Shown here: positions 1 through 30,562 of the stretch, in pieces | Layout of the letters: each line of letters opens with the position of its first letter | How positions within the stretch are numbered: position 1 is the stretch's first letter | IMG/VR virus record: IMGVR_UViG_3300009026_001181 | Location: 1-30,562 of that record | Source of the DNA: a virus | Length of the DNA stretch: 30,562 nucleotides | Direction: 5' to 3' (one strand) | Program-made: the position numbers and the translations under genes | Notes under the pieces: model-generated | The model's input: the letters and a program-made list of their open reading frames with translations, nothing else | The model's database searches: none | Told to the model about the DNA's origin: nothing

Positions 1-663
1 ACTTGAAGTATTTAAAGTCCCTGCTCCAGAAAGTGTGGCAATTGTTTCAGAACCACCAAGATTAAGAATGGCACCAGAAGCAATATTAACTGGAGAAGAA
101 TCTGGAATTACGTTTGTTGTTCCCGTAGTTAAAGTTCCAGCAAGTACATTAGTTTGCCCCGTATAAGTGTTAGTAGCAGTTAATGTCAATGTATTTGTTC
201 CAAGCTTAACAATGCCCAATGCTCCTTGAGAAGTATTAGACAATAAAGGAGTATATGTTCTATTACCAGAAGTTGTATCAAAACCTAGATTTGCAGTTGC
301 TGCAAAATTAGTTGTGTTCCTAAGTACAGTTACATCAGAATCGCTTACTGCATTATAAACAGCTAGTGTAGCATTTGGTGCAACGTAGAATCTTCCATTA
401 GTATTGTAACCAGGTAATGCTCCTGTATTAATAATAGACATTATCCCAGCACTAATTGTAGCATTGCCTGTGTATGTATTAGCAGCAGAAAGAGTCAATG
501 TGCCTGATCCATTTTTCAATATACCGATTCCTGTACCAGAAACAACACGAGACAGAGTTGTGTCCGCATATGTTGTAAAGTGGTATAAATTAGAATCAAA
601 ACTAGCTATGGTTTTAACCACACTAGACCCCGCATATGCTGAATTGGAATCTGTTAATTTCAT
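1..663 (-). CDS. Tail fibre/adhesin with autotransporter-associated beta-strand (PATR) repeats, partial
   Basis: An open frame on the minus strand runs from ATG at 663 to the window edge with no stop (221 codons), so the C-terminus lies outside. Two copies of the PATR signature are visible: NGSGTLTLSAANTYTG with SAG about 10 residues later (residues about 43-75), and LGTNTLTLTATNTYTG followed by LAGTL (about 147-178). A typical inter-repeat stretch with ILNLGG and LSGAGTL follows. PATR units are known from passenger domains of type V secreted autotransporters, where they build beta-helices. Here the gene follows another fibre gene with an ATGA overlap (660-663), so it is co-translated with a phage fibre and most likely forms a beta-helical fibre or receptor-binding part. 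The family match is strong. The role in the virion is inferred from context. Confidence 0.8.
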   Translation of the reverse strand, partial: MKLTDSNSAYAGSSVVKTIASFDSNLYHFTTYADTTLSRVVSGTGIGILKNGSGTLTLSAANTYTGNATISAGIMSIINTGALPGYNTNGRFYVAPNATLAVYNAVSDSDVTVLRNTTNFAATANLGFDTTSGNRTYTPLLSNTSQGALGIVKLGTNTLTLTATNTYTGQTNVLAGTLTTGTTNVIPDSSPVNIASGAILNLGGSETIATLSGAGTLNTSS

Positions 664-1664
664 CCAACAATAATATAAAGTGTATCAGAAGCTGGAGTTA
701 GTGCATTATAACCAGCTTGTGTGATTTGAAGTAATTTTGTTAATGCACTAGCACCTGTTATACCCGTTGGATTTGAACTGACATATGCCGAACTAGCAGC
801 AAATGTTGTTTGCCAGTTAGCAGAATATGATTGAACTGTTGTATAGGAAGAATCCCAATTAGCAGAATTTGATCTTACAAGAGTAGTTGCTACTGTATCA
901 CCAGCAACTATACCAGTTAGTTTACTACCATCACCATAGAATGAACCAGTTGCAGAAAGATCTCCAATAATTGTTCCTGTTAATGTGCCTCCACTTAGTG
1001 GTAAATATTCTCCACTTGAAGATGCCCAAGACGCACTCAATGAGCTTACAGTAAGATATGTGGATTGCCAATTTGCTGTCAATGCCCTTACTTCAGTATC
1101 AGGAGCAACAGCAGCAGCTAAATTTGTTAAACCACTACCATTACCATACAATACTCCTTGAGCACTTATATTATTAACATATGTGAAATCATTGGCGTGT
1201 GAACTTAAATTTGATCCGATAGTAAAACTATTCTCATGTGTTATTAAATTACTTTTACCACCAAGAATAGCGGAATAGTCGCCAGTTGATTCTATCTTAT
1301 TATCTAATCCATTTAAAATTGTAGAGAAATCACCATTGATATCATTATTCTCACCATTAACAACGGTTGATCCTGCACCAGAGTTGTCATTTTTATATCC
1401 ACCAAGAACTGCACCAAACACTTGCGAAACAGTATTTCCACCATGTTGTGTATTAATGGAACTTAAGGATTCATTTAAAACATATGGTAAATCTTTTGAA
1501 TTTAAAAAGGTAGATACCGATGTTAAATCAGGTGTTTCTGTTCTAATAAAAAGTTTACCATCTGCTGAATTTAATGCCAATTCTCCTAATGTTAAATCAG
1601 AAACACTCGGTTCAACACCAGATACGTTATTTCTTTTAATTAGAATAGAATTTATAGACGGCAT
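660..1664 (-). CDS. Tail fibre protein with YadA-like head repeats
   Basis: The protein has 334 residues. The N-terminus (ILIKRNN, then LTLGELALNSADGKLFIRT) is of a type found on fibre-like structural proteins of T4-type phages and is shared with the gene at 1862-2767, so it is probably a common anchor. Residues about 86-150 are four units of 14-17 residues (AVLGGYKN, STVVNGENN, STILNGLDN, SAILGGKSN), the left-handed beta-roll pattern of trimeric autotransporter (YadA) heads. Residues about 185-300 carry NSANW/YSANW repeats like those in the fibres at 4250 and 7909, plus GDGSKLTGI and GNGSGLTNL turns. The gene overlaps the next one by four bases (ATGA). No late-promoter motif is obvious before the start. 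It probably forms a trimeric fibre. Confidence 0.78.
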   Translation of the reverse strand: MPSINSILIKRNNVSGVEPSVSDLTLGELALNSADGKLFIRTETPDLTSVSTFLNSKDLPYVLNESLSSINTQHGGNTVSQVFGAVLGGYKNDNSGAGSTVVNGENNDINGDFSTILNGLDNKIESTGDYSAILGGKSNLITHENSFTIGSNLSSHANDFTYVNNISAQGVLYGNGSGLTNLAAAVAPDTEVRALTANWQSTYLTVSSLSASWASSSGEYLPLSGGTLTGTIIGDLSATGSFYGDGSKLTGIVAGDTVATTLVRSNSANWDSSYTTVQSYSANWQTTFAASSAYVSSNPTGITGASALTKLLQITQAGYNALTPASDTLYIIVG

Positions 1665-1807
1665 AATTACTTTTTAAGTTGTTTTATTACAGGAATATTT
1701 ATTTTAATTTCCTTCTTTTCAACTTTAATAGTTTTATTATCTTTAATGGATAAAAATAGGTTTTTTATTTTTTTAAATAACATATAAATTATTTAGTTAT
1801 AAAACAA
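1665..1807. other. AT-rich intergenic region upstream of the 660-1664 gene
   Basis: About 140 very AT-rich bases lie between the terminator and the start at 1664. They must hold the promoter of the leftward fibre pair if it is transcribed independently. I see no clear TATAAATA match at the spacing used elsewhere, and no small ORF worth reporting. Confidence 0.4.
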
Positions 1808-1842
1808 AAAACCCGAATTGGGATTGGACCAATTCGGGTTTT
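1808..1842 (-). terminator. Rho-independent terminator of the 1862-2767 gene
   Basis: A perfect 14-bp stem pairs AAAACCCGAATTGG (1808-1821) with its complement at 1829-1842 across a 7-base loop. Read on the minus strand it follows the stop at 1862 by about 20 bases and continues into TTTTGTTTTATA. The other side is also T-rich, so it could work in both directions. Confidence 0.85.
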
Positions 1843-1861
1843 GTTTGTTGTTTATTGTTTT

Positions 1862-2767
1862 TTAGAATGATCCACAATCAATAATGAAGCTGACTATTTC
1901 AGATACACCAGTAGTACCAGTGATTGTACCAATACCATTAGTGGTAATAGCACCTTTATCTAATGATGTTATACCATTATTATAGAAGTTTCCACTAGCA
2001 GAAAGATTACCAGCAATTGTTAATTTTTCATTAGGGGTTGCAGTACCAACACCAACATTGCCATCACCTTTAATGATAAATGCTGTTGATGTGGAGTCAT
2101 TGAATACGGCAACATCATTAGTACCATCTACTTGAGTAACTTGTAAAGCTGTATCTGTACCATAGTTTGTAATGGCGAAGGAGCTTGTGGTAGTAGTGGT
2201 AGTTTCGATGACTGTAGTATCACCTAAAACTTCAAGATTACCAGCAACTCTCAAATTTCCACCGATTTGACCATTGCCTGTTGTGAAAATAGTATTGGAG
2301 CTAAGACCATTGTTAACAGTTAAACCACCATTGAGGACAACTGCATCTGATTCAATTTTTTCAACAAAGTATGTATCAACGTGTGATGATAATGTGGTGA
2401 TTTGTCCACCAGCACTAGTTCCCAAAGAATCGACATAGTTTTTTGTTGCAACTTCTTGAGGATTTACAGGATTAAGAATGTTAGTGATTGCATTACCACC
2501 AGCATCAATTAATGAGCTAGATGAAAATGTTGTGGATGATAAAGTTGTTACTTTGGTGAATGTTTTAGCACCAGAAATCGTTTGACTGGTGGTAAGATCA
2601 ACAAATGCACCATTACCAGCGATAGCAATAGTACCACCATTGGTGGCATCTGCTCCGTAGTAGAGTGTTTTATCAACTTCGTTGAATGCAAGCTCACCAC
2701 CAGAAAGATTTGCTGGTGCGCCTGTACTGCCGCTTACACGGCGTTTAATTAGAATAATGTTTGACAT
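1862..2767 (-). CDS. Fibre-like virion structural protein
   Basis: The protein has 301 residues. The N-terminus (SNIILIKRRV, then LSGGELAFNEVDKTLYYGAD) is paralogous to that of the 660-1664 gene. Further in are SQTISGAKTF, NPQEVATKNYVDSL (a motif common in phage fibre shafts), a Thr-rich linker TTTTTTSS, and the block NVGVGTATPNEKLTIAGNLSASG split by normal spacing, which recurs in phage fibre C-terminal regions. No enzyme motif is seen. The gene ends at a strong terminator and is separated by 92 AT-rich bases from the upstream gene, so it may be its own transcription unit. On the minus strand TATATAAA lies 5 bases before the ATG, a weak late-promoter candidate. It is probably a short fibre or fibre-tip protein. 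Confidence 0.7.
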   Translation of the reverse strand: MSNIILIKRRVSGSTGAPANLSGGELAFNEVDKTLYYGADATNGGTIAIAGNGAFVDLTTSQTISGAKTFTKVTTLSSTTFSSSSLIDAGGNAITNILNPVNPQEVATKNYVDSLGTSAGGQITTLSSHVDTYFVEKIESDAVVLNGGLTVNNGLSSNTIFTTGNGQIGGNLRVAGNLEVLGDTTVIETTTTTTSSFAITNYGTDTALQVTQVDGTNDVAVFNDSTSTAFIIKGDGNVGVGTATPNEKLTIAGNLSASGNFYNNGITSLDKGAITTNGIGTITGTTGVSEIVSFIIDCGSF

Positions 2768-2859
2768 AGTTTTTTATATAAGATGTAGAGTGTTATCTCG
2801 ACATAATTATTTACTTTGAAGTTATGTTTTTTTTAATTTAAAAATAGATTTTTTTTAAA

Positions 2860-4026
2860 TTAAAATAGTCCGCCGTTAAGCATATTTTCATCGCCTACAC
2901 CTTCACCAGCAAATATTTCAGTTAAGTCTTGACCACCACTCAATATTGTGGTCGCATTCAATGTTCCTTCAACGTTAACATCTCCAGTAATAGTTCCACC
3001 ACTGAATGTTATTCCTGCATCAACATCTTCCGCTGTGATTTTACCATTAACATTGAGATCACCATTAATAGTTCCACCAGCTGCATATTGCACAGAAACT
3101 GAACCACTTCCACCACCAACCATGTCCATCATGACTCTAGTGAATCTCTTACTTTCTTCCAAAGCCTGACTTACTTTCATATCGGTATAATTCTTCACAT
3201 TTTGAATTAATGTTTGCACGTTCTTTTTATCTTTAAATAAATTTGAAATTTGTGCATCAAAGTTCTCAACCTTTTTGTTTAAATCTTTGACATTTTTGAG
3301 ATTATCTGAAATCAAATTTTCGTTTAAATTATTAGTATTTTCAGTTATTAGTTTAGAATCTTTAATCTTCTCGTCGTGTAAATGTGATTTAACATTTTCC
3401 AATAGAATATCTTTAATGGAATTGAACTTTTCATTGACCAATTGTTTGCTCTCAACAGATAGTGTAAAAAATTCTTCTAATAATTCTTGTTTATGCTCAT
3501 CTATTTTTTCAGAAAGAGTTTTATTGTTTACAAATTTTTTACTATTTTCATTTAGAAAATATACTCCTCTTTTTAATAGATTAACATCTTCCTTTAAAGA
3601 TACAATATCATTCAAAAGTGATTCCTTTTCTCTTGATAAATCATATTTCAATTCATCAATCTCTTCTTTCTTCGTTGATTCTCTTTTTAAATCCTGTTCT
3701 ATTTCCTTCAATATGTTTTGATTTTTTTCAACATAAATATCTGATTCAAATGTTTTTAAGTGATTATTATTAATTACGATTGAATTTTTATTATTTTTTT
3801 CAATTAAAAATGGAACATTTTTTAAAATTTTACCATCAATTACCACATCACATAAAACATTATTATTCGATTTACTTTCACATATGATATTTTTATTTGA
3901 TATTTTTACATTATATATGCCAAAAAATTCTTCTTTGAAACTTTCAACATACATGACATTACATCCATTCTCTACAAATAAAACATTCTCAAACAGAACA
4001 TTATTGATCTTTACATTTTTTCTCAT
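2860..4026 (-). CDS. Virion structural protein with long coiled coil and fibre repeat tail
   Basis: The protein has 388 residues. Residues 1-100 form a beta-rich, Asn-rich domain I do not recognise. Residues about 105-290 are Lys/Glu/Leu-rich with heptad character and no Pro, consistent with a trimeric coiled coil. Residues about 300-388 hold GGGSGSVSVQYAAGGTINGD and NVNG turns. The same GSVxVQYAxGGxxNGDLNVxGK block follows the acidic N-terminus of the large fibre at 7909-11325, so the two share a module. A CATAAATA late-promoter motif lies on the minus strand 10 bases before the ATG. It is probably a tail or whisker-like fibre. No enzymatic feature is visible. Confidence 0.65.
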   Translation of the reverse strand: MRKNVKINNVLFENVLFVENGCNVMYVESFKEEFFGIYNVKISNKNIICESKSNNNVLCDVVIDGKILKNVPFLIEKNNKNSIVINNNHLKTFESDIYVEKNQNILKEIEQDLKRESTKKEEIDELKYDLSREKESLLNDIVSLKEDVNLLKRGVYFLNENSKKFVNNKTLSEKIDEHKQELLEEFFTLSVESKQLVNEKFNSIKDILLENVKSHLHDEKIKDSKLITENTNNLNENLISDNLKNVKDLNKKVENFDAQISNLFKDKKNVQTLIQNVKNYTDMKVSQALEESKRFTRVMMDMVGGGSGSVSVQYAAGGTINGDLNVNGKITAEDVDAGITFSGGTITGDVNVEGTLNATTILSGGQDLTEIFAGEGVGDENMLNGGLF

Positions 4027-4036
4027 TTATGTTAAG

Positions 4037-4044
4037 TATTTATG
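4037..4044 (-). promoter_or_regulatory. T4-type late promoter motif CATAAATA
   Basis: CATAAATA on the minus strand lies 10 bases upstream of the ATG at 4026. It matches the T4 late consensus TATAAATA at seven of eight positions. Confidence 0.5.
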
Positions 4045-4081
4045 TGTTAGATTATACTAAATCAAACATAAAATGGGATGA

Positions 4082-4246
4082 TTATATTTCCTCTGGACGC
4101 AGTGGTAAGTTATTGAAATTCACCTCATCTGATGGTACTGCATGAGTACCTTCTGGTGGTTGCCAAGTTTCCAAATTACCATCCCACATTACAAGATTAA
4201 GTAACCAACCATTTTCTTTATCAATTATTGCATACGATTTATTCAT
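4082..4246 (-). CDS. Small fibre-associated protein (54 aa)
   Basis: ATG at 4246, stop at 4082-4084. It starts MNKSYAIIDKENGW, contains VMWDG, then WQPPEGTHAVP, and ends LPLRPEEI. A short protein with WDG followed by W-x-PPEGT is a common companion of phage tail fibre genes, often as a C-terminal cap or small accessory product. Its exact role is not known to me. It lies 3 bases after the stop of the glycine-rich adhesin and is surely co-transcribed with it. A role as assembly helper or adhesin partner is inference. Confidence 0.65.
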   Translation of the reverse strand: MNKSYAIIDKENGWLLNLVMWDGNLETWQPPEGTHAVPSDEVNFNNLPLRPEEI

Positions 4247-4249
4247 AAA

Positions 4250-5362
4250 TTAAAAATATGTTGTCACTACTACAATTCCTTGTGCTCCATTACCCCCAGC
4301 ACCAGAAGATAATGTACCGAAAGCTGTGGTTGTTCCTTGGCATCCACCACCACCACCTCCACCACCATAAAGACCACCAGATCCACCCGTTCCACCATTG
4401 ACATTGACGCCTCCTGCACCACCCGCTCCACCACCACCAGAATGACAGTATGAATTTAATGTACCACCATTACCTCCAGCTGCTCCTTGAGTTAAACCAC
4501 CTTGGGATTGACCACCACTTGTAGCCGATGCAAAAGAAGGAAATCCATTTCCTCCAATAAACCAAGATGTTAAAGGACTTCCAGTGGTATTACACCCCCC
4601 TCCTCCACCACCCGCTCCAGCTCCTAAGCTAGAACCACCCGCTGCACCTCCTCCTGCTGCTCCCGTTCCACCAGAACCAGCAGTACCCCCAACCCATGCA
4701 GTGCGTTGATTAGCGGACCCTCCAGAACCTCCAGCAACACCCAGTCCACCTCCACCACCACCAGCAAATACCCAAGGCAATGTTCCGAAACTAGAATCTC
4801 CTCCTGGTGTGCCATTATTTCCAGAAGAATTTATTGCTGTGACGGGTGCTCCACCAGCACCACTTGCTCCTACTGTAACTGTTTCTGTTGCACCAAGTAA
4901 TGATGCAGGAAATTGTCTCCACGTATATCCACCACCAGCACCACCACCACCCCCGTTTTGACCAGCATTAACGCGACCTGATCCCCCACCACCCCCGCCG
5001 CCAATACATAAAATATCCACCGATTTTGCACCAGATGGTTTTGTCCATGTTCCAGAAGCGGTAAAAATTTGAACGAGAGTTGAAGTAACTACGGCACCAG
5101 TACCCCAAGTTGCAGAGTTGCTATTAACAGTTGTATATGTATTTTGCCAGTTACCAGAAAGATTTTTTATATCTGTTCCTTGGTAATTCCAATTTGTTGC
5201 AGAGTTTGAATTAACATTACTGTATACAGAGTCCCATTTTGCAGAAGAGCCTTTAACAACAGTATTAACATTAACATCACCATTAAAGAAAGAAGATATA
5301 TTATTACCTCCAGATAATATATTTCCAAATACACTTAAATTGCTTCTTATTTCGTAATCCAT
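4250..5362 (-). CDS. Glycine-rich receptor-binding tail adhesin
   Basis: I chose ATG at 5362 (370 aa, MDYEIRSNLS) over the upstream ATG at 5392 because the upstream codons lie inside the preceding gene and an ATTAAATA motif sits exactly 5 bases before 5362. Residues 1-90 carry the shared fibre repeats (SSAKWDS, NSNSATNWNYQGTDIK, NSNSATW). At residue about 100 begins TASGTWTKPSGAKSVDILCI, a well-known entry to phage Gly-rich domains. Residues 119-360 have long Gly runs separated by short hydrophobic segments, ending GAQGIVVVTTYF. Polyglycine-sandwich adhesins such as gp38 of phage S16 are the closest known architecture. The domain probably sits at the fibre tip and binds the host receptor. It is not collagen: no regular Gly-X-Y period is seen. 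Confidence 0.75.
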   Translation of the reverse strand: MDYEIRSNLSVFGNILSGGNNISSFFNGDVNVNTVVKGSSAKWDSVYSNVNSNSATNWNYQGTDIKNLSGNWQNTYTTVNSNSATWGTGAVVTSTLVQIFTASGTWTKPSGAKSVDILCIGGGGGGGSGRVNAGQNGGGGGAGGGYTWRQFPASLLGATETVTVGASGAGGAPVTAINSSGNNGTPGGDSSFGTLPWVFAGGGGGGLGVAGGSGGSANQRTAWVGGTAGSGGTGAAGGGAAGGSSLGAGAGGGGGGCNTTGSPLTSWFIGGNGFPSFASATSGGQSQGGLTQGAAGGNGGTLNSYCHSGGGGAGGAGGVNVNGGTGGSGGLYGGGGGGGGCQGTTTAFGTLSSGAGGNGAQGIVVVTTYF

Positions 5363-5367
5363 AATAT

Positions 5368-5375
5368 TATTTAAT
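5368..5375 (-). promoter_or_regulatory. Late-promoter-like motif ATTAAATA inside the 3' end of the upstream gene
   Basis: ATTAAATA on the minus strand is 5 bases from ATG 5362, the same spacing as at several plus-strand genes in this window. It overlaps the stop codon of the 5371-5607 gene. Confidence 0.45.
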
Positions 5376-5607
5376 TCCCAAAGTCGAACCATTCTCTTTT
5401 ACATTCTTCAATAACGTAATTGGAATTTTTTAAATATGGGCATTCTGGAACAATATATTTCCCATCTGTAATTCTTGTTTGTTCAGAACTCCATTCTTTT
5501 GTTAGTTCAGCTACTCTTTCACTTTCATTTTGTTCCAAAAATGCACGATAACATCCTAGTCTGCATTCGTTAGATTCTTCTTTTGTATTTAAAATATAAT
5601 ATTTCAT
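5371..5607 (-). CDS. Small hypothetical protein with four cysteines (78 aa)
   Basis: The start codon overlaps the stop of the hydrolase fibre gene (ATGA at 5604-5607), so it is translationally coupled to it. The protein begins MKYYILNTKEESNECRLGC and has a second pair of cysteines at PECPYL and EECKREW, a spacing that could bind a metal or form disulfides. There is no signal peptide and no membrane segment. I do not recognise a family. Its position between two fibre genes suggests a fibre assembly or capping function, which is inference only. Confidence 0.6.
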   Translation of the reverse strand: MKYYILNTKEESNECRLGCYRAFLEQNESERVAELTKEWSSEQTRITDGKYIVPECPYLKNSNYVIEECKREWFDFGN

Positions 5608-7907
5608 GCTGGTGGTCTTGTGTTTTTATATGAATGAGAAGCTGGTAATAAATTTTGCAAACCCCATTTATAAGCAAGATATCCTTCTACTTTTTCACGT
5701 TCAGTAGTACTCAATAAACTTTGATAGGAAACGATTTCATATATTTTACCGTTCCAGCTATTACCAATAGTTCCCTTCAGTCCACTAATCGTGTATCCAG
5801 AGAGTATAAGACTTCCAGTAGTATAACGGAAATTTATAATTCCAGGATTATTATAAATCGTAGGCAATGCAATTCTCGCAGTTGCTGTACCAGAACTTAC
5901 TATTGGAGTTAGGCTACCATTTAAATGGTAATCACAATTATAAATCCAGCTTGAAGTCCAAAATTCAGTTGATAGAGGACAGAAGTTTGTATTTGGACTT
6001 CCAACTATACCATTAGAGGTAGGGCCGAGGTTTACACCCCCAGAGAACAATGTTACATAATCTATTCCATCAGTTTTACTCCATGTAGTCCCATTATCAT
6101 ATGTCGCAACTATAAAAAGATCTCTATAAGAACCAGATGTATTTGTGGTATTTGATAACAATCCAGTTGAACCGTTTAATGCAGATCCTCTACATACTAC
6201 AGCATTTATACCAGAAGAAATTGCCGACAACGTTGGTCTAGAAGCATCTGTATTATTTATAGCATGAGTTCCAAACGAAGATTTATCATTCCATTGTGCA
6301 ATTGTATTATTTGAACCTAAAGTAAATGTACTTGCATCATTCGCATCCAACCACAAATTAAGAGTCGAACTATTAGCTTTGAGTGGATCGAAATAAGTAC
6401 CCTCGCGTGTTCTGGCATTACCTAATTCCGCTGGAATGAATGTCGCAACCTTTGTGCAAATTGTGACATTGTTATCATATTTTATTATTCCGTAACCATG
6501 TATCCATTTATTCACATCATCGGATGGCATTTCAAATGACCAAGTTCCATTTCCATTGTTAACGACATTACCACTCAACCATAATCTTGATGTTTGGTCT
6601 GGATTGTAATTCGCATACCATCCAGATAAAGAAACAACATTTGCGGATGATTTTGGTGTGATTGTTACCATTGGATAACCAGATGTTGGATATGCTGAAG
6701 TGACTAAACTTGGAACGGGAGTAACATAATCATACCAAGTAATGTTATCGCCTTTTAAGTATTTTTTAAACCAAAGTATTTCATCTTGTCCTGTATTAAC
6801 TTGTGCATTGTGTGCTTGATTTGCCTCAAATGCAAATGAACCATAAATTTCAGTTGGTAATAAATCAAAACTATCTTGCCCTCTATCAAGTTGACCATGA
6901 TATTCGTTTGTTCCAGTCAACCAAAGAATTGGAACTTTCGCTCTCTTTGCATGAGATTGACATTCCAATGCGGATATGTATCTATTACTAGCATCATCAT
7001 ATGTTGATTCGGAATAAGGGATTATATATTTTGGATTTCCTCTCCAGTATGTTATCCAGCCAACGCCATAATAAGCAACAATCGCTTTCAATCGTGTATC
7101 TGTACACATATTCCATGCAAGAGTTCCTCCCCAAGAGTAACCGCTAAATCCTATTTTGTTTGGATTTATATCAGAAATTGTACGGATATAACTTAAAAGT
7201 CTTCTAGGAATAGCTGACCAATAATACATATCCATTTCTCTAACTGAAGAAATGCTTGTGACGGTAGATTGTCTACCATCAGCGCCTGGATTCGTGACTT
7301 GATTCAATCCAGAAAGAGCCTGTGGATAAATTGTCATTAGTGTTGTTGGATAGGAATATGTTCCATTATATGTTCCCCTCCAATCGTAAGAAATTACAGC
7401 AAAGTCATTTGATAAATAATCACTACTTGCAGAATAATCCGAATAACTTCCAGCCCATCCATGAGCTTGAATAATTGCAGGAACTGGTGTCCCTCCTCTT
7501 AAAGAGTTTTTAATTTGATAGCTGAAAAATATTTTAATAGTCTGGTTATCAATTGGCATATCAATGAATCCACGCCAACGATATATTCCATCACCACTTC
7601 CTCCATAATTGTTACTACTGTCACTTATTGAAATTGCACTCAAATTAAATGAACCAGAATCTGGATTCCAATTATTAAAAACTCCATCTTCAGTATTCCA
7701 TAGAGAAGCAGCACTTGGAATAACTTCTAAGTTATCTTCAAACTTTAACCATTTACCATCTTTGTGATAAGCGATTGATTGATTGTCAACATAGTATTTC
7801 AATGCACCCCTTGCATCATTTACATATGCAATTGAACCAGTTTGTTCAGTTTTTGGTAATTGATCTACTGATAAATTTCTTGCTGGACTATTGAATGTAT
7901 GGCTCAT
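5604..7907 (-). CDS. Tail fibre with alpha/beta-hydrolase (esterase-like) domain and C-terminal lectin-like domain
   Basis: The protein has 767 residues. Residues 1-60 look like a fibre attachment segment (GSIAYVNDARGALKYYVDN). Residues about 120-380 are an alpha/beta-hydrolase: AIIQAHGW forms the oxyanion side, GFSGYSWGGT gives the nucleophile elbow G-x-S-x-G with Ser258, and NQAHNAQ offers His366. The acid is probably within GTNEYHGQLD (about 332-341). Acetyl-xylan-esterase and S9-peptidase-like proteins share this pattern. Residues about 505-767 start LNLWLDANDAST, QWNDKSS and end REKVEGYLAYKWGLQ, a concanavalin A/LamG-like sugar-binding domain. The likely role is to remove acyl groups from, or otherwise process, host surface polysaccharide while the lectin domain holds it. 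A peptidase remains possible. It is sandwiched with 1-4 base junctions between fibre genes. Confidence 0.75.
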   Translation of the reverse strand: MSHTFNSPARNLSVDQLPKTEQTGSIAYVNDARGALKYYVDNQSIAYHKDGKWLKFEDNLEVIPSAASLWNTEDGVFNNWNPDSGSFNLSAISISDSSNNYGGSGDGIYRWRGFIDMPIDNQTIKIFFSYQIKNSLRGGTPVPAIIQAHGWAGSYSDYSASSDYLSNDFAVISYDWRGTYNGTYSYPTTLMTIYPQALSGLNQVTNPGADGRQSTVTSISSVREMDMYYWSAIPRRLLSYIRTISDINPNKIGFSGYSWGGTLAWNMCTDTRLKAIVAYYGVGWITYWRGNPKYIIPYSESTYDDASNRYISALECQSHAKRAKVPILWLTGTNEYHGQLDRGQDSFDLLPTEIYGSFAFEANQAHNAQVNTGQDEILWFKKYLKGDNITWYDYVTPVPSLVTSAYPTSGYPMVTITPKSSANVVSLSGWYANYNPDQTSRLWLSGNVVNNGNGTWSFEMPSDDVNKWIHGYGIIKYDNNVTICTKVATFIPAELGNARTREGTYFDPLKANSSTLNLWLDANDASTFTLGSNNTIAQWNDKSSFGTHAINNTDASRPTLSAISSGINAVVCRGSALNGSTGLLSNTTNTSGSYRDLFIVATYDNGTTWSKTDGIDYVTLFSGGVNLGPTSNGIVGSPNTNFCPLSTEFWTSSWIYNCDYHLNGSLTPIVSSGTATARIALPTIYNNPGIINFRYTTGSLILSGYTISGLKGTIGNSWNGKIYEIVSYQSLLSTTEREKVEGYLAYKWGLQNLLPASHSYKNTRPPA

Positions 7908-7908
7908 G

Positions 7909-10900
7909 TTATTGTATAAAGTAATTGGTTCCGTCAGTATAAAGTCCTATGGCCTCATATTGATTCATTAATGTATATGTTGGTTGACCATCAATTGTTG
8001 CACCATTCGGAGCACTTAAAACCACATTTGCTGTTGACCCTATTTTTTTGTGTTGTGTCACTCCAATATGATTGGATGGAGGTAAAAGATAAACTGTCAT
8101 TTGTCCACTAGTAATACTGTCATTATATAGATAGTGAGTATATGCTACACTTTGAATATTGGTGGTGGATGATAGAGTTGTGAGTGCAAATACATTTGTA
8201 GTTCCATTACTAGTTCCAGCAATTCCACCATTACATAAAACTGTGAGATCGTATTGATTTACTGTAGGTATACTATTGAATGTTAATTCTAAATTATTAT
8301 CATCAACAGTTCTACCAGCGGCTTGGATGATTTTATTTGTTGTAACTTCCCTAACAGAAAATATTATATCTTTAGTATTTAAATTATGTGTGGCTGTTAA
8401 TGGATTTGTTAAATTGTTACCGATTAATGAAGAATAAGACGTAACCGCACTCCATGCGGCAGAATTTGAATTAACTGTAGTGTATGTCGTATTTGCACTC
8501 AATGGTACGTTTATCCAAAGTGTGTTTGTATTATTTCTTTGTAATGAATCGCCAGCTTTTACACCATTTATCAATACATCATGAATTTCATTTAATTCAT
8601 AACCATTTTGAATTCTGACATATAATATACCATTTCCATTATTGGCTCTTTCTACAACACCGATATAAACACCATGATTTGGTTGAGTTGGTCTTACATT
8701 TGTAAAATCACCAGGTGTTGTAGATAGCCATAATCCATCCCCTTCAGAAAATGCTCCTAAATTCAAATTTTCCATTCTACCAACACATGTAATATAACCA
8801 GTTCCTCCAGCGGAAATAGTTCCATTAACAATACCTATTGTTTTGGAAGATCCTGCTTCTGTTGCAGCTGATGCTAATTTTACAGACATTGTTCCTCCAG
8901 TTGCCCCGAAAGCATAAACAACATCACCTCTGACTAATTGAATAGCCTCTGCATTTTTTACTTCAGCTATTAATACCTCACTTGTCGTGGATAAACCCCA
9001 CGTACCAGAATTAGCTTGGAGAGTTGTATATGCACCTTCCCAATCAGCGGAATTGCCCAATACTGTTGTAAATGTGGATTCCCAATTACTTGTGAGAAGT
9101 CTAACACCAGTATCAGTTGTGGAATCAACCAATGCGCTTAAAGAAACAGTATTTCCATTTGAAATGGAAAGGTCTTTTGTTGTTTCATCAAAACTTAATG
9201 TATTTCCAGTAAATGCTGTTGTTTGATTTGTATTATCAGCAAATGTAATTCCAGTATGAGTAATTTCAGTACCAGTCCCATCTCCAATATAATTTCCATT
9301 CCAAACTCTCAAAGATGTACCCGCTCCACTATCGATATAGAGTGGCATAGGAGTTAATCTATCTTGTTGTAATGAAGTAATCCAACCAGCTTGCCAATTA
9401 AAATCATAATTAACCGAACATACTAGAGAAATTCCAGACAATCCACTTCTACTGGAATCATAAACACCTTGATCAATTTTCGAACCATATAAAGATCCAA
9501 ATGAAATGGCTCCAGTCATTGTTCCACCAGATAATGGTAAGTAATCTCCACTTATGCTACCACCGCCACCAATCCAAGATGCTGATTCATTTAATACTGT
9601 GGTATATACTGAATCCCAATTGGTTGATACGCTCAAGAAAGAAAGATCAACTGAACTTAAATATGCAGCGGAATTGCTTACAAGATTAGTATAAGCCTCT
9701 TGCCAATTACCAGTAAGAGCTTTGATGTCGCTACCTTGATAGTCCCATGATGCTGAATTGGAATTGACGGTTGAATAAACAGAATTCCAATTACCAGAAA
9801 CACTAAGGAAACTTAAATCAATAGCAACACCACTAAGATAAGCAGCTGAGTTTGCAACCAAATTCGTATAAGCAGCATTACCACCAACCCATTCACCTGT
9901 TAGTGCTTTAATGTCACTTCCTTGATAGTTCCAATTAGCAGAATTATCTTGAACTGTTGTGAAAGTATTTTGCCAGTTAGATGTTAATGCTCTAACGCCT
10001 GTATCGGTTGTGGAGTCAATTGCCCAAGAAGCAGAATTTGTATTAACAGTAGTGTAAGCAGAATTCCAATTTCCAGATACACTTAAAAAAGATAAATCAT
10101 ATCCACTTAAATATGCGGCTGAATTATAAACTAAATTCGTATAAGCAGCATTCCCCCCAATCCATCCAGCAGTCAATGCCCTAACACCTGTATCGGTTGT
10201 GGAGTCAATAGCCCAAGATGCTGAATTTGCTTGTACTGTTGTGTAAGCAGCATTACCACCAACCCAACCACCTGTTAGTGCTTTAATGTCACTACCTTGG
10301 TAGTTCCATGAAGCAGAATTACTTTGAACTGTGGTTGTTGTCGAGATGGAAATTGCAGAAATACTTTCTATCTCACTTTGCAAATCATTTCCATTTTGAT
10401 AAACTCTCCCAGTAGCACTTAGATTACCAGAAACACTCAATGTTCCAAACGGTCCTTCCAATGCTCCTTGGTTATTGAACTTCCAATAGTATGTATTATT
10501 TGAATCAATTAAAATTTCATTGTCTGTGGAATCTATTGTTATTGAGTTTCCATTGTGATCTGAAGCAAAGAAACCATGAGGTGATAGTGCTAATCTATTG
10601 TAGTAACCATCTAATACTTTAGTAGCTTCCAAAGTTAAAATGATTTCATCCTGTGGTGTGATAATGTTATTTGGAAAATTAAAAGTCCCGTCTGTGTTTA
10701 ATTTAAACACTTCAGTTCCAGATACCAACCTATCAGTTGTTCCGCTTAAACCTCCTCCTCCACTACTTCCACCACTTCCTATGATGGTTGATAAGTCAAT
10801 ACCACCTGAGAGATATTTTCCAGTAACATTCAAGTCACCATTCATCACACCACCTTTAGCATATTGAACCGCAACACTTCCACCACCACCCTCGATAGCC

Positions 10901-11325
10901 ATACGACTGATCTGAGTTTTAACTTTACCAATCTCTTCCTTTACCTGTTCTGAAATTGTGGCAGATATATTATCATTTTTACTTATTAGTTTACTCTTAT
11001 CACCCTTATCCATTTTCTGCAACTCTTCTATGTAGCTACTCTTAGTGGTTTGTTTTTCTAAAGGTATTCCAGCATAATTATTTTCAGAATCATCTACCTC
11101 TTCATTTTGATCGTCTTCAACATCTTCAGATATATCCAAGTGTTCTGCGAGCTTTTCACCCAACTTCAATAGAAAATTATCAAATGGTTCTTCTTTTGGA
11201 AATGAATAACTTATTTGTGATTCATTTTCTTCTATTAGATGATTTTCTACAATAGGAGTCTTGCTATCCTTTTCATTCTGTTCTTCTAGTATTTTTGCGT
11301 AAAGTTTGGAGATGTCGTCAACCAT
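7909..11325 (-). CDS. Large repeat-containing tail fibre (1138 aa)
   Basis: Residues 1-140 are acidic and helical (DDISKLYAKILEEQN onward). Residues 146-170 hold the GGGGSVAVQYAKGG and NGDLNVTGK block shared with the 2860-4026 protein. Residues about 325-590 are tandem fibre repeats built from (T)TVxxNSASW, NYQGSDIKALTG, WVGGNAAYT, DTGVRALT and LSFLSVSGNW. Residues about 790-920 form a domain with VRGDVVYAFGATGG and YITCVGRMENL, seen in other phage fibres. The C-terminus ends GATIDGQPTYTLMNQYEA then DGTNYFIQ, a common fibre cap. It heads the leftward block, with CATAAATA on the minus strand 11 bases before the ATG. It is probably a long tail fibre component. No catalytic motif is visible. Confidence 0.78.
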   Translation of the reverse strand: MVDDISKLYAKILEEQNEKDSKTPIVENHLIEENESQISYSFPKEEPFDNFLLKLGEKLAEHLDISEDVEDDQNEEVDDSENNYAGIPLEKQTTKSSYIEELQKMDKGDKSKLISKNDNISATISEQVKEEIGKVKTQISRMAIEGGGGSVAVQYAKGGVMNGDLNVTGKYLSGGIDLSTIIGSGGSSGGGGLSGTTDRLVSGTEVFKLNTDGTFNFPNNIITPQDEIILTLEATKVLDGYYNRLALSPHGFFASDHNGNSITIDSTDNEILIDSNNTYYWKFNNQGALEGPFGTLSVSGNLSATGRVYQNGNDLQSEIESISAISISTTTTVQSNSASWNYQGSDIKALTGGWVGGNAAYTTVQANSASWAIDSTTDTGVRALTAGWIGGNAAYTNLVYNSAAYLSGYDLSFLSVSGNWNSAYTTVNTNSASWAIDSTTDTGVRALTSNWQNTFTTVQDNSANWNYQGSDIKALTGEWVGGNAAYTNLVANSAAYLSGVAIDLSFLSVSGNWNSVYSTVNSNSASWDYQGSDIKALTGNWQEAYTNLVSNSAAYLSSVDLSFLSVSTNWDSVYTTVLNESASWIGGGGSISGDYLPLSGGTMTGAISFGSLYGSKIDQGVYDSSRSGLSGISLVCSVNYDFNWQAGWITSLQQDRLTPMPLYIDSGAGTSLRVWNGNYIGDGTGTEITHTGITFADNTNQTTAFTGNTLSFDETTKDLSISNGNTVSLSALVDSTTDTGVRLLTSNWESTFTTVLGNSADWEGAYTTLQANSGTWGLSTTSEVLIAEVKNAEAIQLVRGDVVYAFGATGGTMSVKLASAATEAGSSKTIGIVNGTISAGGTGYITCVGRMENLNLGAFSEGDGLWLSTTPGDFTNVRPTQPNHGVYIGVVERANNGNGILYVRIQNGYELNEIHDVLINGVKAGDSLQRNNTNTLWINVPLSANTTYTTVNSNSAAWSAVTSYSSLIGNNLTNPLTATHNLNTKDIIFSVREVTTNKIIQAAGRTVDDNNLELTFNSIPTVNQYDLTVLCNGGIAGTSNGTTNVFALTTLSSTTNIQSVAYTHYLYNDSITSGQMTVYLLPPSNHIGVTQHKKIGSTANVVLSAPNGATIDGQPTYTLMNQYEAIGLYTDGTNYFIQ
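9560..10345 (-). repeat. Tandem fibre repeats, degenerate at DNA level
   Basis: Within the large fibre gene, blocks of about 75-190 bases recur with near identity, for example around 9889-9965 and 10257-10333 (WVGG...LTG followed by NYQGSDIK). At protein level the unit is NSAxW plus NYQGSDIKALTGxW or DTGVRALTxxW plus NAAYT. Such repeats are prone to slippage and gene conversion and set the length of the fibre shaft. Confidence 0.7.
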
Positions 11326-11336
11326 TTTATTCTAAC

Positions 11337-11344
11337 TATTTATG
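11337..11344 (-). promoter_or_regulatory. Late promoter motif CATAAATA for the leftward fibre block
   Basis: CATAAATA on the minus strand, 11 bases upstream of ATG 11325. With the plus-strand TATAAATA at 11374 it forms a divergent late-promoter region that separates the fibre block from phoH. Confidence 0.55.
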
Positions 11345-11373
11345 TGTATAAAATGGATTTATTACTTTGGTTG

Positions 11374-11381
11374 TATAAATA
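11374..11381 (+). promoter_or_regulatory. Late promoter motif TATAAATA for phoH
   Basis: A perfect match to the T4 late promoter consensus, 7 bases upstream of the phoH ATG at 11389. If initiation occurs about 6 bases downstream as in T4, the mRNA has almost no leader. Confidence 0.6.
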
Positions 11382-11388
11382 AAGATGA

Positions 11389-12174
11389 ATGAGTAACAAA
11401 AAACGCGTTGTTCGTAAGAGCAATAATGCCGTTGGTTCTGATAAACTTCAGAAAGAAATTAAAGATAACAGTCCCTATGTTGCACAAAGGGATAAAATAG
11501 ATTTTCATTTTAATATAAGAGAACTTCCTTGGACTGTAAAGCAAAAAGCAATCATTGAATTGTTCTTACACAAAGACACTAAGTTAATGATACTGAAAGG
11601 TCCAGCTGGAACTTCCAAGACTATGCTTTCCATGTATTTAGGACTTACTCTTCTTAATATGAAAAGAGTATCCGATGTTGTCTTGGTTCGTTCCGCTGTG
11701 GAAAGTGCTGATAATAAACTAGGTTATCTTCCAGGTGATTTGTCAGAAAAAATTGGAGTATATTTAACTCCCTTCAATGATAAATTCGCAGAACTAATAA
11801 CTGAAGCTGACAATAAGAGACTTGACAAGGATAGCAGACTCAAGATATGTCCAATAAATTTCTTGCGTGGATTACACTTTGCTGTTAAATTCATTTGTTG
11901 TGATGAAGCACAGAATCTAACTCTGCGCGAAATTCATACGTTAATGTCTCGTATGGGGGAGTTTAGCAAAATGATCATTGCTGGTGATTCTGAACAGAGT
12001 GATCTTCCCGCTGGTAAATCTGGATTCTCCGCAGTATATGATTCATTCAGTAATGAAAATGCCATGAACAATGGTATATATTGCGTTGAACTTACAGAGG
12101 AAGATATTGTGAGATCGGAATTTGTGAAATATATCACAAAGAAATTCAAAGAAATTAAAGCAGCGTATAAATAA
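11389..12174 (+). CDS. phoH: PhoH-like ATPase
   Basis: The protein has 261 residues and is a P-loop ATPase of the PhoH family. Walker A is GPAGTSKT (residues 71-78). Walker B is FICCDEAQN (about 168-176), followed by the usual NLTLREIHTLMSRMG. GDSEQSD (about 199-205) matches the family sensor region GDxxQxD. PhoH-like proteins are frequent in large phages, including T4-type marine phages. The biochemical role is thought to be nucleic-acid-linked ATPase or RNA remodelling, and the link to phosphate starvation is weak in phages. The stop codon overlaps a late promoter motif for the next gene. Confidence 0.92.
   Translation: MSNKKRVVRKSNNAVGSDKLQKEIKDNSPYVAQRDKIDFHFNIRELPWTVKQKAIIELFLHKDTKLMILKGPAGTSKTMLSMYLGLTLLNMKRVSDVVLVRSAVESADNKLGYLPGDLSEKIGVYLTPFNDKFAELITEADNKRLDKDSRLKICPINFLRGLHFAVKFICCDEAQNLTLREIHTLMSRMGEFSKMIIAGDSEQSDLPAGKSGFSAVYDSFSNENAMNNGIYCVELTEEDIVRSEFVKYITKKFKEIKAAYK
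12166..12173 (+). promoter_or_regulatory. Late promoter motif TATAAATA overlapping the phoH stop
   Basis: A perfect TATAAATA, 6 bases before the GTG start at 12180. The final codons of phoH are inside it. An ATG at 12178 is directly followed by TGA, so GTG at 12180 is the usable start. Confidence 0.6.
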
Positions 12175-12179
12175 TTTAT

Positions 12180-12512
12180 GTGAATTTCACCAATCTTATT
12201 AATCTGGTTCTTGAAGGGGATTTCAATCCGTTGTATGATACACATCATAGTGAATTATCACCACAAGATATTCAGAAAATGCCAAAATCTGAAAGAAAAG
12301 CCATATCATTGAAAGATACATCTAAAAGAGAATTTTCTGTAATAGTGAATGGTAAAGAGATTAAAACATTCACCACATGTAAAAATTCTGCAATAGGCAA
12401 TGTTGCATATAATATGAGTTTGGATGGTAAATTAAATCCCGCAGTTGTTGTTAAGAGATTGCATGAGATGGGTGTGATGGTATATGATAATAAGTGGAGC
12501 ATTAAATATTGA
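12180..12512 (+). CDS. Hypothetical protein with N-terminal tag-like peptide (110 aa)
   Basis: The start is GTG at 12180 because the ATG at 12178 reads ATG-TGA. The protein begins MNFTNLINLVLEGDFN, a short amphipathic helix ending at E12 followed by Gly, similar in place and character to the leaders of the genes that follow. The rest (about residues 20-110: SELSPQDIQKMPKSERKAI, then a beta-rich half with VIVNGKEIKTF and VVVKRLHEMG) matches no family I know. No Shine-Dalgarno sequence is seen. A possible virion-internal protein; this rests on the tag pattern and neighbourhood. Confidence 0.6.
   Translation: MNFTNLINLVLEGDFNPLYDTHHSELSPQDIQKMPKSERKAISLKDTSKREFSVIVNGKEIKTFTTCKNSAIGNVAYNMSLDGKLNPAVVVKRLHEMGVMVYDNKWSIKY
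12501..12508 (+). promoter_or_regulatory. Late-promoter-like motif ATTAAATA
   Basis: ATTAAATA lies 5 bases before ATG 12514 and overlaps the end of the preceding gene. It is one mismatch from TATAAATA at the core and two overall, so it is weaker than its neighbours. Confidence 0.45.
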
Positions 12513-12513
12513 T

Positions 12514-14283
12514 ATGAATTTTAAAAGACTATGTGAATTGTGTTTGACTGGTAATAATAAATTGAACGAATCGTTTAATTATTTTAATGGTCTTTATGAA
12601 CTATGTTTAGAGGCAAAGAGTAAAAAATACATCACAATAACATCGAATAGGGAAAATATTTTAAAAGAATTTGAAAAAAATAAAGAAACCGCATCCGATG
12701 AATATAAAAAAGAAATAAAAACATCTTTAATAAAAAATTTATTACTCCCACAAAGTTTTAAAATCATTAATACCGAAGAAGATGCTGATGGGTCAGTGCA
12801 TTATGATATAAAAATCGCTCCCGATGAGATACTCAAAGCCAGCATAGTATCAGCTAATAATTCAAACGAATCCAACATATCTATAATTGTTAAAGATGTT
12901 AATAATCTTCTTGACATAAACAATGCAATAGTGGAAATTGAAGAAAAGCTGGAAGAAATAAAAAAGGAAGAAACCGTGTACAAGAGAGAATTGGAAACTG
13001 ACTTCATTCACCATGTTGGATATGCACCACCTTCAAATGTTCCAGATAGAGGATATTATAAAATAGGAATGAAACCATTTAAAGACAAGTATGGGAGGAC
13101 ACGATCAATCGAATATGATGTCGATCCGACAACTACTAAAATTCCAGATGTTGGTACGATAGAAGAATTAGATGGACAGCAAGTTGCAATATTAGAGGCT
13201 GACAGACACAATACAAGGGGATCAAATATGGGAGGACCATTGCATCCATTTTTATTATCGAACCAAACGATAGCAAAACTTCCAGATGGAAGAGGATATA
13301 AACCAGTTTGGGCAAATATGACTTCTGCTTTCGTGACAAGAGCTAAAAACATAATAAAGAACACAACAGCTGGATATGCATTAATTCAAATAATGAAAGA
13401 GGATGCCCATAAAAGTAATAAAAAATTTGTTAATGATTTCATGGAAGATATTGAAAAAATTAAGTCCTCAATGAGTAAAGATAATATAGATGCACTCCAC
13501 GTTATTCTTGATTTGGGAGCTAAAAACCCATCGAAACATTTAAAACGTCTTGAGGCATTGGAAAAACAGTTTGAAAAAGGCGAAATTGGAAAGGAAGAAT
13601 ATATTTTAAACAAAGATGAGGAAACTAAAAAAGTGGAAAAATTCTTTCCTATGATTGAATTCTTAAAAGGATTAGCACCAATTAAATCCAAAACAACAAA
13701 GGGTAATATCGAAGAGGCTAATAGATTATTTACCGAACATAATAATAATTATAAAAATCAAGACTGGTATGTTAAAATTGTAAACAAGTACCAAGATTGG
13801 TCTTTCATAGAGGAAGCGTCTACCTTCACTTTCAATCAAAGGTCTAGTTCTATGACGAGAATTAAAGGACTACCATTCATACCATCTCTACAGAATAAAT
13901 TGTTGGAAAATATGGATTTTAACAATGCTCTCAATTTAGAAATTGTAGCCGCTGTTCAATTAACGAAGGATATGGATGCATTTGCGATATATACTGGAAA
14001 TGATGCGAAACAAGATTCTAAGATGAGCGAAAAAGAAAGATACTTGAAAGAACAATTTATAAATAATCAGCAATTTAGGGTACATCCTTCTTATGATTGG
14101 ATGATGCTTGGACCAGAAGATGGTAAAAGTTTTATTTTAGAAACTCCAGTACACCCAATTGATTTGTTCCCAAATTATGCAAGTGAACATCGGAAGGAAA
14201 CAGTACGAACTGGGACTAAGGAAACAATTGTTGGTACAATGAAAAAATCAAAAATACCATTAATAATAAAATTAAAAAAATGA
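12514..14283 (+). CDS. Large polyvalent-protein-like domain protein, tagged (589 aa)
   Basis: I place the start at ATG 12514 (MNFKRLCELCLTGNNK), which has the late motif 5 bases upstream, rather than at ATG 12484 inside the previous gene. The N-terminal 35 residues contain two similar short segments, FKRLCELCL and LYELCLEAK, each with an (L)-C-(L)E site. Residues about 120-165 are predicted coiled coil (IVEIEEKLEEIKKEE). At about residue 225, VAILEADRHNTRGSNMGGPL followed by HPFL and VWANMTSAFVTRAKN resembles a segment of the large polyvalent proteins injected by phages and conjugative elements, where an ADR/ADxT motif and GGPxxPxL recur. The remainder is alpha-helical. No enzyme motif is certain. 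It is translationally coupled to the 14280 gene. Confidence 0.6.
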   Translation: MNFKRLCELCLTGNNKLNESFNYFNGLYELCLEAKSKKYITITSNRENILKEFEKNKETASDEYKKEIKTSLIKNLLLPQSFKIINTEEDADGSVHYDIKIAPDEILKASIVSANNSNESNISIIVKDVNNLLDINNAIVEIEEKLEEIKKEETVYKRELETDFIHHVGYAPPSNVPDRGYYKIGMKPFKDKYGRTRSIEYDVDPTTTKIPDVGTIEELDGQQVAILEADRHNTRGSNMGGPLHPFLLSNQTIAKLPDGRGYKPVWANMTSAFVTRAKNIIKNTTAGYALIQIMKEDAHKSNKKFVNDFMEDIEKIKSSMSKDNIDALHVILDLGAKNPSKHLKRLEALEKQFEKGEIGKEEYILNKDEETKKVEKFFPMIEFLKGLAPIKSKTTKGNIEEANRLFTEHNNNYKNQDWYVKIVNKYQDWSFIEEASTFTFNQRSSSMTRIKGLPFIPSLQNKLLENMDFNNALNLEIVAAVQLTKDMDAFAIYTGNDAKQDSKMSEKERYLKEQFINNQQFRVHPSYDWMMLGPEDGKSFILETPVHPIDLFPNYASEHRKETVRTGTKETIVGTMKKSKIPLIIKLKK

Positions 14284-14489
14284 ATATAATCATAAAAGAC
14301 ACAGAAGAAGGACCAGAAGGTTGGGAAATGATTCCGTTACAAGATGAGTACATCTACTACAACCCACAGAAAATATCCGAGGATAGAATGGAACAATTGG
14401 TAAGAGATTATGCGAATGGAGACATGGATGAAATGTATGCATTGGCACAATTCGATACGGAATTGGATAGAGAATACTTAGATAAATAA
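14280..14489 (+). CDS. Small acidic hypothetical protein (69 aa)
   Basis: The start overlaps the previous stop (ATGA at 14280-14283), so it is translationally coupled to the polyvalent-like gene. It begins MNIIIKDTEEGPEGWEMIPL and is strongly acidic, with a helical C-terminus rich in Asp, Glu and Met. No tag peptide, signal or membrane segment is seen. I do not recognise a family. A small acidic partner next to a putative effector could be a chaperone or inhibitor; this is inference. Confidence 0.6.
   Translation: MNIIIKDTEEGPEGWEMIPLQDEYIYYNPQKISEDRMEQLVRDYANGDMDEMYALAQFDTELDREYLDK
14481..14488 (+). promoter_or_regulatory. Late promoter motif GATAAATA
   Basis: GATAAATA lies 6 bases before the GTG start at 14495 and overlaps the stop of the upstream small gene, the same arrangement as at 12166. 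Confidence 0.5.
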
Positions 14490-14494
14490 TTAAT

Positions 14495-15421
14495 GTGAGA
14501 TTTGATAAAATATGTAATGCCATTTTAGAGAGAGTGTTTCATGGAACAGCGCATGATGTTGTCGGCAACTTCTCATTAAATAAAATAGGAACTGGTGAAG
14601 GTAACATTGCATATGGTTGGGGTTTATACTTTGCAGAGAATCCAAATGTTGCACAAGACTATAGAAAAGGATTAAGTCACAGACATTTACTCGATAAAAT
14701 AAGAGAAGTATATGATGAACTGGACTCATCAGACGATGCAATCGAAGCACTTAAAGACGCTGGATTGAGCGAAAAGGAAATAAATCTTGTTCAAGCACTC
14801 CAAGGTGATGATTTCTTAGGTTTCGATTATCCGCACCAAGCAGTCAATGCTGCACTCAAAGAACCTCATAATTTTGAATTAAGTGACGAGACGAAGATGG
14901 CTGTTGCAAATATGGGTAATCTTTATGAGGTGAACATTCTTGCTGATAAAGAAAATGACTTTCTACAATGGGATAAACCTTTAAGCGAAGAAGAATTGAT
15001 TGGATTTTTACCAAAGGGATTATCGGCAGATGATGCTGTGCTTATGTATCAAGATGTTGATAAAATTGCTGGAGAACATCTTGCTGGTAAATTATCGTAT
15101 GAAGAATTTGACAAAGCTCAAAATAATATAATTTCTCGGATAGGTGGCATGATTTCTAAAGCTAGAAAGAAGGTACATTCATGGACAAGTGGAAAAGTGC
15201 TTTATGACTGCTTCACATTTAGCGAAGGTAGTAGAAAAAAAGCATCTAATGTATTATTATCCCTTGGTATCAAAGGCATACGTTATTTGGATCAAGGTAG
15301 TCGTGGAACTGGAGAAGGAACATACAATTATGTTATATTTGACCCAAGTGTTATTCAGATTGTATCTAAGAATGGTGAATTCGTAATGTCATCTAAGACA
15401 CCAGAAAATGTAGAGGTCTGA
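14495..15421 (+). CDS. ADP-ribosyltransferase-like protein (ART-PolyVal type), tagged
   Basis: The protein has 308 residues from GTG 14495; the ATG two bases earlier reads ATG-TGA. The leader MRFDKICNAILERVF carries an I-L-E site (E12). Directly behind it, FHGTAHDV (15-22), IGTGEGNIAYGWGLYFAEN (31-49) and, near the C-terminus, RYLDQGSRGTGEG with NYVIFDPS match the ADP-ribosyltransferase domain found in polyvalent proteins. HGT and the GWGLYF stretch mark the NAD site, and the conserved YVIFD strand is present. T4 packages ARTs (Alt) in the head and injects them to modify host RNA polymerase and other targets. A similar use here is suggested by the leader and late promoter. The target is unknown. 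Confidence 0.75.
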   Translation: MRFDKICNAILERVFHGTAHDVVGNFSLNKIGTGEGNIAYGWGLYFAENPNVAQDYRKGLSHRHLLDKIREVYDELDSSDDAIEALKDAGLSEKEINLVQALQGDDFLGFDYPHQAVNAALKEPHNFELSDETKMAVANMGNLYEVNILADKENDFLQWDKPLSEEELIGFLPKGLSADDAVLMYQDVDKIAGEHLAGKLSYEEFDKAQNNIISRIGGMISKARKKVHSWTSGKVLYDCFTFSEGSRKKASNVLLSLGIKGIRYLDQGSRGTGEGTYNYVIFDPSVIQIVSKNGEFVMSSKTPENVEV

Positions 15422-15424
15422 GTC

Positions 15425-15455
15425 AAATAATGGTTTCGTTCAACTATTAGAAAAT
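15425..15455 (+). repeat. 31-bp direct repeat, left copy (flanks the 15476 gene)
   Basis: Begins AAATAATGGTTTCG and ends ACTATTAGAAAAT. The second copy is at 16285-16315 with one mismatch (C/T). The core CGTTYAWCTATTAGARAAT is also found at 18457-18475 and 20031-20049. Confidence 0.85.
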
Positions 15456-15462
15456 TTTTTAT

Positions 15463-15470
15463 AATAAATA
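15463..15470 (+). promoter_or_regulatory. Late promoter motif AATAAATA
   Basis: AATAAATA lies exactly 5 bases before ATG 15476. It directly follows the 31-bp repeat. Confidence 0.5.
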
Positions 15471-15475
15471 ATCCT

Positions 15476-16285
15476 ATGCGTGATAATGATAACATCATTT
15501 TAGAAAATCTTTATACTGGAATTATTTTGAAAGAGAACGATAGTTATTCGAAAGAACTATTCTCATCGGAAAAAAATAAAACAATTTCAAATGAAGAGAA
15601 GTTGATTCTGCGAGCGCAACGAATGGCATCTGATGGCACGACTGAAGAAAAAACGTTCTCTGGTCCAAACTCGATTCAAGAACTAAAAGATTGGGTGGAC
15701 GATTGGGTTGGTCTGGACGGTGATATTTCAGATTTAAATAATATAGTCTCTTTAGATGGTTATCAGAGAATACATGTGCAAGGTTTGCCTGTTGGTGGCT
15801 TAAGTAAGATTCTTAGAGCCGATAGATTCAAATTCAGTCAACCAGAACTGGATTATGTCGGAAGCCTCGCTGAAACTGCGATGCGGCTTAATCATCCTAG
15901 ACTCCTATCAGTTGCAAAAATTAAACCCGATTACGACAAGACGGGTAGAGAGATTGGGATTCATTTTAGAGTTGGAGAGGGAAAATTTGGTGATCCACAT
16001 GGTAAAGAATCAAGACCGCGTGATTGGACAATGCATTTTGATGTAACATATAGCGGTGAAATTGGAAAAGTGCGAGTAATTTTGAACATTTTTAACTGGG
16101 ATGGAACTATGGAACCCACTTCACGCACCGTGGACATGTCATGGCCAGGTTATGAATTCGATTTGACTGGAGAACGCGAAAGGGATTTAGAAGAGATTGA
16201 GTCGGTTTTAATTAAATATAAACCACAGATCGAGCAATTGGAACGTCTACTTACAAAGGCCACATTGCCAAACAAGTATTTTTAA
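15476..16285 (+). CDS. Tagged hypothetical protein, putative virion-internal cargo (269 aa)
   Basis: The first 20 residues, MRDNDNIILENLYTGIILKE, align without gaps to those of the CCA-adding enzyme at 18496 (11 of 20 identical), with the I/L-L-K-E site at position 20 in both. The bodies are unrelated. Residues 20-55 look disordered and charged. Residues 60-269 appear to be a mixed alpha/beta domain with WVDDWVGLDGDISDL, HVQGLPVGGLSKILRADRF, HFRVGEGKFGDPHG and a Trp-rich beta part (WTMHFDVTYSG, FNWDGTMEPTSR). I recognise no family and no catalytic motif. The gene is bracketed by 31-bp direct repeats and ends exactly where the second repeat starts. Confidence 0.7.
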   Translation: MRDNDNIILENLYTGIILKENDSYSKELFSSEKNKTISNEEKLILRAQRMASDGTTEEKTFSGPNSIQELKDWVDDWVGLDGDISDLNNIVSLDGYQRIHVQGLPVGGLSKILRADRFKFSQPELDYVGSLAETAMRLNHPRLLSVAKIKPDYDKTGREIGIHFRVGEGKFGDPHGKESRPRDWTMHFDVTYSGEIGKVRVILNIFNWDGTMEPTSRTVDMSWPGYEFDLTGERERDLEEIESVLIKYKPQIEQLERLLTKATLPNKYF

Positions 16286-16315
16286 AATAATGGTTTCGTT
16301 TAACTATTAGAAAAT
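16285..16315 (+). repeat. 31-bp direct repeat, right copy
   Basis: Second copy of the 15425-15455 repeat, starting on the last base of the TAA of the 15476 gene. Confidence 0.85.
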
Positions 16316-16327
16316 CCTATCTAATAG
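16304..16327. terminator. AT-rich hairpin between convergent genes
   Basis: CTATTAG (16304-16310) pairs with CTAATAG (16321-16327) over a 10-base loop. It lies between the convergent ends of the 15476 (+) and 16332 (-) genes. It is GC-poor and has no strong U-tract, so it may be a weak bidirectional terminator or a recombination-related stem-loop. Confidence 0.35.
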
Positions 16328-16331
16328 GAAA

Positions 16332-16865
16332 TCAGATGTCCATTGAACTTTCTTTCGCTTCAAGGCTATCCATGTATTGTATAATGCTATATATCATCTC
16401 ATCATCTTCTACTGGCCCAATGATAATCTCATCTGGAGTTATTGGATTCCAACCCTTTGACATTTCAGAGTCTTGCTGGTCAATATAAATCTGATATTTT
16501 ATTCCTCTGTTCGATGATTGTCTTTGTGTTTTCTCTTCACTTGGGGCTATGTATTTGTATAGATACGATCTAGTTTTATCCTCGATTGTTATTCTATCAT
16601 CTTCAAAATCAACAATTTTTATAAAAGAAGCTTGACGACCATCACCCCTGCAACGTAAATACCAAGACATTTCTTTTAAGTCACCCTTATCAATAGCATT
16701 TGTAAAGTTTTGTCTCGGTAAAGAATATATATCATCACCCAACACTTCGGCTATATCTCCATCCATATCTAATTTGAATTCAGAATCATGGTTTTCGTTG
16801 ATATAACTTCTATTTAAAATGTTTTCGTATGCCTTTTCTAAAAGGATTGTATCATTTGACTTCAT
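16332..16865 (-). CDS. Tagged hypothetical protein on the opposite strand (177 aa)
   Basis: Minus strand, ATG at 16865. The leader MKSNDTILLEKAYENILNRS resembles those of the 15476 and 18496 genes (pattern M-[RK]-S/D-x-D-x-I-L-L-E-x-x-Y-x-x-I-L), with a possible I-N-E cleavage site at residue 24. A perfect TATAAATA lies on the minus strand 9 bases upstream. The body has SLPRQNFTNAIDKGDLKEM, FIKIVDFEDDRITIEDKTRS and the C-terminal WNPITPDEIIIGPVEDDEM. It looks like a compact alpha/beta domain, and I do not recognise it. It is the only tagged gene here that points left, which shows that the tag travels with the gene and not with one operon. Confidence 0.68.
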   Translation of the reverse strand: MKSNDTILLEKAYENILNRSYINENHDSEFKLDMDGDIAEVLGDDIYSLPRQNFTNAIDKGDLKEMSWYLRCRGDGRQASFIKIVDFEDDRITIEDKTRSYLYKYIAPSEEKTQRQSSNRGIKYQIYIDQQDSEMSKGWNPITPDEIIIGPVEDDEMIYSIIQYMDSLEAKESSMDI

Positions 16866-16874
16866 GCTTGATTA

Positions 16875-16882
16875 TATTTATA
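16875..16882 (-). promoter_or_regulatory. Late promoter motif TATAAATA (minus strand)
   Basis: A perfect TATAAATA on the minus strand, 9 bases upstream of ATG 16865. Confidence 0.6.
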
Positions 16883-16901
16883 GAACAGGACTGTGTGAAA
16901 A

Positions 16902-16924
16902 CCCATAGGTCTTTAGCATATGGG
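16902..16924 (+). repeat. Left-end hairpin of the tnpB element
   Basis: A six-pair stem CCCATA/TATGGG encloses GGTCTTTAGCA. The inner AGGTCTTTAGC also occurs in the right-end hairpin. Confidence 0.65.
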
Positions 16925-17040
16925 ATGAAACTCGGCCCAAAATATTTTTATAAATCTTAATATTTTTTGTAAAAAATACATTCATCTGAGATAAATAATA
17001 TCAAATGATTGGAAAAGGATCAGAATTAAAAGAGAACGAA

Positions 17041-18264
17041 ATGCATAAAGCATTTAAGTTCCGTTTGCTTCCTACAAAGGAGCAGGAAGTTCTTTTGGCA
17101 AAGCATTTTGGCTGTTCAAGATTCATCTATAATCATTTTTTAGCTGAAAAACAGAAGCATTATTTGGAAAACAAAGAGACACTAAAATTCAATGTTTGTC
17201 AAAATATGCTTATTAAGCAGAAAAAAGATGAAGGATATGAATGGTTAAAAGAAGTTAATTCTCAATGTTTAGTAGCGACATTGGTCAATTTAGAGACATC
17301 ATATACAAACTTTTTCAAGAAAAAATCTAAATTTCCTCGTTTTAAATCGAAAAGGAACAAAAACTCGTTTCAGATCCCTCAACACGTAACTTTAAAAGAG
17401 CATAACGTAGTTCAAATACCAAAGTTCAAAGAAGGCTTAAAATTTGTTAAGCACAGAGAATTAAAAGGAGAAATTAAGAGTGCAACTATTTCTAAAACCC
17501 CTTCTGGTAAATACTACATTTCATTTCTTTGTGTTGTAGAAAAAACAACTAAACACAAAAAGACAGGGAAGAGTATTGGAATCGATTTAGGGCTAAAGGA
17601 CTTTCTTATTACTTCAGAAGGACAAAGGTACTGTAATCCTAAGTTCACTAAAAAGTACGAGGTTAAGTTAGCAAAAAAACAAAGAATTTTAAGTAGAAAA
17701 GAAAAAGGATCAAAAGGAAGATACAAAGCTCGTTTGAGCGTTGCTAAAGTGCATGAGAAGATAACCAATTCTCGTAATGATATGCAACACAAAGTCTCCT
17801 CCAAACTAGTAAAAGACTATGATCTGATTGCAATAGAAGACTTGAACGTAAAGGGAATGGTTAAAAACCATAAGCTGTCTAAAGCAATATCAGATGTAGC
17901 ATGGAGTAGTTTTGTCTCCAAATTAAAGTACAAAGCACAATGGAATGACAAAGAAGTGATCGTTATAGATCGCTTCTATCCGTCTTCCAAAACATGTAGT
18001 TGCTGTGATCATGTCAAAGAAAGCCTTTCATTAGATGAAAGGACTTGGACTTGTTCTAAATGCGACACAATACATGATAGAGATGTTAATGCAAGTAAGA
18101 ATATTTTGCGTAGAGCATTAGCAATTCAATCGACAGGAACTGTCGATAACAGGAATGGAGCTAAGGTAAGACCAGAGGTTGTTTCTAAAGCAACTAAAGG
18201 CACTGGCGTTGAAGTTCTTAAAAAGAAGGGTAGAATTTATACCCTGAAGCCAGTAGGTCTTTAG
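17041..18264 (+). CDS. tnpB: TnpB RNA-guided nuclease (IS605 OrfB)
   Basis: I start at ATG 17041 (MHKAFKFRLLPTKEQ, the canonical TnpB N-terminus; 407 aa). An upstream ATG at 17005 would add MIGKGSELKENE, with a GATAAATA motif 7 bases before it. The RuvC-like motifs are intact: GIDLGLKDF (first Asp), AIEDLNVKGM (Glu) and HDRDVNASKNIL (last Asp). A CxxC...CxxC zinc finger lies between (SCCDHV, CSKCDT). TnpB uses omega RNA from the element's right end to cut DNA at a TAM-flanked target, which favours retention of the element. The gene looks complete and functional. Expression from a phage late promoter is possible. Confidence 0.92.
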   Translation: MHKAFKFRLLPTKEQEVLLAKHFGCSRFIYNHFLAEKQKHYLENKETLKFNVCQNMLIKQKKDEGYEWLKEVNSQCLVATLVNLETSYTNFFKKKSKFPRFKSKRNKNSFQIPQHVTLKEHNVVQIPKFKEGLKFVKHRELKGEIKSATISKTPSGKYYISFLCVVEKTTKHKKTGKSIGIDLGLKDFLITSEGQRYCNPKFTKKYEVKLAKKQRILSRKEKGSKGRYKARLSVAKVHEKITNSRNDMQHKVSSKLVKDYDLIAIEDLNVKGMVKNHKLSKAISDVAWSSFVSKLKYKAQWNDKEVIVIDRFYPSSKTCSCCDHVKESLSLDERTWTCSKCDTIHDRDVNASKNILRRALAIQSTGTVDNRNGAKVRPEVVSKATKGTGVEVLKKKGRIYTLKPVGL

Positions 18265-18272
18265 CCTACTGG
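18250..18272 (+). ncRNA. Right-end hairpin, expected 3' scaffold of the omega RNA
   Basis: An eight-pair stem CCAGTAGG/CCTACTGG with loop TCTTTAG. The TAG of the loop is the tnpB stop codon. In known TnpB systems the guide RNA scaffold is the 3' end of tnpB plus this right end, and the guide is the flanking DNA (here from about 18280). Confidence 0.55.
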
Positions 18273-18280
18273 TAGTTCAC

Positions 18281-18453
18281 CTGGTGAGGCTTATGTATAT
18301 GTGGAAGTGAGTGAAGATAAGCCATTAGATGAGAAATATAAGGAAGGTGCATTGGAAACACTACCGAGAAGGTTTTCACAATCACCAGTTGCAATATTCA
18401 ATAAGGGTGGGGGGAGAATTGAAGTTAGTATGAGAAAACCATACGATTATTAA
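18281..18453 (+). pseudogene. 3' remnant of a gene cut by the tnpB element
   Basis: Directly after the right end an open frame with no start of its own runs to TAA at 18451-18453: GEAYVYVEVSEDKPL, then ALETLPRRFSQSPVAIFNKG and IEVSMRKPYDY. It is in the same frame as tnpB and separated from it only by the tnpB stop. It reads as the C-terminal 55-60 residues of a beta-rich protein whose 5' part is missing. The bases left of the element do not supply an obvious matching start, so insertion was probably accompanied by loss of the 5' part. Function unknown. Confidence 0.6.
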
Positions 18454-18475
18454 ATCCGTTCATCTATTAGAGAAT
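18448..18475 (+). repeat. 28-bp direct repeat, left copy (flanks the CCA-enzyme gene)
   Basis: Begins TATTAAATCCGTTC and ends TATTAGAGAAT. An identical copy is at 20022-20049, inside the last codons of the 18496 gene. Confidence 0.88.
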
Positions 18476-18482
18476 ATTCCGT

Positions 18483-18490
18483 AATAAATA
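18483..18490 (+). promoter_or_regulatory. Late promoter motif AATAAATA
   Basis: Exactly 5 bases before ATG 18496, directly after the 28-bp repeat. The layout matches that upstream of the 15476 gene. Confidence 0.5.
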
Positions 18491-18495
18491 ATTGA

Positions 18496-20061
18496 ATGCG
18501 AAGCAAAGACCAAATATTATTGGAAAGTCTTTATGAAAGGATTCTCCTGAAAGAAGATGATGAATTTTCCAATAAGTGGAACAATGCATTGAATGCTTCC
18601 GAAGAATTAGCAAATGCAGTTGATTTGATGAAGAATATTAAATCCATATTTCCAAGTGGTGAAATATATATAGTAGGTGGAGTGCCAAGAGATTTGTTGA
18701 TGGGTAATGAAGTAGATGATGTTGATCTTGCGACAAATATACCATTTGAAAAATTAGAAAACAAGTTTGAAATAAGAAACATATCCAAAAACGATTCTCA
18801 ACCAGTTTATGATATTAAGTGGAGGGACTATCATTACGATTTGGCGAAGTTTAGAACCGATTCTGGTAATATTGGAAGACAAAACAACGTATCAACAGAA
18901 ACAGATTCTTTTCAAAAAGATACAGAAAGAAGAGACTTAACAATTAATTCATTTGGTATAGATGAGAATGGAAATATAATAGACCATCAAAATGGTCTGG
19001 ATGATTTAAAAAACAAAATTGTTCGTGCTGTTGGCGATCCAAAGAAGAGATTCATGGAAGATGCCACGAGAATTTTAAGGGTTTTTAGGTTTGCGGCAAA
19101 GATGGGGTTTGATCTAGATCAACAAACAAGAAATGCCGCTGTTGATTTGAAGGATATTCTTTTAAATCCAGAACTTATATCATCTGAAAGTATTGCGAAA
19201 GAATTTTATAAATCGGCAAAGAGTGGAAAAACTTTAATGCAATTTTTGAAAATGTTACAGGATAATAAAATATTACATGATATTATTCCAGAATTTACGT
19301 CAATGGAGGGATTTATGCATAATCCTAAACATCACCCCGAAGGAGAATCCAGAGTTCTTGGTCATATATATGAATGCTTGTCTGTTTCTCCATTTACAGA
19401 TCCTGTTATAAATCTTGCGATATTGTTTCATGATTTTGGAAAAGCAACAACAAGGGAGGAGAAAGAAGGGCAATCAACATATCATGGGCATGAAGAAGCT
19501 GGTGTTCCTATAGTGGAGAATATTTTTAAAAGATTGGTATTTAATGATCTATCAGCCGAAGATAAAAAAAATATTTTACAAGCTGTTGCAAAACATATGC
19601 TTGTTCATAATCTTGATAATCTTAATATAAAAACATTATCCAGACTCATACTTGATCCATCTTGGAATATTGTAAAATCGGTTGCATATTGTGATGAGGC
19701 ATCGAGAGGAATTTCGCATTTTGATAAAAAGGAATTTGAAGAAAAAATAAAAAGAGCTGAAGAAAAAGTTTCTAATTTGGGTGGGGATAGTGAAGACTTG
19801 AGAAGAAAAATTAAACAATACATAGATGGTGGAAAAATTATGAAGTGGTATCCAGAAACACATCAGAAACCAAAATTTGGAATACTATTAAAAAAAGCAC
19901 AAGATTATGTTTTGGAACTTTTGAATTCAAACGAGGAACCGAATGATGAAATGCTAAAAAAATATACAGATTCTGTTTATAATGAATCTTTTATACATTT
20001 TACATTTAAAGACTTTTTAACTATTAAATCCGTTCATCTATTAGAGAATCCTATCTATTAG
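18496..20061 (+). CDS. cca: CCA-adding tRNA nucleotidyltransferase with HD domain, tagged
   Basis: The protein has 521 residues. The leader MRSKDQILLESLYERILLKE is the same type as at 15476. The enzyme begins at about residue 40: IYIVGGVPRDLLMG (nucleotidyltransferase GG motif), VDDVDLAT with catalytic Asp75 and Asp77, RRDLTINSFGID (about 155), and FMEDATRILRVFRFAAKMGF, the class II CCA-enzyme head and neck. An HD domain follows (AILFHDFGKATTRE, YHGHEEAG), as in E. coli Cca. The enzyme adds or repairs the 3' CCA of tRNAs using CTP and ATP. Four of the five intact tRNAs in this window lack encoded CCA. The leader suggests that the enzyme is packaged and enters with the DNA. The last 14 codons coincide with a repeat copy. 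Confidence 0.88.
   Translation: MRSKDQILLESLYERILLKEDDEFSNKWNNALNASEELANAVDLMKNIKSIFPSGEIYIVGGVPRDLLMGNEVDDVDLATNIPFEKLENKFEIRNISKNDSQPVYDIKWRDYHYDLAKFRTDSGNIGRQNNVSTETDSFQKDTERRDLTINSFGIDENGNIIDHQNGLDDLKNKIVRAVGDPKKRFMEDATRILRVFRFAAKMGFDLDQQTRNAAVDLKDILLNPELISSESIAKEFYKSAKSGKTLMQFLKMLQDNKILHDIIPEFTSMEGFMHNPKHHPEGESRVLGHIYECLSVSPFTDPVINLAILFHDFGKATTREEKEGQSTYHGHEEAGVPIVENIFKRLVFNDLSAEDKKNILQAVAKHMLVHNLDNLNIKTLSRLILDPSWNIVKSVAYCDEASRGISHFDKKEFEEKIKRAEEKVSNLGGDSEDLRRKIKQYIDGGKIMKWYPETHQKPKFGILLKKAQDYVLELLNSNEEPNDEMLKKYTDSVYNESFIHFTFKDFLTIKSVHLLENPIY
20022..20049 (+). repeat. 28-bp direct repeat, right copy
   Basis: Identical to 18448-18475. It encodes part of the CCA-enzyme C-terminus (IKSVHLLEN). 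Confidence 0.88.
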
Positions 20062-20119
20062 AAAATCTCTCCCAATCACGCCGCGCAATCATGTATATGA
20101 TATTTTCCCGTAATAGGGC

Positions 20120-20147
20120 TTGACATTTAATAGCAATGTGCTAAATT
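20120..20147 (+). promoter_or_regulatory. Sigma70-like promoter upstream of the 20156 gene
   Basis: TTGACA at 20120-20125 and TAAATT at 20142-20147, 16-base spacer, 8 bases before ATG 20156. A host-type promoter instead of the late motif sets this gene apart from its neighbours. Confidence 0.5.
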
Positions 20148-20155
20148 ATTACTTC

Positions 20156-20407
20156 ATGAAAGTAATTATCGAATCACTCATCACTCTAGTCGAAAACGAA
20201 AACTTAGAGAAAGCACTAGGTAGAAGCACTAAAATTGTAACTGAGAAGGTCAGAGATGATCTTGTCTCATTTGTAATTGATACAGAAGATGTATTTAAAA
20301 TCGCCAAGACTCATGGTATTGAGGAAGCGAACAAGTCAATCGACAAAGTTCTTTCCAAGTATGCCGATGAACTAAAAGGCAAAGTTGGTGCAATTATCAA
20401 CAGCTAG
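20156..20407 (+). CDS. Small helical hypothetical protein (83 aa)
   Basis: I use ATG 20156 (MKVIIESLITLVENEN) rather than the upstream in-frame start, because the latter falls on the -35 element. The N-terminus is again a short amphipathic segment with an L-V-E site (E13) followed by Asn, although the promoter is host-like. The rest is mostly helical and charged (VTEKVRDDLVSFVIDTEDVFKIAK, and VLSKYADELKGKVGAI). No family is recognised. A strong terminator follows about 45 bases after the stop, so it forms a single-gene unit. Confidence 0.62.
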   Translation: MKVIIESLITLVENENLEKALGRSTKIVTEKVRDDLVSFVIDTEDVFKIAKTHGIEEANKSIDKVLSKYADELKGKVGAIINS

Positions 20408-20410
20408 TTG

Positions 20411-20418
20411 TATAAATA
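20411..20418 (+). promoter_or_regulatory. Orphan late promoter motif TATAAATA
   Basis: A perfect TATAAATA just after the stop at 20407 and about 33 bases before a terminator, with no gene between. It may be a chance match or give a very short RNA. Confidence 0.35.
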
Positions 20419-20450
20419 GTTCAAAGATGTAGTTTTCATTATATAAGGTT

Positions 20451-20495
20451 AAATTCCCAAGATGCTTCGGACTCTTGGGAATTTTTCTTTTTATC
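20451..20495 (+). terminator. Rho-independent terminator
   Basis: A 12-bp stem, AAATTCCCAAGA (20451-20462) with its complement at 20473-20484, 10-base loop, followed by TTTCTTTTT. It ends the 20156 unit and insulates it from the late promoter at 20496. Confidence 0.92.
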
Positions 20496-20503
20496 TATAA
20501 ATA
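20496..20503 (+). promoter_or_regulatory. Late promoter motif TATAAATA
   Basis: A perfect match exactly 5 bases before ATG 20509. Seven of its eight bases belong to the 58-bp duplicated module. Confidence 0.62.
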
Positions 20504-20554
20504 ATTGAATGCTGGATAAAATCCAATCTTTTAATAGTTTAGTTGATCTAATAG
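20497..20554 (+). repeat. 58-bp module, copy 1: promoter, start codon and tag
   Basis: Identical to 20873-20930. It spans most of the late motif, the 5-base gap, the ATG and the codons for MLDKIQSFNSLVDLI. Sequence similarity stops right after the tag. Confidence 0.93.
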
Positions 20555-20880
20555 AGAATTTTTCCGAAAATAAATATAGACCAATAACTTCTGCAAAAGT
20601 TGATTTATGGATAGAAGAGGATGATTTCGGAGAACCTGTTACGAGAATTGATAGTATTAAAGTCCCCAAGTTAAAAAGATATAAAGGAGAAGGGAAAAAA
20701 GAAGTTGAAAATATTATTAAATGGAGTTTAGAACAAGGATCGAAAGAGATAGTTATTGAATCGGAAAGAGATGCAATTTCATTTTGGAAAAAAATGGGAT
20801 TTGATATAAATGACCAAGGAAATGAAGTATCGACTGGAATATTGAAACTTACGGACAATGAAAGATTTAACCATAAATAA
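20509..20880 (+). CDS. GNAT-type acetyltransferase-like protein, tagged (123 aa)
   Basis: The leader MLDKIQSFNSLVDLIENF is shared at DNA level with the next gene and has an L-I-E site (E16). Behind it, RYKGEG (57-62) fits the acetyl-CoA-binding R/Q-x-x-G-x-G/A of GNAT motif A, followed by a helix (VENIIKWSLEQG), EIVIESERDAISFWKKMGF (81-98, GNAT motif B with A-x-x-F-W-x-x-x-G-F), and a final strand GILKL. The protein is short and lacks some of the N-terminal GNAT strands, so it is a minimal or degenerate member. The substrate is unknown. The late promoter and leader suggest a packaged protein. Confidence 0.7.
   Translation: MLDKIQSFNSLVDLIENFSENKYRPITSAKVDLWIEEDDFGEPVTRIDSIKVPKLKRYKGEGKKEVENIIKWSLEQGSKEIVIESERDAISFWKKMGFDINDQGNEVSTGILKLTDNERFNHK
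20872..20879 (+). promoter_or_regulatory. Late promoter motif CATAAATA
   Basis: Exactly 5 bases before ATG 20885, overlapping the stop of the GNAT-like gene. Seven of its eight bases lie in copy 2 of the 58-bp module. Confidence 0.58.
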
Positions 20881-20930
20881 TTGAATGCTGGATAAAATCC
20901 AATCTTTTAATAGTTTAGTTGATCTAATAG
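20873..20930 (+). repeat. 58-bp module, copy 2
   Basis: Identical to 20497-20554, 376 bases downstream, in front of an unrelated coding body. Confidence 0.93.
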
Positions 20931-21619
20931 TCTTGTGCGAGGGATATTTCCACGTTCCAGATAGTGTCATTGCACCCATCAAGAGTGATTTTGTGGATGT
21001 GATTAAATACAAGGACGATGAACTTGAAAAGAATTACGAATTGGATTTTTCTAAAACAAGTTATGATTTTCTAAATGAATTAGAACCACAACCATCTGTG
21101 GATGTGAGATTTACAAAAGGAAAAGGAAAGAGGAGAGGTTCGTTTCATGTTACCGATTCTATTAAAATGGCGAGAAACAATGCCTTTGTTCAGTTGGATT
21201 TCTCAGCGGATAAACCAGAAAGAATTTTATCAGATGTAATTGAACATGAGATTTCACATTTCGTTCAAAAACTAATTAGAAAATACAATCAAGAAAAAAA
21301 GGGATATGGTTCATTGGGTGGATTGCCAAGCAAAAGACTTTTAAAAGGATTGGAAAAAAACCCATCAATACATTCCCATAAACCAAGTGAGATGTATCCA
21401 GACTTATTGTCTGCCATAAGAGAACTTGAAGTGATGTTCAATCGTGAAGAAGAAGGCATTTCAAAAAAGCAATTCTTTTTAAATTTTCTGAAAGCAATAA
21501 AAGATAAAAAACCGATTGGAAAAATTGCATACGATGTATTTTACGATATACATGACTTATCCAAAGACCTTTACAGGGACTTTGTGAAGAAAGCGTATGT
21601 GGCTTTTGTGGAAAGTTGA
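20885..21619 (+). CDS. HExxH zinc metalloprotease-like protein, tagged (244 aa)
   Basis: The leader MLDKIQSFNSLVDLI is identical to that of the previous gene and runs on to LCEG, giving an L-C-E site at E19. The body carries HEISH at 121-125 within SDVIEHEISHFVQKL, the zinc-binding HExxH of gluzincin/metzincin-like peptidases. A beta strand with AFVQLDF precedes it, as in the usual edge-strand layout. The third ligand cannot be assigned with certainty (candidates lie in the helical part after residue 150). No signal peptide is seen. If packaged, it could act on host proteins after entry or on virion proteins during maturation. Both ideas are inference. Confidence 0.68.
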   Translation: MLDKIQSFNSLVDLIVLCEGYFHVPDSVIAPIKSDFVDVIKYKDDELEKNYELDFSKTSYDFLNELEPQPSVDVRFTKGKGKRRGSFHVTDSIKMARNNAFVQLDFSADKPERILSDVIEHEISHFVQKLIRKYNQEKKGYGSLGGLPSKRLLKGLEKNPSIHSHKPSEMYPDLLSAIRELEVMFNREEEGISKKQFFLNFLKAIKDKKPIGKIAYDVFYDIHDLSKDLYRDFVKKAYVAFVES

Positions 21620-21627
21620 AAAAATCA

Positions 21628-21689
21628 TTGACAGGTATTGTGGTTTCTGGCAGTATAGGCACGTTCAATCAAGAACACCAACCAACAAA
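21628..21689 (+). promoter_or_regulatory. Promoter with 35-base repeated leader, copy 1
   Basis: TTGACA at 21628-21633 precedes a 35-base segment (21655-21689, starting ATAGGCACGTTC and ending CCAACCAACAAA) that is identical to 21990-22024. The -10 element is not clear. The ATG of the next gene is at 21699. Confidence 0.55.
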
Positions 21690-21698
21690 AAAAACCAA

Positions 21699-21953
21699 AT
21701 GCAAAATCTGACAATATTCATTGAGAGAGAAAATCAATTCCTCAACTCAATAGACGAAGAGACACTAGATATTACCAATCATTACGATTTACAGGAAATC
21801 GCAAACTGCATCAATGCTAAGGCTAGTCCCGAAAATTTACATTGTGATGGTGAGATTTCTCTAAGAGAAGCAAATTCAAAATATATTTTCCTAAAAAAAT
21901 GTGCAAAAGAATTGTTGGAAATTGATCCCACAATAAAATTTTGCGATTTCTGA
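21699..21953 (+). CDS. Small hypothetical protein (84 aa)
   Basis: I start at ATG 21699 (MQNLTIFIERENQFLNS) because the repeated leader ends just upstream. The longer in-frame version would begin inside the previous gene and cross the promoter. The protein is acidic and helical (SIDEETLDITNHYDLQEIAN, LKKCAKELLEIDPTIKF). No known motif. It stands immediately before rIIA and uses the same kind of leader, so it is probably co-regulated with rIIA and expressed early or middle. Confidence 0.6.
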   Translation: MQNLTIFIERENQFLNSIDEETLDITNHYDLQEIANCINAKASPENLHCDGEISLREANSKYIFLKKCAKELLEIDPTIKFCDF

Positions 21954-21962
21954 AAATAAATC

Positions 21963-22024
21963 TCGACAACCATACATCAATCTGCAATAATAGGCACGTT
22001 CAATCAAGAACACCAACCAACAAA
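21963..22024 (+). promoter_or_regulatory. Promoter with 35-base repeated leader, copy 2 (rIIA)
   Basis: TCGACA (21963-21968), 17-base spacer, AATAAT (21986-21991), then the repeated leader at 21990-22024 ending 20 bases before the rIIA ATG. Confidence 0.55.
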
Positions 22025-22044
22025 CCAACTAGAAAACAACTACA

Positions 22045-24063
22045 ATGATCCTGCAAGACAACGACACAATCATCGAACAGATCGGTGAAGTAAAAGAAGA
22101 AGCACAATTCAAGATGAAGGCAAGCCGCAAGGCATTCCAGATTCTCTCTGACCTATACTCCGATAAACCACTCGCAATCGTGAGGGAGTTGGGTTGCAAT
22201 GCCTCTGATTCCATGACGGCATCTGGTCAATCCGATAAACCATTCCATATCCACTTGCCCAATGCACTTGAACCTTGGTTGACTATCCAAGATTTCGGAA
22301 CTGGTATCTCCCATGAGAACATCTACAACATCTACACAACCTATTTTGAGTCCACAAAGACCAATACAAACTCACAGATTGGTTGCTTGGGACTTGGTAG
22401 CAAATCCCCATTCTGCTACACCGATAACTTCACCATCACCTCCATCCACAATGGGGAGAAACGTATCTACAATGCCTACTTCAATGCGGCAAATATGCCA
22501 ACCATTAGCCTTATGTCTTCTGACAAGACCAAGGATGGTAATGGTGTAGCAATCCAGATTCCAATCAAGGTGAGCAATTTTGCTGATTTCAGTCATGCGG
22601 TCTATAAGGCATTCCGATTCTTTGATGTTAAACCAACCATCTCTGGTGGTAAAATCGATTGGGATGAAATCAAACCAGACTTTACTGGTGCATTCTGGAA
22701 ATCTTATCACAAACTGAATCAATCATTTGCTATCATGGGTGGAGTTACATATCCCATCGAAACATACAAAGTGGATGGTGAACACTACGACATTCTACGC
22801 AAAGCGGGTCTTGTTATTCGATTTGAGATTGGCGAGATTGACTTCACTCCATCACGCGAATCTATCTCCTATTGTGATGACACTATCAAGGCAATCAATG
22901 CCAAGGTAGCACTTGTGAAAAAGGATTTCGTCACCAAGGTAGAGGAAATGGTGAAGGATTCAGACAATCTTCTGGATGCCATGAAAGCATATTATTTGCT
23001 GGAAGGTCAATGGTCTTTCCTCAATTCAAAAATGGTTAAGGGAAAAGTCAAATGGAAAAACATTGATATTTCCAATCCAAGATCAGTCATCAAAGACAAA
23101 GTGAAACTAACGTCTATCTGCAAAAAGCAATGGGGGCGAGGAAAGACAAGCGTTTCGGAATTTGCCGCACTACACAATAATGCCTTGTGGTTCTACGATG
23201 ATCTCAAGCGTGGTGGAGCAATGGCAAGAATTTCGCAAGAAATTCGTATGAGTCAAAATGCCGATATTGCAATCAATTATGTTGATGAGAAGGATATGAT
23301 GACTCTAATCCAATTAGGATTCCCCGCATCAGTATTCCAGTTGGCATCTTCACTCCCTGCTGTTTCAACAATACGCAAGTCATCTGGTGGTGGTGGTGGC
23401 GGTTGTGGGAAACCAAAAGGCGTAGTGGTAGTTTATAGCCTTGGTAGCACCCACAAAGACGCTTGGGACAGCAACGATCACAACCTTGGGGTAGATGCAA
23501 CACCAAAGTATTATATCGTCAAAGAGGGCAATACATTTAAATTCGATGCAGGAACAATAAAAGACGACAAGGGCAAGGATATTATTTCTGTCAAGGATAA
23601 ACATACATACCAAGCGGTTGTCCGATATTTCGGATTGACAGAAAAAGATGTTGCATTGGTAGCCAAACGTAGTGGTGAGTTGCTAGAGGCACTTGGATCA
23701 AAACCATTCAACGAATTAGTTGACAACGAATCAGTCACATACGATTTGGATGTATTGAATGAGGTTTCTCTAATGGATCATTCTGTTATTGACAAAATCT
23801 CGAAACATAGAACCTTCCCCAAGCTATCAGACGAGAATCCTCTCAAGGTATTCATATCCGATTGCGTCAAGAAAAGAAAAGATTCAAAGAAGACAAACAA
23901 TTTATTTTCTTGGATATGCAATATAAAGAACCCAACCACAAAAAAAGAGTTGACATTCCCAAATGCTTTAGTAGAGTTAATGTATCAATCACTCACCAGT
24001 TGGAGAGTGAATGAGCGCATGGTGCTGGAAGCGGCACTTGAGACAGAAAACAAATCCAACTAA
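22045..24063 (+). CDS. rIIA: RIIA-like protein with GHKL ATPase domain
   Basis: The protein has 672 residues (T4 RIIA has 725). ASRKAFQILSDLYSDKPLAI leads into VRELGCNASDSM, the GHKL N-box with E48, N52 and D55. DFGTGIS (83-89) is the G1 box, and GCLGLGSKSPF (113-123) is the G2 lid. This is the RIIA layout. Later features are a Gly stretch, SSGGGGGGCGKPKG (about 450), and a helical C-terminus. In T4, rIIA and rIIB affect lysis inhibition and are needed to escape exclusion by the lambda RexAB system. The molecular mechanism is still unclear. rIIB follows 32 bases downstream, and the pair has its own repeated leader. There is no tag peptide and no late motif. Confidence 0.9.
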   Translation: MILQDNDTIIEQIGEVKEEAQFKMKASRKAFQILSDLYSDKPLAIVRELGCNASDSMTASGQSDKPFHIHLPNALEPWLTIQDFGTGISHENIYNIYTTYFESTKTNTNSQIGCLGLGSKSPFCYTDNFTITSIHNGEKRIYNAYFNAANMPTISLMSSDKTKDGNGVAIQIPIKVSNFADFSHAVYKAFRFFDVKPTISGGKIDWDEIKPDFTGAFWKSYHKLNQSFAIMGGVTYPIETYKVDGEHYDILRKAGLVIRFEIGEIDFTPSRESISYCDDTIKAINAKVALVKKDFVTKVEEMVKDSDNLLDAMKAYYLLEGQWSFLNSKMVKGKVKWKNIDISNPRSVIKDKVKLTSICKKQWGRGKTSVSEFAALHNNALWFYDDLKRGGAMARISQEIRMSQNADIAINYVDEKDMMTLIQLGFPASVFQLASSLPAVSTIRKSSGGGGGGCGKPKGVVVVYSLGSTHKDAWDSNDHNLGVDATPKYYIVKEGNTFKFDAGTIKDDKGKDIISVKDKHTYQAVVRYFGLTEKDVALVAKRSGELLEALGSKPFNELVDNESVTYDLDVLNEVSLMDHSVIDKISKHRTFPKLSDENPLKVFISDCVKKRKDSKKTNNLFSWICNIKNPTTKKELTFPNALVELMYQSLTSWRVNERMVLEAALETENKSN

Positions 24064-24095
24064 AAACCAAACCAAAAATAAATAGAAGTAATAGT

Positions 24096-25034
24096 ATGAG
24101 CAATACAACCACAACACAAGCGGCAGTAACAATTACAGGTAGCGGCAAAGTATGTGCCGTCATCAATGGGCAATCTTACACGATTGCAAACGATCACCCG
24201 AAGTATAAGCAAGTCATTGAGTCGATCAAACAAAAGAATTGGGATTTGTTTGTTGATCTGGTGAACATCACCAAGCAAGTGCAGAACTATGCCTCTGGTG
24301 GAGTATCTATCCAAGATGGTGCAGTCATTTACAATGGTGAAGTGATTCACAACACGCTCACAAATCGCATTGTGAAGTTCATGGGAGAGGGATTGCCATT
24401 TGAACCCCTTGTGAAGTTCATGGAAAACCTCATGCGGAATCCAAGCAAACGTGCGGTCGATGAGTTGTTTGATTTCATGGATGCTGGTGAAATGCCAATT
24501 ACGGAAGATGGACAACTCCTCGCATATAAGAATGTTAGATCGACATATATGGATATTCACTCTGGAACATTCCGTAACCAAGTTGGAGATATTTGTGAGA
24601 TGCCCCGCAATCGTGTATGCGATAACAAAGACCAAACTTGTTCAGCGGGATTGCACTTCTGCTCAATTAACTATCTACCAAACTTTGCAGATAGTAATGG
24701 TGGAAAGACAATGATTGTGAAAATCAATCCCAAGGATTGCATAAGTTTTCCAGTTGATTATGCTAACACCAAGGGTCGTTGTTGCCGATACGAGGTTGTT
24801 GCGGAATATAAAGAGGATTGGAGAAGCAAAATCCAAAAAGGTGAAAGCGGTTGGGATTCATTTCTCTATACTTCGGATGGTGATGAATACGATTCTGATG
24901 AAGAAGATTATGATGATGAAGAGAATAATTATGGTTCATGTTGCGGTAACGGATGCCAGTATGGTGTAAAACCAAGTGGTCAAAAGTTCCACAATGTAAG
25001 GGACAATACTGGTAAGTTCTCTAAAAAGATGTAG
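24096..25034 (+). CDS. rIIB: RIIB-like protein
   Basis: The protein has 312 residues, the length of T4 RIIB. GQSYTIANDHPKY, AVDELFDFMDAGEMPITEDG and LLAYKNVRSTYMDIHSG are RIIB-like. CSAGLHFCSINYLPNFADS and VKINPKDCISFPVDYANTKG followed by RCCRYEVV form the conserved Cys-containing domain of RIIB and related phage proteins. The C-terminus is strongly acidic (SDGDEYDSDEEDYDDEE, about residues 262-278). It works with RIIA, and the two form one unit. AATAAATA lies 11 bases before the ATG and could give extra late expression. Confidence 0.9.
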   Translation: MSNTTTTQAAVTITGSGKVCAVINGQSYTIANDHPKYKQVIESIKQKNWDLFVDLVNITKQVQNYASGGVSIQDGAVIYNGEVIHNTLTNRIVKFMGEGLPFEPLVKFMENLMRNPSKRAVDELFDFMDAGEMPITEDGQLLAYKNVRSTYMDIHSGTFRNQVGDICEMPRNRVCDNKDQTCSAGLHFCSINYLPNFADSNGGKTMIVKINPKDCISFPVDYANTKGRCCRYEVVAEYKEDWRSKIQKGESGWDSFLYTSDGDEYDSDEEDYDDEENNYGSCCGNGCQYGVKPSGQKFHNVRDNTGKFSKKM

Positions 25035-25046
25035 TAGTGGTTGGTA

Positions 25047-25072
25047 GTGGGGAGGGGTGGTTCCCTCCCCAC
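25047..25072 (+). terminator. GC-rich hairpin after rIIB
   Basis: A perfect 10-bp stem, GTGGGGAGGG (25047-25056) with its complement at 25063-25072, 6-base loop, 12 bases after the rIIB stop. No U-tract follows, so it may stop transcription poorly and mainly stabilise the 3' end. Confidence 0.6.
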
Positions 25073-25091
25073 AAATCACTAAAAATAATTG

Positions 25092-25119
25092 TTGACACAA
25101 TCCACAAAATGTATAAGAT
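25092..25119 (+). promoter_or_regulatory. Sigma70-like promoter of the LysM gene
   Basis: TTGACA (25092-25097), 16-base spacer, TAAGAT (25114-25119), about 50 bases before ATG 25169. Confidence 0.55.
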
Positions 25120-25168
25120 GATTGGCGAAGTATAAAACTAAACCCAACACTAAACTTAGAAAACCAAA

Positions 25169-25723
25169 ATGAAAAATATCATTCTAAACAAAATCGCAGA
25201 GATCAAACAAAAGTTCGCAGATGTAGATACTGAAAATGAATTGGAAATTAAAGAGAAGACACTATCATTAAAGGGTGCGGTATATGTAGTGGCAGGATTG
25301 CACGTTGTCGTATTGGTGGGCATCATGTTCTTCTCTTCTGCAACAAAGGCAAGAGCAATCGCCGCCGAGGATAAGAAGTTCTTGGAGAATGCCCCAATAG
25401 TGGGTGTAGAAGAACCAAAGATTGCAACTGGAAATAAAACAGAATCGGAACCAGTAGTGGTTCCAACACCAGAGAAACCAGTAGCAGTTGCCAAACCAAC
25501 CCCAACACCGATTCCCGCATCAATGATTAAGACAAAGGTAGTGGATAAGAATGCACATAATCCAAACTACCCAACCAAGTTGAAAGAGTATGTGGTGAAA
25601 AAAAGTGACAACTTCCACAATATTGCAAAGAAATATAAACTGAATGAAAAGAAATTGCAAGCACTCAACAACATCAAAGACACTAGCAAACTCTCAGTAG
25701 GTCAGAAATTGAAACTGATGTGA
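25169..25723 (+). CDS. Membrane-anchored LysM-domain protein (184 aa)
   Basis: Residues 1-35 are cytoplasmic and charged. Residues about 36-57 form one membrane segment (GAVYVVAGLHVVVLVGIMFF). A linker rich in Pro, Ala and Val follows (VPTPEKPVAVAKPTPTPIPA). Residues about 139-184 are a LysM domain: EYVVKKSDNFHNIAKKYKLN, ALNNI, and LSVGQKLKLM at the end. LysM binds peptidoglycan GlcNAc. The topology would place it on the periplasmic face, tethered to the inner membrane. A phage may use such a protein in lysis control, spanin-like bridging or superinfection exclusion. The choice among these is open. It has its own promoter and ends 9 bases before the next one. Confidence 0.8.
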   Translation: MKNIILNKIAEIKQKFADVDTENELEIKEKTLSLKGAVYVVAGLHVVVLVGIMFFSSATKARAIAAEDKKFLENAPIVGVEEPKIATGNKTESEPVVVPTPEKPVAVAKPTPTPIPASMIKTKVVDKNAHNPNYPTKLKEYVVKKSDNFHNIAKKYKLNEKKLQALNNIKDTSKLSVGQKLKLM

Positions 25724-25731
25724 AAAATATA

Positions 25732-25760
25732 TTGACACTAGGTAAGAGTTGATATATAGT
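25732..25760 (+). promoter_or_regulatory. Sigma70-like promoter of the tRNA/RNA region
   Basis: TTGACA (25732-25737), exact 17-base spacer, TATAGT (25755-25760). It is the best host-type promoter in the window and faces the tRNA cluster. Confidence 0.7.
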
Positions 25761-25770
25761 GATGAGAGTT

Positions 25771-25799
25771 GGTTCCCGATGATCCAGATAAAAAAATCG
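25771..25799 (+). repeat. 29-base structured repeat, copy 1
   Basis: GGTTCCCGATGATCCAGAT then A-rich bases and ATCG. It matches 26348-26376 at 27 of 29 positions. A related CTTGTAAAA...ATTGGAAT element follows each copy at variable distance. Confidence 0.75.
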
Positions 25800-26050
25800 G
25801 AAGCAAGAAACCAGTCTTGTAAAACATTGGAATTGATTTTTGATATTTTGTTTTTGCTGGTTAGGGGAAAGGTGGGATCATTCCTCGTCCTGTAAGTTTC
25901 TAGAAAACGACAAAGGCTTACCCTAATTGGCATATTTTTACCAAGCGCATAAGACCGCAAATCTATCCCGCGAGAGATGACAATGCAATGAGTTGCAAAT
26001 CAACATTTAGTCTCTAAGGAACTTCTCCTGTTGTTAGTGGTAGCAATGTC
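25771..26050 (+). ncRNA. Candidate structured RNA upstream of the tRNAs
   Basis: This gene-free stretch of about 330 bases (25761-26095) has no convincing ORF but several stems: CGAT...ATCG at 25777-25799, TGCAA-TGAG-TTGCA at 25984-25997 nested inside AGAGA (25973-25977)/TCTCT (26011-26015), and a long-range GTTAGGG/CCCTAA-type pairing around 25860 and 25921. The 5' end is repeated at 26348. T4 has two stable small RNAs of unknown role beside its tRNAs; this could be comparable. No known family is recognised. Confidence 0.35.
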
Positions 26051-26095
26051 ACGAAACAAGTGAATGAGAGGTCTTGGTGAATAAATATTTTATAT

Positions 26096-26168
26096 TGCGG
26101 GTTACAATTCTGGCGAATTGGAATGTCTCATAAGCATTTTTAGGTGGATTCGATTTCCACACCCGCTA
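26096..26168 (+). tRNA. tRNA-Met (CAU)
   Basis: The 73-base cloverleaf has D stem CAAT/ATTG, anticodon stem AATGT/GCATT with loop CTCATAA (anticodon CAT), and T stem GTGGA/TCCAC with loop TTCGATT. The acceptor pairs 2-7 with 66-71, while the outermost 1-72 is T-T. An unpaired 1-72 recalls initiator tRNA, but the three G-C pairs of an initiator anticodon stem are absent. Elongator Met or an Ile tRNA with modified C34 are alternatives. CCA is not encoded. Confidence 0.85.
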
Positions 26169-26177
26169 ATTTTAGTA

Positions 26178-26249
26178 TGGTATGTAGCTCAAATGCAAGA
26201 GTCCTACATTGTAGGTAGGAGGTTATGGGTTAAAGTCCCATCATACCAG
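26178..26249 (+). tRNA. tRNA-Thr (UGU)
   Basis: Acceptor TGGTATG/CATACCA is perfect. Anticodon stem CCTAC/GTAGG with loop ATTGTAG (anticodon TGT), T stem ATGGG/CCCAT. The D arm is slightly unusual (loop without GG, base 26 apparently missing; 72 bases). CCA is not encoded. Confidence 0.82.
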
Positions 26250-26255
26250 AAAAAC

Positions 26256-26331
26256 TGATGCGTAGCACAGAGGTAGTTGCATCCGCCTGTTAAGCGGAAT
26301 GTCGTTGGTTCGATCCCAACCGCATCAGCCA
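26256..26331 (+). tRNA. tRNA-Asn (GUU)
   Basis: Acceptor TGATGCG/CGCATCA is perfect. D loop AGAGGTAG, anticodon stem TCCGC/GCGGA with loop CTGTTAA (anticodon GTT), T stem GTTGG/CCAAC, discriminator G. CCA follows at 26329-26331, the only encoded CCA in the cluster. Confidence 0.93.
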
Positions 26332-26347
26332 AATTTAGATTGAAAAA

Positions 26348-26376
26348 GGTTCTCGATGATCCAGATGAAAAAATCG
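26348..26376 (+). repeat. 29-base structured repeat, copy 2
   Basis: Second copy of 25771-25799. One of the two differences turns the C-G pair next to the CGAT/ATCG stem into T-A together with a change on the other side just outside the repeat, so pairing is kept. Confidence 0.75.
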
Positions 26377-26503
26377 AAAAATAGTTCTTGCTATTGTTAG
26401 TGAAAGCAGATAATATATTGGGAGTAATGAAGGTTACCCAAACCTTGTAAAAATAATTGGAATATATTTTTGAAAGAATAGGTAGAGAAAATAATTTACA
26501 TTA

Positions 26504-26588
26504 GCTGATGTGGCGGAACTGGTTATACGCAACAGACTTAAAATCTGTCGCCCATTTGGGCATGAGGATTCGACTTCCTCCATCAGCA
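26504..26588 (+). tRNA. tRNA-Leu (UAA)
   Basis: Acceptor GCTGATG/CATCAGC is perfect. Anticodon stem ACAGA/TCTGT with loop CTTAAAA (anticodon TAA). A long variable arm has stem GCCC/GGGC, as expected for Leu. T stem GAGGA/TCCTC, discriminator A. CCA is not encoded. 85 bases. Confidence 0.94.
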
Positions 26589-26599
26589 CTTTTTAAATT

Positions 26600-26951
26600 G
26601 GGGGAGTAGCTTAATGGTTAAAGCAGTTAAAAAAAGCTGGCTGTTTCGTATCGTGAGATACGTTGATTGCAATACTGATAGATGCGGCTCATAGTATTGT
26701 GACCATAAGGAGTGATCCTTATTGGAAAACTGGATGAACTCAAAGAAAGCCTATGAATAATAGGTCAACATTGAGCCAAGCCAAGAATACATTCTTGGAA
26801 GGTGCAGAGACTACTTGAGAGGTATAGTCCTCTTAATAACAAGATTAAGCGTCCAGCAACTCTTAAATGAGTTGAAGATATAGTCCATGAAGTATGGTAA
26901 CATACACAAACATAAACTGATTGAGTGTCGGTTCGATCCCGACCTCCCCCA
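26600..26951 (+). tRNA. Intron-split tRNA-like gene, anticodon not resolved
   Basis: The 5' part has GGGGGAG, TA and a good D arm GCTT-AATGGTTA-AAGC. The 3' part has T arm GTCGG-TTCGATC-CCGAC, then CTCCCCC (perfect acceptor) and A. Between them lies a group I intron. With the best splice sites (after 26628 and after 26919) only about 61 bases remain, some 12 short of a tRNA, and no canonical anticodon arm forms. Either a splice site is misplaced or the gene is degenerate. CCA is not encoded. Confidence 0.6.
26629..26919 (+). other. Group I intron (about 291 bases, no ORF)
   Basis: P1 pairs the 5' exon end AAGCAGTT (26621-26628) with GGCTGTTT (26639-26646), 8 pairs with U-G at the splice site. 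P2 is CGTATC-GTGA-GATACG (26647-26662). Element R is TGCAGAGACTAC (26803-26814) and element S is AAGATATAGTCC (26875-26886), joined by P7 pairing GACTA/TAGTC. P9 is GTATG-GTAA-CATAC (26892-26905). The likely terminal G is at 26919. R and S are near-consensus for self-splicing group I introns such as T4 td. The 3' boundary is the least certain part. Confidence 0.88.
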
Positions 26952-26971
26952 CTTAAAATACTAATAATCAA

Positions 26972-27044
26972 GTCCCTGTGATGTAATCGGATAGCATAAG
27001 GCTCTTCTAAAGCCTTCGACCAGATTCAAGTTCTGGCAGGGACA
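26972..27044 (+). tRNA. tRNA-Arg (UCU)
   Basis: Acceptor GTCCCTG/CAGGGAC is perfect. D stem ATG/CAT with GG in the loop, anticodon stem AGGCT/AGCCT with loop CTTCTAA (anticodon TCT), T stem CCAGA/TCTGG, discriminator A. CCA is not encoded. It reads AGA, a codon common in this AT-rich genome. Confidence 0.93.
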
Positions 27045-27099
27045 TTATTTTAATTTTCCGTTATTGTATGAAATAATGGTTGAGAAATTTCTTCAATAG

Positions 27100-27107
27100 A
27101 CTAAATA
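27100..27107 (+). promoter_or_regulatory. Late-promoter-like motif ACTAAATA
   Basis: Lies 5 bases before ATG 27113, the same spacing as at the tagged genes. Two mismatches to the consensus. Confidence 0.4.
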
Positions 27108-27112
27108 ATTAT

Positions 27113-28273
27113 ATGGATAAACTTAAACTAATCGAACTGGTAGATTCTGGTATGACTCAAAGAGAAATATCAGAACAAATGAATTGCTCACAAACCAATA
27201 TAAAATATTGGATGAAAAAATATAATTTAAAAAGTAAAAACTTCCAAATTGGCGAAAAGAATTTTTATTCAAGTGATAGATTTTTAGAAAAAGAAAAAAA
27301 TAATTTAAATTGGAATTTCAATGATATTCAAAAATCTTATGATTCTGGATTGAGTTGGAGAGAAGTTAGTAAAATACAAAATATCTCACCCGCGAGCATT
27401 TTCAATAAAATAAGTCAAGGTTTTTTGAAAAGTAGAAATTTATCAGAATCAGCTAAATTAAAAAGAATCAATAATCAATACAAACATACGGAAGAAACTA
27501 AAAAGAAAATATCAGAAGCAAGAAAAAAATGGTTGACTGAAAATCCAGACAAACACCCTTGGCAAAATAAATCATTTGTCCATTCATCAATACCATGTGA
27601 AAAATTTAAATCCTTTCTAAGAGAACAAAAAATAGATTTTATAGAAGAATTTATGCCTCTTGTTCATATAGGTAGATTTTTTAGAATTGACATTGCATTT
27701 CCAGATAAAAAAATTGGGATAGAAGTGAATGGTAATCAACACTATGAATCAAACGGAGAATTAAAACCATATTACAAAAATAGAGAATCTCTTTTAGAAG
27801 AACATGGTTGGATTACATATCAAATTCATCATACAGGTTGTTTCAATATGGAAAAATTGTCAGAATTTATGGAACAGATCAAAAATAGTGAAAAGAAAAT
27901 TGAATTTGATTATTTCAATTATGTTCCAAGAGAAAAGAAGAAGTATTTCTGTTCATGTGGAAATACGATAACGAATAAAGCAAAAAAATGTGAGTCTTGC
28001 GCTCGTTTGGATATGCGAAAGGTTAAAAACAGACCTTCAAAAAATGAATTAAAAAAACTCATTTGGGAAAAACCTATTACTGAATTGGGTAAAATATTTG
28101 GAGTTTCCGACAATGCTGTTAGGAAATGGTGTAAAGCATACGGAATAACGAATTTACCATCACGATCATTTCGAGCGAAAGAATATGCCAAAAAAACAAA
28201 AACCCAATTCAAAAGAAATTCTAAAATACCTCAAATTCCTAAAATCCATTCGCAAAAAACCAATTTCAAATGA
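27113..28273 (+). CDS. Vsr-like (PD-(D/E)xK) homing-type endonuclease
   Basis: The protein has 386 residues from ATG 27113; an upstream TTG at 27080 is less likely. Domains in order are an N-terminal HTH (MDKLKLIELVDSGMTQREIS), a second HTH-like unit (about 60-95), a NUMOD3-like segment (HTEETKKKISEARKKW), and a nuclease core with RFFRIDIAFPDKKIGIEVNG then NQHYE and HGWITYQIHHTGCF, the Vsr/EDxHD pattern of PD-(D/E)xK nucleases. A zinc ribbon (CSCG...CESC) and a last HTH (FGVSDNAVRKWCKAYGI) follow. Such proteins cut at a specific site and spread themselves or a neighbouring intron. It starts only 69 bases after the tRNA cluster. Confidence 0.82.
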   Translation: MDKLKLIELVDSGMTQREISEQMNCSQTNIKYWMKKYNLKSKNFQIGEKNFYSSDRFLEKEKNNLNWNFNDIQKSYDSGLSWREVSKIQNISPASIFNKISQGFLKSRNLSESAKLKRINNQYKHTEETKKKISEARKKWLTENPDKHPWQNKSFVHSSIPCEKFKSFLREQKIDFIEEFMPLVHIGRFFRIDIAFPDKKIGIEVNGNQHYESNGELKPYYKNRESLLEEHGWITYQIHHTGCFNMEKLSEFMEQIKNSEKKIEFDYFNYVPREKKKYFCSCGNTITNKAKKCESCARLDMRKVKNRPSKNELKKLIWEKPITELGKIFGVSDNAVRKWCKAYGITNLPSRSFRAKEYAKKTKTQFKRNSKIPQIPKIHSQKTNFK

Positions 28274-28449
28274 AAATACTACAACCCAAAAAACCACAAA
28301 ATGATCTTGAAATCCTAATCAAGAGGTATGAACTTCTGATTAAAAACAAAAGGGAAATACTAAAAACCAATCAGAATGGAATCGTTGAGAGTTTAGTATC
28401 GGCATACGAAAAAATCGTTCAAGACTTGAAGAATGTTTTAAAAAAGTAG
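28270..28449 (+). CDS. Small hypothetical protein (59 aa)
   Basis: ATG 28270 overlaps the endonuclease stop (ATGA), so it is translationally coupled. The protein begins MKILQPKKPQNDLEILIKRY and is highly charged and helical, ending DLKNVLKK. It has the look of a small nucleic-acid-binding or coiled-coil protein. No family is recognised. Confidence 0.6.
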   Translation: MKILQPKKPQNDLEILIKRYELLIKNKREILKTNQNGIVESLVSAYEKIVQDLKNVLKK

Positions 28450-28478
28450 TTGACACAATCATGGGGAGTTGATATTCT
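28450..28478 (+). promoter_or_regulatory. Sigma70-like promoter of the glycosylase gene chain
   Basis: TTGACA (28450-28455), 17-base spacer, TATTCT (28473-28478), 24 bases before ATG 28502. The -35 begins on the base after the preceding stop codon. Confidence 0.62.
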
Positions 28479-28501
28479 CCATACTCCAATCACCACTACC
28501 T

Positions 28502-29068
28502 ATGATCAACCCAAGCAAAATCACTAACTACAATCGCACAGAGGAAGAACTGGAAGAGTTCCTTTTATTTTGCATAATGGTCGCAGGAAAATCTGCATTG
28601 CAGACCGCAAAGAAACTGGATGTGTTCCTAAAATTTGCTGGCAATGCGAAGTCACCACTTGATACAATTATTGACAGGGACAAGAGATCGTGCTTGGTCT
28701 ATGTAATGAGTATGTGCAAACTTGGTCAGTATGATAGGTTGGAGAAAGCATTCAAGGGAATCATTCAATTTAAAAACAGATTGAAAAGTGTTACCATTGA
28801 GGAATTGGAAAGTGTTCATGGTATCTCTAGTAAAACTTCTAGGTTCTTTCTTTTACACTCTCGCCCCAATCAACGAATAGTGGTATTAGATACCCATTTA
28901 TTAGCCCACATGAGAGAAGACTTGGGAATTATTGCACCAAAAGCAACACCAGATCGAAAAAAATACTTAGAATTGGAACAAAAACTCTTGGGGGTCATTG
29001 ATGAGAGTGGAAAGACCTTTGCGGAATATGACTTGGATGTTTGGAAAAAAAGATCAAATAATGATTGA
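28502..29068 (+). CDS. HhH-GPD DNA glycosylase-like protein (188 aa)
   Basis: I use ATG 28502 (MINPSKITNYNRTEEELEEF), since an upstream TTG would fall on the -10 element. The helix-hairpin-helix ELESVHGISSKTSRFFLLHS (101-120) is followed by RIVVLDTHLLA with Asp130, matching the HhH-GPD core of endonuclease III-like base excision enzymes (VDTH in that family). There is no iron-sulfur Cys cluster. The helical N-terminal half fits the six-helix domain. The probable role is removal of a damaged or modified base from DNA. A non-catalytic DNA-binding role is possible because the Lys of bifunctional enzymes is not evident. Confidence 0.68.
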   Translation: MINPSKITNYNRTEEELEEFLLFCIMVAGKSALQTAKKLDVFLKFAGNAKSPLDTIIDRDKRSCLVYVMSMCKLGQYDRLEKAFKGIIQFKNRLKSVTIEELESVHGISSKTSRFFLLHSRPNQRIVVLDTHLLAHMREDLGIIAPKATPDRKKYLELEQKLLGVIDESGKTFAEYDLDVWKKRSNND

Positions 29069-29201
29069 CAAACCTAAAAAAATAAACTATCCTATGACCT
29101 CAAATACAAAAAAGTCTTGCAAGACCAAGACAATTAAACCCAAACCACAACAGATAAAAACAGAAGTAAAAAAACCAATCTACGAACCATACGAACTATG
29201 A
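29061..29201 (+). CDS. Small basic protein (46 aa)
   Basis: Starts 8 bases before the end of the glycosylase gene (ATG 29061, TGA 29066-29068). MIDKPKKINYPMTSNTKKSC, then many Lys, Thr and Pro residues, ending YEPYEL. It is very basic and probably disordered. It is retained here because it is one link of a chain of overlapping starts. Function unknown. Confidence 0.5.
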   Translation: MIDKPKKINYPMTSNTKKSCKTKTIKPKPQQIKTEVKKPIYEPYEL

Positions 29202-29317
29202 GAACAATATTCTTTGAAAAATTATTTGATAGCATTTTTCTCTTGCTATTCTTTGGAATTGCTGTATCATATTTTGTGATGATGACAGACGTAATCCTAA
29301 CTTATATTCACCGATGA
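29198..29317 (+). CDS. Small membrane protein (39 aa)
   Basis: ATG 29198 overlaps the previous stop (ATGA). After MRTIFFEKLFDS a single hydrophobic stretch follows (IFLLLFFGIAVSYFVMM, about 13-29), then a short tail to IHR. One membrane segment. Possible roles in lysis timing or membrane modification; no family recognised. Confidence 0.52.
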   Translation: MRTIFFEKLFDSIFLLLFFGIAVSYFVMMTDVILTYIHR

Positions 29318-29475
29318 AATACATTGACGTTGGAGTTGAATTTGCTATGATGGTAATATATTTCCTATGGTTTTTCGTAGGAATCCATGCACTCATGGTT
29401 GTGCTATTAACTATCAAGGCACTCTCACTATACTTCTTCAACTATCAAATCATTATTTTCGGAATACCACTATGA
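29314..29475 (+). CDS. Small membrane protein (53 aa)
   Basis: ATG 29314 overlaps the previous stop (ATGA). MKYIDVGVEFAMM is followed by hydrophobic VIYFLWFFVGIHALMVVLLT and a further apolar C-terminus ending IIIFGIPL. One or two membrane segments. It forms a pair with the preceding small membrane protein, an arrangement seen in phage lysis accessory genes, but no direct evidence links it to lysis. Confidence 0.52.
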   Translation: MKYIDVGVEFAMMVIYFLWFFVGIHALMVVLLTIKALSLYFFNYQIIIFGIPL

Positions 29476-29714
29476 CAAACCAACAAGCGGGAATGGTAGT
29501 AGCAATAGAACACGCGAAACGATTTTTATTGACAATATGCCCAATGCAGGAGTTACCTAACGAATACGTCCAGAGTATCGTGGGAGCATATAGGGACAAC
29601 AGCATCTCATTCTATCAAGCACTACATGAGTTCAGACAGATTGAAAAGGAACTTGAGGCAATGGTAAATGTCAATGTCTATCTGAACAATGTCATTGATG
29701 GTAAGGAAGAATAA
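29472..29714 (+). CDS. Small soluble hypothetical protein (80 aa)
   Basis: ATG 29472 overlaps the previous stop (ATGA). MTNQQAGMVVAIEHAKRFLL, then a helical body (EYVQSIVGAYRDNSISFYQ, HEFRQIEKELEAMV), ending NNVIDGKEE. No membrane segment and no known motif. It is the last member of the coupled chain, and a promoter for the next gene begins 4 bases after its stop. Confidence 0.6.
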   Translation: MTNQQAGMVVAIEHAKRFLLTICPMQELPNEYVQSIVGAYRDNSISFYQALHEFRQIEKELEAMVNVNVYLNNVIDGKEE

Positions 29715-29717
29715 TAC

Positions 29718-29745
29718 TTGACATATCGTTTCAAGTATATAAAAT
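29718..29745 (+). promoter_or_regulatory. Sigma70-like promoter
   Basis: TTGACA (29718-29723), 16-base spacer, TAAAAT (29740-29745, five of six). About 10 bases downstream is the inverted repeat GAATCA-TGG-TGATTC, a possible operator or leader hairpin. Confidence 0.58.
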
Positions 29746-29813
29746 AAATTTTGAGAATCATGGTGATTCTTAAATAAGAAAAATGAAACATAACAAAACA
29801 AAGTAAAAAGTAA

Positions 29814-30014
29814 ATGAATAATAATTCAAAAGAGTTGGTGAAGCAATTTGTATATCAAGTATTGGATGACGATTGCGGTATCAGTAAAGAATCCTATGAT
29901 ATGCTAAACCTTATCATGGTTACTGAGAGGGAAATGGCAAGTGTCCTCCACGATGTTGTCGCAATGGCAGTCGAATCAAATGGACGATACGTTATCAATC
30001 CCAAGGAGAAATGA
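29814..30014 (+). CDS. Small hypothetical protein (66 aa)
   Basis: MNNNSKELVKQFVYQVLDDD, then ESYDMLNLIMVTEREMASVL, ending YVINPKEK. Acidic and largely helical, with no known motif. Downstream of a clear promoter and a leader of about 65 bases. Probably one of the many small early proteins of T4-type phages. Confidence 0.58.
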   Translation: MNNNSKELVKQFVYQVLDDDCGISKESYDMLNLIMVTEREMASVLHDVVAMAVESNGRYVINPKEK

Positions 30015-30116
30015 TTTGATAATCGGCATAATTCCATTTCAGTCCTTACCGATTGGACACATTTTTCATTGGAATGGTTGCGTTTGCAAGAGTCCGTAAA
30101 ACTTGCACTTTTCTTT

Positions 30117-30263
30117 ATGCTCACAATAAAAAAACCATTTAATTATTTCTATCCAGTATATTTTGCAATAGCAATGTATTTTGGCTTGACAGGATTGGTG
30201 AGTTGGCATATCATTCTTTTATTATTCTTACACAATATTACAATCACATTCAATAAAAAATAG
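30117..30263 (+). CDS. Small membrane protein (48 aa)
   Basis: ATG 30117 (MLTIKKPFNYFYPVYFAI). A TTG at 30069 would extend it. Two hydrophobic stretches are likely: FYPVYFAIAMYFGLTGLV and IILLLFLHNITI. It ends in FNKK, consistent with a two-pass protein with a cytoplasmic basic tail. No family recognised; the start is uncertain. Confidence 0.45.
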   Translation: MLTIKKPFNYFYPVYFAIAMYFGLTGLVSWHIILLLFLHNITITFNKK

Positions 30264-30272
30264 TGTTGAAAA

Positions 30273-30280
30273 CATAAATA
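30273..30280 (+). promoter_or_regulatory. Late promoter motif CATAAATA
   Basis: Lies 22 bases before ATG 30303, a longer spacing than at the other tagged genes. Confidence 0.45.
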
Positions 30281-30302
30281 GATGAAATAAATCACACTAC
30301 GA

Positions 30303-30491
30303 ATGAAAATATCAGAACTTCAAGAACTTTTAATTGAAACAATTTTAAATACTACCAGAGACGAATTGAAAAAAGATGAGACTATTGCGGAACATATTGG
30401 AATAGAAGATGTTGATTTCGATTCTAACGACAACTTGCTCATCACTATGGATGATGGGACAAACTTTGAAGTGAAAATAAAAAAGAACTGA
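30303..30491 (+). CDS. Small tagged hypothetical protein (62 aa)
   Basis: The leader MKISELQELLIETILNTTRD has an L-I-E site at E12 and resembles the tagged cargo genes. The remainder is acidic (GIEDVDFDSNDNLLITMDDG) and ends in a strand with VKIKKN. It may be a small internal head protein. No domain recognised. Confidence 0.52.
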   Translation: MKISELQELLIETILNTTRDELKKDETIAEHIGIEDVDFDSNDNLLITMDDGTNFEVKIKKN

Positions 30492-30492
30492 G

Positions 30493-30500
30493 AATAAATA
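30493..30500 (+). promoter_or_regulatory. Late promoter motif AATAAATA
   Basis: Lies 6 bases before ATG 30507 and starts 2 bases after the preceding stop. Confidence 0.5.
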
Positions 30501-30506
30501 TATTAT

Positions 30507-30562
30507 ATGGCATTCTCAGAACTTTGCAACTCAATCATATCTAATCTTTTATTTGAAAGCAT
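30507..30562 (+). CDS. Start of another tagged gene, partial
   Basis: Only 18 complete codons are visible before the window ends. MAFSELCNSIISNLLFES has the same amphipathic character as the other leaders and an L-F-E site at E17, with a late motif 6 bases upstream. It suggests that the tagged series continues beyond the right edge. The product is unknown. Confidence 0.55.
   Translation, partial: MAFSELCNSIISNLLFES

Follow-up and report, generated by a model that had tools for sequence, protein, structure and literature searches.

A duplicated promoter-start-tag block in a putative internal-protein island of a divergent T4-type phage

Which genes surround the duplication described here? The window, that is, the whole stretch of 30,562 nt that was analysed, yields PHROG matches to rIIA (8.9e-120), rIIB (2.5e-77) and a PhoH-like protein (3.1e-58) and also carries tail-fibre genes, which together assign it to a T4-type phage. 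Best identities of the rIIA protein are <40% over about half to 60% of its length, placing this phage at a distance from cultured ones. Head genes, tail core genes, a prohead protease and late transcription factors were all absent from the 30,562-nt contig. A scan with the promoter-start 15-mer, which gave mostly noise among the matches listed, was the source of a relative, L007, which belongs to an IMG/VR contig of 28,380 nt (G001) and has the gene order of the window; ART alignment provided two further syntenic contigs, L132 and L133. Nine genes, each opening with a short tag-like sequence, occupy the interval between PhoH and rIIA; they are referred to below as the island and are listed in order:

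12180..12512, + strand: tagged 110-aa gene (VNFTNLINLVLEGD), with homologues in L007 and L132
12514..14283, + strand: 599-aa gene with the tag-like start MNFKRLCEL (the ORF list calls its start at 12484)
14495..15421, + strand: tagged stand-alone ART-like protein (VRFDKICNAILE), matching ART-PolyVal at E=5.5e-6 and present in the relatives
15476..16285, + strand: tagged 269-aa gene (MRDNDNIILENLY); its place in L132 is taken by a tagged but unrelated 589-aa gene
16332..16865, - strand: tagged 177-aa gene (MKSNDTILLEKAY), with a homologue in L007
18496..20061, + strand: tagged tRNA nucleotidyltransferase (MRSKDQILLESLYERILLKE); L007 has a methyltransferase-like gene here
20156..20407, + strand: 83-aa gene with the tag-like start MKVIIESLITLVE, the conserved left neighbour, with a homologue in L007
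20509..20880, + strand: GNAT-like ORF of 123 aa, whose first 15 codons (20509-20553) are the tag
20885..21619, + strand: HExxH ORF of 244 aa, whose first 15 codons (20885-20929) are the tag

The 599-aa gene is missing between the 110-aa and ART genes of L007 and L132. An IS605-type TnpB-like ORF (17005-18264, +) lies where L007 has an intact 75-aa gene; in the window, seemingly only the C-terminal part of that gene is left, at about 18290-18453 downstream of TnpB. A similar TnpB precedes PhoH in L132.

The last two genes of the island begin with the same front end, which comprises or adjoins these features:

20451..20492, + strand: terminator-like hairpin followed by a T-run, between the 83-aa gene and copy 1
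20496..20503, + strand: putative T4-type late-promoter-like octamer TATAAATA, copy 1
20497..20554, + strand: promoter-start-tag block, copy 1, 58/58 identical to 20873-20930
20872..20879, + strand: putative octamer CATAAATA, copy 2, overlapping the final codons of the GNAT-like ORF
20873..20930, + strand: promoter-start-tag block, copy 2, orthologous to the copy in L007

The two blocks are the longest common substring, identical at 58/58 positions; widening the match leftward to 20490/20866 gives 63/65, and within the 30,562-nt record the block matches at these two places only. It consists, in order, of ATAAATA, ATTGA, the start codon ATG (at 20509 in copy 1 and 20885 in copy 2), 15 tag codons (MLDKIQSFNSLVDLI) and one extra base. 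An earlier sequence-only reading had reported this identity over 58 bases, across promoter motif, start codon and tag, and it is exact in both copies at the positions given, the start of the feature as a whole (20496) falling one base before the identical block. The sharp end and unrelated bodies that it described are likewise borne out, as identity drops abruptly to 17/60 over the next 60 nt, where the GNAT-like and HExxH bodies are compared. Third codon positions of the tag are the same between the copies at 15/15 sites, versus 68/100 at conserved HExxH residues between the window and L007, which argues for recent ancestry of the copies as DNA (or for conversion) and not for protein constraint alone. 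Chance is no serious option for the source of the identity, and constraint on the protein alone appears unlikely.

Could a whole tagged gene have been duplicated in tandem, with one body then diverging by vertical descent? The two genes are adjacent and share their start, but tags at 58/58 contrast with bodies at 17/60 nt, the bodies differ in length and lack convincing protein similarity, and L007 holds the HExxH gene only. We reject whole-gene duplication on this identity profile and regard it as scarcely credible.

What do the two bodies encode? The 123-aa ORF matches a PHROG acetyltransferase at 5.5e-4 and Pfam Acetyltransf_1 at E=0.0054, which is below the family cutoff, and its assignment as a GNAT is weak. 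Its body matches the C-terminal half only of GNAT profiles and PDB sequences and may be truncated or minimal. Residues 14-16 read LIE, a predicted cleavage site that is completed by the codon straddling the block end, so that the predicted cut would remove just the shared tag. In the HExxH ORF, the next [LIVMF]-x-E site is LCE at residues 17-19, and the eponymous motif is HEISH at residues 121-125 (HEILH in L007); no named family was matched. AlphaFold models of the HExxH and GNAT proteins had a pLDDT of about 40, too poor for a fold search. The HExxH, GNAT and 269-aa proteins had zero matches in the phage collection, the HExxH alignment search returned L007's contig only, again, and a search of genome contigs for the GNAT body and TnpB found neither. 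Against a database of 12 sequences, the GNAT and CCA bodies matched weakly (E=0.016), which was dismissed as chance.

In L007, the corresponding site reads 83-aa gene, terminator-like hairpin, CCTAAATAACTAC, ATG and tagged HExxH gene, with no GNAT gene between the 83-aa and HExxH genes. The hairpin folds at -11.4 kcal/mol (z -3.7) there and at an MFE of -15.1 kcal/mol (z -4.1) in the window (20451..20492). The two HExxH proteins are 70% identical, and tag and body have diverged alike (23/33 versus 319/426 nt identical), which makes the tag native to HExxH, the two having been inherited together; copy 2, being located on HExxH, is thus the ortholog of the L007 copy. These observations do not support, as worded, the proposal that the unit that moved was regulation plus label and not the gene. 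Promoter, start and tag do form a common unit, recurring elsewhere in the four contigs, but HExxH was already tagged in L007 and the comparison of tag with body in this relative reveals no difference in divergence. A better picture than a moving label would be that promoter-tag sites receive new bodies or swap one body for another. Apparently, the window lineage gained the GNAT body together with one extra front end, the site being covered by a single relative.

Alternatively, GNAT may be ancestral and have been lost in L007 by recombination between front ends, with gene conversion keeping the window copies alike. Such repeats can delete the gene between them, and the comparison is one of two contigs. 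However, the GC content of the GNAT body (29.8%) is below that of the HExxH body (34.0%) and the 83-aa gene (36.5%), which weakly favours a recent gain, and a recent gain explains the identity without conversion. We therefore consider loss unlikely, if still conceivable. Wider searches for the front end were sparse in their returns: the exact 38-mer of the tag had zero matches in IMG/VR, the degenerate pattern MLDKI..F..LV had none, the pattern MR..D.ILLE.LY had one match in a frame with stops that was taken as chance, and a promoter-plus-tag pattern gave four loci, where follow-up recovered zero tagged late genes.

Might the duplication be an assembly artefact, in which contigs or strains were joined at a common promoter-tag, or a k-mer was duplicated? 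The contig is metagenomic, the repeat is about the size of assembly k-mers, and no second GNAT-bearing contig was found. Yet both ORFs are complete, the flanks differ between the copies, copy 2 starts within the GNAT stop region, and the 83-aa gene on the left and HExxH on the right are ordered as in L007. Misassembly is unlikely, and we give it very little weight.

Returning to insertion or exchange of bodies, three nearby sites in the four contigs (window, L007, L132 and L133) hold differing bodies behind similar promoter-tag starts. The gene following PhoH is the 110-aa gene in the window, L007 and L132 but a 337-aa gene tagged MRDNDSLILEQIY in L133. After ART, the window carries the 269-aa gene tagged MRDNDNIILENLY and L132 the 589-aa gene tagged MRDRDSLILESLY, while L007 has a 220-aa gene on the opposite strand without such a tag. 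Ahead of the 83-aa gene, a tRNA nucleotidyltransferase (window) and a methyltransferase-like protein (L007; Pfam 1.4e-6) both stand behind ATAAATAATTGAATGCG. The 269-aa and 589-aa genes agree at 49/56 positions upstream, at 29/39 in the tag and at 24/81 over codons 24-50. When L132 is compared with L007, the 110-aa gene forms an island of 80-100% identity, with PhoH at about 60% and ART at about 70% on either side, and the left edge of this identity island is the promoter-start region. The four syntenic contigs have the ART domain as a protein of its own, which starts directly behind a 12-residue tag ending in ILE, whereas most of the other loci examined embed it in large proteins, from several hundred up to several thousand residues long. 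The ART genes are also mosaic, that of the window being nearest to L132 in one stretch (56/60) and nearest to L007 in others (54/60).

Several of the variable genes are bordered by an AT-rich stem-loop repeat (R):

15425..15478, + strand: R repeat, a stem-loop that runs into the promoter and start of the 269-aa gene
16285..16338, + strand: R repeat behind the 269-aa gene, 81% identical to 15425-15478 (fold z -3.1)
18445..18498, + strand: R-like repeat before the tRNA nucleotidyltransferase gene
20019..20072, + strand: R-like repeat at the end of the tRNA nucleotidyltransferase gene

Orthologous sites, in other words, hold differing genes between similar flanking elements, the pattern that defines repeat-based shuffling. 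The last codons of the tRNA nucleotidyltransferase read through the R-like repeat at 20019-20072, resulting in the C-terminus TIKSVHLLENPIY.

What do the tags have in common? By residue 20, [LIVMF]-x-E is found in 13/13 tagged starts versus 25/59 background proteins from T4 and the window (Fisher p=8e-5, a value that overstates the case because the tags are partly related and not independent). This motif is close to the site recognised by the T4 prohead protease gp21, but it is short and common, and V-L-E is its sole form in the tag of the 110-aa gene. The tags comprise several unlike groups: an identical tag occurs on two unrelated bodies, and a second group (MR.ND..[IL].LE.LY-like) on several unrelated bodies. 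Among them, no MKT[YF].EF-like sequence and no resemblance to the T4 leader MKTYQEFIAEA was found. A large tail-fibre-like ORF at 11325 (-) has a start, MVDDISKLYAKILEEQ / MVDDISKLYAKILEE, that resembles the cargo tags, either by chance or because the motif is non-specific.

Upstream of the tags, ATAAATA lies at -12 to -16 of 7/9 tagged starts; the 83-aa and 599-aa genes lack it at the usual distance, and the untagged PhoH has it there. With 7 occurrences in the window versus 3.75 expected, TATAAATA is not clearly above chance in total and appears telling only by its position before tagged starts. A Shine-Dalgarno-like motif was found at 0/9 tagged starts. At T4 late promoters, transcription begins a few bases past the octamer, and if the starts of the island resemble these, its mRNAs would be leaderless or nearly so. 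Outside the island, the genes at 22045, 24096 and 25169 (+) have A-rich leaders and no Shine-Dalgarno-like motifs; the absent Shine-Dalgarno motif and the A-rich leaders are perhaps a hint at the kind of host.

Together, we think it probable that the locus is a divergent T4-type internal-protein (cargo) island, wherein promoter and tag serve as a fixed socket and recombination joint and the body changes. The front end of most island genes consists of a late-promoter-like ATAAATA 12-16 nt before the start and a tag of 10-20 residues with [LIVMF]-x-E. If these proteins behave like the internal proteins of T4, their tag would direct them to the prohead core and then be removed by a prohead protease, after which they would travel in the head and be delivered along with the DNA. 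The GNAT-like body of the window lineage would have entered at the promoter-tag of HExxH, the older gene, so that each of the two genes now has its own copy of the front end, and the joining itself would have occurred through front-end recombination. The direction of gain, late expression, head targeting, cleavage, injection and front-end recombination are what we infer from these comparisons; the words 'late' and 'cargo', used in the sequence-only reading, are borrowed from T4, and head-targeted cargo function is likely by the same analogy.

The duplication could instead be a scar of homologous or microhomology recombination, the tag being some other N-terminal feature (for instance, an assembly, membrane or virion-tail association helix) whose copy was kept for the sake of promoter and start. 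This would sit well with tags that differ from the T4 CTS, with the similar start of the tail-fibre ORF and with a cleavage motif that is common in the background (25/59), but it leaves unexplained that such tags recur on unrelated bodies at four sites in four contigs and that T4 IP genes have a matching anatomy. We deem this reading unlikely, though deserving of some weight.

The parallel that speaks for an internal-protein island is close. T4 ipII and ipIII are neighbours with unrelated bodies and an exact common block of 47 nt, namely ATTTAAAGGAAACAT plus the first 32 nt of the CDS; among about 200 fetched loci, no convincing pair of exact starts with different bodies turned up apart from those in T4 and the window, the rest being low-complexity or internal repeats. 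Both cases have adjacent small genes, an exact upstream-start-leader block (47 bp in T4, 58 bp in the window) and a leader with an x-x-E motif, which in the window is a putative cleavage site. They differ in that the window tag is unlike MKTYQEFIAEA, that head targeting is proven in T4 only, and that the window has ATAAATA 12 nt before ATG and no Shine-Dalgarno-like motif, whereas the T4 block has AAAGGAAACAT ahead of ATG. A short leader common to proteins with unrelated bodies, as in T4-type internal proteins, is thus present, but the leader sequence differs and membership in this class is therefore not established.

Shuffling at such loci has precedents, too. Repoila et al. (1994, in EMBO J) reportedly described T-even IP loci in which variable leader-tagged ORFs lie between repeated flanks and proposed that recombination shuffles them; the flanks are said to have early promoters overlapping inverted repeats, whereas the repeated block of the window combines a late-promoter-like octamer with the tag. 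Similarly, Arbiol et al. (2010, in Genome Biol Evol) reportedly presented promoter/stem-loop repeats of T4-type phages as the joints at which variable genes recombine. As a stem-loop element beside promoters, the R repeat resembles these mobile regulatory cassettes, but in the window it occurs together with an N-terminal tag and a putative late-type promoter.

In T4, 10 residues of IPIII suffice for packaging, gp21 cuts after L/I-X-E, the propeptides of IPII and IPIII are identical, and the CTS has been suggested to be perhaps an evolutionary means for T4-like phages to incorporate various proteins into the capsid (PMC9026906). Ip1-3 have the leader alone in common and each blocks a distinct restriction enzyme (PMC12373910), and T-even internal proteins are diverse, with the CTS as their sole conserved part (PMC3012670). 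T4 Alt, an ADP-ribosyltransferase carried in the head, loses its N-terminal propeptide to gp21 (PMC9026906); the window also has a tagged ART-like protein, which differs in matching the ART-PolyVal model. That a leader admits various proteins is hence a principle already proposed in this T4 literature. What the present case adds is its family of tags, a late-promoter-like octamer within the block, the kinds of candidate cargo and the comparison with an empty site.

If this interpretation is right, the tags offer a sequence handle to predict head-carried, injected proteins of non-model T4-type phages. T-even internal proteins have been predicted in this way, several of them being inhibitors of host restriction enzymes (PMC12373910). 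Thanks to the sister contig without GNAT, the step assumed in the usual proposal on CTS evolution, the joining of a new body to a promoter and tag already in place, becomes directly testable. The candidate cargo (ART-like, GNAT-like, tRNA nucleotidyltransferase, methyltransferase-like and HExxH proteins) is enzyme-like and could act in the host straight after injection. More generally, and held only tentatively, a compact module of late promoter, start and tag might constitute a socket at which recombination adds or swaps bodies; a single step would make each of them a late-made, head-packaged and injected protein, and one genome would use several tag types. Apart from the tagged tRNA nucleotidyltransferase, the contig also carries a cluster of five tRNA genes (Met, Thr, Asn, Leu and Arg) at 26095-27044.

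Follow-up and report, generated by a model that had tools for sequence, protein, structure and literature searches.

The stretch of viral DNA analyzed here (30,562 nucleotides, hereafter the window) constitutes a 30.6-kb virus record. It encodes RIIA and RIIB, PhoH, and a CCA-adding enzyme, and its tRNA cluster spans positions 26095 to 27044. Within this cluster, a composite tRNA gene of 352 nt occupies positions 26600 to 26951 of the plus strand. The preliminary description had placed one group I intron between good tRNA halves at this position. The halves were confirmed at 26600 to 26627 and 26915 to 26951, with the acceptor strands GGGGGAG and CTCCCCC, the D arm, and the T arm, and the intron was borne out as real by the Rfam group I model; the single interrupted segment was not, as two segments were present. 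The locus thus appears to be a phage tRNA(CAU) gene interrupted twice, by a core-less intron (intron a) and then by a complete intron (intron b), around an 8-nt micro-exon. It was compared with contig IMGVR_UViG_3300023184_000424 (L005/L002), which is near-identical over this locus and ends within the gene, and with 3300042305_002088 (L009; 103 kb) and 3300023179_000512 (L108); as L005 is close to a copy of the window, the really distinct sequences number three. The gene is divided as follows.

26600 to 26627, plus strand: exon 1, tRNA positions 1 to 28 (acceptor 5' strand and D arm), ending in U28; based on acceptor and D-arm pairs that change on both sides among relatives and on ARAGORN with the joined product
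26628 to 26684, plus strand: intron a, 57 nt, preceded by U and with G (omega-G) as its last base, without a P3-P8 core; boundaries derived from rejoining and kept in L005, L009, and L108
26685 to 26692, plus strand: micro-exon CGGCUCAU, tRNA positions 29 to 36, with anticodon CAU
26693 to 26914, plus strand: intron b, 222 nt, an IA-like complete group I intron that follows position 36 and has A26914 (omega-A) as its last base; based on RF00028 and a 3' end that aligns with omega-G introns, e.g., L098, L063, and L020
26915 to 26951, plus strand: exon 3, tRNA positions 37 to 73; based on ARAGORN with the joined product and on paired arms

Several other features of the window were recorded. The gene at 18496 to 20061 (plus strand) encodes a tRNA nucleotidyltransferase of the CCA-adding type by PHROGs, and the composite tRNA gene encodes no CCA. 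Directly after the tRNA cluster, the gene at 27080 to 28273 (plus strand) matches HNH endonuclease and DNA-binding PHROGs, and its product is likely a free-standing homing endonuclease. An AT-rich element lies between tRNA genes at 26343 to 26505, with a partial repeat upstream (25771 to 25802), and is also found in L002 (12277 to 12440 and 11925 to 11961). A transposase PHROG match (phrog_506) was found amid phage genes at 17005 to 18264 (plus strand).

The rejoined tRNA and its exon boundaries

In the raw window sequence, the default ARAGORN search called no tRNA at the composite gene. Removal of both 26628 to 26684 and 26693 to 26914 yielded a complete 73-nt tRNA(CAU) in the window, L009, and L108 (called tRNA-Met(cat) by ARAGORN), the product in each forming a cloverleaf with a 5-bp anticodon stem, U33, a 7-nt loop, and a 5-nt variable loop. 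Two anticodon-stem pairs (G30.U40 or G30-C40, and G31-C39 or G31.U39) varied on one side with pairing kept. The G1-C72 pair speaks against an initiator tRNA, and the product may be of the elongator Met or of the Ile2 (AUA) type.

The lack of a canonical tRNA or anticodon arm that had been remarked on for the best splice sites was found to extend to every single join in the window and its relatives. An ARAGORN enumeration of single joins returned approximately 1,000 “tRNAs,” mainly with unrelated loops, and was too permissive. Among the double-removal joins giving a 73-nt product, three restored the 5-bp stem in the window; the join at 28/85 (28/80 in L009 and L108) was the only one that combined a 5-bp stem, a preceding U, and a final G in all three sequences. 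Of the other candidate boundaries, 30/87 fitted the window and gave a mismatch in L009, and 29/86 restored the stem, but the piece removed ended in C, without the final G. On these sequence grounds, the case for the double join as the genuine product is strong. The anticodon loop that had been thought missing is therefore in place: its 5' part, CUCAU, lies at 26688 to 26692, and the puzzle arose because the anticodon sits inside the supposed intron. Of the two explanations originally offered, the use of an unusual splice site gained support, and the notion of a minimal or defective tRNA-like RNA is not the preferred one, since double removal yields a complete tRNA(CAU) in all three distinct sequences.

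Structure of the two intervening segments

The predicted pairings and guides, all on the plus strand, were the following.

26621 to 26627 with 26640 to 26646, plus strand: P1a, 7 bp, with a U26627.G26640 wobble at the 5' splice site
26635 to 26639, plus strand: P10a guide AGCUG, directly 5' of the P1a guide, pairing over 5 bp with micro-exon CGGCU (26685 to 26689)
26647 to 26662, plus strand: P2a hairpin CGUAUC-GUGA-GAUACG, with a two-sided C-G to U-A change in L009/L108
26669 to 26677 with 26692 to 26700, plus strand: P2.1, 9 bp, with its 5' strand in intron a
26699 to 26702, plus strand: internal guide of intron b (IGS-b), GUGA, forming P1b with micro-exon UCAU, including U26692.G26699
26705 to 26722, plus strand: P2b hairpin AUAAGGA-GUGA-UCCUUAU, four pairs of which show two-sided changes
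26809 to 26885, plus strand: catalytic core with P7 (26809 to 26813 with 26881 to 26885), P3', and P8; RF00028, paired changes
26887 to 26913, plus strand: P9.0 (AUG at 26887 to 26889 with CAU at 26911 to 26913) and P9 (26892 to 26905)

The RF00028 match extended from 26681 to 26907 on the plus strand and scored 84.6 bits (gathering score, 50). The P2, P7, and P9 helices named in the preliminary description were all recovered, and the core helices of intron b were kept with paired changes among relatives. The U.G pair of P1b at the 5' splice site (UCAU/GUGA) was present in all four sequences. GGCUCAU (26686 to 26692) is followed by the GUGA guide, the P2 hairpin, and GAAAACUGG, and this layout, with a splice site after CUCAU and an intron carrying its own guide and P2, matches that of ordinary phage tRNA(CAU) introns (L028, L063, L113, and others). 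The 3' exon after P9.0, AACUGAU..., is also as in those introns, the last intron base being A where theirs is G. P9.0, which is ACG:CGU in L009/L108, fixes omega at A26914; G26919 and G26923 were rejected as omega because both P9.0 and the alignment with omega-G relatives point to A26914. The terminal base was A in the window, L005, L009, and L108 and G in 27 other phage tRNA introns, so that intron b lacks omega-G. Omega-G is usual and not strictly defining, as indicated by a self-splicing Coxiella intron without it (Raghavan 2007, as cited in PMC11270868 and PMC3428280), and omega-A marks a variant. By its predicted structure, intron b is a complete group I intron with omega-A.

Intron a, 57 nt in the window and 52 nt in L009/L108, has the boundaries of a group I intron (a preceding U, a final G, and a P1 and P10 guide) and lacks the P3-P8 core of an autonomous one. 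The pairing of GCAGU with GCUGU that had been described as P1 exists; as P1a, it was 100% paired in the four sequences and reached 9 bp in L009, alongside a 5-bp P10. A P1 of at least 7 bp together with a P10 of at least 5 bp arose in a fraction of 8.5e-5 of 200,000 shuffled inserts. The P2a loop is GUGA, and GCGA in L108. No P3-P8 core helix was found in intron a, of which the RF00028 match, starting at 26681, reaches only the last four bases, and no Rfam family reached its gathering score or was plausible at an E value of ≤10 for the 57-nt piece. Intron a thus bears putative group I splice signals (a U.G 5' site, a guide pairing with both exons, and a final G) and no core.

A second group I core was not found, each contig giving one RF00028 match, including the 103-kb G004, in a set of contigs that may be fragments. 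The locus is therefore neither a pair of tandem complete introns, with a core in each, nor a twintron, with one intron nested in another, as the pieces flank a micro-exon that belongs to the tRNA.

The two segments are bridged by P2.1, whose 3' strand takes in U36 of the micro-exon together with the first bases of intron b, the G of IGS-b among them, and P1b therefore cannot form while P2.1 is formed. From this pairing, we infer that P2.1 would hide the second splice site until intron a has gone. All nine P2.1 pairs were kept in the four sequences, four of them being variable and one changed on both sides. The minimum free energy fold of the 5' region contained P1a, P2a, and P2.1 (z = -3.0), and these helices were 100% paired, compared with 23 to 57% for slid controls. 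Two-sided changes between the window and L009/L108 occurred in P2a, P2.1, P2b, P9.0, and P9; for P1a, P2a, and P2.1 alone, their number was unexceptional in a shuffle control (331 of 500), and the support for these three helices therefore comes from kept pairing. In the fold predicted after removal of intron a, P2.1 is impossible and P1b is also absent; P1b has only 4 bp and depends on the core, which folding programs leave unmodelled. The sequences compared thus establish a two-segment anatomy with conserved candidate splice signals.

Relatives and other phage tRNA introns

Alignment of L009 with the window showed identity at 44 of 52 positions in intron a and at 180 of 212 in intron b. The micro-exon CGGCUCAU was the same in all four sequences, in all of which omega-A also accompanied the insert; a scan for the omega-A pattern found only L009 and L108. 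The window's RIIA was found in the L002 contig (91%) and was absent from the L009 and L108 contigs, which are possibly incomplete, and the tRNA neighbors also differed between the window and these two contigs; the composite gene is therefore probably carried by two or more dissimilar phages. Further searches with the exact tRNA, omega-A, and micro-exon patterns and among phages and plasmids returned only L005/L002, L009, and L108. In GTDB genomes, there was no intron core among the matches listed, and H51 (“tRNA-Pyl”), H41, and H75 showed no composite arrangement on a brief look. Matches in Vibrio and Pseudomonas phages lay within or beside terminase and polymerase genes; in Vibrio phage vB_VpaM_R16F (L327), the terminase large subunit is annotated in four pieces, and at least one of the gaps matches a group I intron core.

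IMG/VR was scanned for T arms preceded by a group I 3' end (GATATAGTC), and the tRNAs were rebuilt. A canonical tRNA was obtained by one join, with a U before and a G at the end of the intron, in 27 of the 29 distinct cases with both tRNA halves. The two that failed were the window (recovered as L001) and L009, with which L108 had been collapsed because of their common 3' end. In phage tRNA genes, the survey revealed no fewer than 27 distinct group I introns, located at several positions in the anticodon loop (e.g., L012, L046, L113, L018, L040, and L083); in a 2014 review, all phage introns then known were in protein genes (PMC3984707). The group I introns of L057, L093, L105, and L120 interrupt opal-reading tRNAs with anticodon UCA (loop CUUCAAC), where an intron would gate a stop-codon-reading tRNA. 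Other odd inserts between tRNA halves were seen in L036 and L099 (a 156-nt span and an insert beside position 31). Phage tRNA genes thus hold many group I introns, and the composite tRNA was one that ARAGORN at default settings missed.

Candidate splicing pathway and relation to known systems

We consider it probable that the locus is a composite group I intron, in which two removed segments flank the anticodon micro-exon, share one core, and leave in a set order. The precursor would fold first with P1a, P2a, and P2.1, so that both the second splice site and the guide that serves it are buried in P2.1. The intron b core would then cut after U26627 using GTP, and exon 1, held by P10a, would attack after G26684, releasing intron a. 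The departure of intron a would remove the 5' strand of P2.1, free IGS-b, and allow P1b to form, after which intron b would splice itself out at U26692 and A26914. It is plausible that the single core performs both reactions, intron a first; the order would matter because the sole core leaves with intron b. In the first round, a direct join between exons 1 and 3 would cost the tRNA its anticodon, and the weak omega-A may prevent it: omega-G is required for efficient 3' splice-site choice, and omega-A may for that reason lower the chance of direct joining. Against this explanation, the comparison draws on three distinct sequences, omega-A slows group I splicing in general, the P10 match is partly owed to a repeated GCUG motif, the invariance of P10a and the micro-exon leaves these without covariation, and the 29/86 boundary also restores the stem.

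Other explanations must be weighed against ordered double removal. A single intron could run from U26627 or U26628 to a downstream G (26919 or 26923), leaving a tRNA-like RNA of 60-odd nt without an anticodon arm. The strong P1a would suit such an intron, and the joined RNA folds as an acceptor and T arm with a rearranged middle; exon skipping is, moreover, documented in phage group I introns (PMC10136302 and PMC11878797). We nevertheless regard this as unlikely, as it throws away a perfectly placed anticodon loop that has its own P1b and P2b and a P10a match, and places the 3' splice site at Gs without a P9.0 when P9.0 sets omega at A26914.

Decay of the gene, through the gain of a 57-nt insertion and an omega mutation by a tRNA(CAU) intron whose tRNA is no longer made, would account for two changes that would each damage an ordinary intron, namely, omega-A and the interruption of the anticodon stem by an insertion. 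Such decay is improbable, if by a little less than the single intron, because the arrangement persists in two diverged phage lineages, where insert and core show paired changes, the tRNA arms are intact, and the micro-exon does not vary. Finally, the 57-nt element could be a regulatory switch in which P1a, P2a, and P2.1 compete with P1b to control intron b, the element being retained or else removed by a host nuclease and ligase. Competition between P2.1 and P1b is clear, and a riboswitch-group I intron pair is known in Clostridioides difficile. We give this account little credence, because no known aptamer family reached its gathering score or was plausible at an E value of ≤10, a retained element would lie in the anticodon stem of the product, and the group I boundary signals on both sides would be left unexplained.

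If ordered removal is correct, one ribozyme would carry out two successive splicing reactions per transcript, first on the core-less piece and then on itself. The locus would offer a simple RNA-only model for ordered splicing and for dependent introns that share a catalyst, an idea often invoked for the origin of spliceosomal introns. No account of a core-less group I intron served by the core of a neighbor was found in the open-access literature, outside which most subscription journals lie. As a further point against the model, the only cores found there to act on a 3' splice site that lies upstream of them belong to engineered ribozymes. We lean, with less assurance than for the composite intron itself, toward regarding the locus as the first natural case in which a core-less group I mini-intron is excised in cis by a neighbor's core, with the order set by a spanning hairpin and a weakened terminal nucleotide.

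The closest natural parallels are the tandem introns of phage Twort and Coxiella burnetii, in both of which the two introns are complete. In the account of tandem introns in PMC10136302, the enclosed exon measures 23 nt in Twort orf142 and 34 nt in Coxiella 23S rRNA, and skipping of the exon is described. The locus shares with them two group I segments around a very short exon and the danger of skipping, and with the Coxiella pair, as cited, one intron lacking omega-G; it differs in that the first segment is core-less and 52 to 57 nt long, the exon is 8 nt, and the gene is a tRNA. Like twintrons and twin-ribozyme introns, it has more than one splicing unit per site and an important order (PMC4167309 and PMC8393795), but the units lie side by side around an exon, are not nested, and have one core. 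Intron b resembles cyanobacterial tRNA-Leu and tRNA-fMet introns in lying in the anticodon loop, here after position 36, whereas those are single introns (PMC3984707). Engineered trans-excision-splicing ribozymes remove internal pieces by means of P1, P9.0, and P10, and in these and in spliceozymes, as proposed here, a group I core, guided by P1 and P10 pairing, excises an internal segment and ligates the flanking RNA (PMC4094466). The engineered ribozymes act in trans on fragments of ≤28 nt, or of 100 nt with a P9.2 guide (PMC4094466), whereas the reaction proposed here would be their natural counterpart, proceeding in cis with the guide inside the piece removed.
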